A DNA stretch of 64,000 bases, from the NCBI RefSeq assembly GCF_020076305.1, contig NZ_JAIQXE010000004.1, forward strand, positions 434,001-498,000, read 5' to 3'. A program made the translations under genes and the position numbers. Shown here one piece after another: positions 1 through 64,000 of this stretch (its first letter is position 1; every line of letters begins with the position of its first letter). This DNA is from Flavihumibacter profundi (GTDB taxonomy: Bacteria > Bacteroidota > Bacteroidia > Chitinophagales > Chitinophagaceae). The notes under the pieces are model-generated. The model ran no database searches. It was not told the origin of the DNA and saw only the letters and a program-made list of their open reading frames with translations.

Positions 1-251
1 TTTGTGGTTAATTGTTCTACATCCAGACATTCAAAATCAATAAAGCTTCTAGATAACGTGCCAATATTGTAAGTCACCTTAGTTTCACTCCGATTGATTT
101 TATCTGGCTTTAATTCTCCTGTAACCCTGCCAGATCCCCTATTTTTAAACTCCAACTTTCTCTTGTTAAAAAATAAATCCTCCCAGCTATTAAACTCCCG
201 CTCATGCATAACCGATTTTAATTTAATAAAATCGAAAATTGATAATGCCAT
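1..251 (-). CDS. unknown protein, N-terminal part only
   Basis: An open frame starts with ATG at 249-251 and stays open for 83 codons to the left edge. The visible part is polar and lysine-rich, beginning MALSIFDFIKLKSVMHERE, with no signal peptide or membrane segment. I do not recognise a family. Its place beside the recombinase and its AT-rich codons suggest it is cargo of the integrated element. It runs in the same direction as the excisionase-like gene at 363-695 but is separated from it by a hairpin that points the other way. Confidence 0.5.
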   Translation of the reverse strand, partial: MALSIFDFIKLKSVMHEREFNSWEDLFFNKRKLEFKNRGSGRVTGELKPDKINRSETKVTYNIGTLSRSFIDFECLDVEQLTT

Positions 252-266
252 TTAAGTAACAAGGCT

Positions 267-274
267 TATCTTTG
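267..274 (+). promoter_or_regulatory. -7 box (TATCTTTG), plus strand
   Basis: TATCTTTG is a perfect match to the Bacteroidota -7 consensus TAnnTTTG. It lies on the plus strand just outside the start of the partial minus-strand gene. No good TTTG -33 box is found 19-21 bases upstream. No plus-strand coding frame follows, only a terminator at 331-356, so if used it would make a short RNA. Confidence 0.35.
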
Positions 275-279
275 CCCTG

Positions 280-356
280 TGTTATCAGTCTTTTGCGATT
301 TTAATTTTCAATCTTTTCTAAATTTTTTTACCCCTGTTGTAAGCAGGGGTTTTTTT
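280..356 (+). ncRNA. possible small RNA of the integrated element
   Basis: A plus-strand -7 box at 267-274 is followed about 60 bases later by an intrinsic terminator, with no open frame between. The predicted transcript is about 75 bases, U-rich, ending in the stem-loop at 331-349. The start is inferred from the box and the family is not recognised. It is antisense to nothing coding in view. It could control the neighbouring element genes, or the two signals may be coincidental. Confidence 0.25.
331..356 (+). terminator. intrinsic terminator
   Basis: CCCCTG at 331-336 pairs with CAGGGG at 344-349 and is followed by seven T on the plus strand (350-356). On the minus strand the same stem is followed by a run of A instead, so it ends plus-strand transcription and does not serve the minus-strand gene at 363-695. 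Confidence 0.6.
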
Positions 357-362
357 ATTGGG

Positions 363-695
363 CTACCTAATCTTACTGTTTTTTACCAGATAAGAACTAG
401 CATCATCCCCAATTTCTTTGACAGTTTTCCTTCTGCCTTCCTTTAACCATTCATCTATCTCGGATTTGAGAAATGATAGCTTCTTACCCTTTTTATGGTA
501 TGGAATAAGTCTTTTACGTACCCATTCATACACTGTTGGCTTTGCAGGTTTATCAGGTAAATAGGTTTGTAGTTGAACCAGATCGAACCACTGATAGGAA
601 TCAATTGCCATTTTAGGTGACTGATTTTTCATTTCCGATAGTGTAGCTTCAATGGCTGTTAACCTTTCTAAAAGCAACTCAAAGGGATTATCCAT
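363..695 (-). CDS. excisionase-like helix-turn-helix protein
   Basis: A 110-residue protein with an N-terminal helix (residues 1-25, possible coiled coil) followed by a MerR-like winged helix of the HTH_17 kind around residues 38-90: a WFDLVQLQTYLP segment, then PTVYEWVRKRLIPYHKKGKKLSFLK and a DEWL helix. Proteins of this shape sit beside tyrosine recombinases in Bacteroidota elements, where they act as excisionases or recombination directionality factors. It lies downstream of the recombinase and has its own strong promoter at 815-847, so it can be expressed separately. The exact role is inferred from domain and neighbours. Confidence 0.7.
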   Translation of the reverse strand: MDNPFELLLERLTAIEATLSEMKNQSPKMAIDSYQWFDLVQLQTYLPDKPAKPTVYEWVRKRLIPYHKKGKKLSFLKSEIDEWLKEGRRKTVKEIGDDASSYLVKNSKIR

Positions 696-814
696 AACGT
701 TAAAAGCTCTCCTTTAGAGAATTTTTAGCGATCTTAAGTTCACACAATCATGTGTAGGTGGGAACTATATGCGATTTGGATTGAAACCATTAAGAAGATA
801 GGCCAATCACGAGT

Positions 815-847
815 CAAAGATATAAATTTTCAACTTACAATTCCAAA
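815..847 (-). promoter_or_regulatory. Bacteroidota promoter of the excisionase-like gene
   Basis: On the minus strand TTTG (847-844) is followed after 21 bases by TATCTTTG (822-815), a full match to the Bacteroidota -33/-7 pattern. The start codon at 695 is about 120 bases further, giving a long leader of unknown function. The 696-889 gap contains nothing else I can name. Confidence 0.6.
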
Positions 848-889
848 TAATGAAAGTTAATTTATACTCTGTTAGGTTTATCTATGGAT

Positions 890-2104
890 TTAAAATTTAA
901 TTTTTATTTTATTGGCTGCCTCCCTTTTCCTTTCATTCACAATCTTTGCATATATCTGTGTGGTTTTAATTTCTCGGTGGCCAAGCATCTCAGATATGAC
1001 ATATAGATCTACCCCAAAACTAAGCAGCAACGTTGCATTTGTGTGCCGGAATCCATGAAAAGTAATACCCTTATTAATTCCTGCTCTCTTGAGCCATTTT
1101 GGCAATTCTGTTTGTGTGTAGCTATATTTCAGATCATCAAAAACATGATCCTTTTCGTTCCCCCTTTCTCCCAATAAATCAAATGCTTCATCCGATATTG
1201 GCAGGGTTTCTGTTAATTTGGTTTTCTTCTGCCTGAACCGGATAAAGTACCCTTCAGTACTACTATGCTGCACTTCACTCCAGATTAATTTTTTGATATC
1301 ACTAAACCTAAGCCCTGTCAGTGATGAGAAAATCACAGCATTCTTTAGTACAGGAACTGAGCATTGTGTAGATGCCAGAAGCTTCAATTCTTCTAAGGTT
1401 AAATACTGTCTTTCAGTTTCTTCCTCCTTTATTCTTTTGATGGTGCTATTAACATCCCTTTCCAAGTATCCATCCTTGTAAGCTTGCTTTAATACAGCTT
1501 TGAATTTATTAAAATATGAAAGAGCTGAGTTTTGTGATAGTGTAGTTTTTTTACTTTTCCTGCTGGGTGCAGTTAACAGGAATTCTTTGAACTCTTCACC
1601 AAACCTTTCATTTATATCTTTAAATGGAACATCACCCCCATTTGTAAATTCTTTCAGATAAAGTAGAGCCGATTGCCAGTTACCGGAATTACCCCCTATT
1701 CTTTTCTTTGCTAATTGTTCAAAGTAATCCACAATACCTACCTTCTGCTTTTCTTCTGACAGGAATCCATAGTTACCCTTGGATACCAGCAATTGTCTTT
1801 GTGCCCTGATGCTTTCTGCCAAGATCTCCATATCATGATTATGCTTCTTTTCAGCTTCATTGAGCCTAGCTCTTTTGGGCTTACCTTTTGAATCTAATAC
1901 AGGTGCAAATCTTCTCTGTTCCTTCCCATTTGAATCAATGTAGGTTTCTGCACTGTATTCAGTTTCATCAAACAGGAACAGCTTCAAAAACTCCCTTCTG
2001 GTTGGCTTTCCTGTTACTGGATTTGGGATTGGTGGATAATAATCTAAGTATATTGCCTGCCTGCCACCTGTAATGGGTTTCATTCTTACTTTTACCTTAC
2101 TCAT
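890..2104 (-). CDS. tyrosine recombinase / integrase
   Basis: This 404-residue protein is a phage-type integrase. The N-terminal half (to about residue 230) has the arm-binding and SAM-like core-binding regions common in Bacteroidota integrases. The catalytic domain follows with the full set of active residues: Arg266 in TGLRFSDI, the HGFRH box with His350 and Arg353, His376 in LGHRE and the nucleophile Tyr385 in TTQIYAK. It is therefore likely functional. Its start overlaps the stop of the upstream zinc-ribbon protein by four bases (ATGA), so the two are probably co-translated. It likely catalyses insertion and excision of the element at the mnmE 3' end. Confidence 0.92.
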   Translation of the reverse strand: MSKVKVRMKPITGGRQAIYLDYYPPIPNPVTGKPTRREFLKLFLFDETEYSAETYIDSNGKEQRRFAPVLDSKGKPKRARLNEAEKKHNHDMEILAESIRAQRQLLVSKGNYGFLSEEKQKVGIVDYFEQLAKKRIGGNSGNWQSALLYLKEFTNGGDVPFKDINERFGEEFKEFLLTAPSRKSKKTTLSQNSALSYFNKFKAVLKQAYKDGYLERDVNSTIKRIKEEETERQYLTLEELKLLASTQCSVPVLKNAVIFSSLTGLRFSDIKKLIWSEVQHSSTEGYFIRFRQKKTKLTETLPISDEAFDLLGERGNEKDHVFDDLKYSYTQTELPKWLKRAGINKGITFHGFRHTNATLLLSFGVDLYVISEMLGHREIKTTQIYAKIVNERKREAANKIKIKF

Positions 2105-2451
2105 GCAAATATTTTTTCAATCTCTGTTTTCTTAATTACTGTCCTATTCCGCACCTTACCGATCTTCAATCTATCATCCTGTATGAACCTGTACAGGGTT
2201 CTCCTGCTAACACCCAAAAGTTTACAGGCTTCCTCAATATTCAGGAATTCCTTAGCCTGTAAATCAGTCAATGGCTTATTCCTGATCATTTGTGTTTCCG
2301 CATTGCTATACTGGAGTTTTGCTTCCTTCAGCTTCAATTTATATAGCCTCTTTGCACATAGATCAGAACAGGTTTTAGTAACAGTGGTTCTGGCTTCAAA
2401 TTCATTTTCACAGAACTGGCAGATTCTTGTTACTCTAATTTTTGAACTCAT
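2101..2451 (-). CDS. zinc-ribbon plus helix-turn-helix protein
   Basis: This 116-residue protein has an N-terminal cysteine cluster (CQFC near residue 11 and CSDLC near residue 28) that looks like a small zinc finger, a basic middle (YKLKLKEAKLQ) and a C-terminal HTH_17/excisionase-type domain (EEACKLLGVSRRTLYRFIQDDRL, residues about 74-96). It is the first gene before the integrase and overlaps it by ATGA. Such proteins are common partners of integrases in Bacteroidota elements and probably bind att or promoter DNA. The zinc binding is inferred from cysteine spacing. Confidence 0.7.
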   Translation of the reverse strand: MSSKIRVTRICQFCENEFEARTTVTKTCSDLCAKRLYKLKLKEAKLQYSNAETQMIRNKPLTDLQAKEFLNIEEACKLLGVSRRTLYRFIQDDRLKIGKVRNRTVIKKTEIEKIFA

Positions 2452-2465
2452 ACTATAATCTTATT

Positions 2466-2510
2466 GTGTCAGGATGTGTCTATGGATGTCAGGGTGTGTC
2501 AGGATGTGCC
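2466..2510. repeat. three direct repeats near the element end
   Basis: TGTCAGGATGTG occurs at 2467-2478 and 2497-2508, with a one-base variant TGTCAGGGTGTG at 2487-2498. They lie between the recombinase operon start and the mnmE end. Repeated short sites at this position are typical of integrase arm-binding or excisionase-binding sites, but that role is inferred. Confidence 0.6.
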
Positions 2511-2551
2511 ATAATTTCCCCTATTTCCATTTACAATATAGCGAATACCTG

Positions 2552-2573
2552 AATGAGGTACAAATGAGGAACA
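2552..2573. repeat. 11-bp tandem pair
   Basis: AATGAGGTACA (2552-2562) is followed directly by AATGAGGAACA (2563-2573), a tandem copy with one mismatch. It sits between the TGTCAGG repeats and the mnmE end and may be a second class of recombinase or directionality-factor site. Confidence 0.45.
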
Positions 2574-2695
2574 AATTTTACATGAAATAAGACCTATCAT
2601 CCATTGCTATCCATGAGATGGGATTAACATAACCCTTTGTAGTAAAGGATTTTATAGGCTTTTTATTATATATGGAAACTGGTTGGTAATGGCTT

Positions 2696-2713
2696 CTATT
2701 TTCCGATACAGAA
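2696..2713 (-). other. candidate attachment site core in the mnmE 3' end
   Basis: The last 18 bases of mnmE, TTCTGTATCGGAAAATAG on the minus strand, encode the conserved CIGK end and stop. Elements using this target restore the gene end on insertion, leaving a copy at both boundaries. Only this copy is in the window, so the core limits are inferred from the gene end and from the known SGI1 site. Confidence 0.45.
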
Positions 2714-4081
2714 CTTGCTGAAGATATAATCGAGCAGGTCTTCATTACTTACTTCGCCTGTGATCTCACCCAGGTAATGCAGCGCACGGCGAATATCGAG
2801 TGCGAGTAAATCGCCGGGGATCTTTGCATCAAGCGCCTGGCGCACATCCTGCAGGGCATTCAGCATTTGTTGCAAGGCATGGAAATGGCGCGCATTGGTC
2901 ACAATGGTATCTTCGGAATTTATTTCACCCTGCAGTACCATATCAACCAGCCGCTCTTTCAGGACTTCAATATGCAATCCCTGTTTCGCGGATATAAATA
3001 ATACCGGTGTTGCGGAAGCATAACGATCGCGCATATCCGATTCATCACCTTTGTCGACCTGGTTACCCACCAGCAGGTACCGGAAACCGTTTTTATCAAA
3101 CTCCTGCTTACTGGCCAGCAACTCCCCTACCGGCATCGTATTCACATCAAACAAATACAGGACCACATCCGCCTGGCGCATCTTTTCGAGGCTGCGTTCC
3201 ACGCCGATATTTTCTATCACGTCAAGGCTATGTTCACGGATACCGGCCGTATCAATAAACCGGAACAATATACCGTCAACATTCAGCACTTCTTCGATGG
3301 TATCGCGGGTTGTACCAGCTATCTCACTAACGATAGCACGGTTTTCATTCAGTAAAGTATTCAGCAGGGTCGACTTGCCGGCATTGGGCTTGCCTATTAT
3401 TGCCACGGTTACCCCGTTCTTGATCACATTGCCCAACTGGAAAGAATGCGCAAGCTTGCTTACCCTTTCTATGGCACCTGTTACCAAATGGTATAATTGC
3501 GAACGGTCGGCGAACTCCACATCTTCCTGAGAAAAATCGAGCTCCAGTTCTATCAACGCAGAAAAACTGATCAGTTGTTCCCGCAGGGCTTTCAGCTCAG
3601 CAGAAAAGCCGCCGCGGATATTGTGCAGTGCATTGCGGTGCGATGCCGAGGTATTAGACGCGATCAGGTCGGCCACTGCTTCAGCCTGGGTAAGGTCGAG
3701 CTTTCCATGCAGGAATGCCCTTTGTGTAAACTCCCCCGGCCTTGCCAGTCGCGCGCCACCCCTGATAAAGGCATCTATTAATTGCTGCAGTACATACGGA
3801 GATCCATGGCCCGATACTTCCACCACGTTTTCACCGGTGTAGGACCTGGGCCCTTTAAAGAGGGTCACCACCACCTCATCAATGGAATAATCACCCTCTT
3901 TAATCACGCCTACATGAACGGTATGGCTTGGTTGTACCGATAAATCTTTTGCCGGAAATAAGGCATCCACAATGCTGATAGCAGCCGGTCCGCTTAACCG
4001 GATCACGCCAATAGCACCAATACCCGGCGGTGTGGCCAGGGCAACAATAGTGTCATCCCACTGTGGATTGGAATACTTCAT
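2696..4081 (-). CDS. mnmE: tRNA modification GTPase MnmE
   Basis: With MnmG, this GTPase makes the carboxymethylaminomethyl group on U34 of certain tRNAs. The 461-residue length is normal. The N-terminal folate-binding domain is followed by a helical domain with an inserted G domain: P-loop GKPNAGKS near residue 230, TTRDT, DTAG near 276 and the SAK motif. It ends in FCIGK with the catalytic Cys of the CxGK motif. One oddity is the base-recognition motif, which reads NQVD (residues about 340-343) instead of NKxD. A -7 box lies four bases before the ATG. The gene end borders the integrated element and appears intact. Confidence 0.96.
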   Translation of the reverse strand: MKYSNPQWDDTIVALATPPGIGAIGVIRLSGPAAISIVDALFPAKDLSVQPSHTVHVGVIKEGDYSIDEVVVTLFKGPRSYTGENVVEVSGHGSPYVLQQLIDAFIRGGARLARPGEFTQRAFLHGKLDLTQAEAVADLIASNTSASHRNALHNIRGGFSAELKALREQLISFSALIELELDFSQEDVEFADRSQLYHLVTGAIERVSKLAHSFQLGNVIKNGVTVAIIGKPNAGKSTLLNTLLNENRAIVSEIAGTTRDTIEEVLNVDGILFRFIDTAGIREHSLDVIENIGVERSLEKMRQADVVLYLFDVNTMPVGELLASKQEFDKNGFRYLLVGNQVDKGDESDMRDRYASATPVLFISAKQGLHIEVLKERLVDMVLQGEINSEDTIVTNARHFHALQQMLNALQDVRQALDAKIPGDLLALDIRRALHYLGEITGEVSNEDLLDYIFSKFCIGK

Positions 4082-4085
4082 GCCG

Positions 4086-4093
4086 CAAAGATA
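4086..4093 (-). promoter_or_regulatory. -7 box of mnmE
   Basis: TATCTTTG on the minus strand ends four bases before the mnmE ATG (spacer CGGC). Only a weak -33 match is present. Transcription would start at or next to the ATG, suggesting a leaderless mRNA. Confidence 0.5.
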
Positions 4094-4103
4094 GTCCCTT
4101 GCT

Positions 4104-4787
4104 TTAACCGGCCGCCAATGCTTTAAGCAGCAGGTCAGCTACAGGTGCAGATGAAGCCGGATTTTGTCCTGTAATCAGCAGGCCATCCTGGCGGGTAAAG
4201 GCAGCCCAATCGTCACCACGCTGGTAGTCGGCCCCCGATTTCTTCAGTTCATCTTCCAACAGGAAAGGCACAACATCCGTAAGCTGCACGGCAGCTTCTT
4301 CGGTATTGCTGAAACCGGTAACAGTTTTCCCTTTTACCAGTGGATCGCCATTGGGCAATTTTACATTAACCAGCGCGGCAGGCGCATGGCATACAAAGGA
4401 AACCGGCTTGCCCTGGGTATAGAAAGTTTTAATCAATTCTATGGAATCAGTATCTGTAGCAAGGTCCCAGAGAGGCCCGTGTCCACCCGGGTAAAAGACC
4501 GCATCGTAATCATCTGCATCAGCGAGGTTGAGGGGAAGGGTATGGGCTAGTTTTTCCTGCAATTCAGCATCTTTATAAAAACGCCGGGTGGCATCGGTCT
4601 GGGCACCGGGGTCTTCGCTTTTAGGGTCTATCGGAGGTTTGCCGCCCTTAGGAGAGGCCAGTGTAACCCGCACCCCTGCATCAGTTAAAGTATAATAAGG
4701 TGCTGCAAATTCTTCCACCCAGAATCCTGTTTTTTTTCCTGTATTGCCTAATTCACCATGCGAGGTGAGTACCATTAAAACATTCAT
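4104..4787 (-). CDS. DJ-1/PfpI family protein (glutamine amidotransferase-like)
   Basis: This 227-residue protein belongs to the class I glutamine amidotransferase-like superfamily. It has the nucleophile elbow VCHAPAAL (Cys-His pair) around residue 130, a conserved acidic region (YPGGHGPLWDL) before it, and an Hsp31-like layout with SKGGKPPIDPKS. Relatives act as glyoxalases, chaperones or deglycases. I chose ATG 4787 (MNVLMVLTSHGE) because the 40 codons of open frame upstream are unlike the family. It lies downstream of the tonB terminator and 22 bases before the mnmE ATG on the same strand. Substrate unknown. Confidence 0.85.
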   Translation of the reverse strand: MNVLMVLTSHGELGNTGKKTGFWVEEFAAPYYTLTDAGVRVTLASPKGGKPPIDPKSEDPGAQTDATRRFYKDAELQEKLAHTLPLNLADADDYDAVFYPGGHGPLWDLATDTDSIELIKTFYTQGKPVSFVCHAPAALVNVKLPNGDPLVKGKTVTGFSNTEEAAVQLTDVVPFLLEDELKKSGADYQRGDDWAAFTRQDGLLITGQNPASSAPVADLLLKALAAG

Positions 4788-4887
4788 GTTAGTCGTTTTT
4801 CCTTTTCTGATACCGGCTGAAAAATACCGGACCAATACTACAAAATGTGTGTATAAAAAGTTGCCAAAGATGGTGCATCGCGGCAAA

Positions 4888-4927
4888 TAAAAAAAATCCC
4901 CCGGCAAATGCAGGGGGATTTTTTTTA
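4888..4927 (-). terminator. terminator of the exbB-tonB operon
   Basis: AATCCCCC (4895-4902) pairs with GGGGGATT (4913-4920), with a T run on both strands. It lies just after the tonB stop on the minus strand and is symmetric enough to work both ways. Confidence 0.8.
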
Positions 4928-4947
4928 TTAATTATCCTAATTAACGT

Positions 4948-5778
4948 TTATTCAGATTCCAACTTGAAGGTAATCGGCTGTTTCTTGTAAGATTTCACCT
5001 GGCGTCCGTTCTGAACAGCCGGTGTCCACTGACCTGATTTTTTGATTACCCGAACCGCTTCTTCGCGCAATTCCTGGGGACCGCTGATGGCTTCAACATC
5101 ACTCACCATACCAGCTTTGTCCACGATGAACTGAACCACTACCGTACCCTGAACCTCCTGGTCGATAGCTTCCTGGGGGTAGTGAAGGCTCTTGTTCAGG
5201 TAACGCTGCCAGGCGCTTGCACCACCAGGGTAATCAGACTCGATCTCAACCTTGGTAAAGGTTTTATCCCAGTCTTCTTCCTGTTTTTTCGGCGCTTCTA
5301 CCACACCCTTTCCTTCGTCGGAAGCAGGCGGAGCAACAATACCCTCATCTTTAATACCTTCCTGGTTAACGTTACCAATTTTGGTGTCTTCCAGTTTTTC
5401 CTGTTCAGGTGGTTTTTCGTCTTCTTTCACTTCCTCATCCTTAACGATTTTAGGCGGGGTGAATTTAGCCATTTCCACTTTGGGTGGTTCGGGCTTCGGC
5501 GGAGGCGGAGGCGGAGGCGGCTCATTTTTTTGCTCCTGCTTCACTTCTTCCAGCGATACGTCCTGCACAATCATATCCTGTGCTTTCTTGTTCTTACCCA
5601 ATTGGTCGGCCAATACGTTAAGAAGAACAATCAACAGCAGGAATGCGGCTGCACCGACAAGCGCATATGTAAGGCGCTTGTTATAGGTTTTGCGCAGGTC
5701 GTAAGCACCGTACTCTTTGTTCCGGCCATCGAAAAGGATGTCCAGCACATCAGCACTTAATATTTTGTTTACTTCCAT
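4948..5778 (-). CDS. tonB: TonB energy transducer
   Basis: This 276-residue protein links the ExbB/ExbD motor to outer-membrane receptors. An N-terminal segment typical of Bacteroidota TonB (DVLDILFDGRNKEYGAYDLRK) precedes one membrane helix at about 36-58. A periplasmic spacer with eight consecutive prolines (residues about 87-94) and alternating charged Pro/Glu/Lys stretches follows. The C-terminal TonB domain spans about 185-276 (YPGGASAWQRYLNKSLHYP, then VQGTVVVQFIVDKAG). It is the last gene of exbB-exbD-exbD-tonB and is followed by a strong terminator. A second TonB of the same build is at 29047-29868. Confidence 0.94.
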   Translation of the reverse strand: MEVNKILSADVLDILFDGRNKEYGAYDLRKTYNKRLTYALVGAAAFLLLIVLLNVLADQLGKNKKAQDMIVQDVSLEEVKQEQKNEPPPPPPPPKPEPPKVEMAKFTPPKIVKDEEVKEDEKPPEQEKLEDTKIGNVNQEGIKDEGIVAPPASDEGKGVVEAPKKQEEDWDKTFTKVEIESDYPGGASAWQRYLNKSLHYPQEAIDQEVQGTVVVQFIVDKAGMVSDVEAISGPQELREEAVRVIKKSGQWTPAVQNGRQVKSYKKQPITFKLESE

Positions 5779-5831
5779 TGTTCTGAATTTAAAATAAGAT
5801 GCAATGCTTTAATTTTTCCACAAAACCTATG

Positions 5832-6365
5832 TTATTGCGGAGTGGCTCCCTGTGTTGCTGCGATCAACTGGTCTTCCACCGGGGAAATATCTACCAGTGC
5901 ATAACGTTTAACGCCGTTGATCGTCATCTCATCGAGAATATCTACCGTATTCTTGTAGGTACTCTCTTTGTTAGGCTTGATCACCACCACAAAATCTTCG
6001 GCGTTCGTGCTCTTTTTCTTGGTCAGGATAACATCCCTGATTTCCTTGAAGCCTGTAGTTTTAAAGTTTGAGGCATCCGGTAACAGTTCACCTTCATAGT
6101 AGAAGATATTGTCATTCTTACCCAGTAAAAGGGTCAGTGCGCCCGAGGCTTTCACCTTGTTCTGGTCTTTCTCTTCCGTATCCTTGGGCAGGTTCAACCG
6201 CATGGCGGTTGGCTGGCTCATGGTTGTGGTAAAGATGAAAAAAGTGATCAGCAGAAAACCGAGGTCCACCATTGGGGTAAGGTCTACACGGGTAGACAAC
6301 TTTTTCCCCTTCTTAACACCGGGTCCTTTTTTATGGCCACCGCCCGAGGTATCTAATTCTGCCAT
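5832..6365 (-). CDS. exbD: ExbD/TolR-type biopolymer transport protein (second copy)
   Basis: A 177-residue ExbD. After a basic cytoplasmic start, one membrane helix at about 30-48 carries the proton-path Asp in the VDLTPMVDLGFLL motif. A periplasmic domain of about 120 residues follows. It differs from its neighbour ExbD (6393-7046) in sequence and length, so this is a pair of diverged paralogues. Two ExbD subunits per ExbB are common in Bacteroidota and may form a mixed dimer in the motor pore. Spacing is 27 bases after the first exbD and 53 before tonB, consistent with one transcript. Confidence 0.92.
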   Translation of the reverse strand: MAELDTSGGGHKKGPGVKKGKKLSTRVDLTPMVDLGFLLITFFIFTTTMSQPTAMRLNLPKDTEEKDQNKVKASGALTLLLGKNDNIFYYEGELLPDASNFKTTGFKEIRDVILTKKKSTNAEDFVVVIKPNKESTYKNTVDILDEMTINGVKRYALVDISPVEDQLIAATQGATPQ

Positions 6366-6392
6366 GGTTACAACATTTAATTTTTATCAATA

Positions 6393-7046
6393 TTATTCCT
6401 TCGCGTCGCCCTTCATATTGGCGTTATAGAGTTCAGACCCTGGAGGAACACCTTCCGGATTGGTTACCATCTGGAATTTCATCAGGTCATTTTTCTTGAA
6501 GGCATCGATTACTCCTTTAAAAGAAGGGTATTTGGAAGCGTTATCGCCCTTTACCAGCAGGTTCATTTTAGTTCCTTTAAACCCGTCGGCGGTAGCGCGC
6601 ATCCAGTCTATCATTTCATTATTCAGGGTATCCAGTACCGGAATACCGTCGAATTTAATCTTGGGCCAGGTATCTGCCGGCTTATCGAGCAGCGATTTCA
6701 ACTGGGAAATCGGCACCCCGATAAACGGTCCTTTTTTGAAATTTTTCATTTCCTCATCAGTAAGGCCAAGGTTACGGGTAGTATTCAGCGATTCAATGAT
6801 TTCCCTTTTGGGAGCATCATCAGAAAAGGTCATGTATACTTTACCATCTTTATCAATAACCACCATGGCTACATCTTTCTGAGGCGCTACTTTGGAAGCT
6901 ACGGAACCCGGTGTTGTAACCGTAAGTGTTTCTGAAGGCTTAAACTTGGTTGTCAAAATGAAAAACGACAACAAGAGAAAGGCCACATCACACATCGCGG
7001 TCATATCAATAGTCGTACTCTTCCGAGGTAATTTTACTTTTGGCAT
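6393..7046 (-). CDS. exbD: ExbD/TolR-type biopolymer transport protein (first copy)
   Basis: A 217-residue ExbD with the short basic N-terminus MPKVKLPRKS, a membrane helix with the Asp-containing motif DMTAMCDVAFLLLSFF (about 14-32), and a long periplasmic part that includes an insertion (about 80-140, with GPFIGVPISQ and WPKIKFDG) relative to ordinary ExbD. It is the longer of the two paralogues. It follows exbB after 104 bases that contain degenerate heptamer repeats. Role: proton-driven energising of TonB. Confidence 0.92.
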   Translation of the reverse strand: MPKVKLPRKSTTIDMTAMCDVAFLLLSFFILTTKFKPSETLTVTTPGSVASKVAPQKDVAMVVIDKDGKVYMTFSDDAPKREIIESLNTTRNLGLTDEEMKNFKKGPFIGVPISQLKSLLDKPADTWPKIKFDGIPVLDTLNNEMIDWMRATADGFKGTKMNLLVKGDNASKYPSFKGVIDAFKKNDLMKFQMVTNPEGVPPGSELYNANMKGDAKE

Positions 7047-7120
7047 GACTTATTAGTTAATCTGATTCACATTTAGATTCAGGTTTCGCAATTTTCCATA
7101 TCCTTCCGGGAGGAAATTTT

Positions 7121-7155
7121 GCTCACCGCTCACTGCTTACGATTCACTGTTTACT
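7121..7155. repeat. degenerate heptamer repeat array (exbB-exbD gap)
   Basis: Five 7-base units can be read in register: GCTCACC, GCTCACT, GCTTACG, ATTCACT and GTTTACT. They resemble the ATTCACC heptamer found at 10992-11019 and elsewhere. The last unit runs into the exbB stop codon, so the array touches coding sequence. Confidence 0.55.
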
Positions 7156-8008
7156 TATACAGTGATGCAAAGCTTTGTGTCAGTGTGAAACCAGACTCGT
7201 CAATTCCGTAGGTAATACCGTCAATCTTAGTAGTAAATACGTTGTACATGATGATCGCGATAGCTGAAGTACCGATACCAAGGGCTGTATTGTACAGGGC
7301 CTCAGAGATACCTTTTGACAATTCGCGGGCAGCATCACCACCACCTTCATCACCAAGTTTAGAGAAGGAACGGATCATACCCAATACAGTTCCAAACAGA
7401 CCGAGGAGGGTAGCCACAGATGCGATGGTAGAAAGGAACACCAGGTTCTTCTCCAGCATTGGCAATTCCAGTGCCGTAGCTTCTTCCACTTCTTTCTGGA
7501 TAGACATTACTTTTTGCTCAGTGTCCAGTTCTGTGTCAGTGATCATTTCTTTGTACTTACGCAGACCTGCTTTCATTACATTTCCAACAGAGCCTTTTTG
7601 CTTGTCGCACTCAGACAACGCTGCATCAACATTCTTGTTAGCCAGGTGATACTGTACTTTACGGATAAACTCATCGTTATTACCAGTACCAGAAGCTTTG
7701 CTGATGGTAAGGAACCTCTCGATAACGAATACCAATACAACCAACAGGTTTCCAATCAGGATTGGTACCACGATACCACCCTCATACATTTTATTGAAAC
7801 CTCCTTTGGGACCCTGATGTGAAGGCCAGAATCCACCAGCCGGATCAGGGTTAGTAAAACCGCTTGCATTACCAGCACCAAATCTCCAGATCAAAAAACC
7901 TGAGATGATACACAACACTGGGGCAATCCAGGAAATCGCGTTGCTTCTTTTTTTAGCTTGAACAGAAGTTGCTGCTTTAGCAGTTGCAGTTGGTTTAGTC
8001 TCTGCCAT
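7151..8008 (-). CDS. exbB: ExbB/TolQ/MotA family proton channel
   Basis: A 285-residue ExbB-type protein that forms the pentameric stator of the TonB motor. An extra N-terminal helix (about 24-44) is followed by the classical first ExbB helix (about 78-97, GGIVVPILIGNLLVVLVFVI), a cytoplasmic domain, and two further helices (about 190-212 LSTIASVATLLGLFGTVLGM and about 240-262). The Thr/Gly-rich TLLGLFGTVLGMI motif is the family signature. It is the first gene of the operon. The 276-base gap upstream should hold its promoter, but I find only a near match (TACGCTTTG). Confidence 0.93.
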   Translation of the reverse strand: MAETKPTATAKAATSVQAKKRSNAISWIAPVLCIISGFLIWRFGAGNASGFTNPDPAGGFWPSHQGPKGGFNKMYEGGIVVPILIGNLLVVLVFVIERFLTISKASGTGNNDEFIRKVQYHLANKNVDAALSECDKQKGSVGNVMKAGLRKYKEMITDTELDTEQKVMSIQKEVEEATALELPMLEKNLVFLSTIASVATLLGLFGTVLGMIRSFSKLGDEGGGDAARELSKGISEALYNTALGIGTSAIAIIMYNVFTTKIDGITYGIDESGFTLTQSFASLYK

Positions 8009-8284
8009 AATCGTTTGTTTTTAGTTTTTGTGAAAACAGGAATTAATTGTTCTTGAATTGACCCAAAGCGTATTGGGGACACAAGTCTAATGAAAAAAAA
8101 AATAAAAAAGTCAAATTGACACAATAAATATCCGAATAGGGGAGAAATTAAAAAAATATGCTTCCATGCTAATAATTAAATAATATTTCCCCCTCCTGAA
8201 ACAGGCCGGTTTCGTTAAAATGGCTGAATGTTCGGGTTGGTTACCCTATTTTTATTGCTTCTTCCAATTTAAACACATTTTGAT
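8009..8284. other. divergent intergenic region exbB / zinc protease
   Basis: This 276-base AT-rich gap separates divergent genes. It contains an A-run (about 8093-8101), a near-match minus-strand -7 box (TACGCTTTG, around 8066-8075) and a small possible stem GAAAC/GTTTC near 8197-8214. No coding frame or known RNA was recognised. Confidence 0.4.
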
Positions 8285-10837
8285 ATGTTTACAAGCCCCG
8301 TTCAGGGAAAGTTTCTGGCGGCCGCAGCATTTTTGCTCTTGCTCCAGTTTAATGGCTTCAGTCAGCAGAAACCTGCAGGCAATGCCGGTTCCGCTGAAAA
8401 ACAATCCGCTTCACCTGTCATCCCACCCACCCGGACCAACGGCCCGAAACCTTACAAAGAGGTAATAACCGCCAAGGCTGTTACCAGTATCGGCCTGTTC
8501 AAAGTGCATAAAGTGGAAGACAAATTTTATTTTGAAATTGATGATTCCCTGCTTGGCCGCGATATCCTGGTAGTGAACAGGCTCTCCAAAGCAGCCGCAG
8601 GCATGCGCAACTTCTTCTTTGGCTATGCCGGCGATTTTATCGGTGAAAACGTCATCCGTTTTGAAAAGGGGCCCAATAACAAACTCTTCATCCGCAATAT
8701 CTCTTTCGACGAAATGTCGATGGATTCCACCCTGCCGATGTACCGGGCCGTTACTAATTCCAATATCCAGAGTATCGCCCAGGCATTTGACATCGCGTCC
8801 CTGGGCAAGGATTCTTCAGGTGTAGTGGTTGACATGACATCCTTCCTGAACAGCGACAACGATATCCTCAATTTCGATCCCAATTCCAAACGTTTGTTCA
8901 AGGTAGGTTCCCTGCAAACAGATAAATCCTATATTGGTTCCATCCGCACGTTTCCCCTGAATACAGAAATTAAGACAGTAAAGACCTATACCCGTTCAGG
9001 CGGGGGCGTTTCCACTGCCCCTGTTTCGCTTTCTGCTCCTTCTGGCGGATCTTTTACCGTAGAGATAAACAGTTCCCTGCTCCTGTTACCTGTTACGCCT
9101 ATGAAAGCAAGGTATTACGATGAACGAGTTGGCTTTTTCACCCGTGAATATGTTGATTTTGATAAAAACCCCCAGGGCGTTGAAACCGTAAAAATGATTA
9201 CCCGCTGGAGGCTTGAACCAAAGCCTGAAGACCAGGAAAAATATAAGCGGGGTGAACTGGTTGAACCAGCCAAACCCATCATATTTTACATTGATCCGGC
9301 TACCCCGAAGAAATGGGTGCCCTACCTCATCCAGGGGGTGAATGACTGGCAGGCTGCCTTCGAAAAAGCCGGCTTCAAAAACGCCATCATGGCCAGGGAA
9401 GCCCCGGTAAATGACAGCACCTGGAGTATTGATGATGCCCGTTATTCCGCCATTGTTTATAAGCCTTCTGACGTGCCCAATGCCAGCGGTCCGCATGTGC
9501 ATGACCCCCGCAGCGGGGAAATCCTGGAAAGCCATATCAACTGGTACCATAACGTTATGCAGCTTTTGCGCAACTGGTATTTTGTACAGGCCTCTCCCAG
9601 CGATCCGCGTGCCCGTACTACCCGCTTCAGCGATTCCCTCATGGGAGAACTGATCAGGTTTGTGTCTTCCCATGAAGTGGGACATACCCTGGGATTGCGG
9701 CATAATTTCGGATCTTCCTCTACAGTTCCGGTGGACAAACTTCGGGATAAAGCCTGGGTGGAAGCCAATGGCCCCTCCCCTTCCATTATGGATTATGCCC
9801 GCTTTAATTACGTTGCACAACCAGAAGACCATATTGGTCCGGCAGGACTTTACCCCCGTATTGGTGATTACGATAAATGGGCCATCGAATGGGGCTACAA
9901 ATGGCTCCCGGAAGCTACTACAGCGGAAGAAGAAGTACCCGTACTGAATAAACTGACCATCAATAAACTAAAAGACAAAAGGCTTTGGTTCGGAACAGAA
10001 ACGAATCCGGATGACCCCCGTTCCCAAAGTGAAGACCTTGGCGATAACGCCATGAAAGCGAGTGCCTATGGCATTAAAAACCTGCAATGGATTTTACCGA
10101 ACCTGGTAAGCTGGACGAATGAGCCGAATAAGGATTTTGATGCCCTGAATACCTTGTACAATGAAATAGTTACCCAGTTCGGCCGGTATATAGGCCATGT
10201 CAGTAAAAATGTCGGTGGTATTACTGAAACACCTAAAACAATGGAGCAAAGCGGCCCGGTGTACGAATACGTTTCCAGGGATACCCAGAAAGAAGCGATG
10301 GGCTTCCTGGGCAAAGAGGTTTTCACCACGCCCACATGGCTGCTCGACAATACTATTTTTTCCAAAACAGGGGGCACGGCTGCTGCCGTTGTGAACCGCT
10401 TACAGGATGCTGCCCTGGGCAGGGTATTAAGTGCTTCCACACTTACTAAACTGCTGAATGCTGAAGCCGCACTCGGTAAAAAAGCCTATACGGTAAATGA
10501 CCTTACGAGCGACCTGCGCAAGGAAATTTTTACAGAACTGTCCAGTCATAAGCCAATTGATATTTACCGCCGTAACCTGCAAAAGAATTTAGTGGAAAGA
10601 CTGGTCACCATCATCAAGCCTTCCAGTCCGGCGCCACTAAGCCTGGGAACCATCACCATTAGTTTCGGGCCGTCCATCAGCAGGAACAGCGATATCATTT
10701 CATTTGCAAAAGGCACCCTAAGGTCCATCCAGGCTGAGATCCGCGCAGCATTGCCTGCCTATTCCGATACCGCTACCAAATACCACCTGCAAGACCTGAA
10801 TGAGCGGATTAGTGATGGGTTTAGTGCGAAGCAGTGA
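8285..10837 (+). CDS. exported zinc-dependent metalloprotease (DUF5117/DUF4953 type)
   Basis: This 850-residue protein begins with a clear signal peptide (MFTSPVQGKFLAAAAFLLLLQFNGFSQ). A long N-terminal beta-rich region (DUF5118/DUF5117-like, about 60-330) precedes the zinc site HEVGHTLGLRH at 463-473, a metzincin HExxHxxGxxH motif with three His ligands and the catalytic Glu. A downstream PSIMDYARFNYV gives the expected Met-turn. The family is abundant in Bacteroidota, but substrates are not known to me; it is probably periplasmic or outer-membrane associated. It is transcribed alone and ends facing the ABC permease across a shared terminator. Confidence 0.9.
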   Translation: MFTSPVQGKFLAAAAFLLLLQFNGFSQQKPAGNAGSAEKQSASPVIPPTRTNGPKPYKEVITAKAVTSIGLFKVHKVEDKFYFEIDDSLLGRDILVVNRLSKAAAGMRNFFFGYAGDFIGENVIRFEKGPNNKLFIRNISFDEMSMDSTLPMYRAVTNSNIQSIAQAFDIASLGKDSSGVVVDMTSFLNSDNDILNFDPNSKRLFKVGSLQTDKSYIGSIRTFPLNTEIKTVKTYTRSGGGVSTAPVSLSAPSGGSFTVEINSSLLLLPVTPMKARYYDERVGFFTREYVDFDKNPQGVETVKMITRWRLEPKPEDQEKYKRGELVEPAKPIIFYIDPATPKKWVPYLIQGVNDWQAAFEKAGFKNAIMAREAPVNDSTWSIDDARYSAIVYKPSDVPNASGPHVHDPRSGEILESHINWYHNVMQLLRNWYFVQASPSDPRARTTRFSDSLMGELIRFVSSHEVGHTLGLRHNFGSSSTVPVDKLRDKAWVEANGPSPSIMDYARFNYVAQPEDHIGPAGLYPRIGDYDKWAIEWGYKWLPEATTAEEEVPVLNKLTINKLKDKRLWFGTETNPDDPRSQSEDLGDNAMKASAYGIKNLQWILPNLVSWTNEPNKDFDALNTLYNEIVTQFGRYIGHVSKNVGGITETPKTMEQSGPVYEYVSRDTQKEAMGFLGKEVFTTPTWLLDNTIFSKTGGTAAAVVNRLQDAALGRVLSASTLTKLLNAEAALGKKAYTVNDLTSDLRKEIFTELSSHKPIDIYRRNLQKNLVERLVTIIKPSSPAPLSLGTITISFGPSISRNSDIISFAKGTLRSIQAEIRAALPAYSDTATKYHLQDLNERISDGFSAKQ

Positions 10838-10841
10838 GGGA

Positions 10842-10890
10842 GGTGAGCGGTGAATGGTGAATGGTGAATGGTGAATGGGGAATGGGGAAC
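10842..10890. repeat. heptamer tandem repeat (GGTGAAT)
   Basis: Seven 7-base units in register: GGTGAGC, four perfect GGTGAAT, GGGGAAT and GGGGAAC. It begins four bases after the protease stop codon. The inverse array lies at 10992-11019, so the two could pair across the terminator between them. Confidence 0.9.
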
Positions 10891-10921
10891 TCTAATTTTT
10901 TGAATATTCCAATTTTGGGTA

Positions 10922-10960
10922 AGAACAAAAATGCTACAGAATAATCTGTAGCATTTTTTA
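10922..10960. terminator. bidirectional terminator
   Basis: ATGCTACAGA (10931-10940) and TCTGTAGCAT (10945-10954) form a perfect 10-bp stem with loop ATAA. It has A-rich sequence before and a T run after, so it can stop both the plus-strand protease and the minus-strand ABC permease transcripts. Confidence 0.88.
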
Positions 10961-10991
10961 TTTCGATATATAAATTTCAAGGATTTCTCCC

Positions 10992-11019
10992 ATTCACCAT
11001 TCACCATTCACCATTCACG
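10992..11019. repeat. heptamer tandem repeat (ATTCACC), inverted to 10842-10890
   Basis: Three perfect ATTCACC units followed by ATTCACG, ending two bases before the permease stop at 11022. It is the reverse complement of the GGTGAAT array about 100 bases away, giving an inverted pair around the terminator. Confidence 0.9.
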
Positions 11020-11021
11020 CC

Positions 11022-12296
11022 TTACTCATACCGCAACGCCTCAATAGGATTAAGCCTCGAAGCTTTATAAGCTGGGTAAGATCCGGCGAGGAGGCCGACT
11101 ATGGTACAGATCAATACACCAAAGAAAACCCAAAGCCATGGAATGATAAACCCGGTACTCATAAGGGCGCTGACGATATTTCCGAGCAAAACGCCCAGGA
11201 TGATACCGATGAATGCACCCATCAGGCTGATCAGGATGGCTTCAAACAAAAACTGCCAGCGCACATTCCGTTGCTTGCCACCAATGGCTTTGATCAAGCC
11301 AACTTCCTTGGTTCTTTCGGTTACAGCTACCAGCATGATATTCATCAAACCAATTGCCGCACCCGCCAGGGTAATAAAGCCAATCACCATAGCTGATGCA
11401 GTTAACCAGCCAATCTGCTTCATGGCCAGCTCAACAAATGCATCACTTTTATCGATGAGGAAATTATTCTCTTCCTTAATTTCATTTTTCCGGATCACCC
11501 TGAATACCCCTTCGGCTTCCCCGATAGCAGTTTCAATATTAATGATACTGGCCGATTTAACACCAATGGTAAATGAGTTCGAGGCACTGCCGGCAAAAAA
11601 CCGGCGAACGCTGTTGTAAGAAGTGATGATCACATTATCGAGACTCCTTCCAAATGTAGAACCACGGCTATCCAGGACAGCGATCACCCGGAAAGGAATA
11701 TTGTTTACATTAATCATTTTTTCCAAAGGCCGCTCTGAATTGCCGGAACCAAATAACTTATCGGCCACATCTTTCCCGATCATGCAAACATTTCGCCCAG
11801 AGCTTACATCCAGTTCGTTCAGGTTCCTTCCGCTGGCAATATTGTAATTATTCAGTTCCAGGTAATTTTCGTCACCGCCATTAATCCAGACTGTAGGATT
11901 GGTCTTTTTGTTGCCGTAAGATGCCGCATTATTATTACCACCATTAAGTGATAAGCTTACTTTAGCTGGATAGGTAAATCGTTGCTTAAATGCTTCAGCC
12001 TGGTCGCGCGTGATAGGTTTATTTGTGCTTGACTGTTTAATCTTCCGGCCTTTTTTACTTTCCTTTTTCAGGTCGCCGCGGTCGAACCGGAAAGCAGCCC
12101 GGTACCGTATAGTAAAACCATTCGCGCCCATACTGGAGAAGCTTTCCATAAACTTCTGCGAAATAGCCTGGATAGCAGTATTGATGCCAATTAATGCTGC
12201 AATCCCCAAGGCAATAATAGATACGGTAATGCCCGTCCTTAATTTATTGGACCGAATCGTCCTGAACGATAAGGAGAGTGTATCAGCAATGTTCAT
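11022..12296 (-). CDS. MacB-like ABC transporter permease (FtsX family)
   Basis: A 424-residue permease with one N-terminal helix ([22 protein letters not shown]), a large periplasmic MacB_PCD-type domain (about 40-290) and a C-terminal FtsX domain with three helices (about 300-415), including the conserved [20 protein letters not shown] cytoplasmic loop. The final residues PIEALRYE are typical. MacB-type systems move lipoproteins, peptides or other substrates by mechanotransmission, with a separate ATPase; none is next to it here. I start at ATG 12296 ([20 protein letters not shown]); an in-frame start exists nine codons earlier. It lies 65 bases after nuoN and may share its transcript. Confidence 0.87.
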
Positions 12297-12361
12297 GTCG
12301 TGAAAATACGGAGAAAACAGCAAGGCTGTCTGCCATCCATCAAGTATGCGGACAAAGATTC

Positions 12362-13738
12362 CTAGAAATACATGTATTGCAGAATTAGGTTGGGGAAAAT
12401 GCCCAGAACCACTATTGCACCTGCCAGCAATACCAGCAACCAGCGGAATACCGGCTGTACTTCTTCAGTTTCTGCAAAGCCTTCCTTAAAATACATGGAT
12501 TGGATAACCCTGAAATAATAATACACGCTAACCACTGCACATAGCACAGCAAAAAATACCAGCCACAGATGCGCGCCGGATTTTACTGCAGATGCCAGCA
12601 TAAAATATTTCGCGAAAAATCCAATGGTCAGCGGAATACCGGCCAGGGAAAGCAGGAAAACCGTAGCAGTGGCGGCCAGAACAGGTTGCGTGCGGGCAAG
12701 TCCGTTGAAGCCATCAAAAGTATAATCCTTCAATTTTATCAGCACAGCGAAAATCCCGATAGTGGCCAGGCTGTATCCAAGGGTATATAAAATAATACCC
12801 TCCCTCGACATATCGTTGCGGCTGAACAAGGCAAATAACATAAAGCCGGCCTGTGCAATAGAAGAATAAGCCAGCATGCGTTTCACACTTTGCTGAAATA
12901 CAGCGCTCACATTCCCGATAAATAAGGTTGCCGCTATGATAACCGCCAATATCAGTTTCCAGTCGTAAGTTGATGTCGGGAAGATTGTTTCAAAAAGCCT
13001 CAGGAATCCTATGAATGCAGCTGCCTTCACGATAGTAGCCATGAAAGAAGTAAATACTGTAGGCGCGCCATCGTATACATCGGGTGTCCAGAAATGGAAT
13101 GGCGCAGCAGATACTTTAAAGGCCATGCTGATCAGTAACAACAATAAACCGGTAGCGAACCAGACTTCGCGGCCCGCGTTGATCACATAGCCAATTTCGT
13201 CGAGCCTGAAACTTCCCTTAGCACCATAAATAAGGGTAATTCCCATCAGCATAATGCCGGTAGAAAATGTACCCATCAGGAAATATTTCAGGGAGGCTTC
13301 ATTACTTTTCAGGTTTCGTTTATCACTCCCTGTGAGAATGTATAAAGGGATTGAAATGATTTCAATACCAATGAACAGCATCAGCAGGGAATTATAGCAG
13401 GATACAATGGCTACGCCACAAAGCACGAAGAAAATCAGTGCAAAATATTCTGCTACGTTAATGCCAACTTTTTCAATATCGCGCCCGGAAAGCAGCATGT
13501 AAAACAATGTTGACCCGATTGCGATACTATTGAACAGCAGCCCGAACTTTGAAAAGCTCAGCAGATCGTTGGTATTAATATGGAAAAAAACATGCCCGTT
13601 CTGTTCGGCCAGGTTGGCGACCAGCAATAATAGCATACCAATATTGGCGATGTTCCGAACAGTAGCTTTATTAGGAAAGAAGATGCCACTGAACATCAGC
13701 ACTACACCTAATATGGCGGAAAGAATAATTGCGTTCAT
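12362..13738 (-). CDS. nuoN: NADH-quinone oxidoreductase subunit N
   Basis: A 458-residue antiporter-like membrane subunit of complex I, one of three proton-pumping subunits. Multiple helices are obvious throughout. Conserved pieces include the [14 protein letters not shown] helix with its Glu, the [16 protein letters not shown] lysine helix, and [21 protein letters not shown] with the Lys and HxWTPD motif. It is the last nuo gene, 22 bases after nuoM. Confidence 0.97.
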
Positions 13739-13760
13739 ACTATTTCAGATCGTTCTCTGG

Positions 13761-15218
13761 TTATTTTAAATTTATCCGGCTTATTACCTGGTTGGTTACA
13801 TCGCTGGTCAAAGACAACAATGGTTTAGGATATATGCCAACCAATACAATAGCCACTACAATAATGGCCAGTACTACCTGTACATTCGTTGAAATTTCCT
13901 TTGCATGCTCAGTCCTGGAATTTGTATTTCCATAAAATACACGCTGGATCATGCGCAAGGTATACACCGCACTGAGGATAATCGTCAGTCCGCCTGCAGC
14001 TGCATAAGCCACCCCGAATTTTGTTGCTGTTGATCCCAGTACGCCATTAAACATCATGAATTCACCGATGAATGCGTTTGTCAATGGCATAGCAATATTG
14101 GCGAGTGCAACAATTACCAGCAAGACAGTAAGTACAGGAGCCTTCTGGGCCAGTCCGCCCAGTTCACTGATCTTACGGGTACCCAGTTTCTGTTCAATTG
14201 CATTCACGACCAGCCACATACCCAGTATATTGACGCCATGGTTGAACATCTGTATCATTACCCCCTGCACACCTGCAGTGCTTGGTGCAAACACGGCCAA
14301 AATCATCAGCCCGATATGCGCAATGGAAGAATAGGCCACCAGCCTTTTCAGGTCGTCCTGCTGCAAGGCAACAAACGAAGCATAGAGCATGCTGATCACT
14401 GCAAGTGTTGCGAAATTATCACCCCATTGGAAACTCACTATTGGCACCACGGGCACCAGCCAGCGCAGCAATCCGAATATCCCCATCTTGGCCATAATAG
14501 CACTTAATACCATCGTCACTGCATTGGGTGATTGCTCGTAGGTATCGGGTTGCCAGGTATGAAAGGGGAACAAAGGCATTTTTATCGCAAATGCAATAAA
14601 GAGCAGGAAAAATATGGGCACCTGTTCCCTGAAACTCAGTTTAAGATTGATAAAATCAGCCCATTCAAAGGAATTACCAGCTTTGTAATACAGCATGATC
14701 AGGCCAATCAGCATCAGTAAAGAACCAAGGAAAGTATAGATGAAAAATTTGAAGGTTACTGCGATGCGCTTTTCGCCGCCCCAGCGGGAACATAGAAAAT
14801 ACAAAGGGATTAACGCCAGTTCCCAGAAGAAATAAAACAGGAGGGCATCCATGGCCATGAATACGCCAAGCAAACCAGCCTGCGACAGCAATAACAATCC
14901 GAAAAAGCGGTTGGTATCCTCATAGCTGTTATTCCAGGTACCGTATATGATGAGCGGGAAACTAAAAGTTGTGAGCAGGCAAAGCAACTGGCTCATGCCG
15001 TCCAGTTCAAAATGAAAACGGCTGTGCAATGCGTTAAGCCAGGGTTCATTAAAAGTCAGGTGGGCCGCATCTTTCCAGATACTCATGCCAGCCAGCATCA
15101 CTGCAAGTGATAACAGGGAGGCGAATAAAGCAAGGGCCTTGGCCGTTGTTTCCTGCCTGATTAAAAAGAGCGCTGCTCCGGTAATCAGGGGGATCAATAT
15201 CAGTAAAACTGGTACCAT
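13761..15218 (-). CDS. nuoM: NADH-quinone oxidoreductase subunit M
   Basis: A 485-residue proton-pumping membrane subunit of complex I. It carries the FFWELALIPLYFL glutamate helix, the lysine helix FIYTFLGSLLMLIG and IKMPLFPFHTWQPDTYEQSPNAV, followed by the LKRLVAYSSIAHIGLMILA region. About fourteen helices. The gene sits between nuoL and nuoN with gaps of 30 and 22 bases. Confidence 0.97.
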   Translation of the reverse strand: MVPVLLILIPLITGAALFLIRQETTAKALALFASLLSLAVMLAGMSIWKDAAHLTFNEPWLNALHSRFHFELDGMSQLLCLLTTFSFPLIIYGTWNNSYEDTNRFFGLLLLSQAGLLGVFMAMDALLFYFFWELALIPLYFLCSRWGGEKRIAVTFKFFIYTFLGSLLMLIGLIMLYYKAGNSFEWADFINLKLSFREQVPIFFLLFIAFAIKMPLFPFHTWQPDTYEQSPNAVTMVLSAIMAKMGIFGLLRWLVPVVPIVSFQWGDNFATLAVISMLYASFVALQQDDLKRLVAYSSIAHIGLMILAVFAPSTAGVQGVMIQMFNHGVNILGMWLVVNAIEQKLGTRKISELGGLAQKAPVLTVLLVIVALANIAMPLTNAFIGEFMMFNGVLGSTATKFGVAYAAAGGLTIILSAVYTLRMIQRVFYGNTNSRTEHAKEISTNVQVVLAIIVVAIVLVGIYPKPLLSLTSDVTNQVISRINLK

Positions 15219-15248
15219 TATGTTGATCTCGTTTCTTTCTTTTGTTAA

Positions 15249-17150
15249 TTATTTCTTCAGGAATATCTGGATAGCGAACAGGATAATTATTCCAACCACC
15301 ATCAGCAGCACATAATTGCCCACCTGTCCGCTTTGCAATAACCTTACCTGCCTGCTGGCATACTGTACCGACCTGCCCACGCCATTCACCACCCAATCAA
15401 TACCATATTTATCCACTTTTGCCAATAGTTTACCAAAAGCATTCACCGGCTTTGTAATTACTGCCTCATAAATTTCATCGACATACCATTTGTTCTCCAG
15501 CACTTTACCGAATCCGGCGGATTCTTCAGCTGATTTTTCATATTTACTGAATTTGCCCCAGGCATATGCTATTATTCCGAGCACCAGTGCAGTAACCCCG
15601 CCCATCATCAGCAATTCTGTGCTATGTGGAATTTCATGTGGTTTGGCAAGGGCTGTTGATTTTGCAAAAACCGGTGCAAGGAACTCCTCCAAAGCATGCG
15701 CATTATGCGCCAGCACTTCGGGAATGCCCACCAGTCCGCCTACTACACTTAGTGCAGCAAGCACAATTAACGGAATAGTCATTGCTGCCGGTGATTCATG
15801 CAGGTGGTGTTCCTGCTCGTGTGTGCCCCTGAATTTCCCGAGGAAAGTCATTGCATACAGGCGGAACATATAAAATGCTGTCATCAATGCGCCTGCAACA
15901 CCCAGTACATAAAGTATGGGGTTCTTCGCATAGGCGGCAGCGAGAATTTCATCTTTGGAAAAGAAACCTGAAAATGGTGGGATACCGGCAATAGCCAAAC
16001 AGCCCAGCAGGAAAGTAATATGGGTAATGGGCAGGTATTTTTTCAAACCGCCCATATTGCGGATATCCTGTTCATGATGCATGGCATGGATCACTGAACC
16101 GGCCCCCAGGAATAATAAGGCTTTGAAAAAAGCATGGGTCATTACATGGAAAACAGCACCAGTAAATGCCCCAACCCCAAGGCCCAGGAACATATAACCC
16201 AGTTGGCTAACCGTAGAATAAGCCAGTACCTTTTTGATATCATTTTGCTTAAGGGCAATCGTTGCAGCAAATAATGCAGTAGCAAGCCCGATGATGGTTA
16301 CAACAGCCTGCGTGGTGGGCGCCATTGTATACAAGATATTGCTGCGGGCAATCATGTATATACCAGCCGTTACCATGGTGGCTGCATGGATCAGAGCTGA
16401 TACCGGGGTGGGACCGGCCATTGCATCGGGCAACCAGGTATATAATGGAATCTGTGCACTTTTACCGGTTGCACCAACAAAAAGTAATAAGGTGATGATG
16501 GTGATATCGTTCGCAGAAAGCAGGTTAACTTTTTCAAACACTTCACTATATGTAACTGTTCCCAGCTTCGACAAAATCCAGAATACTGCAAGCAAAAACC
16601 CGAGGTCGCCTATCCGGTTCATCACGAAGGCTTTTTTGGCGGCACTGGTGTATTCTATATTCTTAAACCAATAGCCAATTAAAAGGTAAGAACACAAACC
16701 AACACCTTCCCACCCGATAAACATGATCACATAGTTGGCACCAAGCACCAGCAGCAGCATTGAAAAAACAAACAGGTTAAGGTAAGCGAAGTAACGGGCG
16801 AAATGCATATCAGTTTCATCATGCATATAAGCCGTTGAATAAAGATGTATCAGGAAACCAATACCGGTTATAATCAACAGGAAAAGACTGGATAGCTGGT
16901 CAACCTGGAATGCAAAAGGGATATTTGTTTTGTCGTAACTGATAAAATCAAACAGGGTAACAATACCTGTTGCACCTGTCTTTACCTGCATGAAAATCAG
17001 CACGCTTACCACAAAGGATGCAAGGATGGAACCCGATCCGATAATACCTGTGAGAGGTTTCGACAAACTGTTTCTAAGCAACCCATTCAGCAGAAAGCCT
17101 ACGAGGGGAAATAAAGGAACCAGCCAAACGTAGTCAATGATATTGTTCAT
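15249..17150 (-). CDS. nuoL: NADH-quinone oxidoreductase subunit L
   Basis: A 633-residue subunit and the largest proton-pumping part of complex I. It shows MFIGWEGVGLCSYLLIGYW, the QIPLYTWLPDAMAGPTPVSALIHAATMV motif and the KKVLAYSTVSQLGYM region. A C-terminal extension past residue 500 includes the lateral helix region that runs along NuoM and NuoN, plus a final membrane anchor. It starts one base after the nuoK stop, so tight coupling is likely. Confidence 0.97.
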   Translation of the reverse strand: MNNIIDYVWLVPLFPLVGFLLNGLLRNSLSKPLTGIIGSGSILASFVVSVLIFMQVKTGATGIVTLFDFISYDKTNIPFAFQVDQLSSLFLLIITGIGFLIHLYSTAYMHDETDMHFARYFAYLNLFVFSMLLLVLGANYVIMFIGWEGVGLCSYLLIGYWFKNIEYTSAAKKAFVMNRIGDLGFLLAVFWILSKLGTVTYSEVFEKVNLLSANDITIITLLLFVGATGKSAQIPLYTWLPDAMAGPTPVSALIHAATMVTAGIYMIARSNILYTMAPTTQAVVTIIGLATALFAATIALKQNDIKKVLAYSTVSQLGYMFLGLGVGAFTGAVFHVMTHAFFKALLFLGAGSVIHAMHHEQDIRNMGGLKKYLPITHITFLLGCLAIAGIPPFSGFFSKDEILAAAYAKNPILYVLGVAGALMTAFYMFRLYAMTFLGKFRGTHEQEHHLHESPAAMTIPLIVLAALSVVGGLVGIPEVLAHNAHALEEFLAPVFAKSTALAKPHEIPHSTELLMMGGVTALVLGIIAYAWGKFSKYEKSAEESAGFGKVLENKWYVDEIYEAVITKPVNAFGKLLAKVDKYGIDWVVNGVGRSVQYASRQVRLLQSGQVGNYVLLMVVGIIILFAIQIFLKK

Positions 17151-17151
17151 A

Positions 17152-17490
17152 TTAGTTTTTCAATCTGTTCAGAAAATTCACATCAACGGAATGCGTATTC
17201 CTATACATCATAACAATAATAGCCAGTCCCACAGTCACTTCAGCAGCAGCCACTACCATTATAAAGAATACAAAAAGCTGTGCGTCTGTACCATTATTGG
17301 CAATTTTTAAGATGCCCCTGTTCATGTCTTCAAGCTGCATTTTCGAAAAAGCAACCAGCAACAGGTTTACAGCATTCAACATCAGTTCAATGCACATGAA
17401 AATGATGATAGCATTACGGCGCGTCAATACCCCGATAATCCCGATGGAGAAAAGCGCGAGGGCAGTGAATATGTAATAATTTATGGGCAT
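17152..17490 (-). CDS. nuoK: NADH-quinone oxidoreductase subunit K
   Basis: A 112-residue, three-helix subunit. The two conserved buried glutamates are visible in [17 protein letters not shown] and in [18 protein letters not shown], both part of the proton path. Size and helix pattern fit the family. It is placed between nuoJ and nuoL with short gaps. Confidence 0.96.
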
Positions 17491-17513
17491 GTTGTTGATA
17501 TTCGTTTTATCAT

Positions 17514-18014
17514 TTACTCCTTCTTCCCGAGCACCACAGCTCCTACCATGGCACTCAGAAACAATACACTACTTATTTCAAAAGGCACCACATAGTCTTT
17601 AAACAGGACGTTGCCGAGATTATGGATCAGTCCGGTTTCGCCCTGTTTCATGAGTACGATGGTTGATTTGGCATCGGCATCCTTAATAGCAGCCACCATG
17701 ATCAACAGCAGGCATCCCCCGGCGATGGTCCCGGCGAATTTCAGCCATTTGTTTTTTTGCGGTTCCGTTTCGGCATTCAGGTTCATCAGCATAATAACAA
17801 ACAGGAACAATACCATGATTGCCCCGGCATACACGATCAGGTTCACAATGGCCAGGAACTGGGCATTCAGTAAGATATAATGGCCGGATATGGCGAAGAA
17901 GGTGGCGATCAGAAACAGTACACTGTAAACCGGGTTTTTACTGGTTATTACCATCAAAGCACTTCCCAGCGCCATCAGTGTCAGAATCCAGAATAATATA
18001 TGCGTGATATTCAT
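17514..18014 (-). CDS. nuoJ: NADH-quinone oxidoreductase subunit J
   Basis: A 166-residue membrane subunit with five helices. [23 protein letters not shown] and the [23 protein letters not shown] helix, which contains the pi-bulge Tyr, are characteristic. The C-terminus has a last helix before the terminal KKE. It follows nuoI after 41 bases. Confidence 0.96.
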
Positions 18015-18055
18015 GTTAGTTGTTAGCAGTTACTCAATCATTAACATTTGGCTGT

Positions 18056-18601
18056 TCAGCTTTTTTTCGCACGTGAGCCCAATGCTTTCTGGTACAGTTC
18101 CGGTTCTTTTACAGGATCGGGGATCAGGAGGTCATTCTTTCCATAAATAAAGCCTTCCCGCTTGAAATTGGCAGGGGCAAATGTTTCACTGAGGTAAATG
18201 GCATCCTTTGGACATGCTTCTTCACACAAACCGCAGAAGATGCAACGCAGCATATTGATCTCATATTTCGCTGCATACTTTTCTTCCCGGTAAAGGTTCT
18301 CTTCACCCGGCTCCCTTTCTGCAGCTTCCATGGTAATGGCTTCGGCAGGGCAGGCAACAGCGCAGAGCCCGCATGCAGTGCAACGTTCACGTCCATCCTC
18401 ATCACGGTTAAGGACATGCAAACCACGGAAAACGGGGCTGAAAGGCCTTTTCTCTTCCGGATACTGAATGGTCACTTTTTTCTTAAAAAAGTGTTTCAGC
18501 GTTATACCCATCCCCTTTGCTATGGCAGGGAGATACAATTTCTCCATCCTCGTCATCGGATGGCGATCAACTGGTTTTGCTCTGTTTGTTAGTGTCTGCA
18601 T
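18056..18601 (-). CDS. nuoI: NADH-quinone oxidoreductase subunit I
   Basis: A 181-residue ferredoxin-like subunit carrying clusters N6a and N6b at the peripheral-arm/membrane interface. Two complete 4Fe-4S motifs are seen: [12 protein letters not shown] and [12 protein letters not shown]. An amphipathic N-terminal helix ([24 protein letters not shown]) would lie on the membrane. It is separated from nuoH by 89 bases, a gap without an obvious gene or terminator. Confidence 0.97.
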
Positions 18602-18690
18602 ATTCGAACAGCGTTTAAGCGTTAGCCGTTAGCTGCTTTTTAGGTTAGCAAAAATATTTTAATCCGGACATCCTTCCAAGTAATACCTGC

Positions 18691-19758
18691 TTAGAAAGGC
18701 CATCCATTCTCTTTTATCAATACGATTAATCCCGTGATCACCATATTGATTAAGGCAAGTGGTATCAATGATTTCCATCCCAGTTTCATCAGCTGATCAT
18801 AACGGAACCGCGGGATTGTCCACCTCACCCACATAAAGAAGAAGAGGAAGAACCCGACTTTGGCAAACAAGGAAACCGCCTGCAGAACAGCCAGCCAGTT
18901 ATGGCCGATGCTTTGGCCAAGGTTTGCATCATTCACAAAAGGAATATCATATCCACCGAAATACAGGGTAGACATCAGGGCACTACTGATAAACATATTC
19001 ACATATTCCGCGAAAAGGTAGAAACCGAGTTTCATTGAGGAGTATTCCTGGTGGTAACCCTGGTTCAGTTCGCTTTCAGCTTCGGGAAGGTCAAAGGGCG
19101 TACGGTTACATTCTGCAAAAGCACAAATGAGGAAGATCAGGAAGCCGAGGGGCTGGTATAATATGTTCCACCAACCGGCAGATTGTTGTTCTACGATAGT
19201 TTTCAGGCTGAGGGACCCGGTGATCATCAGCAGCGCGATAATGGATAATCCCATGGCCAGTTCATAGGAGATCATCTGGGAAGCGCCGCGCAGTGCTGCC
19301 AGCAGGGAGAATTTATTATTGGAGGCCCATCCACCGATCATAATACCATACACGCCCATACTCACAACACCAAAGACATAAAGGATACCGATATTGATAT
19401 CCGCGATCTGCAGGGAAATTGTACGGCCACCTATGGTGATTTCATTTCCCCAGGGAATCACTGCACTGGTAAGCATAGCCATGGTCATGGCAATAGCCGG
19501 GCCGAGGATAAAGAGGAACTTGTTGGAAGAATTGGGGATCACATCTTCCTTCATAAATAACTTGATACCATCAGCAAAAGGCTGGAAAATACCACCGGGA
19601 CCCGCCCTGTTGGGACCCAGGCGGTCCTGGATATAACCAGCCACTTTTCGCTCGCCGTAAGTGGAATATAAAGCAACCAGCAGTGAAATGACGATGATCA
19701 CGGCGATCAATACCAGTTTCTCCAGTATAAAAGCCAGGTCAATTGCCAGATATATCAT
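18691..19758 (-). CDS. nuoH: NADH-quinone oxidoreductase subunit H
   Basis: A 355-residue membrane subunit forming much of the quinone cavity. It carries the conserved acidic loops: DRLGPNRAGPGGIFQPFADGIKLF and AECNRTPFDLPEAESELNQGYHQEYS. About eight helices. I start at ATG 19758 (MIYLAIDLAFILEK); the longer open frame would run into nuoG and adds a polar stretch not expected here. The first helix then begins near residue 12. Confidence 0.96.
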   Translation of the reverse strand: MIYLAIDLAFILEKLVLIAVIIVISLLVALYSTYGERKVAGYIQDRLGPNRAGPGGIFQPFADGIKLFMKEDVIPNSSNKFLFILGPAIAMTMAMLTSAVIPWGNEITIGGRTISLQIADINIGILYVFGVVSMGVYGIMIGGWASNNKFSLLAALRGASQMISYELAMGLSIIALLMITGSLSLKTIVEQQSAGWWNILYQPLGFLIFLICAFAECNRTPFDLPEAESELNQGYHQEYSSMKLGFYLFAEYVNMFISSALMSTLYFGGYDIPFVNDANLGQSIGHNWLAVLQAVSLFAKVGFFLFFFMWVRWTIPRFRYDQLMKLGWKSLIPLALINMVITGLIVLIKENGWPF

Positions 19759-19807
19759 ATTAATGTATTCAAACTTTTGAAAATTATTCTCCTTTTTACT
19801 TTTAACC

Positions 19808-20920
19808 CTACTGCTTAGCCCCTGCAAAGTCGTCTCCATGAGCCGGTCCGTCTATTTTCGACAGTTCGATCTCCGGGCGGTTTACCTCGCTGACCTTATG
19901 GATATCCATGAGCAGTTTAGGCCCCCTTCCGCCCATTACTTCGGGCAGGAAATCCTTAGGCATCTGCACTCCCACATAATGTCCCTGGGAAATAACAGAG
20001 TGCCGGTTAACTTTAGTTGGTCCGTCAATGGTCCAGTCTTTCAGGTCTTTCTTTTCGAAACGGCATTCATTGCAGATCCAGCCCGGACGGCCATCGGTAG
20101 CATCTTTAACTTCACCCCACTCGTCCTTGCGGGCGGTTACCCGGAAAACTTCATCGCCACGCATCCATAGCTGCACTTCGCCGCAACATTTGGAACAATT
20201 GCGATGGGCGTCCACCGGCTTGGTGAACCAGACCCTGTTTTTGAAACGGAAAGTTTTATCAGTGAGTGCGCCAACCGGACAAACATCGATGACATTTCCA
20301 ATGAAATCGTTGTCCAGGGACTTCTCGATATAGGTAGCAATCTCTGAGTGGTCTCCGCGGTCAAGTATGCCATGCGCACGTTTTTGGGTCAGCTGATCGG
20401 CTACGAAAACGCAACGGTAGCAAAGGATACAGCGTGTCATGTGCAGCTGGATGTATTCGCCGAGGTCATGCTTTTTGAAAGTCCTTTTCTGGAATTCGAA
20501 GCGGGTACCTTCCTTACCATGCTCATAACTGAGGTCCTGGAGATGACACTCACCGGCCTGGTCACAAATCGGGCAATCCAGCGGGTGGTTCAGCAGGAGG
20601 AATTCAGTAACGCCGGCACGGGCATCGATTACGCGCTCACTGGTGATATTTTTCACGATCATGCCATCCATCACGGTAGTGCGGCAGCTGGCGACCAGTT
20701 TGGGCATAGGGCGCGGGTCTGCGGTAGAACCGGCAGCCACTTCCACAAGGCAGGTGCGGCACTTACCGCCACTGTTCTTCAGCTTGCTGTAATAACACAT
20801 CGCAGGGGGAGCCACTTCACCACCAATTGAACGCGCTGCATTCAGGATGGTTGTTCCAGGCTCCACCTCAATAGTGATATTGTCGATGGTTACTTTAAAT
20901 AATTTTTTCTCGTCAGCCAT
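19808..20920 (-). CDS. nuoG: short NuoG, iron-sulfur part only
   Basis: A 370-residue protein homologous to the N-terminal half of NuoG. Visible are a 2Fe-2S plant-ferredoxin-like domain (CYYSKLKNSGGKCRTC with a later C), the His/Cys cluster domain (CPICDQAGECHLQDLS), and the 4Fe-4S ligands CILCYRC and CPVGAL. A second cluster-like region (CSKCC, CNEC, residues about 240-290) corresponds to the start of the molybdopterin-type 4Fe-4S domain. The large molybdopterin-fold domain of other NuoG proteins (usually 650-900 residues) is absent. The gene ends cleanly 49 bases before nuoH with no leftover reading frame, so this looks like a true short form rather than a frameshift. Confidence 0.93.
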   Translation of the reverse strand: MADEKKLFKVTIDNITIEVEPGTTILNAARSIGGEVAPPAMCYYSKLKNSGGKCRTCLVEVAAGSTADPRPMPKLVASCRTTVMDGMIVKNITSERVIDARAGVTEFLLLNHPLDCPICDQAGECHLQDLSYEHGKEGTRFEFQKRTFKKHDLGEYIQLHMTRCILCYRCVFVADQLTQKRAHGILDRGDHSEIATYIEKSLDNDFIGNVIDVCPVGALTDKTFRFKNRVWFTKPVDAHRNCSKCCGEVQLWMRGDEVFRVTARKDEWGEVKDATDGRPGWICNECRFEKKDLKDWTIDGPTKVNRHSVISQGHYVGVQMPKDFLPEVMGGRGPKLLMDIHKVSEVNRPEIELSKIDGPAHGDDFAGAKQ

Positions 20921-20930
20921 ATGTTAATTT

Positions 20931-20965
20931 TTCACGCAAAGCCGCTAAGGAGCGGAGGCGCAAAG
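20931..20965. repeat. left inverted repeat of the relic between nuoF and nuoG
   Basis: This 35-base arm begins TTCACGCAAAGCCGC. Aligned without gaps to the reverse complement of 21099-21133 it matches at 24 of 35 positions by hand count. The two arms bound the remains of a GxxExxY-family gene. Confidence 0.65.
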
Positions 20966-20966
20966 A

Positions 20967-21095
20967 TTAAAGATTATTTAGAACTCTATGGATACCATCT
21001 CTAATAAGGGGCAAATTGAAATTGATCAATAAGCCAAATTTCAAATTGGTAATTTTCAAATAAGTAATCAGCACACTCTTTTCATTTTCTACTCC
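20967..21095 (-). pseudogene. remnant of a GxxExxY-family protein gene
   Basis: On the minus strand the gap between nuoF and nuoG encodes, in one frame, a 36-codon tail ending at TAA (20967-20969). It contains TYLKITNLKFGLLINFN followed by RDGIHRVLNNL. This matches the well-conserved C-terminus of GxxExxY proteins, small proteins of about 125 residues and unknown function. No start codon or N-terminal two thirds remains. Inverted repeats bound it on both sides, so the whole 200-base segment looks like a decayed cassette left in the operon. Confidence 0.75.
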
Positions 21096-21098
21096 TCC

Positions 21099-21133
21099 AC
21101 TGCGCCCCTGCTACCCTGCGTATTTGTGTGAAA
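21099..21133. repeat. right inverted repeat of the relic between nuoF and nuoG
   Basis: Read on the minus strand this arm begins TTCACACAAATACGC and pairs imperfectly with 20931-20965. It starts two bases after the nuoF stop codon (21135-21137), so insertion or decay reached the gene end. Confidence 0.65.
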
Positions 21134-21134
21134 C

Positions 21135-22487
21135 CTACGCAGGTGTATAAATCGGATCAGCATAGTGGGCTAAACCATAATTGCGTGTCAAACATTCCTG
21201 AGGATTGTTTACATGCCATTCAAACTCGTCGCGGAAATGCCGGATGGCAGCAGCCACGGGCCATGCGGCAGCGTCACCGAGCGGGCAAATCGTATTGCCC
21301 TCGATCTTGCGCTGGATATCCCATAACAGGTCTATATCACTCATCTTTCCCTTTCCGCTTTCGATCGCTTTCAATATTTTTTCCATCCAGCCTGTCCCTT
21401 CACGGCAGGGAGAGCATTGTCCGCAGCTTTCGTGCCGGTAAAAACGGGCCAGTGTATAGGTGTTTTTCACCACGCACTGGTCTTCATCCAATACGATGAA
21501 ACCACCCGAACCCATCATGGATCCTGTTGCGAAACCGCCATCACTAAGGCTCTCATAGTTCATATACCGGGTTTCCCCTTTTGCTGTTTTAAGCAACAGG
21601 TTAGCCGGTAAAATGGGAACAGATGATCCGCCGGGAATACAGGCTTTCAGCCTTTTCCCATTGGCAATTCCGCCGCAATATTCATCACTGTAAATAAATT
21701 CTTCCACCGGGATGGTCATGTCAATTTCGTATACTCCCGGTTTGTTGATATTGCCGCAGGCAGAGATCAGTTTTGTTCCGGTTGATTTACCCACCCCGAT
21801 TTTTGCATACTCTTCACCACCCATATTAATGATAGGCACAACAGCTGCCAGGGTTTCCACATTATTCACCACTGTAGGCCGGTCCCATACCCCTTTAACC
21901 GCCGGGAATGGAGGCTTGATACGGGGATTACCGCGCTTACCTTCGAGGGATTCTATCAATGCAGTTTCTTCACCGCAGATGTATGCCCCTGCACCGCGCT
22001 GCACATAAATTTCACAATTGAACCCGGTGCCCAGGATATTGTTTCCCAGCCATCCATTGGCTTTGGCTTCGCCAATGGCATGTTCGAGTATATCAGTGAT
22101 CCAGGCATATTCCCCACGGATATATATATACGTAGCATTTGAGCCCAGTGCATAGGAAGCAACAATAAGTCCTTCAATCAGCAGGTGGGGAAGGAATTCC
22201 ATCAGGAAGCGGTCCTTGAATGTACCCGGTTCTGATTCGTCGGCATTGCAAACCAAGTGGCGCGGAACTCCTTCGGGCTTAGCCAGGAAACTCCATTTCA
22301 TACCAGTTGGGAAACCCGCACCGCCACGCCCGCGTAATCCACTCTTCTTCACTTCCTCAGTAACCGCATCCGGACTCATGGTCTTTAATGCTTTTTCGAC
22401 ACTGCGGTAACCGCCCTCGCGACGGTACACGTCGTACTGTCGGATGCCTTCTACTTTGGCTTTGTCTAATAATAATTTTACACCCAT
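21135..22487 (-). CDS. nuoF: NADH-quinone oxidoreductase subunit F
   Basis: A 450-residue subunit that binds NADH, FMN and the N3 4Fe-4S cluster. The glycine-rich GRGGAGFPTGMKW, the FMN-site CNADESEPGTFKDR and the cluster motif CGQCSPCREGTGWM with the later CPLGDAAAWP are all present. Together with NuoE it forms the electron-input end. It is followed by the GxxExxY relic, then nuoG; all nuo genes keep the same direction across the relic. Confidence 0.97.
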   Translation of the reverse strand: MGVKLLLDKAKVEGIRQYDVYRREGGYRSVEKALKTMSPDAVTEEVKKSGLRGRGGAGFPTGMKWSFLAKPEGVPRHLVCNADESEPGTFKDRFLMEFLPHLLIEGLIVASYALGSNATYIYIRGEYAWITDILEHAIGEAKANGWLGNNILGTGFNCEIYVQRGAGAYICGEETALIESLEGKRGNPRIKPPFPAVKGVWDRPTVVNNVETLAAVVPIINMGGEEYAKIGVGKSTGTKLISACGNINKPGVYEIDMTIPVEEFIYSDEYCGGIANGKRLKACIPGGSSVPILPANLLLKTAKGETRYMNYESLSDGGFATGSMMGSGGFIVLDEDQCVVKNTYTLARFYRHESCGQCSPCREGTGWMEKILKAIESGKGKMSDIDLLWDIQRKIEGNTICPLGDAAAWPVAAAIRHFRDEFEWHVNNPQECLTRNYGLAHYADPIYTPA

Positions 22488-22495
22488 AGGTTTTT

Positions 22496-22523
22496 GGTGA
22501 ACGGTGAGCGGTAAACAGTGAAC
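22496..22523. repeat. heptamer repeat array (nuoE-nuoF gap)
   Basis: Four 7-base units in register: GGTGAAC, GGTGAGC, GGTAAAC and AGTGAAC. They belong to the GGTGAAT family and lie in the untranslated gap just before the nuoF start. Confidence 0.65.
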
Positions 22524-22573
22524 AGAAATGCCCGTTGTTTAACGATCTCCTATTTTTTCAATCATTTTTTTCC

Positions 22574-23071
22574 TCAATTCAGCAGGCCTGCATTCTTCCT
22601 GCACTCCTCAATAATCTGGTCCACTTTATCTTTAGTCAGGTGTTCGCGGTAGTGCTTGCCCAATTGCATCATGGGCGCATAACCACAGGCACCAAGGCAT
22701 TCCACAGTTTTCAGGGTAAACAACCCGTCCGGGGTAGTTTCACCAACCCCGATCCCTAAACGCTGTTTGATATAATCAATAATATTGTCGCTACCGCTGA
22801 CCATACAAGGCCCTGTCTGGCAAACCTCAAACATGAACTTTCCCACAGGTTTAAGGTTGAACATAGAGTAGAAGGTAGCAACTTCGTACACCTCAATCGG
22901 TTCAATCTGCAACAGGCCAGCCACGTAATCCATGGTTTCTGCGCTCAGCCATCCGTACTCTTCCTGCGCCAGGTGCAAAAGGGGTATCAACGCACTTTTT
23001 TGCTTTCCCTGCGGATAGCGGTTGATGATCTCCTGTACCTTGTTCAGTTTCTCTTCTGAAAATTTTATCAT
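22574..23071 (-). CDS. nuoE: NADH-quinone oxidoreductase subunit E
   Basis: A 165-residue thioredoxin-fold subunit with the N1a 2Fe-2S cluster. Ligands are in CQTGPCMVSGS and CLGACGYAP. An N-terminal helical bundle (about 10-75) is typical. The ATG at 23071 (MIKFSEEKLNKVQ) is preferred over an in-frame TTG two codons earlier. Confidence 0.96.
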   Translation of the reverse strand: MIKFSEEKLNKVQEIINRYPQGKQKSALIPLLHLAQEEYGWLSAETMDYVAGLLQIEPIEVYEVATFYSMFNLKPVGKFMFEVCQTGPCMVSGSDNIIDYIKQRLGIGVGETTPDGLFTLKTVECLGACGYAPMMQLGKHYREHLTKDKVDQIIEECRKNAGLLN

Positions 23072-23079
23072 AGTCAATT

Positions 23080-23100
23080 CGTAAATCGTGAATCGTTCAC
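23080..23100. repeat. short heptamer-like repeat (nuoD-nuoE gap)
   Basis: CGTAAAT, CGTGAAT and CGTTCAC follow each other in register, a weak member of the heptamer family. It lies in the gap between nuoE and nuoD. Confidence 0.35.
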
Positions 23101-23103
23101 CCT

Positions 23104-24345
23104 TTATGCGTCCATCTCCCCTGCAATCAGGTTCAGGCTACTCATGGTGATCACCGCATCACTCAGCAATGCGCCTTTGGTCAGTTCTGAATAAGCCTGG
23201 TAGTAGATAAAGCAAGGCCTCCTGAAATGCAGCCTGAATGGGGCACGGCCGCCATCGCTGATCAGGTAGAAACCAAGCTCACCATTTCCTCCTTCCACTG
23301 AATGGTACACTTCCCCTTTAGGCATATCAATTTCACCCATGATGATTTTGAAGTGCCAGATAAGTGCTTCCATTTTCGTATATACATCCTGTTTTTCCGG
23401 GAGGTAGTATTCCGGAACATCTGCATGGTACACATCGGCATCAGTACCCCTGAACTCCTGAACTTTCCTGAAGGCCTGTTCAATGATGCCCAGGCTCTGC
23501 CACATTTCCTGGTTACGGACCATGAAACGATCATAGTTGTCGCCGGTGCTGCCGACAGGAATATCAAATTTAAAGTCCTCGTAGGAAGAATAAGGTGCTG
23601 CAACCCTTACATCATAATCCACCCCGGTAGCGCGAAGGTTCGGGCCGGTAAAACCATAATTCAGTGCCCTTTCCGCAGAAATACCACCTGTTCCCATGGT
23701 ACGCTCCATAAAAATCCTGTTACGGTTGAACAGGTTCTCAAATTCTTTAAGCGTAACGGGATATTCTTTCAGGAATTTTTCAATCTTTTCAAAAGCGGCA
23801 TTGGTGAAATTCCTTTCAAATCCGCCTATGCGGCCTATATTGGTAGTAAGCCGGCTTCCGCATACTTCCTCGAAGATTTCATAGATCAGTTCGCGGTATT
23901 GCATTACGTACAGGAATCCGCTGAATGCCCCGCTATCAACACCCACAATAGAGTTACAGATCAGGTGATCGGCGATCCTTGACAATTCCATGATGATTAC
24001 CCGCAGGTAATCCACCCGCTTCGGTGTGTTAACCCCGAGCAATTTCTCGCAGGTGAGATGCCATCCCATATTGTTGATGGGAGATGAGCAATAATTCAAA
24101 CGGTCTGTCAGGGGGGTGATCTGGTATAAAGGCCTTCTTTCAGCGATCTTCTCAAACGCCCTGTGGATATAACCAACAGTCTGTTCGGAAGAAATGATCC
24201 GTTCCCCATCTACTTCCAGGATATTCTGGAACACTCCATGTGTGGCAGGGTGTGTGGGACCGAGGTTCAGTGTGGTGGTTTGTTTCTCAATAGAACCTTC
24301 CGGAAGCTTTACGTGGTGAGGTTGTTGGTGTATGAGTTCAGACAT
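23104..24345 (-). CDS. nuoD: NADH-quinone oxidoreductase subunit D
   Basis: A 413-residue 49-kDa-type subunit lining the quinone pocket. It shows LNLGPTHPATHGVF with the quinone-site His residues, TDRLNYCSSPINNMGW, the GRIGGFERNF region and the C-terminal SSLNLIAGEMDA ending in the conserved acidic tail. NuoC and NuoD are separate here, not fused as in E. coli. Confidence 0.97.
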   Translation of the reverse strand: MSELIHQQPHHVKLPEGSIEKQTTTLNLGPTHPATHGVFQNILEVDGERIISSEQTVGYIHRAFEKIAERRPLYQITPLTDRLNYCSSPINNMGWHLTCEKLLGVNTPKRVDYLRVIIMELSRIADHLICNSIVGVDSGAFSGFLYVMQYRELIYEIFEEVCGSRLTTNIGRIGGFERNFTNAAFEKIEKFLKEYPVTLKEFENLFNRNRIFMERTMGTGGISAERALNYGFTGPNLRATGVDYDVRVAAPYSSYEDFKFDIPVGSTGDNYDRFMVRNQEMWQSLGIIEQAFRKVQEFRGTDADVYHADVPEYYLPEKQDVYTKMEALIWHFKIIMGEIDMPKGEVYHSVEGGNGELGFYLISDGGRAPFRLHFRRPCFIYYQAYSELTKGALLSDAVITMSSLNLIAGEMDA

Positions 24346-24388
24346 TACTGTCTTGTTTGTTGTTTGTAGTTAGGTATATGGTTTGTTG

Positions 24389-24907
24389 TCAGGATATGGA
24401 ACCTCCACGGCCGAACATTTCATCATCTTTATCAATACGCGACTGGTCTTCGAGCGGGTATTCCTTTCTCATCGGGAAATAATCCATTTCATCCACATTC
24501 AGGATACGCTTCAGGTTTGGATGGCCAACAAAATTAATCCCGTAAAAATCATATGTTTCGCGTTCCTGCCAGTTGGCTGATTCGAACAGGCTGGTAGCTG
24601 TGAAAACATCAGGATCATTGATACCGGTAAATACCTTCATCCTAAGCCTGACATTATCCACCAGGTTGTGCATGTGGTAAACCACGGCCAGTTCGCGTCC
24701 TTCCTGGTTCGGATAATGCACCCCGCAAAGATCAGTAAGGAACCGAAACTTCAATTCATTATCGTCATGTAGGAATTGCATCACTTTCAGGTTCATTTCT
24801 TTAGGAACCTCAAAAGTCAGGAATCCGGCAGGTTCTTCCACATTTGTAATGGCATCGCCAAACTTTTCTGTGATCCTCTGCCTGATATATTCGTTCGTCA
24901 AAGACAT
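24389..24907 (-). CDS. nuoC: NADH-quinone oxidoreductase subunit C
   Basis: A 172-residue 30-kDa-type subunit of the complex I peripheral arm. The signature ANWQERETYDFYGINFVGHPNLKRIL, followed by DYFPMRKEYPLEDQSR, is clear. The short acidic-glycine C-terminus (DEMFGRGGSIS) is typical of Bacteroidota. It follows nuoB after 21 bases. Confidence 0.96.
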   Translation of the reverse strand: MSLTNEYIRQRITEKFGDAITNVEEPAGFLTFEVPKEMNLKVMQFLHDDNELKFRFLTDLCGVHYPNQEGRELAVVYHMHNLVDNVRLRMKVFTGINDPDVFTATSLFESANWQERETYDFYGINFVGHPNLKRILNVDEMDYFPMRKEYPLEDQSRIDKDDEMFGRGGSIS

Positions 24908-24928
24908 ATGAATGATTCTTACAATTAG

Positions 24929-25510
24929 TTACTCAATACCATAGCTGTTCAGCAAGGCCTTATACTTGTCGCTATTCCTTCTCCGCAGACTTTCCTGTCC
25001 AACCAGGTCCTGGCATTTCAACAATCCATCCAATATAGCTTCAGGACGGGGAGGGCAACCGGGAACGTAAACATCAACCGGGATGATCTGGTCAATCCCC
25101 TGAAGAACACTATAAGTATCGAAGATACCTCCGGAAGAGGCACAGGCTCCGACAGCAATCACCCAGCGGGGTTCTGACATCTGCAGGTAAACCTGTTTCA
25201 GGATGGGGCCCATTTTCTTGGCGATGGTTCCCATTACGAGCAACAGATCACATTGGCGGGGGGTGTGCGCAAACCTTTCGGAACCGAAACGGCCGATATC
25301 ATAATGTGAAGCACTTGTGGCCATGAATTCAATCCCGCAGCAGGAAGTAGCAAAGGGCATCGGCCAGAGGGAGTTCTTCCGGCCCCAACCAACAACCTGG
25401 TCAAGGGTAGTAGCAAAAAATCCTTCACCGCCATAACCTGGCGGCATATCATCGGTGATGACAATCTTACCACCTTCATTCTTTACGTTATATTGAACAG
25501 GACGTGCCAT
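24929..25510 (-). CDS. nuoB: NADH-quinone oxidoreductase subunit B
   Basis: A 193-residue subunit carrying the terminal N2 4Fe-4S cluster that donates electrons to quinone. Ligand motifs seen are [27 protein letters not shown] and [11 protein letters not shown]. It sits 89 bases after nuoA. Confidence 0.97.
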
Positions 25511-25599
25511 AATATAATCAGCTTTTAAAATGAACGATTAATTCACCTACTGTAAAACCGTTCAAGTATTATTAAGTTCAAACTGTGCGCAATTCCCTG

Positions 25600-26007
25600 C
25601 TAGTCCTCCCATTGAAGGGCGCCTTTTTTTAATATATAATAAAATCCACAGAAGAAGAATCCAACGAACATCAGAACTGCCCCAAAACCATTCCAGCCCA
25701 GCTCCCTGAAATTCACTGCATAGGGGTAGAAAAAGATAACTTCCACATCAAACAATACAAATAGGATCGCCACGAGGAAATATTTGATAGCCATGGGTTG
25801 ACGGGCATTTCCCACTGCTTCTATACCACTTTCGTAAGTTTGAAGTTTTTCAGCAGTTTTTCGGTTCGGGCCCAGGAATGGGGAAATTCCCAAGGTAAGG
25901 CCAACAAATCCGGCAGCACAGATTATTTGTAATGCAATAGGCAGGTAATCAACTGCAGTATTTGTAGCTACCGCGGTTTGTAACAAGAAAAGATTCATGC
26001 TTTCCAT
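25600..26007 (-). CDS. nuoA: NADH-quinone oxidoreductase subunit A
   Basis: A three-helix membrane subunit of about 135 residues and the first gene of the complex I operon. The acidic loop with YESGIEAVGNARQPMAIKYFLVAILFVLFDVEVIFFYPYA is diagnostic. The open frame can begin at a TTG (26019), but a -7 box (26017-26024) overlaps that codon. I therefore use ATG 26007; ATG 25998 is also possible. Confidence 0.93.
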   Translation of the reverse strand: MESMNLFLLQTAVATNTAVDYLPIALQIICAAGFVGLTLGISPFLGPNRKTAEKLQTYESGIEAVGNARQPMAIKYFLVAILFVLFDVEVIFFYPYAVNFRELGWNGFGAVLMFVGFFFCGFYYILKKGALQWED

Positions 26008-26016
26008 ATTGTGGGG

Positions 26017-26024
26017 CAAAAATA
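26017..26024 (-). promoter_or_regulatory. -7 box of the nuo operon
   Basis: TATTTTTG on the minus strand, nine bases before the nuoA ATG at 26007. No clear -33 TTTG is found 19-21 bases upstream. Transcription would start very close to the start codon. Confidence 0.5.
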
Positions 26025-26096
26025 AGGTAGCCCGCCAAATAAATAGCGGAACGTTGAAAATAAGTTATTTGTGAAAGGATTGGGGTGTACGCTAAA

Positions 26097-26127
26097 AGCA
26101 GGAGGCCCCGGAATACCGGGGCCTCCT
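26097..26127 (-). terminator. terminator after the TPR gene
   Basis: AGGAGGCCCCGG (26100-26111) and CCGGGGCCTCCT (26116-26127) form a perfect 12-bp GC-rich stem with loop AATA, followed on the minus strand by GCTTTT. It separates the TonB/PstS/TPR genes from the nuo operon. Confidence 0.8.
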
Positions 26128-26147
26128 GGACCGAAAATCTTTATCTG

Positions 26148-27779
26148 CTAGCCTTTGGCACCGGCAGCTTTTTTGGGTGGTTTACTCAATATATCCTTAA
26201 TGCGTGCTGCGTCAGGATTACCCGGGTCAACCTCCAATACCTTATCGAGGTATTTTATTGCGGTTGCCTTGTCCTTTTTGATATCATTATAATAGGATAC
26301 GAGGTAGAAATAAGCAGATACAGCCTGGCCCTTATACTTTACCGGATCAAGGGAACGTGAAACTTCGGCCAGCTTCTCATAGGCGGGTACCGCTAAACCC
26401 TGGGTCATTGCGGTATCCTGTGCCTGCAAACTTCGTGCATGCCAGAGGTAGCCGAAAATTTCATTAGGATATTTTTCAGTATATGCAACGAATATGGAAT
26501 CTGCAGTTTTATACTGCCCTGCCTGGTAATTGGATGATCCCCAGTTGTACAAATCAACGTTGCTGGGTGATTTTTTACTGTTATAGGCCTGGCCGAGATA
26601 TTTAGCCTCCAGGGAACGGTTACCTGATTTTTTCGCCAGGGCTGCTGCACTAGCAATCAGATCAAGGCGGCTATCCAGGGAAGTATCCAGTGCAATTGCC
26701 TGGTCATAACTGGCCAGGGCCTGGGTTTCATTGCCCGGGAATTTAGCATAGAGTTTTGCCCTGAACTCATAGTCTTTTGGAATAAAAGCATCTGGCTTTT
26801 GCTTGGTGAAATATTGGTCGAGGTAATTCTTAGCCTGGATGGAATCTTTTTTCTCATCATAGCAGTAAGCGATGAGTTTATAATACTTAGGATCGGCCTC
26901 GGCACCTAATTTGGCTATATTCCCGTTGGCGGTACTAATAGCTTCATCATAGCGGCGGGATGCAAAGAGGATGGCTGTTTTTTCGTAATCATTGGCGGGC
27001 GTAGCATCGGTAACTGCCATATACCTGTCGTAATAATCCTTTGCTTTATTGATATCGCGGTTGAAATAATAATAATATAACTCAAAATAAGAGGGGCCAT
27101 AATTAGGATCCGCTTTTACTGCATCCTGCAAAGTAGGGATGAAAATATCAGCATTGCCCTGGGTCATGTAAATTTTCCCGATCCTATGCTTTGCAGCGGC
27201 ATTATTAGGGTCAATTGCAAGTGCCTTTTGGTAGGCCTGAACAGCATTTCCACCATCGACCAGTTTCCTGTAGGCGTCGCCAATCACCAGCCAGGTAGTT
27301 GGATTGTTAAACCCTTTTTGCTGGGTAATGGGGGTAAGTTTATCAATCACATACTGGGCATCCCCGTTTTTTGATTCTGTCATGGCATGACCGATCGCAT
27401 TGGCGATATTGATGTCTTTGTATTTGGTCAGACTCAGCGCAGTTTCAAAACGTTGGCGGGCTTCCTCTTTCCGGCCCTCCTTCAGTTCAATATGGCCCAT
27501 ACCAACCAATAATATGGGCGCGTTCCCATTCGTAGTCAAGGCTTTCTGGTAGAGTTCCTTAGCAGCCGAAGAATCATTCAGTTCTATTAAAGTCTGTCCT
27601 AACCAGTAAGTGGCAACAATGTCATTCGGGTTGGCGGCTAATGTTTTCTCAAAAGCATCTTTTGCACTCTTGTAGCGTTCGTAATAGTAGAACTTCTTTC
27701 CCTGGTCAACACTTTGCGCGAACAGGGAGTTACCACACATTACTGCGGCTAACACCAGGCTGTAGAGGTATTTCTTCAT
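26148..27779 (-). CDS. exported tetratricopeptide repeat protein
   Basis: A 543-residue protein with a signal peptide (MKKYLYSLVLAAVMCGNSLFA) and many TPR-like helix pairs from about residue 25 to the end (for example AKDAFEKTLAANPNDIVATYWLGQTL and AVQAYQKALAIDPNNAAAKHRIG). It ends in a lysine/alanine tail. TPR arrays bind partner proteins; this one should act in the periplasm. It is last in a row with a TonB, a small membrane protein and a PstS-like lipoprotein, an association I recall as common in Bacteroidota. Its specific partner is unknown. Confidence 0.88.
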   Translation of the reverse strand: MKKYLYSLVLAAVMCGNSLFAQSVDQGKKFYYYERYKSAKDAFEKTLAANPNDIVATYWLGQTLIELNDSSAAKELYQKALTTNGNAPILLVGMGHIELKEGRKEEARQRFETALSLTKYKDINIANAIGHAMTESKNGDAQYVIDKLTPITQQKGFNNPTTWLVIGDAYRKLVDGGNAVQAYQKALAIDPNNAAAKHRIGKIYMTQGNADIFIPTLQDAVKADPNYGPSYFELYYYYFNRDINKAKDYYDRYMAVTDATPANDYEKTAILFASRRYDEAISTANGNIAKLGAEADPKYYKLIAYCYDEKKDSIQAKNYLDQYFTKQKPDAFIPKDYEFRAKLYAKFPGNETQALASYDQAIALDTSLDSRLDLIASAAALAKKSGNRSLEAKYLGQAYNSKKSPSNVDLYNWGSSNYQAGQYKTADSIFVAYTEKYPNEIFGYLWHARSLQAQDTAMTQGLAVPAYEKLAEVSRSLDPVKYKGQAVSAYFYLVSYYNDIKKDKATAIKYLDKVLEVDPGNPDAARIKDILSKPPKKAAGAKG

Positions 27780-27829
27780 TGTCGTTTGCTGTTTTAGTCG
27801 GTTGTAAATGTATAAAAAACTGGTTTTGT

Positions 27830-28738
27830 TTATTCATTGATTCCTGCACTTCTTACTTCGAACTGCATTCTTGCCGGCCACAGGTAGGCCCTTCTGAAAA
27901 TTAACTGCCCCCGTTCATAGATGAGAAAATTCGCAAACCCGCTTCCCAAACCTTCATAATTTTCTTTTAAAATGTAATGCAATCCACGAACCAGGGGATA
28001 TTGCAAAGTAGCAATATTAACCTGGTTGGGTTTTACATAAACTGAACTGTCGCATATTTTACACCGTAACGAAGCTATGGTTACCTTTTTTTGTAACCTT
28101 ACATGGACTGAATCTTCGGGGTTGCCGATCCAGCTTACCCCCACAAAACCAACTGCATCAGGATTCCCTGCCACATAATCAATTACCCCCTGGCTGGAGG
28201 TTGCTGCTGTTACCGTTTTCCCCAGTTCCTGGCCTTTAAGTATGGAATCCAGCGCATACCTGACAGTACTCGTAGCCGTTAGACCATCCAGAACAGGCCT
28301 TAGTTTAAGTGTCCCTGTGCCATTTAAGAGCGATTTAACGTCACTCACCTCAAGAATTGAATCCTTCGACTGTTTGTTGACGATCACAGCTACTGCATCA
28401 TAGGCAATCCTTCCCTGGACCGGAATAAAGGAAAGGGCATCTTTAAGCCGCTGTTCCTCTGATGACTGCAACTGCCGGGTTACAATAACCATCCGGATAC
28501 TGTCTACCAGTAAATCTTTCAGGCATTCTGCCTCGGGCTTGTAATGGGCAATGATATGTGCATCCGGAAAGGAAGATTCAAAAACCTTAATCTGTGCATC
28601 AATAACAGGCTTAAAGGATTCATCCACACTGATTTGTATGGTGCCACGATCCAGCTTGTCGCTATGGTAAACAACAGGCTTGTTACTGCAATGGCAGCAA
28701 AATAAAGCCAAGGCAGCAGCAACCATTAATCGATTCAT
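27830..28738 (-). CDS. PstS-like substrate-binding lipoprotein
   Basis: A 302-residue protein starting at ATG 28738 (MNRLMVAAALALFCCHCSN), with a lipobox-like segment giving a likely lipid-anchored cysteine. The mature part follows the periplasmic binding fold of phosphate-binding PstS (TIQISVDESFKPVIDAQIKVFE, then FIPVQGRIAYDAVAVIVNK and TSSQGVIDYVAGNPDAVGFVG). No pst permease genes are nearby; the neighbours are TonB and TPR proteins. Whether it binds phosphate or serves another role in the TonB system is open. Confidence 0.82.
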   Translation of the reverse strand: MNRLMVAAALALFCCHCSNKPVVYHSDKLDRGTIQISVDESFKPVIDAQIKVFESSFPDAHIIAHYKPEAECLKDLLVDSIRMVIVTRQLQSSEEQRLKDALSFIPVQGRIAYDAVAVIVNKQSKDSILEVSDVKSLLNGTGTLKLRPVLDGLTATSTVRYALDSILKGQELGKTVTAATSSQGVIDYVAGNPDAVGFVGVSWIGNPEDSVHVRLQKKVTIASLRCKICDSSVYVKPNQVNIATLQYPLVRGLHYILKENYEGLGSGFANFLIYERGQLIFRRAYLWPARMQFEVRSAGINE

Positions 28739-28767
28739 ACGATTATGTATAAACGCAGTACTAAGTC

Positions 28768-29004
28768 TCATTCAGAATAATAATTCTTTTGATAGCCGCG
28801 GTAGATCCTCCAGGCACCATATATAATACAGAGAAAAGAGAAAAAATATTTGAACAGTGGCTCCAGATCAAAGTAAAAGCCCAGTTTCTCAGCAAAGAGG
28901 AAGAAAAATCCAAATAATAGAATTATACCGCCCATGCCATAATCGAGGATGGATCGCATCAGACTGTATTGTTTCCTTCTGTTATCGGGTGATTCTTGGG
29001 CCAT
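28768..29004 (-). CDS. small two-helix membrane protein
   Basis: A 78-residue protein with a polar N-terminus and two predicted helices (about 23-42 GMGGIILLFGFFFLFAEKLG and about 52-69 FKYFFSFLCIIYGAWRIY), ending in charged residues. No family recognised with confidence. It is 42 bases after tonB and 29 before the PstS-like gene, so it is likely part of the same operon and perhaps a membrane component of that system. Confidence 0.7.
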   Translation of the reverse strand: MAQESPDNRRKQYSLMRSILDYGMGGIILLFGFFFLFAEKLGFYFDLEPLFKYFFSFLCIIYGAWRIYRGYQKNYYSE

Positions 29005-29046
29005 TTATTTGTTGGTTTGGTCCGGGTTGGGCAAGTTAGGAAAAAT

Positions 29047-29868
29047 CTATTGTTCGGGCATTTCAAAAATTATAGGGATATAAAACCAAACATTCACCGC
29101 ACGACCGTGTTGCTGGCCGGCTTCCCAGCGTGGCATTTTTTTCATAACCCTAATGACTTCACTGTCATAGGGGTCGCCACCCTGCTTTACCAGTTCAACC
29201 TGGCCAATTTCACCTGTTTTACCCACAACAAACCGCACCACCACTTTTACCCTTTCGCCCGCCTGCTGGCCTTCCTGGGGCCTGAGCTGCTTCGATAACC
29301 ATCTTTGCAGGGCTGCTTCACCACCAGGAAATTGCGGCATAACTGTGGCCGTTTCCAGCACTTCAGGTGCTTCTTCCATAGGGGGCTGAACAGGTGCCGC
29401 CGGCATTGTGGCCTGGCCATTGCTAGCGGGACCAGGGGCTGTGTTATCACCTGGTTCACCTGTAAAGTTTTCAGTTCCAATGCGGCTTTGCGCGAGATCA
29501 TCCTGGTCCGGAATACCCGAATTTTCCACATTTGGATCAATAACCGGGGCACCAAATCCAACAGTTGAAATTCGTGGCCGATGTTGTATTGGCGGCGGCG
29601 GTGGCGGCGGCGGAGTGGAAAAATCAGGCGTAGGAGCCAGGCGGATGGTATCTGTTAAAATGAAAGGAAGGAGGTTGGATAATTTCCCGTTACCAGGATA
29701 TTTTGGTAATAATATCCAGAAACCGGCCACGAGAAGCACCATACCGACAATACCAGTAACTAAATGCAGGGTATAGTTCCGCCTTAATGCATAAGCGCCG
29801 TAGGCTTTGTTGCGGTTTTCAAAGAGAATATCCAGCAGATCACTGCGTAAAATGAGTTCTGGCTTCAT
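29047..29868 (-). CDS. tonB: TonB energy transducer (second)
   Basis: A 273-residue TonB. The N-terminal segment DLLDILFENRNKAYGAYALRRNY mirrors the TonB at 4948-5778. One helix follows (about 34-54), then an extended stretch starting with eight prolines (residues about 85-92) and a Pro/Ala-rich linker. The C-terminal TonB domain runs from about 180 (PGGEAALQRWLSKQL) to WFYIPIIFEMPEQ. No ExbB/ExbD genes adjoin it, so it may share the motor encoded at 5832-8008 or use another. Confidence 0.92.
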   Translation of the reverse strand: MKPELILRSDLLDILFENRNKAYGAYALRRNYTLHLVTGIVGMVLLVAGFWILLPKYPGNGKLSNLLPFILTDTIRLAPTPDFSTPPPPPPPPIQHRPRISTVGFGAPVIDPNVENSGIPDQDDLAQSRIGTENFTGEPGDNTAPGPASNGQATMPAAPVQPPMEEAPEVLETATVMPQFPGGEAALQRWLSKQLRPQEGQQAGERVKVVVRFVVGKTGEIGQVELVKQGGDPYDSEVIRVMKKMPRWEAGQQHGRAVNVWFYIPIIFEMPEQ

Positions 29869-29965
29869 AAAATTGAAGTTTGGTGACTAAATGTTATGGT
29901 TAAACGCAGCGCTGTGTCCTGCAATAAGATGCCGGGAACAAAGGAATCCATAAAACAAACTATCC

Positions 29966-29973
29966 TATTTTTG
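29966..29973 (+). promoter_or_regulatory. -7 box of ptp-hisS
   Basis: TATTTTTG lies five bases before the phosphatase ATG (spacer CGGCC). No clear -33 box is present. The transcript would start at or near the ATG. Confidence 0.5.
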
Positions 29974-29978
29974 CGGCC

Positions 29979-30443
29979 ATGAAGATCCTGATGGTATGCC
30001 TGGGAAATATCTGCCGGAGTCCGCTGGCGGAAGGAATATTGCGGCAGAAAGTTGCTGAAGCCGGACTTAACTGGACCATTGACAGTGCGGGTACAAACGG
30101 GTACCATGTTGGGGAAGCCCCCCATCCCCTATCCCAAAAAGTTGCCCGGATGAATGGTATCGACATTTCAGGGCAAAGGGCCCGGAATTTCGTGGCAGCA
30201 GATTTTGACCGGTTCGACAGGATTTATGCCATGGCCACTGATGTATTAGCCGAAATGCGCCGTATTGCCCGAAACAACTACGATCCGCCAAAAGCCATGC
30301 TGCTGCTGGATGCCATTTACCCGGGCGAAGAGCGCGATGTACCAGATCCCTGGTACGGTCCGGAGCCGGGCTACCATGAAGTTTTTGACCTTATCAACAA
30401 GGCCTGCGCCACCATTATTGAACAATCAACTATCACCTTTTAG
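29979..30443 (+). CDS. low molecular weight protein-tyrosine phosphatase
   Basis: A 154-residue cytoplasmic phosphatase. The P-loop CLGNICRSP starts with Cys7, the nucleophile, and ends with Arg13 and Ser14. The general acid is in DPWYG near residue 125. The closest functional class cannot be told: low-weight phosphatases act on tyrosine kinases of capsule synthesis or arginine-phosphate. It precedes hisS by ten bases, and the two are probably co-transcribed. Confidence 0.93.
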   Translation: MKILMVCLGNICRSPLAEGILRQKVAEAGLNWTIDSAGTNGYHVGEAPHPLSQKVARMNGIDISGQRARNFVAADFDRFDRIYAMATDVLAEMRRIARNNYDPPKAMLLLDAIYPGEERDVPDPWYGPEPGYHEVFDLINKACATIIEQSTITF

Positions 30444-30453
30444 TATATTCCCG

Positions 30454-31830
30454 ATGTCTAAACCTTCCCTTCCAGCCGGAACCCGCGATTTTAGTGCAGA
30501 TGTGGTCCGCAAACGGAATTATATTTTCAATACCATTAAATCGGTTTTTGAACTCTACGGTTTTCAGCCCCTGGAAACTCCCGCTATGGAAAACCTGAAC
30601 ACCCTGATGGGAAAGTATGGTGAAGAGGGTGATAAACTGATTTTTAAAATACTTAATAACGGACTAGGCGACCCTAAGAATATTGATAAGGCAAGGGTGG
30701 CATTTGAACAGGTATTACAGGGTAAAAATGATGCAAACTTAACAGAACGTGCACTTCGGTACGACCTCACCATCCCTTTCGCCAGGTATGTGGCCATGAA
30801 TTACGGGCAACTAGCGCTTCCGTTTAAACGCTACCAGGTACAGCCTGTCTGGCGGGCCGACCGGCCGCAAAAAGGACGTTACCGGGAATTCTACCAATGC
30901 GATGCTGATATTGTAGGCAGCAACTCCCTTTTAAATGAAGTGGAACTGACCGCCATTTACGCAAATGTTTTCAAGCGATTAGGCATCCCCGTTGAAATAA
31001 GGTTGAACAGCAGGAAAATTTTAGCAGCCCTTGCCGAACTATGCGGCGGTGCCGGTAAGATGACAGACATCACCATAGCGATAGACAAACTGGATAAGAT
31101 TGGCCCCGATAAAGTGAAAGATGAACTTATTGCCCGAGGACTAACACCGGAACAGGTAACAGACATTGAAAAATATTTATCCATCACCGGTAGTAACAGA
31201 GAAAAAATTGAAGCGGTCAGGTCCCTGCTTGGCCATATCCCGCTTGCCGTTCAGGGCATCAGCGAATTACAATTCATTCTATCTTTTAATGAAGCAGGAA
31301 ACCCCGATGCAGCAGATAACCTCGTTTGTGATTTTACCCTTGCGCGTGGACTCAACTATTACACCGGAATCATTTTTGAAGTAAAGGCAACCACTGTTCA
31401 AATGGGCAGTATCGGCGGCGGCGGAAGGTATGATGATTTAACCGGCCTGTTCGGTGTACCGAATGTACCCGGCGTGGGTATTAGCTTTGGTGTGGACCGT
31501 ATATACGATGTTATGGAAGAACTGCAACTTTTCCCGGCAGAGGTAAATACAGGCACCACTGTATTGTTTTTTAACCTGGGGGAAGCGGAAAGCCGGGCTG
31601 CATTTGGTTTGTTGCAGCAATTAAGGAAAAAGGGTATCCGTTCAGAAATCTATCATGAACAGGCAAAATTTGACAAACAGTTCAAATATGCCGAAAAGAA
31701 AGGCATCCAATATATTGTTATACTGGGCAGTAAGGAATTAGCAGATGGAAATTGCATGGTTAAGCAGCTGGCCAGCGGGCAACAACAAACGGTTGCCCAG
31801 CCAGATTTACCAAAATTTAATTTCGCCTGA
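30454..31830 (+). CDS. hisS: histidyl-tRNA synthetase
   Basis: A 458-residue class II synthetase that charges tRNA-His. It shows motif 2 (QPVWRADRPQKGRYREFYQCDADIVG), the histidine-binding region (LARGLNYYTGIIFEV), GSIGGGGRYDDLTGLFG and motif 3 (GVGISFGVDRI). The C-terminal anticodon-binding domain follows (about 365-458). I start at ATG 30454 (MSKPSLPAGTRDFSADVV); the upstream extension is frame overlap with the phosphatase. Its 3' end overlaps the convergent gene at 31817 by 14 bases. Confidence 0.97.
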   Translation: MSKPSLPAGTRDFSADVVRKRNYIFNTIKSVFELYGFQPLETPAMENLNTLMGKYGEEGDKLIFKILNNGLGDPKNIDKARVAFEQVLQGKNDANLTERALRYDLTIPFARYVAMNYGQLALPFKRYQVQPVWRADRPQKGRYREFYQCDADIVGSNSLLNEVELTAIYANVFKRLGIPVEIRLNSRKILAALAELCGGAGKMTDITIAIDKLDKIGPDKVKDELIARGLTPEQVTDIEKYLSITGSNREKIEAVRSLLGHIPLAVQGISELQFILSFNEAGNPDAADNLVCDFTLARGLNYYTGIIFEVKATTVQMGSIGGGGRYDDLTGLFGVPNVPGVGISFGVDRIYDVMEELQLFPAEVNTGTTVLFFNLGEAESRAAFGLLQQLRKKGIRSEIYHEQAKFDKQFKYAEKKGIQYIVILGSKELADGNCMVKQLASGQQQTVAQPDLPKFNFA

Positions 31831-32227
31831 ACTGCCGCCCTGCATATAAAGGTTCGCCTGAACAGGAAATGCTCCAGGTCCAGGTTGCAGTACCATTGTC
31901 TTTCTGGCCATCCAGGATATAGCCCATGGCTTCAATATGAATACCAACTACTGCCCTGGTAGAATCTGCCCTTTTAAAATTTGCAATTCCATTGAAATTA
32001 ATGATGGTGAAATTGTCACCATCCAGGTGTTGCAAGGGAGAGTTTCCTGCTTCTGAATTCATGCTAAGCGCGTTGAGGCTGTCACCCACCACTTCAACCG
32101 ACTGAACAACGCTACCATCAGGAAACTTATATTTTCCTAAAAAAGATTTGTAGGTAGTATCCTGCTGGGCATGGGCAATGGCCAATCCGCCAAAAAAGAA
32201 CAGCAAACAAAACAAACCGTTTTTCAT
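31817..32227 (-). CDS. small exported protein, DUF3471-like
   Basis: A 136-residue protein starting at ATG 32227 with signal peptide MKNGLFCLLFFFGGLAIAHAQ. The mature part (YKSFLGKYKFPDGSVVQSVEV, LDGDNFTIINFNGIANFKR) resembles small beta-barrel DUF3471-type domains found at the ends of beta-lactamase-like proteins in Bacteroidota. The assignment is tentative. The 3' end overlaps hisS convergently. Confidence 0.65.
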   Translation of the reverse strand: MKNGLFCLLFFFGGLAIAHAQQDTTYKSFLGKYKFPDGSVVQSVEVVGDSLNALSMNSEAGNSPLQHLDGDNFTIINFNGIANFKRADSTRAVVGIHIEAMGYILDGQKDNGTATWTWSISCSGEPLYAGRQFRRN

Positions 32228-32384
32228 ATAGCAAATTTTCCTAAATATAGCAATTGGGGCTGAAAAAAAGAACAGAGGCCGCCAAGCCAAACATGCAGCA
32301 GGAAAAGAGCAGGCTGACATCAGCAATAAATCAAGGATTAACGATACACTAACTACCGTTCAACCCTCGCCGCCCACCATTTCC

Positions 32385-32392
32385 TATCTTTG
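32385..32392 (+). promoter_or_regulatory. -7 box of rlmN
   Basis: TATCTTTG ends four bases before the rlmN ATG (spacer CACG), the same arrangement as at mnmE. No -33 TTTG is seen at the proper distance. Confidence 0.5.
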
Positions 32393-32396
32393 CACG

Positions 32397-33449
32397 ATGT
32401 TAAAAGGGGCAAACAAGAATATCCGGCAGTTGTCGAAAGAGGAACTGGAGCAATATTTTGAGGAAATCGGGGAAAAGAAATTCCGGGCTAAACAGGTCTA
32501 TGAATGGCTATGGGCCAAACAGGCCCAGCGTTTCGAGGATATGACCAACCTCAGCAAGGAGTTACGCACCAGGCTGGCTGAACATTTTACCTTGCCAGCC
32601 TTAACAGCTGATTTAACGCAGCACAGTGCTGATGGTACTGTCAAAAGCCGCTTTCGTACGGTAGACGGGCACCTGGTGGAAGGGGTATTAATCCCCACCG
32701 ATGACCGTAAGACAGCTTGCGTTTCCTCCCAGATAGGCTGCTCGCTGAGTTGCAAGTTTTGCGCTACAGGGTATATGGACCGTAAGCGGAACCTTGAATT
32801 CGATGAAATTTATGACGAGGTGGTACTGATTAACCAGCAAAGTGAAAAAGTGTATGGCAAAAAGCTGACGAATATTGTTTTTATGGGAATGGGTGAACCG
32901 TTGCTCAACTATAAAAATGTGCTGAAAGCCATTGAAATGATCAGTTCACCGGAAGGATTGGGCATGAGTCCGAGACGCATTACAGTTTCCACCGCCGGTG
33001 TAGCCAAGATGATCCGCCAGCTTGGCGATGATAAAGTGCGGTTTAAACTGGCGCTTTCCCTGCATGCGGCAAATGACGCTAAGCGGCACGAAATTATGCC
33101 CATCAATGACAGTAATGATATCAAAAGCCTCATTGAAGCCCTGAATTATTTTTACCAGCAAACAGGTAATGAAATCACCTTTGAATACATCCTGTTCAAA
33201 GACTTTAACGATTCTTTAAAAGATGCTGAAGAACTTGTAAAGATCTACCGCCAGGTTCCCGCTGACCTCATCAATATTATCGAATACAACCCTATTGACC
33301 TTGCTGCATTTGAAAAACCCGAGGAAGATAAAGTGATGCAATTCATGCAATACCTGGAAAAGCACCGGGTGAACGTTCGCTTGCGCAGAAGCCGGGGAAA
33401 AGATATTGACGCAGCCTGCGGCCAGTTGGCCAATAAAGAAAGCCATTAA
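32397..33449 (+). CDS. rlmN: 23S rRNA/tRNA adenine-C2 methyltransferase RlmN
   Basis: A 350-residue radical SAM enzyme that methylates C2 of A2503 in 23S rRNA and A37 in some tRNAs. The cluster motif CSLSCKFC has Cys115, Cys119 and Cys122. The substrate Cys of the resting methyl cysteine lies at the C-terminus in AACGQL. An N-terminal accessory domain (about 1-90) and GEPLLNYKNVLKAIEMI are typical. Transcribed alone. Confidence 0.96.
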   Translation: MLKGANKNIRQLSKEELEQYFEEIGEKKFRAKQVYEWLWAKQAQRFEDMTNLSKELRTRLAEHFTLPALTADLTQHSADGTVKSRFRTVDGHLVEGVLIPTDDRKTACVSSQIGCSLSCKFCATGYMDRKRNLEFDEIYDEVVLINQQSEKVYGKKLTNIVFMGMGEPLLNYKNVLKAIEMISSPEGLGMSPRRITVSTAGVAKMIRQLGDDKVRFKLALSLHAANDAKRHEIMPINDSNDIKSLIEALNYFYQQTGNEITFEYILFKDFNDSLKDAEELVKIYRQVPADLINIIEYNPIDLAAFEKPEEDKVMQFMQYLEKHRVNVRLRRSRGKDIDAACGQLANKESH

Positions 33450-33486
33450 ACTTTCGCCTTCATAGCCAGTCCTAAAATAAAACGCT

Positions 33487-34026
33487 ATGAAAAAAATATT
33501 CACAACGGCAATGCTTGGATTTTGCCTTCATATGGCGATGGCCCAGGAAGGTGGCAAGATGAGGCTGCAAGATGGTGTGGGACCTGACAGGCACCGTCAA
33601 CCGATGGATTTTAAAGCATTACACCTAACGGAAGACCAGCAAAACAAAATGGCTGAATTGCGCAAGGAACAACAGGCCAAAATGATGGCGATCCTAACGC
33701 CGGAGCAAAGGAAGCAGCTTGGTGAACAAAAGGCCGGCCGAAAGCTGGAAAACGAAAAAAGATCTGCAGAAAGGATGGAGAAAATGAAAGAAAAACTGAA
33801 CCTCAGTGCTGATCAATCCACAAAAATGACCCAGCTGGATAAGGATTTCAGGCAAAAAGCTGAAGTAATAAGAGCTAATGATGCCCTTGCTGCAGCTGAA
33901 CAGCGCAGGCAACTAAAAGCATTGGTTGAAGCGCATAAATCCGATATGAAAGCTATGCTTAACCCCGACCAGCAAAGCATCCTGGATGAAATGAAAAGCA
34001 GGCGGAATAAGGGCCAATCCCGATAA
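33487..34026 (+). CDS. Spy/CpxP-like periplasmic protein
   Basis: A 179-residue protein with a signal peptide (MKKIFTTAMLGFCLHMAMAQ) followed by a highly charged helical body of Lys, Glu, Gln and Met. Repeated LTxxQ-type motifs (HLTEDQQNKMAELRKEQQ, LTPEQRKQLGEQ, LSADQSTKMTQLD) match the Spy/LTXXQ and DUF4890 group. Such proteins act as ATP-free chaperones or envelope stress buffers. It is transcribed alone after rlmN. Confidence 0.75.
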   Translation: MKKIFTTAMLGFCLHMAMAQEGGKMRLQDGVGPDRHRQPMDFKALHLTEDQQNKMAELRKEQQAKMMAILTPEQRKQLGEQKAGRKLENEKRSAERMEKMKEKLNLSADQSTKMTQLDKDFRQKAEVIRANDALAAAEQRRQLKALVEAHKSDMKAMLNPDQQSILDEMKSRRNKGQSR

Positions 34027-34042
34027 TCCGGGTTAACTTCAG

Positions 34043-34050
34043 TACTTTTG
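34043..34050 (+). promoter_or_regulatory. -7 box before the pseudouridine synthase pair
   Basis: TACTTTTG fits TAnnTTTG and lies 37 bases before the start at 34088, a more usual leader length than at the near-leaderless genes. -33 box not found. Confidence 0.4.
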
Positions 34051-34087
34051 CACCCATCCCTGTTGAAAAACAGCAAATTTTAAGTAC

Positions 34088-35107
34088 ATGAAAAAGTCCA
34101 CCGGGTTCGAGAAATTCGCGAACAAGAAGAAAGCGGGTACCATTAAGGAAGCCTACCGCAAAGAAAGAAGAGAAATCAAAAATGAGCGGGCTGAAGCCAT
34201 TAAGGAAAAAATTGACGAGAAAAGAAAATCAAGGTATGCAAAGCCGGAAGCCCCGGCAACCAGGCCATCCCACAGTAAAGCCATAACAAAAAGTGCAGTT
34301 AAGATAGCTGATAAAACGCCTCCTGCTGGTGTTGCAAATGCAGGCCAGCACGAACACGGTGCATCCCTAATGCCGCTGAACAAATTCATTGCACATTGTG
34401 GTGTTTGTGCCCGGCGCGATGCAGCTGCGCTGGTAAAAGAGGGCATCGTAACTGTAAATGGCGCAAATGTTACTGAACCGGGATTTAAAGTAACCGAAAA
34501 GGATATTATAACGGTGAAAGGTAAGCGGGTTACAATTACCAAGAACCTGGTATATATATTACTAAACAAGCCGAAAGATTATATTACAACAACGGAAGAT
34601 CCCCAGGGCCGCAAGACTGTGCTGGACCTGATCAAAACAGCCACTTCAGAAAGAGTATATCCTGTTGGGCGGCTCGACAGGAACACCAGTGGTGTACTCT
34701 TGTTTACCAACGATGGCGATCTGGCGCAAACGCTTTCACACCCAAAGAACCAGGTTAAGAAAATTTACGAGGTTAAACTCGATAAACCCCTGACTAAAAA
34801 TGATTTTGATACCATTCGCAATGGTATAACACTCGAAGATGGATTTGTTGCCCCCGACGCACTGGGTTATGCCGATCCGAAAGACAAAAGCGTTATCGGC
34901 ATTGAAATTCACAGTGGCCGTAACCGCATTGTGCGCCGCATTTTTGAACATATGAAATATGATGTACGCGGGCTTGACCGGGTAATGTATGCGGGGCTGA
35001 CAAAGAAGAATGTACTGCGGGGAAAATGGCGTTTACTTACTGAAAAAGAGGTTCGCCTGTTGAAGCATTTCAACAAAAGCACAAAAAAAGAAAAATCCGA
35101 CCAATAA
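34088..35107 (+). CDS. RsuA/RluB-family pseudouridine synthase
   Basis: A 339-residue rRNA pseudouridine synthase. A long basic N-terminal extension (about 1-95, rich in Lys/Glu/Arg) precedes an S4 RNA-binding domain (MPLNKFIAHCGVCARRDAAALVKEG, about 96-140). The catalytic domain follows with the Asp in GRLDRNTSGVLLF. The extension is unusual for the E. coli enzyme but is of a kind common in Bacteroidota. Specificity (RluB, RluE, RluF or RsuA type) cannot be decided by eye. It is 13 bases before a second synthase gene. Confidence 0.9.
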   Translation: MKKSTGFEKFANKKKAGTIKEAYRKERREIKNERAEAIKEKIDEKRKSRYAKPEAPATRPSHSKAITKSAVKIADKTPPAGVANAGQHEHGASLMPLNKFIAHCGVCARRDAAALVKEGIVTVNGANVTEPGFKVTEKDIITVKGKRVTITKNLVYILLNKPKDYITTTEDPQGRKTVLDLIKTATSERVYPVGRLDRNTSGVLLFTNDGDLAQTLSHPKNQVKKIYEVKLDKPLTKNDFDTIRNGITLEDGFVAPDALGYADPKDKSVIGIEIHSGRNRIVRRIFEHMKYDVRGLDRVMYAGLTKKNVLRGKWRLLTEKEVRLLKHFNKSTKKEKSDQ

Positions 35108-35120
35108 CAGCCTGAAGTTC

Positions 35121-35873
35121 ATGAAACATCCATTGGAAATTTTACTGGAAACCGACGACCTGATAGCCGTGAACAAACCTGCCGGGTTATTGTCTATACC
35201 AGACCGCGAACAATCTGAACCATCGCTTAAAGACATCCTACTGCAAAAATATGGCAGCATTTATACGGTGCATCGGTTGGATAAAGAAACAAGTGGTGTA
35301 ATCGTCTTCGCAAAGAATGAAGCCAGTCACAAATTTTTATCAAAGCAGTTTGAAGAAAGAAGTACTGAGAAATTTTATAACGGACTGGTTCTGGGCAAAC
35401 TATACGAAGCCGAGGGAATAATCGATGAACCCATTGGTGAACACCCGGTAAAAAAGGGGCTGATGACAATTGTCCGTAAAGGAAAACCATCTATAACCGC
35501 ATACAGGGTATTGGAAAGTTTCAATTTATATAGCTGGCTTGAATTTAAAATCCTTACCGGGCGTACACACCAGATCAGGGTGCACATGAAACACCTGGGT
35601 CATCCCATTGTGTGCGATCCATTATATGGCGACGGCAAAGCGGTATTCCTTTCTTCTTTCAAGAAAAAATTCAACCTGGGGAAAGATGTTCTGGATGAAA
35701 AACCTTTGCTAAACAGGCTGGCATTACATGCAAGGGAACTTCGTTTTACCGATCCCTCAGGAATACAAAGGTCACTGGAAGCACCGATACCCAGGGACCT
35801 GAGGGCTACCCTGCAACAACTGGAAAAACATGGTGGTGGCAAAACGGGAGAATTTAAAAAACAAGCCATTTAA
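35121..35873 (+). CDS. RluA-family pseudouridine synthase
   Basis: A 250-residue enzyme with the RluA signature HRLDKETSGVIVFAKN including the catalytic Asp, then GRTHQIRVHMKHLGHPIVCDPLYG. No S4 domain is present, so it is a single-domain form. It modifies uridines in rRNA or tRNA; the target is not inferable. It is probably co-transcribed with the upstream RsuA/RluB-type gene. Confidence 0.92.
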   Translation: MKHPLEILLETDDLIAVNKPAGLLSIPDREQSEPSLKDILLQKYGSIYTVHRLDKETSGVIVFAKNEASHKFLSKQFEERSTEKFYNGLVLGKLYEAEGIIDEPIGEHPVKKGLMTIVRKGKPSITAYRVLESFNLYSWLEFKILTGRTHQIRVHMKHLGHPIVCDPLYGDGKAVFLSSFKKKFNLGKDVLDEKPLLNRLALHARELRFTDPSGIQRSLEAPIPRDLRATLQQLEKHGGGKTGEFKKQAI

Positions 35874-35916
35874 TATTCCCCGGTAATCGCCTGTAACCAC
35901 AGCATTCCTGAAATAC

Positions 35917-37197
35917 TCATTCACTTTTATATACTTTGCCTTCTTTCATAACAAACCTTACCCGGCCCATTGCCTGAACATCTTTAACGGGGTCGCCGTC
36001 TATTGCAATAATATCAGCCAGTTTCCCATTTTCAATAGATCCGAGGATATCAGTGGCACCTAATAATTCCGCCGCAGATACTGTAGCAGATTTTATTGCT
36101 TCCATAACAGGCATTCCTGCTTCGTGCATGTAAACAAATTCGAGCCAGTTTTTCCCGTGGGCATATACTCCCGCATCAGTTCCAAAAGCAATTTTAACCC
36201 CGGCTTTATATGCTTTTGCGAATGTCGCCTGGATCATTGGACCGGTTGCCAGGGCCTTTGGGGTAACAACTTCTGTATAGTAACCTGGTATTTTTGCGCT
36301 GTCGCCGACAGATTTTCCGGCAGTAATTGTAGGAACATACCAGGTTCCATATTGTTTCATCAGAGCAATGCCTTCATCGTCCATAAAAGTACCATGCTCA
36401 ATAGAATTTACACCACCCCGTATGGCACGCTTTATACCTTCTGCGCCATGGGCATGTGCAGCGACTTTAAAGCCATAGTCTTTTGCAGCAGCAACTATTG
36501 CCTTGATCTCTTCTTCAGTAAACTGTGCGTTGGCACCATCTTTGGCCTGGCTAAGGACACCACCGGTAGCTGTTATTTTGATCAGGTCAGACCCTTCTTT
36601 GTAGCGTTGCCTCACTGCCTGGTAAGCTTCTTCCACACCATTAATCACACCTTCTTTTGGTCCGGGATCACCCATCAGGTCTTTGCGGTAGCCATTTGTC
36701 GGATCTGCATGTCCGCCAGTTGTGGCAATCGATTTGCCTGCGGTAAATATCCTTGGGCCAACCACTTCACCTTTGGCAATAGCATTGCGAAGCGAAATGT
36801 TTACGCCGGTTCCACCCAGATCGCGGACTGTAGTGAAGCCCGACATCAAGGTACTGTTTGCGTATTTTAAAGAGGAAAAAGCGATATCAGCCGGATTGAC
36901 CACAAACCTTTCGCCGGCTTCTCCCTTTTTTGTTTCCATTTCGAGGTGTACGTGCATATCAATTAACCCGGGCATCACCGTGCGGTTCTTCAGGTCAATC
37001 ACCTTGTCATTATTCCTGGCTGTAATATAGCCATCTTGTATATCTGCAATTTTTTTTCCATCCACAATAATGGTTTTTGCAGAAAGCATTTTACCTGCTT
37101 TAACATCAACAAGTTGTCCGCAGTAAATAATTGTACGCTGGCCGGAAGCAAGGCTGGCAAAAAGCAAAAGAAGGCCAAAGAGGGAAAATATTTTCAT
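35917..37197 (-). CDS. exported amidohydrolase
   Basis: A 426-residue metal-dependent hydrolase with a signal peptide (MKIFSLFGLLLLFASLASG). The urease-like barrel has the MHVHLE metal motif, a Lys-region (DLIKITATGG), AAHAHG and the metal Asp in FGTDAGVYAHG. Related proteins act as Xaa-Pro or other dipeptidases or imidazolonepropionase-like enzymes. The substrate is unknown; periplasmic action is inferred. An in-frame TTG two codons earlier (37203) is less likely than the ATG at 37197. Confidence 0.88.
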   Translation of the reverse strand: MKIFSLFGLLLLFASLASGQRTIIYCGQLVDVKAGKMLSAKTIIVDGKKIADIQDGYITARNNDKVIDLKNRTVMPGLIDMHVHLEMETKKGEAGERFVVNPADIAFSSLKYANSTLMSGFTTVRDLGGTGVNISLRNAIAKGEVVGPRIFTAGKSIATTGGHADPTNGYRKDLMGDPGPKEGVINGVEEAYQAVRQRYKEGSDLIKITATGGVLSQAKDGANAQFTEEEIKAIVAAAKDYGFKVAAHAHGAEGIKRAIRGGVNSIEHGTFMDDEGIALMKQYGTWYVPTITAGKSVGDSAKIPGYYTEVVTPKALATGPMIQATFAKAYKAGVKIAFGTDAGVYAHGKNWLEFVYMHEAGMPVMEAIKSATVSAAELLGATDILGSIENGKLADIIAIDGDPVKDVQAMGRVRFVMKEGKVYKSE

Positions 37198-37273
37198 AAA
37201 CAATATTCTAATAGGTCCTTTGAAAGTACTAAGCTTTTAGCATTCCGGCAGATTATCCGATTCAATAAAACGG

Positions 37274-37310
37274 GCAAAAAAAACCCGGAGAAAATAATTC
37301 ACCGGGTTGC
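37274..37310 (-). terminator. terminator after the peroxiredoxin
   Basis: AACCCGG (37282-37288) pairs with CCGGGTT (37302-37308), followed on the minus strand by a run of eight T. It sits 20 bases after the peroxiredoxin stop codon. Confidence 0.75.
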
Positions 37311-37327
37311 TATAATTACTACTCCAA

Positions 37328-37966
37328 TTAATCAATGTTTGGCTGTGGGGTATAGCGCAGGTAAGGCTTAACCACTTTCACGCCTTTAGGGAATTTTTTA
37401 ATGGCATCTTCTGTACTTACAGCAGGGACAACAATAACGTCATCACCAGCTTTCCAATCCGCAGGCGTAGCTACACTGTATTTGGCAGTAAGTTGCAACG
37501 AGTCAATTACACGCAATACCTCAAAGAAATTACGACCTGTGGAAGCAGGGTAAGTGATCATCAGTTTTATTTTTTTATCAGGACCGATGATAAACAATGA
37601 CCTCACGGTAAAGGTTTCTGAAGCATTGGGATGGATCATACCATACAAATTGGCCACTTCTTTTTTCTCATCGGCAATGATGGGGAAGTCAACCGTACAA
37701 TGCTGCGTTTCATTGATATCATTGCGCCATCCCAGGTGTTTATCCAGTGGGTCAACAGAAACCGCAAGCACTTTTACGTTACGCTTTTCAAACTCCTGTT
37801 TCAACAGGGCTGTTTTACCAAGTTCGGTTGTACATACTGGTGTATAATCTGCAGGGTGCGAAAATAACACACCCCAGCTATCGCCCAGGTACTCATGAAA
37901 ATCAATTTCCCCTTCTGTAGTTACGGCTTTAAAATTGGGCGCCGTATCGCCTAAACGTAAACTCAT
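37328..37966 (-). CDS. 1-Cys (Prx6-type) peroxiredoxin
   Basis: A 212-residue peroxidase. The peroxidatic Cys45 is in HPADYTPVCTTELG, followed by the DPLDKHLGWRNDI segment and a long C-terminal arm (about 160-212) ending in YLRYTPQPNID, typical of Prx6-like proteins. A second Cys (QHCTVDF) is not in the usual resolving position. It reduces peroxides using an external thiol. Transcribed alone with its own terminator. Confidence 0.93.
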   Translation of the reverse strand: MSLRLGDTAPNFKAVTTEGEIDFHEYLGDSWGVLFSHPADYTPVCTTELGKTALLKQEFEKRNVKVLAVSVDPLDKHLGWRNDINETQHCTVDFPIIADEKKEVANLYGMIHPNASETFTVRSLFIIGPDKKIKLMITYPASTGRNFFEVLRVIDSLQLTAKYSVATPADWKAGDDVIVVPAVSTEDAIKKFPKGVKVVKPYLRYTPQPNID

Positions 37967-38027
37967 ATGATGGAATTTTAATTCGATGGACGTGCAAGAT
38001 AATTAATCCTACTTATTTAATAGGGAA

Positions 38028-39179
38028 TTATTTTTTCATACCTCCAGCCTTATTGAGGGCCCCTTTTCCAAACTTATTTTTCACCTCATCTATAGCTTTA
38101 TAAAGGTCAGATTTCCGGTTTACATCCTGGAATAAATTGGTTTGCCGCGCCCCATCAGTCAGTTCGCTGAGCCGGACACCAATGAGGCGAACTGATTTTC
38201 CTTTACGGTAAAGCTGATGGAACAGTAATTTGGCCTGGGGCAGCAATTCATCATCATAAAATGTGTAGGGAATGGAGGTTTGGCGGGAAGTGGTTTCAAA
38301 ATCGGGGTACCGGATTTTAACGGAAATGCATCCAGCCAATTTATTATCCTGTCGAAGTTCAAACGCAACTTTTTCGGTCATCCGCACCAATTCAGCCAAT
38401 AAAAAATCTGTATCAGAAACATCTTTATCGAAGGTTATTTCTGTGGAAACCGATTTGGTTTCCTGGTAAGGTGAAACAGCCCCAATATGGATACCATGGG
38501 CTTTTTTCCATAGATCTGTACCGGATTTTCCCAGCTGCCGGGTTAGCAGGTCTGGATTTGCCTGTCGCAATTCGCTGATGGTTTCAATACCCAGTTGCAG
38601 CAGGTCACGATAGGTTTGGTCGCCGACGCCGGGAATTTTACTAACCGGCATCGGGTCAAGGAAACTCCCCTCTTTTCCGGGTTCAATAAAAAGAAAGCCA
38701 TTGGGCTTGGCGGCATCTGTGGCGATTTTTGCAATCATTTTATTAGAACCCATACCAAATGAGATAGGGAGACCAGTTTGACTGATAATTTTTTCCCTTA
38801 ACGCGACGGTCCATTCCAGTGGATTGAAAAAGCGGTCCATGCCGCTGATGTCTAAATAAAATTCGTCGATGGATGCCTTCTCAAAAACCGGAGCAGCCGC
38901 AGCGATCATTTCGGTAACCATACGCGAGTACCTGGTGTAGGCGCCCCTGGTGCCCTGTACAATTCGCAACTGCGGACAAATGCGAAGTGCTGTTCGCATA
39001 GGCATCGCCGAATGAACGCCAAATTTCCGGGCCTCATAACTGCAGGCCGCAACAACTGAACGGTCGCTGTTCCCGCCAACAGCAAGAGGAATTCCTTTAA
39101 GAGATGGATCCAAGAGGCATTCTACCGATACAAAAAATGCATCGAGGTCAAAATGTGCAATCAACCTTTGAGCAGACAT
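38028..39179 (-). CDS. dinB: DNA polymerase IV
   Basis: A 383-residue Y-family translesion polymerase. Catalytic acidic residues are in HFDLDAFFVSVE and SIDEFYLDIS. Also seen are the helix-hairpin-helix region (SKIPGVGDQTYRDLLQLGIETISELRQ) and a little-finger domain. It lacks an obvious C-terminal clamp-binding motif; it ends LNKAGGMKK. I choose ATG 39179 because TACATTTG lies three bases before it; the longer GTG start (39200) would fall inside a palindrome. Confidence 0.94.
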   Translation of the reverse strand: MSAQRLIAHFDLDAFFVSVECLLDPSLKGIPLAVGGNSDRSVVAACSYEARKFGVHSAMPMRTALRICPQLRIVQGTRGAYTRYSRMVTEMIAAAAPVFEKASIDEFYLDISGMDRFFNPLEWTVALREKIISQTGLPISFGMGSNKMIAKIATDAAKPNGFLFIEPGKEGSFLDPMPVSKIPGVGDQTYRDLLQLGIETISELRQANPDLLTRQLGKSGTDLWKKAHGIHIGAVSPYQETKSVSTEITFDKDVSDTDFLLAELVRMTEKVAFELRQDNKLAGCISVKIRYPDFETTSRQTSIPYTFYDDELLPQAKLLFHQLYRKGKSVRLIGVRLSELTDGARQTNLFQDVNRKSDLYKAIDEVKNKFGKGALNKAGGMKK

Positions 39180-39182
39180 TCC

Positions 39183-39190
39183 CAAATGTA
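39183..39190 (-). promoter_or_regulatory. -7 box of DNA polymerase IV
   Basis: TACATTTG on the minus strand is three bases before the ATG at 39179 (spacer GGA). It supports this start and another near-leaderless transcript. Confidence 0.45.
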
Positions 39191-39193
39191 CAA

Positions 39194-39228
39194 CTTTCAC
39201 CCGCCGGGTAATACCCGGCGGGTGAAAG
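39194..39228. repeat. perfect 35-bp palindrome
   Basis: CTTTCACCCGCCGGGTA at 39194-39210 is the exact reverse complement of 39212-39228 around a single central A. It lies between the divergent polymerase IV gene and the unknown gene at 39253. Its unit TTCACCCGSCGGGTA recurs at 40938-40982, the other end of the three-gene block, so it looks like a REP-type palindromic repeat. Confidence 0.85.
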
Positions 39229-39252
39229 GCCTGAAAACACTATTTTTAAGGC

Positions 39253-39723
39253 ATGGAATGGTTAAAAACCGGACTAGGTCCATTAGAGAAACTGATCAGT
39301 TTTTTACAGCAGAAATCAGAGACTGCAGATGTGCATAAAAAGCAACTGCTTCGTGAACTGCGGCTTAACCTCAGTGTTTTCAGGAATGGCTACCTGAATC
39401 ATTTTCCGGAGGATACTATTATCGGGCACCTGTCGAATGAAGCTATCAAAGCAGCCATCAAGGCTAATTTCAAATTCACTAAACTAAAACCCGGGAAAAT
39501 AGAACCATACCATATTCTGGATGAACGCAACCGGCGTTACCAGGGTTGGACAATAGCGCAACTTTTTGATAAGATTGATGAAAAAATTGAAGAAATAAAA
39601 ACCATCCAGCAAATGAACGGCGGTTCGGTTAAGCGGGTTAGGAACAATATCGCCCTGATGTTAAGTAATTTGTATTTCCGGTTAAAGCTTGCAGCTGATT
39701 TCCTCCAATCTGAATTGAAATGA
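39253..39723 (+). CDS. hypothetical protein
   Basis: A 156-residue soluble, mostly helical protein without signal peptide or cysteine pattern. It starts MEWLKTGLGPLEKLISFLQQ and has a basic middle (AIKANFKFTKLKPGKIEPYHI) and an acidic-basic helix (FDKIDEKIEEIKTIQQM). I do not recognise a family. Its stop overlaps the ATG of the Crp-like regulator by four bases, so they are co-translated. TATTTTTA, one base from the -7 consensus, is four bases before the ATG. Confidence 0.7.
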   Translation: MEWLKTGLGPLEKLISFLQQKSETADVHKKQLLRELRLNLSVFRNGYLNHFPEDTIIGHLSNEAIKAAIKANFKFTKLKPGKIEPYHILDERNRRYQGWTIAQLFDKIDEKIEEIKTIQQMNGGSVKRVRNNIALMLSNLYFRLKLAADFLQSELK

Positions 39724-40310
39724 AGCAAATACCCGATGCACTGAAAATAATGTATGAGCAGCTGTCTGCCCTACATGATATACCGCCAATCGAATGGTCG
39801 GCTTTCAGCGACATCTGGGTACCGGTAAGCTATAAACGAAAAGAAGTGATAACCGTGGCAGGGGAAAAAGAAAAATATCTCTATTGGGTAACAGAAGGTG
39901 TTCAGCGGGGCTTTCAGTTACATGGTGAGAAAGAAGCCACTATTCTGTTTAGTTATCCCTATTCTTTTTCCGGCATTCTTGATTCTTTCCTCAACCAGAA
40001 ACCTTCGAAGTTTTTCCTGGAAACCTTAACCAGCAGTAGTTTTTTACGAACCAGTTACTACCAGTTTGAGCAGGTTAGAAAAAGCCGGCAGTCTATTGCA
40101 GAGGTCATTTATCAGGCGCTCTGTACTACGGTCAGCGGCCTGTTGGACAGGCAGGCAGAGTTAATGGTCTATACCGCTGAAGAAAAATTCAGGACCTTAT
40201 TAACCAGGAGCCCGCACATCCTGCAAATTGTGCCACACAAATACCTGGCTTCCTATCTTGGATTAGACCCCACTACTTTTAGTAAGCTGTTGTCTTCTGT
40301 AAAAATATAG
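39720..40310 (+). CDS. Crp/Fnr-family transcription regulator
   Basis: A 196-residue regulator with an N-terminal cyclic-nucleotide-binding-type beta barrel (about 25-110, KEVITVAGEKEKYLYWVTEGVQRGF) and a shortened C-terminal helix-turn-helix (VPHKYLASYLGLDPTTFSKLLSSV, about 168-192). No Cys cluster, so not an Fe-S FNR. Bacteroidota have many such proteins next to small stress genes. It probably controls this block. Confidence 0.85.
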   Translation: MKQIPDALKIMYEQLSALHDIPPIEWSAFSDIWVPVSYKRKEVITVAGEKEKYLYWVTEGVQRGFQLHGEKEATILFSYPYSFSGILDSFLNQKPSKFFLETLTSSSFLRTSYYQFEQVRKSRQSIAEVIYQALCTTVSGLLDRQAELMVYTAEEKFRTLLTRSPHILQIVPHKYLASYLGLDPTTFSKLLSSVKI

Positions 40311-40358
40311 GCAAGGAAAAGCTTGGCCTGCACCAAGATTTTGTTGTAAGGGCTAAAA

Positions 40359-40366
40359 TAGATTTG
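40359..40366 (+). promoter_or_regulatory. -7 box before the DinB-like gene
   Basis: TAGATTTG matches the -7 consensus and is 15 bases before the ATG at 40382. The nearest TTTG (40340-40343) is only 15 bases upstream, shorter than the usual 19-21. Confidence 0.4.
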
Positions 40367-40381
40367 TGAAAAATAACCAGG

Positions 40382-40981
40382 ATGAAACCATTTAATTCCT
40401 CCGTCCTGCTGCGGGAACTTAGCAATGAATCTCTCGTACTGCTTGAAGATATCACACAAATAGCCGAACAAACATCACCTGATTTGCTGGAAACCAATGA
40501 TGGGCCAGGCAGGTGGAATACCCTGCAAGTGCTGGAACACCTCAACAGTTATTACCGGTATTACCTTCCGCTGATGGAGCATAAAATGGAGCTGTCCACC
40601 AAACACGCACAACCATTATTTAAACCTGGATGGTTGGGTGATTATTTTACCCGGTCGATGTTGCCTAAAAACGGGACAATCTCCAATAAAATGAAAGCAG
40701 TGAAAAGCCACTCACCAAACCCAAAACTTAATAGCAGCCACGTTATAGGTGAATTTTTACAATGGCAGAGAAAACTGGTTCATCTGCTTCATTTGGCAGA
40801 ACGCTGTGACCTGAATGCTATCCGGATTCCAATCTCCATAAGTCCATTTATAAAATTAAAGCTAGGTGATGTCTTCAGGTTCATTATAGCACACAACCAA
40901 CGACACCAGGTGCAAATCGGGAAATTGCTCAACCTGGTTCACCCCGCGGGTATTACCCGCCGGGAACTACCCGCCGGGTGA
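40382..40981 (+). CDS. DinB-like four-helix protein
   Basis: A 199-residue member of the DinB/YfiT-like metal-dependent helical family, unrelated to polymerase IV. The conserved layout includes GRWNTLQVLEHLNSYYRYYLPLME with an early His and the late HNQRHQVQI helix with two more His, enough for a metal site. Members act as bacillithiol- or glutathione-type transferases. The last 15 residues (from VHPAG to PAG) are encoded by the palindromic repeat 40938-40982. Confidence 0.82.
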   Translation: MKPFNSSVLLRELSNESLVLLEDITQIAEQTSPDLLETNDGPGRWNTLQVLEHLNSYYRYYLPLMEHKMELSTKHAQPLFKPGWLGDYFTRSMLPKNGTISNKMKAVKSHSPNPKLNSSHVIGEFLQWQRKLVHLLHLAERCDLNAIRIPISISPFIKLKLGDVFRFIIAHNQRHQVQIGKLLNLVHPAGITRRELPAG

Positions 40982-40982
40982 A
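40938..40982. repeat. GC-rich palindromic repeat overlapping a gene end
   Basis: TTCACCCCGCGGGTA (40938-40952), TACCCGCCGGG (40954-40964) and TACCCGCCGGGTGAA (40968-40982) form a dyad with one mismatch around a middle copy. It shares its unit with 39194-39228. It encodes the end of the DinB-like protein and its stop, and sits between convergent genes, where it could also stop transcription. Confidence 0.8.
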
Positions 40983-40984
40983 GG

Positions 40985-41497
40985 TTAGCGGAAGATATCG
41001 AGAAGGCCGTCGGGAAGGTCGAGTATCACTAGTTTTTTCTTAGGGTCCATTTTGAGCAGGGAGCCTGCATGCACAGGGATGAGGGCTTCTTTACCATCAA
41101 GGTCTATTCGACAAAGCACCTGGTGTGGCTGTTCAATTACCTCCAGAATTTCCCCGAGATCCTGGCCATCATGTATGATGTGGTAACCCAATAATGAAAT
41201 GGACGCATTTTTCGCGGCGTACCTTGAAAAGTCTTCTTCAGTCAGCCAGACTTCCTTCTGATTCAGCAGCAGTGCGGCCTCGCGACTGGAAACACTTTCA
41301 AGGGCCAACAGCACCTCGGTATCGCTTTTGGCGCGTGCAGACTGAATAAAATAAGGCAGGAATTCCCCCTTGTGTACTTCAATAAATATTGTTTCCAATC
41401 CCTTCAGGGCCGTTTTTTTCCCCAGGGCATGTTTTAACACCAATTCGCCATTAACCCCAAAGCTGGCTACGATTTTACCAATACTGTTATACTGCAT
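40985..41497 (-). CDS. rimM: ribosome maturation factor RimM
   Basis: A 170-residue assembly factor for the 30S head. The N-terminal RimM domain begins with IGKIVASFGVNGELVLKH and continues to LLNQKEVWLTEED. The PRC-barrel part follows (GYHIIHDGQDLGEILEVIEQPHQ) and ends DLPDGLLDIFR. It is the next gene after rpsP, but a hairpin terminator lies in the 85-base gap. Confidence 0.94.
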   Translation of the reverse strand: MQYNSIGKIVASFGVNGELVLKHALGKKTALKGLETIFIEVHKGEFLPYFIQSARAKSDTEVLLALESVSSREAALLLNQKEVWLTEEDFSRYAAKNASISLLGYHIIHDGQDLGEILEVIEQPHQVLCRIDLDGKEALIPVHAGSLLKMDPKKKLVILDLPDGLLDIFR

Positions 41498-41526
41498 AAT
41501 AAATTAATTGGCCTTATACAGGTAAT

Positions 41527-41553
41527 GAAAAATCCCGGTGACGGGCACCGGGA
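41527..41553 (-). terminator. terminator between rpsP and rimM
   Basis: TCCCGGTG (41533-41540) pairs with CACCGGGA (41546-41553), loop ACGGG, followed on the minus strand by five T. It lies after rpsP, so rimM would need read-through or its own promoter. Confidence 0.7.
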
Positions 41554-41582
41554 CTTTATTCTGAGCATTTTTTTGCATTCAA

Positions 41583-42023
41583 TTATTCAGCACCACCTTC
41601 CTGACGGGGCTGCGGCCTTCTGTTCGGGGTTGGAAACCGGCGAACCTGGCGTTGCTTGCGGTGCTCATCGCTACGCTTCTTCAACTGAGCTTCATGTTCT
41701 TTGTGCCATACTTCAAACTTCTGCATAGCGGTAACATCATCGAACAAGCCCAGCTTAACGCCGCGCAACAGGTGTTTCAGGTACAATACACCTTTGAATG
41801 ACAGGATACGACGAACCGTATCAGTTGGCTCAGCACCTTTGTGCAGCCAATCGAGCGCACGCTGGCGATCTAACTGAATGGAAGCTGGAACTGTCAGAGG
41901 GTTGTAAGTACCGATTTTCTGGATGAATTTTCCATCCCGTGGTGCACGTGCATCCGCCACTACTATAAAGTAGAATGGCCTTTTCTTGGAGCCGTGACGC
42001 TGCAATCTCATTTTAACTGGCAT
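41583..42023 (-). CDS. rpsP: ribosomal protein S16
   Basis: A 146-residue S16. The core ([44 protein letters not shown], about 1-44) is followed by [19 protein letters not shown] charged C-terminal extension (about 95-146) ends in a Pro/Arg/Gly-rich tail, as is usual in Bacteroidota. The start is ATG 42023; the longer frame is not S16-like. A perfect promoter lies about 55 bases upstream. Confidence 0.96.
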
Positions 42024-42077
42024 CTTAAATAAAAATTTAAATGCGTGAATAAATAGGGTTTCCCTTAATAAGGACTG

Positions 42078-42109
42078 CAAAAGTAGCAAGTCCGAAACAT
42101 ATATGCAAA
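42078..42109 (-). promoter_or_regulatory. Bacteroidota promoter of rpsP
   Basis: On the minus strand TTTG (42109-42106), 20 bases, then TACTTTTG (42085-42078), a full match to the -33/-7 consensus. It is in the gap between ffh and rpsP and is one of the clearest promoters in the window. Confidence 0.75.
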
Positions 42110-42137
42110 CTAAAAAATTATTATCTTATTACAAAGC

Positions 42138-43472
42138 TTAACGACGACCAAAACCGCCCATTCCGGGCATTTTTCCACCCATTGGCATCTTATTCATCAT
42201 TTTCATCATGTCTTTCATCTGGTCAAATTGCTTCATAAAAGCATTCACATCACTAATATCTTTTCCAGAACCTTTGGCAATCCGTTTACGGCGACTGATA
42301 TCAATAGTATCGGGGTTTGACCGTTCAAACGGGGTCATTGAGTTAATCATTGCCTCAATGCCCTTAAATGCATCATCACTGATGTCAATATCCTTTACCG
42401 CCTTTCCCACGCCGGGGATCATGCCGAGCAGGTCTTTTATATTACCCATTTTTTTAATCTGCTCCAGTTGTTGCTTGAAATCTTCAAAATCAAACTGGTT
42501 TTTACGGATTTTTTTCTCCAGTTTCCTGGCCTGTTCTTCATTGAATTGCTCCTGGGCCCTTTCTACAAGCGTTGTAATATCGCCCATACCCAGTATCCTT
42601 TGCGCCATCCTCTCCGGATAAAACACATCCAGGGTATCGAGTTTTTCGCCGCTGCTAACAAACTTAATTGGTTTATTAACCGTATAACGGATTGAAAGCG
42701 CCGCACCACCGCGTGTATCGCCATCCAGCTTGGTCAGTACTACCCCGGTAAAATTAAGGCGGTCATTGAAAGTTTTCGCAGTATTTACAGCGTCTTGTCC
42801 GGTCATGGAATCCACTACGAACAGAATTTCCTGCGGGTTTACAGCAGCCTTAATATTGGCCACTTCGTTCATCATCACTTCATCCACAGCAAGCCGGCCG
42901 GCAGTATCGATAATCACCACATTTTTATTCCTGGAACGCGCTTCAGCAATAGCTTTGCGTGCAATGTCAACTGCATCCTTATTATCAGGTTCGCTATAAA
43001 CATCCACCCCAATCTGGGAACCAAGCACTTTCAGCTGGTCGATTGCCGCGGGACGGTAGATATCTGCTGCCACCAGCATTGGGGAGAATCCTTTTTTCCC
43101 TTTCAGGTAATTGGCCAGTTTTCCGCTGAACGTTGTTTTACCGGAACCCTGGAGACCGGCAATCAAAATCACCGCCGGATTGCCTTTTGCATTAAACTCG
43201 CTTTCTGTGCCGCCCATCAGTTCAGCCAACTCATCTTTCACGATCTTCACCATTAGCTGGCCCGGACTAACGGCTGTGAGCACTTTCTCGCCCATGGCTT
43301 TGTCCTTGATACGATCGGTAAATTCCTTGGCAATTTTATAGTTCACATCTGCATCCACCAATGCACGGCGGATATCCTTAACAGTAGCCGCCACATTCAG
43401 TTCTGTAATACGGCCTTCCCCTTTTATCTGCTTAAAGGCCGACTCGAGCCTTTCACTTAATGATTCAAACAT
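42138..43472 (-). CDS. ffh: signal recognition particle protein Ffh
   Basis: A 444-residue SRP54 homologue that delivers membrane proteins to the translocon. The N domain is followed by the G domain with LIAGLQGSGKTTFSGKLA, DTAGRLAVD, TKLDGDTRGGAALS and the ARRI-like region. The methionine-rich M domain ends in MPMGGKMPGMGGFGRR. ATG 43472 (MFESLSERLESAFKQIKG) is chosen because the longer open frame would start inside the rpoD terminator. Confidence 0.97.
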   Translation of the reverse strand: MFESLSERLESAFKQIKGEGRITELNVAATVKDIRRALVDADVNYKIAKEFTDRIKDKAMGEKVLTAVSPGQLMVKIVKDELAELMGGTESEFNAKGNPAVILIAGLQGSGKTTFSGKLANYLKGKKGFSPMLVAADIYRPAAIDQLKVLGSQIGVDVYSEPDNKDAVDIARKAIAEARSRNKNVVIIDTAGRLAVDEVMMNEVANIKAAVNPQEILFVVDSMTGQDAVNTAKTFNDRLNFTGVVLTKLDGDTRGGAALSIRYTVNKPIKFVSSGEKLDTLDVFYPERMAQRILGMGDITTLVERAQEQFNEEQARKLEKKIRKNQFDFEDFKQQLEQIKKMGNIKDLLGMIPGVGKAVKDIDISDDAFKGIEAMINSMTPFERSNPDTIDISRRKRIAKGSGKDISDVNAFMKQFDQMKDMMKMMNKMPMGGKMPGMGGFGRR

Positions 43473-43489
43473 ACCCGTGTGTTTTTTCC

Positions 43490-43521
43490 CAAAAAATAAG
43501 GTGAACTTAAAGTTCACCTTA
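43490..43521 (-). terminator. terminator after rpoD
   Basis: TAAGGTGAACTT (43497-43508) pairs exactly with AAGTTCACCTTA (43510-43521), followed on the minus strand by six T. It separates rpoD from ffh. Confidence 0.82.
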
Positions 43522-43553
43522 AATTGGAGTGCAAATATAATTGAAGCGATTGA

Positions 43554-44423
43554 CTATACACCCAGGTATGTGCGTAACTCCTTACTTCTTGAATTTGTTT
43601 TGAGTTTGGTAATCGCTTTGTCCTTGATCTGGCGAACCCTTTCACGGGTCAGGTTAAATTTTTCCCCTATATCTTCCAGGCTCATGGGATGGTCTACCCC
43701 CAATCCGAAGAAATAGCAAATCACTTCTTTCTGGCGCTCGGTTAGCACCTGCATTGACCTGTCGATCTCCATTTTCAGGCTTTCGTCATGTTCAATGCCT
43801 TTATCTGTGCGTTCAGCGTTAGGGTTTTCCAGTACATCGATCATTGTATTTTCTTCACCATCAGACAATGGTGAATCCATACTTACGTGACGGGCGGAAA
43901 TACTAAGGCTTGCGGAAACTTCCTCAATATCGATCTGGAGCAATTCTGCCAGTTCCTCAGGAGATGGCTCGCGCTCAAACTCCTGCTCCAGTTGCTGATA
44001 TGCTTTTTGTATGCGGTTCGTCAAACCCACCTTATTCAGGGGCAGGCGAACAATCCTGCTTTGTTCGGCCAGGGCCTGCAAAATACTCTGGCGAATCCAC
44101 CAAACAGCATAGGAAATAAATTTGAAGCCCCGCGTTTCATCAAAGCGCTGGGCGGCTTTTATGAGCCCAAGGTTCCCTTCATTAATCAGGTCGGGTAAGG
44201 AGAGGCCCTGGTTTTGGTATTGTTTGGAAACCGATACAACAAATCGAAGGTTGGCGCGGGTTAAACGGTCCAGGGCACGCTGATCGCCCTGTTTGATGAG
44301 CCTGGCGAGGCGCACTTCCTCTTCAGGTGCGATGAGCTCTACCTTGCCAATTTCCTGGAGGTATTTCTCGAGGCTCTGAGACTCCCGGTTGGTGATAGAT
44401 TTAGTAATCTTAAGTTGACGCAT
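43554..44423 (-). CDS. rpoD: primary RNA polymerase sigma factor
   Basis: A 289-residue sigma-70 of the Bacteroidota primary type, lacking region 1.1 and starting [26 protein letters not shown]. Region 2 is complete ([32 protein letters not shown] and [22 protein letters not shown]). Region 4 ends with the helix-turn-helix [22 protein letters not shown]. It recognises the TAnnTTTG promoters found through the window. I start at ATG 44423; an ATG two codons earlier is also in frame. Confidence 0.95.
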
Positions 44424-44429
44424 GCTCAT

Positions 44430-44741
44430 AGGCAGGGTTTTAGAGGTTTTTTTTTCTAAGATTTGAGGTTTGGTCTAACTAGAAACGCATTAATTAGGAA
44501 TTTCTTGCATAAAAAGAGATTACTTATTAAGGTTACCCAGTTACAGCAATTTAATGTTCCCCTACCCCATTTCCAAATCCCGCATGCCTAAAACCCTGCA
44601 TTCCGGTGTTAATACGGTTATTTTGTGTAATCATGTAAACAAAACCGTTTAACAAAAAATACTTATTATATTATTTTGCGCTGTCATTTAATTTTCTATT
44701 ATTGCATTGATTGCATTACTAATGAATGATATTGACAGGAG
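44430..44741. other. intergenic region upstream of rpoD
   Basis: This 312-base AT-rich gap between divergent genes has a run of nine T near 44445, a near -7 match for the minus strand (TATTTTTTG, 44653-44661) and a TATTATTTTG stretch for the plus strand. I see no perfect promoter, coding frame or structured RNA. Confidence 0.4.
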
Positions 44742-45122
44742 ATGACTAAGAAACAAATGTATACTTTGGAATATCCGGTCAGGTGCTCACCGACCATTTT
44801 ATATGAATTTTTGAGCACCCCGGCCGGATTGCAGGAATGGTTTGCCGACAGGGTAGATGAAAGAGACCAGGTTTTCAGCTTTTCGTGGAATGGCTCAATT
44901 GATAAAGCAGAGGTATTGGAAAGTGAAGAAAATAGTTTTATCAGGTTTCACTGGTTACATGCGCCAAAAGATGAATTCTTTGAATTCCGCATCGAGAAAT
45001 CGGAAGTTACCAACCAGACCATACTGGTGATCAATGATTTTGCTGAAAAGAAAGAAATCAAAGATTCCAGTCAGTTATGGGGATACCAGGTGAAGGATCT
45101 GTTCCATCGACTGGGTAATTAA
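44742..45122 (+). CDS. START-like domain protein
   Basis: A 126-residue protein of the SRPBCC/START-like fold: CSPTILYEFLSTPAGLQEWFADRV, then a beta sheet and a C-terminal helix (SSQLWGYQVKDLFHRLG). It resembles the AHSA1-type proteins found widely as single-copy genes in Bacteroidota. Ligand and function unknown. Its stop abuts the stop of the convergent gene at 45123 with no gap. Confidence 0.8.
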   Translation: MTKKQMYTLEYPVRCSPTILYEFLSTPAGLQEWFADRVDERDQVFSFSWNGSIDKAEVLESEENSFIRFHWLHAPKDEFFEFRIEKSEVTNQTILVINDFAEKKEIKDSSQLWGYQVKDLFHRLGN

Positions 45123-45716
45123 CTACAATAGCAGTTTCATCCAGCTGCTGAATCCATTAAACAGAAATCCCTGTGCGCTATCCCATTGGGATACAGGCAA
45201 TACTATGGACAGTTTCAGGAAATTTCCCTGGGTTGCCAGTGAGATGATTTTTTGCGGGTCCATGCCTATCACCGGAAGGTAATTATCGGGACCGAAATGA
45301 TGCTCCCACGGCGATGCATGTACGCAGACATGGGTTCCTTCCGGCCAAAGCGCCATTTTACCTAACAGAACCTGGCTAAAATCACCTGAAACCTGCAGGC
45401 TGCAGGAAAAAAAATTACCCCACCAGAATAAATGCCGGATAGCCAGTGTTGCTTCAGGAGCGAAAACACGCGGATAATCAAGCATAACCCAGGGCAATTG
45501 CTGATAATTCTCGCCCCTCGAAATTTTAGGCGGGTACATATAAATACTTTCAGGCAACTGGTGTCGCATCTTAGTGGTATATGCTACTTCAGCTTCGCTA
45601 AGCGTACCAAATTGCTGCATCACTGCACTCAATATACGGTTCTTGGTTAAAATAATGCCAGTATCTGCTGCCATTTCTTGTTCCTCTCTGGAAAGCTGTA
45701 TTTTTACGCCGCTCAT
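45123..45716 (-). CDS. hypothetical protein
   Basis: A 197-residue soluble protein I do not recognise. It has an N-terminal charged helix (QLSREEQEMAADTGIILTKN), a middle with many aromatic residues (YMYPPKISRGENYQQLPWVMLDYPRVF) and no signal peptide. TAACTTTG lies five bases before the ATG, so expression is likely. It is divergent from the LptF/G-type permease with only 36 bases between starts. The link to the permease is unproven. Confidence 0.7.
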   Translation of the reverse strand: MSGVKIQLSREEQEMAADTGIILTKNRILSAVMQQFGTLSEAEVAYTTKMRHQLPESIYMYPPKISRGENYQQLPWVMLDYPRVFAPEATLAIRHLFWWGNFFSCSLQVSGDFSQVLLGKMALWPEGTHVCVHASPWEHHFGPDNYLPVIGMDPQKIISLATQGNFLKLSIVLPVSQWDSAQGFLFNGFSSWMKLLL

Positions 45717-45721
45717 ACCAA

Positions 45722-45729
45722 CAAAGTTA
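45722..45729 (-). promoter_or_regulatory. -7 box of the gene at 45123-45716
   Basis: TAACTTTG on the minus strand ends five bases before the ATG (spacer TTGGT). It sits in the short gap shared with the divergent permease gene. Confidence 0.5.
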
Positions 45730-45752
45730 TTCAGAAAACATTCCGCTCCGCT

Positions 45753-47201
45753 GTGATAAAAAAGCTAGATAAATTAATATTAAAAGCCTTTGTTGGCCCA
45801 TTTATCGCTACCTTTTTTATTACCCTTTTCGTGCTTGTACTCCAGTTTTTCTGGTTGTATATTGATGATATTGTGGGAAAAGGCCTCGATTTGATGACCA
45901 TTGGCCAGCTGATCATGTATGTTGCAGCGACGGTAGTACCATTGGCTCTTCCGCTGGCTATACTTCTTTCTTCCATAATGACTTTCGGGAACCTTGGCGA
46001 AACCTTTGAGCTTGTTGCCATCAAAAGTGCAGGAATTCCTCTGCTACGTTTTATGCGTCCCCTGATGGTGGTTAGTATAATCATTTGCGGCATTGCCTTT
46101 TTATTTAATAATTATATTATTCCGGTTTCAAACCTGAGGCTAAACCGTTTAAAATATGATATCATCAACAAAAAACCGGCATTCGACCTGCGCGAAGGAG
46201 TCTTTTATACCGTTCTGCCGGGCTATGCTATAAAAGTTGGTAAGAAAGAAAAAGATGATTCCACATTAAGGGATATCATCATTTATGAAAAAGATTATAA
46301 CCTACAGGATAATATCATTATTGCCAACAAAGGCATTATGAAAGTTTCAGCTGATAAACGATTCCTTGAATTCAAATTACAGAACGGATGGAGGTATTCC
46401 GAGCGAGGGTCACGATTAAACACCAATACAGAATTCATCCGCCTGGGTTTTACCGAATTTAAAAAAGTATTTGACCTCAGCACCCTGGCACTGAGTAAAA
46501 CGCAAGACAGCCTTTTCAAGGATAATTACCAGATGCTTAGCGTGAGACAACTGAATTTCGCCATCGACTCACTGGAAGGGTTACACGAATACTACCATAA
46601 GAAAATGTACACCGACCTTTCGCCGTATGTGACTTTTGAAAAATATATTGATACCGGATGGAAGCAACCGGTAAAAGCAGCACCGGTCAGCAAACTTTCG
46701 GACATAGTACCAGATAGCTTAATTGCCAACTCGAATACAAAAGTATTATCGCAGTTAACTATTATCAAGAGTACTATGGATGCCAATACTGCTGAATACA
46801 TGAGCAGGGCCAAAAGCCTTCGGCTGCATAAAATTGCCTGGCATGAAAAATTTACCTTATCCATTGCCTGTTTTATATTGTTCCTTATAGGGGCACCCTT
46901 AGGTTCCATTATAAGGAAAGGCGGGATTGGTACCCCCCTTGTATTTGCTGTAGTATTTTTCGTACTCTTTTTCCTGCTGAATAATTTCGGGAAAAAGTTC
47001 GTTAAGGAAGATGTTATGCAACCGGTATGGGGCATGTGGCTGGCCTCCTATGTATTAGCGCCGATCGGAATTTTCCTGATCTGGAAAGCCATGCATGATT
47101 CACAATTATTTAATAAAGAATTTTATTTCAGGATACTCCGCCAGATTCAACCATGGTTTGCACGGTTAAAAAATATTCGCAGTACGGACAAGGCTCAGTA
47201 A
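45753..47201 (+). CDS. LptF/LptG family permease
   Basis: A 482-residue membrane protein of the LPS exporter permease family. Helices 1-3 lie in the first 120 residues (FVGPFIATFFITLFVLVLQFFWLYIDDIVGKG; VAATVVPLALPLAILLSSIMTFGNLGE). A large periplasmic jellyroll follows (about 120-340), then three C-terminal helices (LSIACFILFLIGAPLGSIIRKGG). It moves lipopolysaccharide with LptB. LptF or LptG cannot be told here. The start is a GTG at 45753 (VIKKLDKLILKAFVGP); the longer open frame reads into the divergent gene. Confidence 0.88.
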   Translation: MIKKLDKLILKAFVGPFIATFFITLFVLVLQFFWLYIDDIVGKGLDLMTIGQLIMYVAATVVPLALPLAILLSSIMTFGNLGETFELVAIKSAGIPLLRFMRPLMVVSIIICGIAFLFNNYIIPVSNLRLNRLKYDIINKKPAFDLREGVFYTVLPGYAIKVGKKEKDDSTLRDIIIYEKDYNLQDNIIIANKGIMKVSADKRFLEFKLQNGWRYSERGSRLNTNTEFIRLGFTEFKKVFDLSTLALSKTQDSLFKDNYQMLSVRQLNFAIDSLEGLHEYYHKKMYTDLSPYVTFEKYIDTGWKQPVKAAPVSKLSDIVPDSLIANSNTKVLSQLTIIKSTMDANTAEYMSRAKSLRLHKIAWHEKFTLSIACFILFLIGAPLGSIIRKGGIGTPLVFAVVFFVLFFLLNNFGKKFVKEDVMQPVWGMWLASYVLAPIGIFLIWKAMHDSQLFNKEFYFRILRQIQPWFARLKNIRSTDKAQ

Positions 47202-47219
47202 CTTTAAAAAAACAGGTAA

Positions 47220-47990
47220 ATGAAACTTTCCAAACAATCCAGACGAGACTTCCTGGCTAAAGGCACAAAAGCCTCTTTAGCTGTTGGTATTGGCAGTACC
47301 ATAGTTGGCAGCAGTCTGCTGAGTTCCTGCAGCACAGCAAAAGCCACCGTTAACAATCCTTTCCACACTGGCTTCGACCAAAAGCCACTGCCATATGACT
47401 ACAAAGCATTAGAGCCGTATATTGATGCCATGACCATGGAAATTCATTATACCAAACATGCGGCAGCGTATGCGAAGAACCTGAATGATGCCGCTCAGGC
47501 AGAAGGTATTGACCGCAGCAAACCACTCGAAGATATTTTCGGCAGTATCTCAAAATATTCTGACAAATTGCGCAACAATGCCGGCGGCCATTATAACCAT
47601 GAACTCTTTTGGCAGAGTATGCGGGCCCCACGCGCTGATAACCGGCCAACAGGCAATTTGTTAACCACCATTGAAAGTAAATTTGGCTCCTTCGCCAATT
47701 TTAAATCCCAGTTTTCAGATGCAGGTAAAAACCGCTTCGGCAGTGGATGGGCATGGCTTGTACTTTATGGTGATAAACAAAAAGAATTAATACTCACTTC
47801 CACGCCTAACCAGGATAATCCGCTGATGGATATAGCCGGAACAAAAGGGTTGCCGATTCTCGGTCTGGATGTTTGGGAACATGCGTATTACCTGAAATAC
47901 CAGAATAAGCGTGCCGATTACATTGAGAATTGGTGGAATTTAGTAAACTGGGATTTTATCCAGCAACGTTATGATACAGCAATGAAGTAA
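47220..47990 (+). CDS. exported Mn-type superoxide dismutase
   Basis: A 256-residue Fe/Mn superoxide dismutase with an unusual N-terminus: QSRRDFLAKGTKASLAVGIG is a twin-arginine signal and LLSSC a possible lipobox, so the enzyme is probably exported folded and lipid-anchored. Metal ligands by alignment are His76, His127 (NNAGGHYNHELFW), Asp217 and His221 (DVWEHAYYLKYQNKR). GGHxNH and NQDNPLM favour manganese or a cambialistic enzyme. Its stop overlaps the next ATG by one base (TAATG). Confidence 0.9.
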   Translation: MKLSKQSRRDFLAKGTKASLAVGIGSTIVGSSLLSSCSTAKATVNNPFHTGFDQKPLPYDYKALEPYIDAMTMEIHYTKHAAAYAKNLNDAAQAEGIDRSKPLEDIFGSISKYSDKLRNNAGGHYNHELFWQSMRAPRADNRPTGNLLTTIESKFGSFANFKSQFSDAGKNRFGSGWAWLVLYGDKQKELILTSTPNQDNPLMDIAGTKGLPILGLDVWEHAYYLKYQNKRADYIENWWNLVNWDFIQQRYDTAMK

Positions 47991-49006
47991 TGCAGGCACA
48001 AAAAGAAAACTTCAGGTTGCAACAATGGGTTGTATTGGTGGCTGTATTATTATTCGGCATCAAAATCTTCGCCTGGTATATCACCCGGTCTGTTTCAATC
48101 CTTACTGATGCGCTGGAAAGTACTGTGAATGTCATTTCAGGGTTTATCGGTTTATACAGTTTATATATAGCTTCCAAGCCGCGAGACATGGATCATCCAT
48201 ATGGCCATGGGAAAGCTGAATTTATATCAGCAGCTGTTGAAGGAACCCTTATCATGATCGCAGGCCTCATCATAATTTACGAGTGCATCGATAATTTTAT
48301 TCATCCGCATATCCTTCAAAAGCTGGATTACGGGATGATATTGGTGGGCATTGCCGGCTTAGTGAATTTCATAATGGGATATATCGCCATCAGGCGGGGC
48401 AAAAAAAACAATTCCCTGGCACTTGTGGCAAGTGGCAAACACCTGCAGTCCGACACATATTCCACCATTGGCATTCTGGTAGGTATTGCCCTGATCTATT
48501 TCACAAAAATTCAACTGATCGATAATATTGTTGCGCTCATTTTTAGTTTCATCATCATCTTTACCGGGTATAAAATTTTACGGGCATCACTTGCCGGAAT
48601 AATGGATGAAGCCGATAATGAATTACTGCAACAAATGATAAAGCGACTGAACACCGACAGGCCCGCAAACTGGATTGACCTGCACAACCTCCGGGTAATC
48701 AAGTACGGCGCTATACTGCATATAGATTGTCACCTTACGGTGCCCTGGTACCTGAATGTTCATGAAGCGCATAAAGAAATTGACACCTTAAGCCAGCGCA
48801 TCCGCCAGGAATTCGGCGACAGCATTGAACTTTTTGTTCATTCCGACGGTTGCCTTGAATTTTCCTGTGCCATCTGCACCAAAAAAGATTGCAAAGTGCG
48901 CATGCACCCATTTGAAAAACAAATCGAATGGACAGTTGGGAATATTTTATCTGACCAGAAACACCAGCTCCCCCAACCCGGCGAAGTATTGCCCAAAACC
49001 GCCTAA
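47990..49006 (+). CDS. cation diffusion facilitator metal transporter
   Basis: A 338-residue CDF transporter with six helices. The metal sites are visible: LTDALESTVN in helix 2 and HPYGHGKAEF before helix 4, plus a cytoplasmic C-terminal domain (about 205-300). The tail adds a cysteine pair motif, CAICTKKDCKVRMHPF, which is not usual in FieF and could bind or sense metal. Zn, Fe or Mn export is possible. It is translationally coupled to the superoxide dismutase. Confidence 0.9.
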   Translation: MQAQKENFRLQQWVVLVAVLLFGIKIFAWYITRSVSILTDALESTVNVISGFIGLYSLYIASKPRDMDHPYGHGKAEFISAAVEGTLIMIAGLIIIYECIDNFIHPHILQKLDYGMILVGIAGLVNFIMGYIAIRRGKKNNSLALVASGKHLQSDTYSTIGILVGIALIYFTKIQLIDNIVALIFSFIIIFTGYKILRASLAGIMDEADNELLQQMIKRLNTDRPANWIDLHNLRVIKYGAILHIDCHLTVPWYLNVHEAHKEIDTLSQRIRQEFGDSIELFVHSDGCLEFSCAICTKKDCKVRMHPFEKQIEWTVGNILSDQKHQLPQPGEVLPKTA

Positions 49007-49030
49007 ATTCGTTTCGCTAAATACATTACC

Positions 49031-50404
49031 ATGAATGCTTGGAAAGAATACCAGGATCAGCATAAAGACCGTTTCCTGAATGAATTACTAGACCTTTTAA
49101 AGATTCCAAGCGTTAGTGCGCGTGGTGAAAACAAAGGCGATATGATAAAATGTGCTGAAGCGGTAAAGGCCAGCCTGCTTGCAGCCGGTGCTTCCAGGGC
49201 TGTAATTTATGATACACCGGGCCATCCCATTGTATATGGAGAAAAGATTACAGATCCAACCAGGCCAACTGTATTAGTTTACGGGCATTATGATGTTCAA
49301 CCGGCTGATCCGCTGGAACTTTGGCACAGCGGACCTTTCGAGCCGGTAATTAAAGACGGGAAAATTTTCGCAAGGGGGGCTTGTGATGACAAAGGCCAGT
49401 TTTATATGCATGTAAAGGCTTTGGAAACAATGGTCCAGACCAATTACCTACCCACAAATATTAAATTTCTTATCGAAGGGGAAGAGGAAGTGGGATCACC
49501 AAACCTGGCCAATTTTGTTAAAGCGAACAAAGCCCTTCTGGATGCAGATGTTATATTGATCAGTGATACGGCCATGATCAGTATGGATAACCCTTCAATT
49601 GATATTGGTGTCAGGGGCTTATCCTATATTGAAGTAGAAGTAACAGGGCCAAACCGCGATTTGCACAGCGGTGTCTATGGTGGTGCAGTAGCAAACCCCA
49701 TCACCATGCTGGCAAAAATGATCGCCTCCCTTCATGATGAAAACAATCATATTACTATTCCGGGCTTCTATGATGATGTAATTGAAGCAACTCAGGAGGA
49801 AAGAATGCTGATGGCAAAAGCACCATTCAGTGAAGAAGAATATGCCAAAGACCTTGGGGTATCTGCATTATGGGGAGAAAAAGGATATACAACAAATGAG
49901 CGCACCGGCATTCGTCCAACACTTGAATTAAATGGAATCTGGGGTGGTTATACCGGGGAAGGCGCAAAAACCGTATTGCCATCCAAAGCATTTGCAAAAA
50001 TATCCTGCAGGTTAGTTCCAGACCAGGGGTCAGAAAAAATCACACAATTGCTCATCAACCACCTCTATGCTATTGCCCCGGAAGGAATAACGATCAAAGC
50101 ATCCCTGCACCATGGCGGTGAACCCTATATGACACCCATAGACAGCGATGGCTATAAGGCAGCTGCCATGGCTGTTGAGAAAACTTTCGGCAAGAAGCCT
50201 ATCCCGGTAAGGGGCGGTGGCAGTATTCCTATTTGCGCCTTATTTGAAAAAGAACTTGGGCTGAAAATAGTGTTTATGGGATTCGGGCTTGACAGCGATA
50301 ACCTTCATTCACCGAATGAGAAATACGACCTGGTAAATTATTATAAAGGCATTGAGACGATTCCTTATTTCCACCAATATTTTGCAGCAATTGTTGAAGA
50401 CTAA
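49031..50404 (+). CDS. M20-family dipeptidase
   Basis: A 457-residue metallopeptidase of the carnosinase-like M20 group. Zinc ligands and catalysts are seen in VYGHYDVQPADP, GACDDKGQF, EGEEEVGSPN, ISDTAMIS and LHSPNEKYD. The lid domain is inserted around 190-330. It is cytoplasmic by absence of a signal peptide and acts on dipeptides or related amides. Transcribed after the CDF gene with a 24-base gap. Confidence 0.93.
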   Translation: MNAWKEYQDQHKDRFLNELLDLLKIPSVSARGENKGDMIKCAEAVKASLLAAGASRAVIYDTPGHPIVYGEKITDPTRPTVLVYGHYDVQPADPLELWHSGPFEPVIKDGKIFARGACDDKGQFYMHVKALETMVQTNYLPTNIKFLIEGEEEVGSPNLANFVKANKALLDADVILISDTAMISMDNPSIDIGVRGLSYIEVEVTGPNRDLHSGVYGGAVANPITMLAKMIASLHDENNHITIPGFYDDVIEATQEERMLMAKAPFSEEEYAKDLGVSALWGEKGYTTNERTGIRPTLELNGIWGGYTGEGAKTVLPSKAFAKISCRLVPDQGSEKITQLLINHLYAIAPEGITIKASLHHGGEPYMTPIDSDGYKAAAMAVEKTFGKKPIPVRGGGSIPICALFEKELGLKIVFMGFGLDSDNLHSPNEKYDLVNYYKGIETIPYFHQYFAAIVED

Positions 50405-50443
50405 AGGGTAAGAAGTTGCCGGAAATCCCTAAGCAGTATGCCT

Positions 50444-50471
50444 ATTCACGATTTACCATTCACCATTCACT
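50444..50471. repeat. heptamer repeat array before the S4 gene
   Basis: Four units in register: ATTCACG, ATTTACC, ATTCACC and ATTCACT. The last ends three bases before the ATG of the S4-domain gene, so the array occupies its ribosome-binding region. Confidence 0.75.
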
Positions 50472-50474
50472 AAT

Positions 50475-50858
50475 ATGTCTGAAAAGCTTCGACTCGATAA
50501 ATATCTCTGGGCCATCAGGCTGTTTAAAACCCGGAGCCTGGCTGCTGAAGCCATTGATAAAGGCCGGGTTAAAAACCAAGGTGTTGCAGTGAAGCCATCC
50601 CGTGCAGTAGTAGTTGGCGATGAATACGAAGTCCGTGCGGAGGCAAGGAAATGGGTGATACGGATAACCGGGCTATTGCAAACCCGCGTACAGTACAGCG
50701 AAGCCATAAAATATTACGAAGACAAAACCCCACCGGAAGAACTGGAACGGCTCCAATTCCAGGCTGCCAGCTTTAATACCGGGAAAAGATTAAGCAAGGT
50801 TGGGCGCCCCACCAAAAAAGACCGCCGCGACCTGGAAGATTTTACCGAAAACAGCTGA
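50475..50858 (+). CDS. S4-domain RNA-binding protein (Hsp15-like)
   Basis: A 127-residue protein with an S4 RNA-binding domain (LRLDKYLWAIRLFKTRSLAAEAIDKGRVKNQGV, about 5-40) and a charged C-terminus (KRLSKVGRPTKKDRRDLEDF). It resembles Hsp15, which rescues stalled 50S subunits. The start is preceded by the heptamer array instead of a recognisable leader. Confidence 0.88.
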   Translation: MSEKLRLDKYLWAIRLFKTRSLAAEAIDKGRVKNQGVAVKPSRAVVVGDEYEVRAEARKWVIRITGLLQTRVQYSEAIKYYEDKTPPEELERLQFQAASFNTGKRLSKVGRPTKKDRRDLEDFTENS

Positions 50859-51080
50859 CAAAAGTCATCTTTCCTCCGAAACAAAATCATATTACTGCTC
50901 TGGCGCGGCACTTAGATTTGTAAGCGTATTACAATATTTAAAGGGGTAGCCAATGTTATTACAACATAAAATTCCAGTAAAAGAAACATTTTCATATGGT
51001 GAGCCGGTAATTATAATGCCTCGCAGTTCATCTTTTAAAGTATGGATAATTGTGATGTTTCCGTTTAATAATGCAATATC

Positions 51081-51506
51081 ATGACGATGACATTAAGCAT
51101 ATTAGCATCAAAGCACCTGAATGAGGTACAGAAAGAGTTCAATACCTATTTCCCCTACCTGAAAATTGAATTCTTCCAGAGAATGCATGGTGTAAAGAAA
51201 GCTTCTCCACCACAGCGAATGTACCCGCATAACCTAACTATATCAGAAGCCAGGACTAACAATACCGAAGGCTACCTTGATTTGTGGCCTGACATGAGTG
51301 TGGCGGAACTAGAGCAGGCATTTTGGGATAAGTATGGCCTTTCCATCCAGGTTTTCCGGAAGTCGGGAAACTTATGGCTGGAAACAACCATGACCGACAA
51401 ATGGACGCTGACCCAACAAAACAGCCATGGTCAGGAAATATCATCACCCAATACCAAAAATGAGGAAACCAAGGATGATTATGAATTAAATCGCGGCGAG
51501 GATTGA
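51081..51506 (+). CDS. conserved hypothetical protein
   Basis: A 141-residue soluble protein without a recognised domain. A folded part spans about 5-110 (ASKHLNEVQKEFNTYFPYLKIEFF; SVAELEQAFWDKYGLSIQVFRKSGNLWLETT), followed by a polar acidic tail. It is convergent with the REC-Crp regulator gene (27 bases between ends). The 222 bases upstream hold no obvious promoter or RNA. Confidence 0.7.
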   Translation: MTMTLSILASKHLNEVQKEFNTYFPYLKIEFFQRMHGVKKASPPQRMYPHNLTISEARTNNTEGYLDLWPDMSVAELEQAFWDKYGLSIQVFRKSGNLWLETTMTDKWTLTQQNSHGQEISSPNTKNEETKDDYELNRGED

Positions 51507-51532
51507 TACACCCTTAATCAATATACAGCAAC

Positions 51533-52588
51533 TTAATACAAAAGGTTGCCCAGGCGGGCAAGATCTGTTATACGGATTTTGCCCTCTTTTATTTCAATCA
51601 GTTTTTCTCCTTTAAAATCGCTTAATGTGCGGATCAGGGATTCGGTTGCCGTACCTACATACTGGGCAATATCTTCCCTGGAAATTTCAATGGCATGATT
51701 ATCAGCGCCAGCACTAAATTTTTGTTGGATATCCACCAGTGCCTTCGCTACCCTTTTCCGCAATGAATCGTAGGCAAGGTGCAATAACCGGTCTTCCTTT
51801 TCTTTCACATTATGACTGACCAGCCTGATAAATTTTGTAGCAATTGCCATATCATTAAATACCAGTTGCAAAAAATCCTGCGCCGGGATCATTGCAAGTT
51901 CCGCGTCTTCCAGCACTTCAGCAGTGTCGTCGTACAAGCTATTCTCCAGCAGGGCAATATAACCTAAATACTCACCGGCATTATATAAATTAGTAATATA
52001 TTCTTTCCCATCCTCATGTAGTTTATAGGTTTTCACTTTCCCGCTTTTGAGGTAATACAAAAACCTCGGCCTTTTATTTTCAGAATAAACAAACTGCCTT
52101 TTTGAAACAGATTCAACATCAAATTTTTCAGGATCAAGGTTGATCAGCCCGGATAGATTAAGGTCTTTCATCAACTCTTTCATGCCCAGCTCATTACCTG
52201 CATATTTCTGTTCCAGGATATCCTTCTTTTTCAACCTGATTTCAATCGCATTCAGTAATTCAATATCATCGAAAGGCTTCGTTATAAAATCATCGGCACC
52301 CATTTCCATCCCTTTCCGGAAATCGCTTCTTTCAACCTTAGCGGTCAGGAAAATGAATGGGATATGTTCTGTGGCCGGATTTTTGTGTAACAGGTGCAAT
52401 ACCCCAAAGCCATCCAGCTCAGGCATCATAATATCGCAAATAATAAGATCCGGCTTTTCCTGCAGGGCCAGCTCTACGCCCTTTTTCCCGTTTTCAGCGG
52501 TAAAGGTTTTGTACCCCGCTAAAGACAGAATTTCAGCAATATTTTCCCGGATAATGTCGTGGTCGTCGATGATAAGGATTCGTTTCAT
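51533..52588 (-). CDS. response regulator fused to a Crp-type DNA-binding output
   Basis: A 351-residue protein with three parts: a receiver domain (1-122) with acidic pair Asp8-Asp9, phosphoacceptor Asp52 in CDIMMPELDG and Lys in TKPF; a cyclic-nucleotide-binding-like barrel (about 150-265); and a Crp-type helix-turn-helix (about 265-345, EISREDIAQYVGTATESLIRTLSDFK). It merges the FixJ and FixK ideas in one chain. It is divergent from ccoI; the gap has two Crp/FNR-like sites and the gene has a perfect promoter (52686-52717). It likely controls the cbb3 genes and perhaps itself. Confidence 0.9.
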   Translation of the reverse strand: MKRILIIDDHDIIRENIAEILSLAGYKTFTAENGKKGVELALQEKPDLIICDIMMPELDGFGVLHLLHKNPATEHIPFIFLTAKVERSDFRKGMEMGADDFITKPFDDIELLNAIEIRLKKKDILEQKYAGNELGMKELMKDLNLSGLINLDPEKFDVESVSKRQFVYSENKRPRFLYYLKSGKVKTYKLHEDGKEYITNLYNAGEYLGYIALLENSLYDDTAEVLEDAELAMIPAQDFLQLVFNDMAIATKFIRLVSHNVKEKEDRLLHLAYDSLRKRVAKALVDIQQKFSAGADNHAIEISREDIAQYVGTATESLIRTLSDFKGEKLIEIKEGKIRITDLARLGNLLY

Positions 52589-52616
52589 AGCTTGAGTTAC
52601 ATGAAATTAAGGCAAA

Positions 52617-52652
52617 TTGAGAAAAATCAGTTCTATTCCTGAGAATTATCAG
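52617..52652. promoter_or_regulatory. two Crp/FNR-like operator sites 22 bp apart
   Basis: TTGAGAAAAATCAG (52617-52630) and CTGAGAATTATCAG (52639-52652) are dyads related to TTGAT-N4-ATCAA. They are exactly two helical turns apart. The second is centred at about 52645.5, which is 41.5 bases upstream of the position expected for ccoI transcription start (about 52687). This matches class II Crp-type activation. Binding is inferred. Confidence 0.55.
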
Positions 52653-52674
52653 TAAAGGACGGGGCGATTACCGA

Positions 52675-52682
52675 TAGCTTAG
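52675..52682 (+). promoter_or_regulatory. possible -7 box of ccoI
   Basis: TAGCTTAG differs from TAnnTTTG at one position. It lies between the operators and the ccoI start codon; an activator-dependent promoter would be expected to be imperfect. Confidence 0.3.
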
Positions 52683-52685
52683 CCC

Positions 52686-52717
52686 CAAAAATAAGGGTGC
52701 CAGCTACAGTGAACAAA
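52686..52717 (-). promoter_or_regulatory. Bacteroidota promoter of the REC-Crp gene
   Basis: On the minus strand TTTG (52717-52714), 20 bases, then TATTTTTG (52693-52686), a full match. It overlaps the start of ccoI. The transcript then crosses both operators, giving the regulator a chance to block its own gene. Confidence 0.65.
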
Positions 52718-55081
52718 CAAACCGCCTGCTATCATTGCGGAGAAGATTGCGGTGAAGTAAAGATCGTACTTGCTGAGAAACAGTTTTGCTGTGAAGGTTG
52801 CAAAACAGTTTACCAAATTCTGAATGACCATGGGTTGTGCGATTACTATGACCTCAATAACAATCCCGGCAAAAACCTGCGCCAGTCGATCAGGAAAAAT
52901 AAATTTGCATTCCTCGACGATGAAAAAATTGCCGGGCAACTGATCAGTTTCCGCAATGAGGAACAAACCCATATCAGTTTTTACCTGCCCCATATCCATT
53001 GCAGTTCCTGTCTTTACCTCATTGAACACCTGCATAAAATCCACCCGGGTATTGTGCGAACAACGGTAAACTTTTCACGTAAAGAAGCCGATATCATTTT
53101 CAACCATAAAAAAATAAGCCTGCGGGAAGTTGCCGAATTGCTTACCCGTATTGGTTACGAACCTTACATCTCCCTAAACCAGCTGAAGGAAAAAAAGCCC
53201 CGCCTGCCCCGTACCATGATTTATCAGTTGGGGATAGCCGGATTTTGTTTTGTTAATATAATGCTGATGAGTTTTCCTGAATACCTGGGGCTGAAAAATA
53301 TTGAAACCAGCCTTTTACATACATTCAGGTATTTGAACCTTGCGCTATCAGTACCAGTTTTGATTTTCAGCGCGCAACCCTTTTATGAATCAGCCTGGAA
53401 AAGCCTTCAGCACCGCTTCCTGAATATCGATGCCCCGATTGTACTGGCTATATGGGTTACCTTTTTCAGGAGCGTTTTTGAGGTATTGACGAATACAGGC
53501 AGTGGCTATTTTGATTCTTTTTCCGGTATCGTTTTCTTCATGCTTATTGGCCGGGTTTTGCAGGACAAAACCTACCAGGAACTTTCCTTTGACCGAGATT
53601 ATACGTCGTATTTCCCCATTGCGGTAACCGTACTGAAGGATGACCAGGAGGTGCCCATGGCCCTGCCTGATATACAACCCGGGCAAACCCTCCTGATACA
53701 TAATGAAGAACTTGTTCCTGCAGACGGCATCCTTACCAGGGGCAAGGCCTTCATCGATTATAGTTTTGTAACCGGTGAATCGCTGCCAGTATTAAAAGAA
53801 GTTGGTGAAATCATATATGCCGGCGGCAAACAGACAGGGGGCAATATGGAATTGCTGGTTGTAAAGGAAGTATCCCAAAGCTACCTTACCCGCTTGTGGA
53901 ACCAGCCCAATAATCAGCCAACTGAAGAAAAAGGGATTTCCTTTGTGCACCTCCTGAGCCGGTATTTCACATATATCGTTCTAACGATAGCATCTCTTAC
54001 GGCACTATATTGGTGGGCTAATGATCCTGTCCGCATATGGCCGGCAGTAACTGCGGTACTCATTATCGCTTGCCCCTGTGCGTTATTATTATCGAGCACT
54101 TTTACTAATGGCAATATCCTGAGGATATTGGGCAGGAATAAATTTTACCTCAGGAATGCCCAGGCCATTGAAGATATTGCCACCATAGACCATATTGTAT
54201 TCGACAAAACCGGAACCCTTACAACCACCCAGCTACATGATATAATTTATGAAGGAGAACCGCTGTCAAAATCTGCACAGGAATCTATTGCTGCGCTTGC
54301 TGCACAAAGCGGGCACCCGCTAAGCAAGGCCCTGGCCAGGCATTTTGGGCGGAACAGCCTTATTGTCCAGGGATTTCATGAAAAAACCGGCAGGGGCATT
54401 GAGGGACTGATCAACGGAGATCTTTATGCACTGGGGTCACAGCAATTCATAACCGGAAAAAACACGCATCCGGGTGGTACCAGGGTATATGTTTCGAGGG
54501 AAGGCAAGCTTCTGGGCTTTTTCAGTTTCCGCAACCACTACCGCAATGCTGTGAATGATTTATTACAGGATTTACAGTCGGATTTTGAATTATCCGTGAT
54601 TTCAGGAGATAACGCTTCCGAAAGGTCCACCCTGCGCAACCTTGCCGGCAAAAAAACCACCCTCCTCTTCAACCAGCAACCAGCTGATAAATCGGAATAT
54701 GTCCGGCAATTGAAAGACCACCAGAAAAGGGTAATGATGGTTGGTGATGGATTAAATGATGCCATTGCTATGCGGGAAAGCCACATTGGTATTGCCATGG
54801 CAGAAGATTGCAATACGTTTACCCCTGCCAGTGATGGCATACTTGAATCAGCGCAATTAGGGAAACTAAACCGGTTTATCAGGCTTTGCAGGGCCAATAA
54901 ACAGATCATCCTGGCAAGTTTCATGATGAGTATCGTATATAATATTATAGGCCTGTATTTCGCTGTACAGGGTAACTTATCCCCGATGGTAGCCGCCATC
55001 CTGATGCCGTCCAGTTCTATCAGCATTATCGGTCTCACTTACGGAAGCACCAACCTTGTAGCCAGGTGGTTAAAATTATAA
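52697..55081 (+). CDS. ccoI: copper-transporting P-type ATPase of the cbb3 cluster (CcoI/FixI)
   Basis: A 794-residue P1B ATPase that supplies copper for the oxidase CuB site. N-terminal Cys motifs (CYHCGEDC, CCEGCKTVYQ) form a small metal-binding zinc-ribbon-like domain, followed by an HMA domain with CSSC (PHIHCSSCLYLIEHL, about 95-160). Further on are the transport motif CPC (Cys459, Cys461), phosphorylation Asp503 in DKTGTLT, and the GDGLNDAIAM hinge. The start is a GTG (52697); another GTG four codons later is possible. Regulatory boxes precede it. Confidence 0.94.
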   Translation: MPATVNKQTACYHCGEDCGEVKIVLAEKQFCCEGCKTVYQILNDHGLCDYYDLNNNPGKNLRQSIRKNKFAFLDDEKIAGQLISFRNEEQTHISFYLPHIHCSSCLYLIEHLHKIHPGIVRTTVNFSRKEADIIFNHKKISLREVAELLTRIGYEPYISLNQLKEKKPRLPRTMIYQLGIAGFCFVNIMLMSFPEYLGLKNIETSLLHTFRYLNLALSVPVLIFSAQPFYESAWKSLQHRFLNIDAPIVLAIWVTFFRSVFEVLTNTGSGYFDSFSGIVFFMLIGRVLQDKTYQELSFDRDYTSYFPIAVTVLKDDQEVPMALPDIQPGQTLLIHNEELVPADGILTRGKAFIDYSFVTGESLPVLKEVGEIIYAGGKQTGGNMELLVVKEVSQSYLTRLWNQPNNQPTEEKGISFVHLLSRYFTYIVLTIASLTALYWWANDPVRIWPAVTAVLIIACPCALLLSSTFTNGNILRILGRNKFYLRNAQAIEDIATIDHIVFDKTGTLTTTQLHDIIYEGEPLSKSAQESIAALAAQSGHPLSKALARHFGRNSLIVQGFHEKTGRGIEGLINGDLYALGSQQFITGKNTHPGGTRVYVSREGKLLGFFSFRNHYRNAVNDLLQDLQSDFELSVISGDNASERSTLRNLAGKKTTLLFNQQPADKSEYVRQLKDHQKRVMMVGDGLNDAIAMRESHIGIAMAEDCNTFTPASDGILESAQLGKLNRFIRLCRANKQIILASFMMSIVYNIIGLYFAVQGNLSPMVAAILMPSSSISIIGLTYGSTNLVARWLKL

Positions 55082-55083
55082 AC

Positions 55084-55097
55084 ATGATAAAAATCAG
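55084..55097. promoter_or_regulatory. Crp/FNR-like site before ccoS
   Basis: ATGATAAAAATCAG resembles the two sites before ccoI (shared core TGAnAAAAATCAG with 52617-52630). It is centred about 76 bases before the ccoS ATG. No good -7 box was found after it. Confidence 0.4.
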
Positions 55098-55166
55098 ATT
55101 AGGCATTGAGTGGGGTCATGGCTCACAGAGCCAGCAGCCGATACATTTACAAAAATTTAACGTTAA

Positions 55167-55331
55167 ATGAGTGTAATCATCCTGCTTTTACTGGCAAGCA
55201 TTTTTGTTGCAGCCATTTTCCTGGCCGGTTTCATCTGGAGCGTTAAAAGCGGTCAGTATGATGATGATTATTCCCCTCCGGTCCGTATGCTTTTCGATGA
55301 TAAACCTTCACAAGAAAGTTCAAAAAAATAA
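55167..55331 (+). CDS. ccoS: cbb3 oxidase assembly protein CcoS
   Basis: A 54-residue protein, MSVIILLLLASIFVAAIFL at the start and a conserved FIWSVKSGQYDDDYSPPVRMLFDD tail. One membrane helix is followed by an acidic soluble end, as in CcoS, which helps insert heme and copper. It lies between ccoI and the fused ccoNO, 20 bases before the latter. Confidence 0.93.
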   Translation: MSVIILLLLASIFVAAIFLAGFIWSVKSGQYDDDYSPPVRMLFDDKPSQESSKK

Positions 55332-55351
55332 CCCGATAAACAGTCCCCGAT

Positions 55352-57475
55352 ATGCAGATTGAACAATTCAGTTATGACAACAAGACGGTAAAATGGTTTG
55401 CCTTTGCCACCATGCTATGGGGTATTGTAGGCATGCTGGTTGGCCTTTGGATCGCCATCGCGATGTATTATCCTCCGCTTAACCTGGGTTTTGCCCCAAC
55501 CACTTTTGGCCGGATGCGACCTGTACACACCAATGCAGTGATCTTTGCCTTTGTAGGCAATGGTATATTCATGGGTGTATATTATTCCCTCCAGCGCCTT
55601 TGTAAAGCGAGGATGTTCAGCGACTTGCTGAGCAAAATCCATTTCTGGGGCTGGCAGCTTATTATTTTAAGTGCTGCATTAACGCTCTGGACAGGACATA
55701 CTACCGGCAAGGAATATGCGGAGCTGGAATGGCCTATAGATATTGCCATTACCCTGGTTTGGGTAGTCTTTGGTATCAATATGTTCGGTACTATCCTTAA
55801 GCGGCGGGAGAGCCATTTATATGTAGCGATCTGGTTTTATATCGCCACCTGGGTAACCGTTGCCATGTTGCACATTGTCAACAGTTTTGAGTTACCGGTC
55901 AGTATCCTGAAAAGTTACAGTTGGTATGCCGGCGTACAGGATGCACTTGTACAATGGTGGTATGGTCACAATGCCGTTGCATTCTTCCTCACCACACCAT
56001 ACCTCGGATTGATGTATTATTTCCTGCCCAAGGCGGCTAATCGACCGGTATATTCTTACCGTTTGTCGATCATTCACTTCTGGGCATTAATCTTTATGTA
56101 TATCTGGGCTGGTCCGCACCACCTTTTGTATACCGCCCTGCCTGACTGGGCGCAATCACTCGGGGTTGTATTCTCTGTAATGCTAATTGCCCCATCCTGG
56201 GGTGGTATGCTGAATGGACTTTTCACCCTCCGTGGCGCATGGGATAAAGTACGGGAAGAACCTGTTTTGAAATTTTTAGTGGTGGCGATAACCTGTTATG
56301 GCATGGCCACTTTCGAAGGCCCTATGCTAAGCCTTAAAAGCGTAAATGCAATTGCTCACTTCAGCGATTGGATAATTGCCCACGTGCATGTGGGTGCGCT
56401 TGGCTGGAACGGCTTCCTCACCTTCGGCGTTTTATACTGGCTGATCCCCAGGATGTACAATACTCAACTGTATTCCAAAAAACTAGCCGGAACGCATTTC
56501 TGGATCGGAACAATTGGAATTATTCTATATGCAATTCCCATGTATTGGGCTGGATTTACACAAAGCATGATGTGGAAGCAGTTTACCGAAGAAGGCCAGT
56601 TGAAATTTCAGTTTCTTGAAACCGTTACGCATATCATTCCCATGTATGTTTCCCGGAGTATTGGTGGAACGCTTTACCTGACCGGTGCTTTAATTATGGT
56701 CTATAATTTATATAAGACTATGGCAGCCGGAAGTTTTGTGGCAAATGAAGAGGCTGAAGCAGCGCCATTGCCCAAAGTAATTCCTGTGCATGGCAAGGAA
56801 CACTGGCATCGCTGGGTCGAAAAAAGACCCGTCCAAATGCTGGTTTTCAGTTTTATTGCAGTTGCCATTGGCGGTATCCTGGAAATGGTTCCAACATTCC
56901 TTATAAAAAGCAATATCCCCACCATTTCCAGCGTGAAACCCTACACACCACTTGAATTACAGGGCCGTGACATATATGTAAGGGAAGGATGCTATACCTG
57001 CCATTCCCAAATGATCAGGCCATTCCGGGATGAGGTAGCACGTTACGGTGAATATTCAAAGGCGGGTGAATTTGTTTATGATCATCCATTCCAGTGGGGA
57101 TCAAAAAGAACCGGTCCCGACCTGGCCCGTGAAGGTGGCAAGTATCCTGATAGCTGGCATTTTAACCATATGATGGACCCCCAATCTATGAGTCCGGGTT
57201 CAATCATGCCATCCTATCCCTGGCTTTACGAGAACAATATTGATACTTCCAGCACACCGGCAAAAATCAGGGCTATGCAAACACTGGGCGTTCCTTACGA
57301 AGAGGGATATGCGAACAAAGCCAATGCCGACCTGATGAACCAGGCAAATGGTATAAGGGTCAGCCTGAAAATGGAAAAACTGGAAACTGCAAAAGACAAG
57401 GAAATTGTAGCGTTAATCGCATACTTACAAAGGCTGGGTAAGGATATAAAGGGTGAACAGACAGCACAGAAATAG
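55352..57475 (+). CDS. ccoN: cbb3 oxidase subunit I/II fusion (CcoNO)
   Basis: A 707-residue fusion. The N-terminal 460 residues are CcoN: about twelve helices with the heme and CuB histidines (HTNAVIFAFVGN; WWYGHNAVAF; GPHHLLYTALPDW; HVHVGALGWNGF). After a helix at about 495-515, residues about 525-707 are CcoO, with a single heme c motif CYTCH at 547-551 and the later GPDLAREGG and MPSYPWL. In most proteobacteria these are separate subunits. Confidence 0.96.
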   Translation: MQIEQFSYDNKTVKWFAFATMLWGIVGMLVGLWIAIAMYYPPLNLGFAPTTFGRMRPVHTNAVIFAFVGNGIFMGVYYSLQRLCKARMFSDLLSKIHFWGWQLIILSAALTLWTGHTTGKEYAELEWPIDIAITLVWVVFGINMFGTILKRRESHLYVAIWFYIATWVTVAMLHIVNSFELPVSILKSYSWYAGVQDALVQWWYGHNAVAFFLTTPYLGLMYYFLPKAANRPVYSYRLSIIHFWALIFMYIWAGPHHLLYTALPDWAQSLGVVFSVMLIAPSWGGMLNGLFTLRGAWDKVREEPVLKFLVVAITCYGMATFEGPMLSLKSVNAIAHFSDWIIAHVHVGALGWNGFLTFGVLYWLIPRMYNTQLYSKKLAGTHFWIGTIGIILYAIPMYWAGFTQSMMWKQFTEEGQLKFQFLETVTHIIPMYVSRSIGGTLYLTGALIMVYNLYKTMAAGSFVANEEAEAAPLPKVIPVHGKEHWHRWVEKRPVQMLVFSFIAVAIGGILEMVPTFLIKSNIPTISSVKPYTPLELQGRDIYVREGCYTCHSQMIRPFRDEVARYGEYSKAGEFVYDHPFQWGSKRTGPDLAREGGKYPDSWHFNHMMDPQSMSPGSIMPSYPWLYENNIDTSSTPAKIRAMQTLGVPYEEGYANKANADLMNQANGIRVSLKMEKLETAKDKEIVALIAYLQRLGKDIKGEQTAQK

Positions 57476-57513
57476 TGAATTTTGAACAGAATGAACATTA
57501 AAAAAAGAACAAC

Positions 57514-57693
57514 ATGAAATTTATAAACTACCTGGAATCGATAGCCGGCGTAAGCATATACGGATTGGGTTCGCTACTTATTTTCAGTGTGCTATTCCTT
57601 GGCATATTAGTGTGGACCTTCAAAGCGGATAAAAAACTGATTGAAGAAATCAGCCGGATTCCCCTCGACAACAATAACCCAACTCATTCTTAA
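57514..57693 (+). CDS. ccoQ: small CcoQ/FixQ-type subunit
   Basis: A 59-residue single-helix protein (helix about 18-36, YGLGSLLIFSVLFLGILVW) with a short polar tail (FKADKKLIEEISRIPLDNNN). The position between ccoNO and ccoP and the build fit CcoQ, which stabilises the complex. It starts 38 bases after ccoNO and ends nine before ccoP. Confidence 0.85.
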   Translation: MKFINYLESIAGVSIYGLGSLLIFSVLFLGILVWTFKADKKLIEEISRIPLDNNNPTHS

Positions 57694-57702
57694 AACAACC
57701 AT

Positions 57703-58920
57703 ATGTTTTTTAGTGATCAAATAAAGGGCAAACTGCAGGCAGGAACAAAAGCCATGGCCATTGTATTATTTTTGCTTGCCGCGTCGGCAACGGCGTGGGC
57801 AAAAGGCGCTACAGGCCCGGCTCCTACTAACGCTCTTGAAAATCCATTGGCGATTACCCTGTTAATCATCATCAGTGCCCTGGCGCTTATACTGGCCTTA
57901 CTGGCCTGGGTAGTAAACGGCGCAGCCGGTGTTTTCCTGGGCAGATCAGCAAAGGAATCAGAACCTGGCAGTAGTTCCTCTTCTACAATCATTTCTATCC
58001 TCCTTGTACTATTGATGGTGTCCCCTGCAACTTTTGCACAGGATGCTGCAGCAGAAGCAGGTCAGGCCAGAATCGGGGGAATGGACCCGATAGCTTTCTA
58101 TTTCATGCTGTTCATCATAGGGATTGAATTAGTGGGCATACTTTACCTGATATACAATCTCCAATTGCTTATCCGTGCAGAAAAAGCAAAAGTTATTTCA
58201 GTTGAAACGGCGGAAGCAGCAGGACCAAAAATAAACTGGTGGTCAAAATTCAACCGGTTCAGGCCAGTTGAACAGGAAGCCGATATAGATCTTGGGCATG
58301 ATTATGATGGCATCCGTGAATTGGATAACCGTCTTCCGCCCTGGTGGCTATATGGTTTCTACCTGACTATAATCGTTGGAGTAATTTACCTGTGGCGTTA
58401 CCATGTTGTACATACAGCCCCATCTTCTAAAGAAGAATATGAAATTGCTATGAATAAGGCCGCTGCAGAACAGGAAGAGTACCTTAAAAAATCAGCAAGT
58501 AAAGTGGATGAGAATACTGTGGTTATGCTGGATGCCGGCGGTATAGCAGCAGGCCAGTCAACTTTCATAACAAATTGCGCAGCCTGTCATGGCAAACTGG
58601 GTGAAGGTGGCGTTGGTCCAAATCTCACGGATGATTACTGGATCCATGGCGGAAAGATCAACGACATTTTTAAAACCATTAAATATGGGTATCCGGAGAA
58701 AGGAATGAAATCCTGGAAGGATGACCTGAGCCCGGTAAAAATTGCACAATTAGCGAGTTTCATCAAATCGATTCACGGAACAAATCCGCCGAACGGAAAA
58801 GAAAAACAAGGTGACCTGTATACAGAATCTGGCACACCAGAATCAACTGCAGTTCCCAAAGACTCAACTGCCAACCCTAATAGTAAAGATAGTACTACAC
58901 CCAGTCGGTCCGCCAAATAA
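57703..58920 (+). CDS. ccoP: cbb3 oxidase cytochrome c subunit CcoP (one heme)
   Basis: A 405-residue cytochrome subunit. The first 150 residues have three hydrophobic segments (including an N-terminal signal-like helix). The CcoP N-terminal motif is seen in YDGIRELDNRLPPWWLYGFYLTIIVGVIYLWRYH. The cytochrome c domain carries one motif, CAACH (292-296), with the axial Met in GMKSW. Standard CcoP has two hemes. The tail (about 360-405) is rich in Ser, Thr, Pro and Lys. Confidence 0.93.
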   Translation: MFFSDQIKGKLQAGTKAMAIVLFLLAASATAWAKGATGPAPTNALENPLAITLLIIISALALILALLAWVVNGAAGVFLGRSAKESEPGSSSSSTIISILLVLLMVSPATFAQDAAAEAGQARIGGMDPIAFYFMLFIIGIELVGILYLIYNLQLLIRAEKAKVISVETAEAAGPKINWWSKFNRFRPVEQEADIDLGHDYDGIRELDNRLPPWWLYGFYLTIIVGVIYLWRYHVVHTAPSSKEEYEIAMNKAAAEQEEYLKKSASKVDENTVVMLDAGGIAAGQSTFITNCAACHGKLGEGGVGPNLTDDYWIHGGKINDIFKTIKYGYPEKGMKSWKDDLSPVKIAQLASFIKSIHGTNPPNGKEKQGDLYTESGTPESTAVPKDSTANPNSKDSTTPSRSAK

Positions 58921-58931
58921 AGATAATTTCC

Positions 58932-60332
58932 ATGATAGAAGAACAGGAAGATATCAGTTTTCGTGACCACCTGGCTACAGTTGATGCAAAGGGAAAGCGC
59001 AAGTGGATTTACGCCCAGAAACCAAGGGGCAGGTATACCAATATGCGCACTTATGTAAGCTGGGGATTCTTCCTGATTTTCCTGTTATTGCCTTTTATTT
59101 ATGTAAACGGAAGGCCCTTTTTCATGTTCAATATCCCTGATGCGAAATTCATCATTTTCGGCCAGGTTTTCTGGCCGCAGGATTTTTTCATCTTCGGTTT
59201 AACGATGGTTTCCTTCGTTATTTTCATCGTTTTATTTACAGCCGCATTTGGAAGACTGTTTTGCGGATGGGTTTGCCCGCAAACCATTTTTATGGAAATG
59301 GTTTTCAGAAAAATTGAATACCTGATCGAAGGTGATGCGAGCCAGCAACGGTTACTGAAAAAATCGTCCTGGAACACAGAAAAAATTGTAAAAAAAGTAA
59401 GCAAACACCTTGTCTTTTTTTTAATGTCATTTATAATTGCCAATTTTTTCCTGGCCTATATTATCAGTATTAAGGAACTTTGGAAAATTATTACAGAACC
59501 CGTTTCAGAGCACTTCGTAGGGTTCTTGTCCCTTTGTGTTTTCTCCGGCGTTTTCTACGGTGTATATGCTTTTTTCAGGGAACAGGTATGCACCGTTGTT
59601 TGCCCTTATGGCCGCCTTCAGGGGGTTCTTCTGGACCAGAATTCACTCATTGTAGCCTACGACTATAAAAGAGGCGAACCCCGTGGAAAAGTTAGCCAGA
59701 AAGAAGAGCTTGGATTGGGGGATTGTATAGATTGCCTGCAGTGCATTAAAGTTTGTCCAACGGGGATCGATATCCGCAACGGCACACAATTGGAATGTGT
59801 TAGCTGTACAGCCTGTATTGATGCCTGTGATAATATCATGGAAAAAGTGGGGCGACCAAAAGGACTTATCCGGTACGCTTCGGAAAACGGTATTGAGAAT
59901 AGTGAGCCATTGCGCTATACCACGCGGATGAAATTATATACAGCTTTATTAATGGTCCTGCTCGTTATATTATCCACCCTGCTCCTGACCAGAAAAGATA
60001 TAGACGCCACAATTATGAGGACACCGGGTATGCTATACCAGGAAAGAGGGGCCGACAGTATCACTAATCTCTATAATATAAAAGTGGCCAATAAAACGAT
60101 GGCGGATGTTCCCATGACTGTTCGGATGGAAAGGGGTGATGGAAAAGTGGAGATTATAGGTGGGGGTCCGATTATTGTAAAAAAAGAAGGGCAGGGTTCT
60201 GGTTCATTTTTTATTGTACTTCCCAAAAAGGCTATACATGAGCGGAAAACAGAATTACGGCTTTATTTATATGAAGGAGAAAAAGAACTTGACCACATGA
60301 AAACCAATTTTCTCGGGCCCATAAATCAATAA
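58932..60332 (+). CDS. ccoG: CcoG/RdxA-like ferredoxin
   Basis: A 466-residue membrane ferredoxin that helps oxidase assembly by reducing copper. It has an N-terminal signal-anchor, a FGRLFCGWVCPQTIFMEMVFR segment, and two 4Fe-4S motifs (CIDCLQCIKVCP and CVSCTACIDACD) around residues 255-305. A C-terminal Ig-like periplasmic domain (about 355-466) follows a last helix. Confidence 0.93.
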   Translation: MIEEQEDISFRDHLATVDAKGKRKWIYAQKPRGRYTNMRTYVSWGFFLIFLLLPFIYVNGRPFFMFNIPDAKFIIFGQVFWPQDFFIFGLTMVSFVIFIVLFTAAFGRLFCGWVCPQTIFMEMVFRKIEYLIEGDASQQRLLKKSSWNTEKIVKKVSKHLVFFLMSFIIANFFLAYIISIKELWKIITEPVSEHFVGFLSLCVFSGVFYGVYAFFREQVCTVVCPYGRLQGVLLDQNSLIVAYDYKRGEPRGKVSQKEELGLGDCIDCLQCIKVCPTGIDIRNGTQLECVSCTACIDACDNIMEKVGRPKGLIRYASENGIENSEPLRYTTRMKLYTALLMVLLVILSTLLLTRKDIDATIMRTPGMLYQERGADSITNLYNIKVANKTMADVPMTVRMERGDGKVEIIGGGPIIVKKEGQGSGSFFIVLPKKAIHERKTELRLYLYEGEKELDHMKTNFLGPINQ

Positions 60333-60335
60333 GCT

Positions 60336-60782
60336 ATGACGCTGAACTTCGGACACAAACTGCTTATCGCCTTTATTTTGTTTGGTGCCATAATGCTTTA
60401 CCTGGTTTACCAGACTTTACAAACAGACTATGAACTGGTATCAAAAAATTATTACCAGGATGAGCTGGAGTACCAGCAGGTAATTGATGCCACAAAAAAC
60501 GCCAATGATTTGGGCTCTAAAACGGTTATAAGCCAGCAGGGCAATGAAATCCTGCTGCAACTTCCAAAGGAAATGTACAACCAGTCCATAAGTGGTAGAA
60601 TAAATTTTTATTGCCCGTCTGATTCAAAAAAAGACCGGAACTTTACGCTGGCCCCCGACCCCGCCGGTCATCAGGTTATACCAATTGACAAAGACATTAG
60701 TACTGCCTCATACCGTGTCCGGGTAAGCTGGATGGCCAATAACAAAAAATATTACCAGGATTCCTACCTGCAGGTAAAATAA
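60336..60782 (+). CDS. ccoH: FixH/CcoH family protein
   Basis: A 148-residue protein with one N-terminal helix (LLIAFILFGAIMLYLVYQ) and a periplasmic domain containing NYYQDELEYQQVIDATKNA, the FixH signature. It aids oxidase maturation. It ends one base inside the next start (TAATG overlap). Confidence 0.9.
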   Translation: MTLNFGHKLLIAFILFGAIMLYLVYQTLQTDYELVSKNYYQDELEYQQVIDATKNANDLGSKTVISQQGNEILLQLPKEMYNQSISGRINFYCPSDSKKDRNFTLAPDPAGHQVIPIDKDISTASYRVRVSWMANNKKYYQDSYLQVK

Positions 60783-61489
60783 TGTACGCGGATATAATCA
60801 TAGCTGGATTAAGTTTAGGCGCCATCAGTAGTTTTCATTGTGTTGGCATGTGCGGTCCTATTGCATTTGCTCTTCCGGTACAAAACCTGGGGCGGTTAGA
60901 CCGACAGATTGCCGTTTTAGGTTATCATAGTGGAAGAATTATTACCTATGCAAGCCTGGGTGCCATTTTCGGCGGACTGGGAAGACAGGTTTATCTCGCA
61001 GGATTCCAGCGATGGTTTTCTATTGGATTAGGGATCCTTTTACTGTCATTATTGATACAGTACGTCAAAAATAAATCAAACATACAGCCTACAATTTTCA
61101 ATCGCCTGCAGCAAAGGATTCAACAATGGATGGGGCATTTGCTCAAAGATAACAAGCCATCTTCCTTCCTGCTGCTGGGTATGGCCAACGGGCTGCTGCC
61201 CTGCGGCATGGTTTACCTGGCTATTGCCGGGGCATTAAGTACCAATAATTTTACAGATGGGATCATCTTCATGGCCTCATTCGGCTTAGGCACTTTTCCA
61301 GCTATGCTGGCACTTAGTCTCTTTGGATATATGGCAAGTATAACACTACGCAACAAGATTAAAAAACTCACCCCGGTTGTTATTGCCCTGATGGGCGTAT
61401 TGTTAATTTTACGTGGCCTAAATTTAGGCATCCCCTACATTAGCCCCGTGCTGGAATCAGCAAGGGGTAAGGCTGAATTATGCCACTGA
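60782..61489 (+). CDS. TauE/SafE-like (DsbD_2-type) membrane protein of the cbb3 cluster
   Basis: A 235-residue protein with six helices and the metal-suggestive motif FHCVGMCGPIAFALP near the start, plus NGLLPCGMVYLAIAGAL. Genes of this type (sulfite exporter TauE/SafE family) close many Bacteroidota cco clusters. A role in copper uptake or assembly is likely but not proven. It overlaps the convergent histidine kinase by 12 bases. Confidence 0.85.
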   Translation: MYADIIIAGLSLGAISSFHCVGMCGPIAFALPVQNLGRLDRQIAVLGYHSGRIITYASLGAIFGGLGRQVYLAGFQRWFSIGLGILLLSLLIQYVKNKSNIQPTIFNRLQQRIQQWMGHLLKDNKPSSFLLLGMANGLLPCGMVYLAIAGALSTNNFTDGIIFMASFGLGTFPAMLALSLFGYMASITLRNKIKKLTPVVIALMGVLLILRGLNLGIPYISPVLESARGKAELCH

Positions 61490-63046
61490 AATGATTGTAC
61501 CTTCAGGTAAGGTCACGGTGAAAGTTGTCCCTTTGTTAAGTTCACTTTCTACAAGAATTTCCCCATTTAACAGGTCTATATAGCGCTTTACTATATGAAG
61601 GCCTAATCCGGTACCCTGGATATTAAAAGCATTCTTCGCCCTGAAAAAACTACCAAACAAATAAGGCTGGTCTTCTTCTGCGATACCAATTCCGCTGTCT
61701 TTCACTACCAGTTTAAGTGTATGGTCATGATTATTTACTGTTATTCGTATTGATGTACCTGTTGGCGAAAACTTAACCGCATTGCTAAGAAGGTTAATCA
61801 GGATATGTTTAATAAGGCGTTTGTCTGTTGAAAAATGGGCATCCCCCACCAGAATGGTATCAATCTTTTGTCCATCCTTAAGCATCGGCTTCAATTCATC
61901 TTCCAGGTCTTCAACCAGGTTATGAATATTGACACTGGAAATTTGGGTTTCCACTTTGCCTTCTTCCAGTTTTCCAAAGGAGAGAAAATCCTCCAGCAGA
62001 TCATTCAGGTGCTTAACAGCATCTTTTACACGTAAAATATGCTTATCTCGTTGTGGCTGTTCTTCCGTTTGCTGATAACGGCCAATTAAAGCAGAAGAGG
62101 ATAATATGGTACTCAGCGGCGTCCTGAATTCATGGGATGCCATCGACACAAAGCGCGATTTTATTTCGTTCAACTCTTTTTCTTTGTTCAGCGCCTCCTC
62201 CAGTTCATGCTGCGAACGCTCCAGTTCCTGCAGGGCTTCCTTTAAGATAAGCGTCCGCTCTTCCACCTTTGTTTCAAGGTTTGCGTTTAGTTTCCGTACA
62301 TCATTGGTTACTTTTTCCAGTTGTTCCTTCTGTTGCAATAATTTTATTTCAGCCTCTTTTCTTTGCGTAATATCTATAATGAAAGCAATTACAAAATTTT
62401 GCTTTTTATGTTTGAAATGACTGAGGCTGATCTCAACCGGAAACTCTGAACCATCTTTCTTTTTGGCAAAGAGGTCACGCCCCTGACCCATCCTGCGATT
62501 ACTGGGGTTTTCCACAAAATTTTCCCGGTATTGAACATGGTTTGCCTGAAACCGCTGTGGAATAAGCGATTCAATGGTTTTTCCAAGTAATTCATTTTTA
62601 TTATAACCCAATAATCTTTCTGCTTCGGGATTACCAAGAATAATTTCCCCATTGCCATTTGTAAGAATAATTCCTTCCGTGGCAAATTCAAAAAGTGCAG
62701 TAACCTGGCGCCTTTCCCTATCAAGACTCCTGTATAATTTTTTCTGGTATATAACCAGTAGCATGGTCATTATGATTACAACAGCAGAAAATAAGTGCTG
62801 CAGAAATAGTTGGGGCGCAGGGATTGATGAGTCAGGGTTAAAGGACGAAACCAAAACAAGTGCAAGGCCACAAAAACCAAAAATCCGTGTATAGCTATCG
62901 TCATTTAAAAATATAGTAAGCAGGATAGCTATGATATAGCCGCCATCAAAAAAGCTGTAATCGGGTTGATTGTACTGCATTACTGCAGTCACCAGGATTA
63001 CAATACAGCTGAATAAAACAAGAGGAAGAGGTTTTTCTTTAAACAT
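61478..63046 (-). CDS. PAS sensor histidine kinase
   Basis: A 522-residue kinase. About four N-terminal helices (residues 1-95) precede a PAS domain (about 112-230, with FATEGIILTNGNGEIILGNPEAERLLGYNKNELLGKTIE) and a coiled coil. The HisKA domain follows with His305 in SMASHEFRTPLSTILSS, then an ATPase domain with LSNAVKFSP, DSGIGIAEED and GTGLGLHIV. It lacks a receiver. It is a natural partner candidate for the REC-Crp regulator at the other end of the cco cluster. TAACTTTA lies three bases before the ATG. Confidence 0.9.
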   Translation of the reverse strand: MFKEKPLPLVLFSCIVILVTAVMQYNQPDYSFFDGGYIIAILLTIFLNDDSYTRIFGFCGLALVLVSSFNPDSSIPAPQLFLQHLFSAVVIIMTMLLVIYQKKLYRSLDRERRQVTALFEFATEGIILTNGNGEIILGNPEAERLLGYNKNELLGKTIESLIPQRFQANHVQYRENFVENPSNRRMGQGRDLFAKKKDGSEFPVEISLSHFKHKKQNFVIAFIIDITQRKEAEIKLLQQKEQLEKVTNDVRKLNANLETKVEERTLILKEALQELERSQHELEEALNKEKELNEIKSRFVSMASHEFRTPLSTILSSSALIGRYQQTEEQPQRDKHILRVKDAVKHLNDLLEDFLSFGKLEEGKVETQISSVNIHNLVEDLEDELKPMLKDGQKIDTILVGDAHFSTDKRLIKHILINLLSNAVKFSPTGTSIRITVNNHDHTLKLVVKDSGIGIAEEDQPYLFGSFFRAKNAFNIQGTGLGLHIVKRYIDLLNGEILVESELNKGTTFTVTLPEGTIISVA

Positions 63047-63054
63047 ATTTAAAG

Positions 63055-63636
63055 TTACAGCAGCAAGCCGTTAATTTGTGCATATTGTAATAACAATATT
63101 GTTTTAGCATCCTTTATTTCACCAGATCTTACCATTGCCAGTGCATCTTTAAAATTGTATTCAAGCACTTCAATATCTTCATGGTCTTGTGCCACTCCAC
63201 CACCTTTACCCAATTTCATTTCCTTTTCATAAGCAGCAACAAAAAAATGGAGGATTTCAGTGACAGAGCCTGGTGACATATACGCTTCAAATATTTTTTC
63301 AACATCTTTAATTTTATAACCAGTCTCTTCTTCAGTTTCGCGCCTGATACAATCTTCAGGATGGTCGTTATCCAAAAGTCCGGCACAAGCTTCAATAAGC
63401 ATACCGGTTTCATTACCATTAATGTAGGTTGGCAACCTGAATTGCCTGGTGAGAATTACAGTTCCGGCTTGTTTATTATACAATAATATTGTTGCACCAT
63501 TTCCCCGGTCATATGCTTCACGGTTAAGCTGTTGCCATACACCATTATTATCACGGTAATCAAAAATGATCTTCTTAAGTATATACCAATTATCAGATAA
63601 TATTTTTGTCTCGAGGATTTTTACGCGATCATTCAT
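63055..63636 (-). CDS. nudK: NUDIX hydrolase, NudK-like
   Basis: A 193-residue NUDIX protein. The box reads GLLDNDHPEDCIRRETEEETGY, with the acidic cluster REtEEEtG intact. The overall sequence, including an AG-like ACAGLLDN context, matches GDP-mannose pyrophosphatase (NudK). It ends eight bases before the kinase start and may be co-transcribed. Exact substrate unconfirmed. Confidence 0.85.
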   Translation of the reverse strand: MNDRVKILETKILSDNWYILKKIIFDYRDNNGVWQQLNREAYDRGNGATILLYNKQAGTVILTRQFRLPTYINGNETGMLIEACAGLLDNDHPEDCIRRETEEETGYKIKDVEKIFEAYMSPGSVTEILHFFVAAYEKEMKLGKGGGVAQDHEDIEVLEYNFKDALAMVRSGEIKDAKTILLLQYAQINGLLL

Positions 63637-64000
63637 GAATTACTAATTGATACAACGTAATTTAATTATTCCGTTTAGGATATCTACTAAAAAACAGTTA
63701 GTTAAACTACTAATTTTACTGAAATGCAGGCTGGTATTGGGTACAACTACTCGACAATAGCAGTCCATTCATCGAAAAAACACTATCAATACTTGTATTT
63801 TCCGAATTCTGAAACAATCTTTGTACAGTTGATCGGTAATAATGTAACCTGCGCGGCAGGAAAATTTTTAAAAATTCCAAAATCTTTGAAAACCAAAGTT
63901 TCGCAACAATACCTATGAGGAATATATATTTCCTTACCCACAGTTGATTTTATGAAAACTTTGTACCCCCATTTGTCTAGCCAGGTTTTGGTAAACAAAA
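63637..64000. other. AT-rich right end without a confident gene
   Basis: The last 364 bases are AT-rich. A 64-codon plus-strand frame (63724-63918) and an overlapping minus-strand frame (from the right edge to 63786, no ATG, possibly a gene end) exclude each other. No RNA or repeat was recognised. Confidence 0.4.
63724..63918 (+). CDS. possible small protein
   Basis: A 64-residue frame (MQAGIGYNYSTIAVHSSKKH at the start) without a recognised family or membrane segment. TAATTTTA, one mismatch from the -7 consensus, is five bases before the ATG. The overlapping minus-strand frame is equally possible, so this is a weak call. Confidence 0.3.
   Translation: MQAGIGYNYSTIAVHSSKKHYQYLYFPNSETIFVQLIGNNVTCAAGKFLKIPKSLKTKVSQQYL

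Follow-up and report, generated by a model that had tools for sequence, protein, structure and literature searches.

An internally deleted GxxExxY gene cassette with inverted ends in the nuoF-nuoG spacer of Flavihumibacter profundi

The closest known kinds of element to the one described here are the intervening sequences (IVS) of 23S rRNA, which are the nearest, and MITEs. In an excerpted account, the 23S rRNA IVS is a 428-nt element with an S23 open reading frame (ORF) between inverted ends and a 28-bp terminal stem, which is excised by RNase III and is patchily distributed, having been acquired horizontally and then inherited vertically (PMC4990558). In addition, arrays of the heptamers TAACTGA and GGGAATC are described in excerpts of two reports as short-unit arrays in spacers, some of them near start or stop codons (PMC4679880, PMC4692102). 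For GxxExxY genes, a literature search found no described role, and PMC8934634 contains a single passing mention. A search by titles and abstract openings found no published cassettes of the kind reported below, and the end-sequence strings led to no cassette description in the literature, the sole match concerning satellite DNA.

The present study started from a window of 64,000 nucleotides of Flavihumibacter profundi (the whole stretch of DNA analysed), in which a GxxExxY relic occupies the entire 214-bp spacer (20921-21134, minus strand) between two minus-strand respiratory-chain operon genes that we take, from their sequences, to be nuoF (upstream, 21135-22487) and nuoG (downstream, 19808-20920). 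Read along the minus strand, the nuoF stop codon is followed by 1 nt, a 5' arm (21101-21133, the more degenerate of the two), a short leader, the final 35 GxxExxY codons, a 3' arm on the nuoG side (20930-20962) and 9 nt before the nuoG start codon. The gene tail with its stop codon spans 20967-21083, including a 35-aa ORF at 20967-21074 and a profile match at 20982-21083. This tail matched positions 84-115 of 116 in TIGR04256 (E = 1.8e-6), its 28.3 bits lying under the curated 35-bit cut-off, a shortfall to be expected when only a tail is left, and it matched PF13366 (PDDEXK_3) above the cut-off of 22 (26.7 bits, E = 7.7e-6). The arms are 73% identical over 33 nt as inverted repeats; their best ungapped match (24/33) was attained in 0 of 300 dinucleotide shuffles and their gapped score of 18 in 2 of 2000 shuffles. 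The GxxExxY tail with bounding inverted repeats that the sequence-only reading had placed between nuoF and nuoG is therefore real, and it has indeed lost its middle, since everything upstream of profile position 84, including the GxxExxY, D and ExK motifs, has been deleted. Inverted ends stand at both termini of the insert, as in insertion sequences, MITEs and the GxxExxY cassettes of relatives, and the spacer is an internally deleted cassette of a GxxExxY (PD-(D/E)XK nuclease) gene.

A genome-wide search revealed the relic as the sole GxxExxY match in the F. profundi genome, intact genes being found in relatives and none within this genome. Further copies of the ends were also sought. The TTTCACGCAAAG string (at most 1 mismatch) occurred at 33 places compared with 15 for the control, and at the 19 non-relic TTTCACGCAAAG loci examined no inverted partner was convincing (best scores, 8-15). 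The CGCAAAGnCGCAAAG string had 0 matches in this genome; its highest number among the 59 genomes searched, 70 copies, was found in G046, together with four GxxExxY matches.

To characterize the ends of GxxExxY genes in relatives, the downstream flank of each gene was reverse-complemented and scored against the upstream flank of the same gene, using mismatched pairs as the reference. In the main set of 79 loci (relic included), obtained from the 35 of 59 genomes with a match (own genome included), own flanks scored above the 95th percentile at 49 loci and above the 99th at 33. Slightly different windows gave 51 and 32 of 78 usable loci (27 of 78 falling below the 95th percentile), another variant gave 48 and 33, and 700-nt flanks gave 42 and 34 (n = 78). 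By comparison, control ORFs from the same loci exceeded these percentiles in 3 and 2 of 46 cases, and the two top controls themselves resemble repeat arrays. Similar results were obtained in a second set from one genus (28 usable loci), with 20 and 12 loci above the two percentiles for 300-nt flanks, and 16 and 12 for 700-nt flanks. For named loci from a public genome collection (the best 80 of 587 confirmed, 79 usable), the numbers were 25 and 15, the mismatched pairs of this set also scoring high because subclade arms have a common consensus (by eye, about TTTAACCRCARAGnnCRCARAG). This consensus was also present in loci titled Methylobacter (L256), Planctomycetota (L203), Treponema (L192) and Pyrinomonadaceae (L242), of which L256 and L192 passed the 95th percentile and L203 and L242 did not. 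At the level of sequence, these comparisons demonstrate that such cassettes exist across the family and in other phyla, and in the loci examined such ends enclosed no gene other than GxxExxY. The proposal that intact GxxExxY genes have TTCACGCAAAG-type flanks was borne out in part, as many genes in relatives are inverted-ended, with TTCACGCAAAG being one of several end classes. At L030, the GxxExxY arms are nested in further inverted arrays with a unit of about 21 nt (CTATACGGGCTGGTTCACG type).

The ends are composed of short units, namely CGCAAAG or CACAGAG, TGTCTGAATCAGGATT, CACAGATAACACAGAT, and CACGAATTCACGAAT. Arm classes were labelled by hand at 50 of the 79 loci, leaving out loci with weak arms or unclear units, and mapping these classes on the protein tree required 8 changes (shuffled mean, 21.6; minimum of 300 shuffles, 17). 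Moreover, arm likeness rose with protein identity (rho 0.31; maximum in 500 permutations, 0.155), and in 40 of the 50 elements the two arms were more alike than either was to the arm of any other element, so that the two arms change together. As judged from the tree and the arm comparisons, end class was shown to track protein subfamily, and this pattern, together with the within-element matching, indicates that the arms are part of the element.

In the 15 genomes of the genus, this gap is occupied by a GxxExxY gene in two (G007 and G013), by the relic in G000 (F. profundi) and by a four-helix-bundle gene in G014, and it is insert-free, at 28-100 bp, in 11, so that relatives without the insert do exist. 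The gap of G014 (L117, 1846 bp) holds its gene amid long purine-rich GGTGAGACATGAAA-type repeats. Among the nuo gaps compared, that of G013 had the top score against the relic: its element is nearly intact, with an in-frame stop close to the C-terminal end and a duplicate of the 3' arm on its outer side, and the 3' end of the relic, including the nuoG-side arm, is identical to it at 71 of 83 positions. In the nuoG tree, G013 falls just outside G001, G000 and G012 (support for the four-genome group, 97/96). Based on this likeness and tree placement, the ancestor of these four genomes probably had the element, with later shrinkage in G000 and loss from G001 and G012; the relic is thus probably the orthologue of the G013 copy at the same site, independent insertions being the less likely alternative. 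G013 also harbored three gene-less hairpins of 73-79 bp with the end type of its own nuo element. No target-site duplication was readable at nuoF-nuoG, because the empty spacers are too diverged to align. The claim that GxxExxY genes move as cassettes stands in so far as many of them carry their own ends; the movement itself we infer.

Across the family, the nuoF-nuoG gap was surveyed in 115 genomes, consisting of the 15 genus genomes and 100 family genomes from the top of the match list (114 of 117 with a match; weaker matches left out), and was resolved in 105 and unresolved in 10. Of the resolved genomes, 23 have GxxExxY in the gap (counting the relic) and 11 have a four-helix-bundle (S23-like) gene, one of these being a weak match (E = 0.0034), and all 34 inserts were in the sense orientation. 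With G014 left out, the first arm begins within 10 nt of the nuoF stop codon in 23 of 33 inserts, the second finishes within 20 nt of the nuoG start codon in 28, and 16 exceeded the 95th percentile of mismatched pairs. The two genes have different array classes at this gap, and genus g108 harbored both, with GxxExxY in G198 and the four-helix bundle in G122. By arm polarity the GxxExxY inserts fall into two groups, with either CGCAAAG or CTTTGCG first, which one change on the tree separates, and the six copies of the second polarity share a single clade with two copies from elsewhere (support 97); GxxExxY reached the gap from at least two clades. Location changed 8 times on the tree compared with 18.7 after shuffling, a count that is approximate because L159, marked 'other', was later seen at nuoF-nuoG. 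In addition, G061 (157 bp) contained another relic, its 3' arm resembling that of the first (43/51), and G065 (69 bp) an arm pair without a gene (by eye). Six larger gaps (867-1149 bp) without a match hold other ORFs, which are presumably DUF559-like in G107 and aspartic-protease-like in G115. As a site where intact, relic, four-helix-bundle and gene-less states all occur, the nuoF-nuoG gap offers a natural laboratory.

Evidence for inversion was found at two other sites, where orthologous elements occur in both orientations between species. In the sister species G011 and G003, GxxExxY genes lie in opposite orientations in a spacer that we take to be purL-hldD; their proteins form a sister pair on the tree (support 97), and each element has matching arms of its own (in G003 by eye, about 600 nt out). 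In the Flavobacterium spacer presumably between plsC and trpS, L182, L194 and L195 have one orientation and L193, L198, L209 and L245 the opposite, and the flanks swap sides in 12 of 12 cross pairs. On the trpS tree, used because only 2 of the 7 loci yielded the plsC part, these orientations require two changes (starred branches, none). A similarity between L182 and L245 that was considered as limited to the element turned out to be same-site inversion. Such opposite orientations are the outcome that recombination between the arms would give.

Evidence for movement is mixed with much vertical inheritance. A Melioribacter MAG (L191) and a Flavobacterium (L211) are 73% identical over 471 nt, the similarity being limited to the gene and arms and the neighbour genes differing within the sequence compared. 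Orthologous sites account for most of the high-identity pairs listed, and 184 locus pairs have homologous flanks in the same orientation, which counts against free mobility and suggests that many GxxExxY copies were vertically inherited. Matches were present in 150 of 244 family genomes, in 7 of 72,556 plasmid records and, with one typed query, in no viral contig that could be confirmed as a relative. Mobility, which had been offered as the cause of this patchy spread, would thus explain a part of it, much of the rest being vertical inheritance and loss. In genus g108, a purine-catabolism-like operon (L162 1-520 and L161) shows gaps in which the cassette of each of two species is lacking in the other, one empty gap being a gene-less GGTGAGT hairpin, and in two species of this genus (L170 and L175) GxxExxY adjoins the same two genes on opposite sides of the pair.

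A second gene family has the same layout. TIGR02436 genes, which we take to be S23-like four-helix-bundle genes, are arranged as GxxExxY genes are, with other, mostly heptamer-like ends, and among the best 30 loci of a longer list 17 exceeded the 95th and 11 the 99th percentile in the flank comparison. In the F. profundi genome, arrays of the unit GGTGAAT gave 165 pattern matches compared with 5 for the reversed control. The 100 matches listed form 30 clusters, 12 of them two-stranded and all 12 inward-facing; among these listed matches, one inward pair surrounds the genome's only four-helix-bundle gene, and the other 11 (65-191 bp) are too short for such a gene. One gene-less pair lies within the window at 10843-11025, between convergent genes at 8285-10837 and 11022-12323; it encloses a terminator-like hairpin (10927-10959), and its unit is that at the ends of the four-helix-bundle gene. 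Together with the G013 hairpins, these arm pairs without a gene seem to be further end states of cassettes. A possible third cargo is DUF559, for which 9 of 20 loci tested (from 40 matches listed) exceeded the 95th percentile of cross pairs, although this remains only suggestive because the ends are largely self-palindromic. DUF559-like genes in the G107 nuo gap and at loci L360-L389 often lie between CCCCTCC..GGAGGGG inverted, partly self-palindromic repeats.

For the GxxExxY protein, G24, E27, Y30, D67, E77 and K79 were invariant in 66 aligned intact sequences and Q91 and Y95 nearly so, a layout that we take to be that of an active PD-(D/E)XK nuclease. The structural model was confident (pLDDT 95.9, pTM 0.88), and a PDB profile search returned one match only, at chance level (E = 0.64). 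We lean, with some confidence, towards the reading that a single-gene cassette, consisting of an arm, a GxxExxY nuclease gene and an arm, left the nuoF-nuoG spacer as its remnant, and that such cassettes colonise new spacers as DNA units and can be inverted. The nuclease may cut its own ends as a hairpin or cruciform, which would start inversion and movement; recombination between the arms would invert the element and could also keep both arms alike; and in operons only sense copies would last, because antisense copies would harm expression. A far broader proposal, for now tentative, is that GxxExxY, four-helix-bundle and perhaps DUF559 genes are carried by single-gene DNA elements that form a large superclass, as yet undescribed, in Bacteroidota and other groups. 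Each protein subfamily would cut and flip the unit-repeat ends specific to it, the elements would settle past operon stop codons and seed gene-less hairpins across the genome, and the classical 23S rRNA IVS would be their rRNA branch.

Alternatively, the insert could be an RNA-level element like the 23S rRNA IVS, with arms that pair in the operon mRNA and are excised by RNase III, making insertion harmless, and with movement via RNA. The shared architecture of the four-helix-bundle cassettes and the IVS, the 34 sense inserts in the nuo gap and the fold of the relic spacer as RNA (z -2.8; 1 of 200 shuffles as good, only suggestive) are in keeping with such an element. However, G-U-compatible arm mismatches were not in significant excess, either in an earlier count (163 to 143) or over 130 elements (122 to 101, p = 0.18), so that selection for an RNA stem gains no support and arm likeness appears to be kept at the DNA level. 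Furthermore, one divergent spacer holds elements in both orientations. Sense orientation was also dropped as proof of an RNA route: between co-oriented neighbours, GxxExxY genes are sense by 45 to 4 and four-helix-bundle genes by 20 to 3, and ordinary genes of the window are similarly biased (37 to 5), so the bias outside the nuo gap is no special signal. An RNA-level origin is consequently considered unlikely.

It is also conceivable that the inverted arrays are host sequences past stop codons, such as mRNA ends, insulators or repeat arrays, between which GxxExxY and four-helix-bundle genes settled as passengers. In line with this, gene-less arrays are far commoner than gene-bearing ones in the F. 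profundi genome, where the many GGTGAAT matches face one four-helix-bundle gene, some arrays start right after stop codons, and one surrounds the terminator-like hairpin. Nevertheless, array class follows protein subfamily on the tree, the two kinds of gene differ in array class where they occupy the same gap, and the distant hosts are alike in gene and arms only, making host arrays a quite improbable source of the ends. Finally, although many GxxExxY copies are vertically inherited, an ordinary decayed gene whose arms are chance or unrelated stem-loops is largely refuted, and has very little probability left, given the shuffle tests of the relic arms, the flank statistics, and the presence at the nuo gap of a four-helix-bundle gene and of GxxExxY from two clades whose arm polarities are opposite.

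Under the favoured cassette reading, the data suggest that small genetic elements of this kind, apparently mobile and invertible, are widespread, and relatives carry fuller versions of the cassette. Element-specific ends would provide a first testable function for GxxExxY genes and account for a class of intergenic repeats, and the parallel with four-helix-bundle cassettes may provide a route into how rRNA IVS spread. Like homing endonuclease genes, GxxExxY is a free-standing nuclease gene of patchy spread, but it lies in spacers past stop codons and between inverted arms. As in invertible DNA segments, both orientations were found at one site, although between species only and at two sites other than nuoF-nuoG, whose 34 inserts are all sense, and no recombinase or promoter switch was identified. 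The heptamer arrays (TAACTGA, GGGAATC) resemble the cassette ends as short-unit arrays in spacers, whereas in the excerpts of PMC4679880 and PMC4692102 they are not tied to gene-holding cassettes. Insertion sequences and MITEs share inverted ends, internal deletion derivatives and gene-less copies with the cassettes, which in contrast have no transposase gene, showed no readable target-site duplication and have end sequences that vary between protein subfamilies and even between orthologues. The 23S rRNA IVS, in its excerpted account, likewise has one small ORF between inverted terminal repeats and a patchy spread. Unlike it, the cassettes lie in the spacers of mRNA operons, as the relic does between nuoF and nuoG, instead of in rRNA; they carry a PD-(D/E)XK nuclease gene between arms that are unit repeats of several classes; and they are inverted between species, with no RNA-pairing signal in their arm mismatches.
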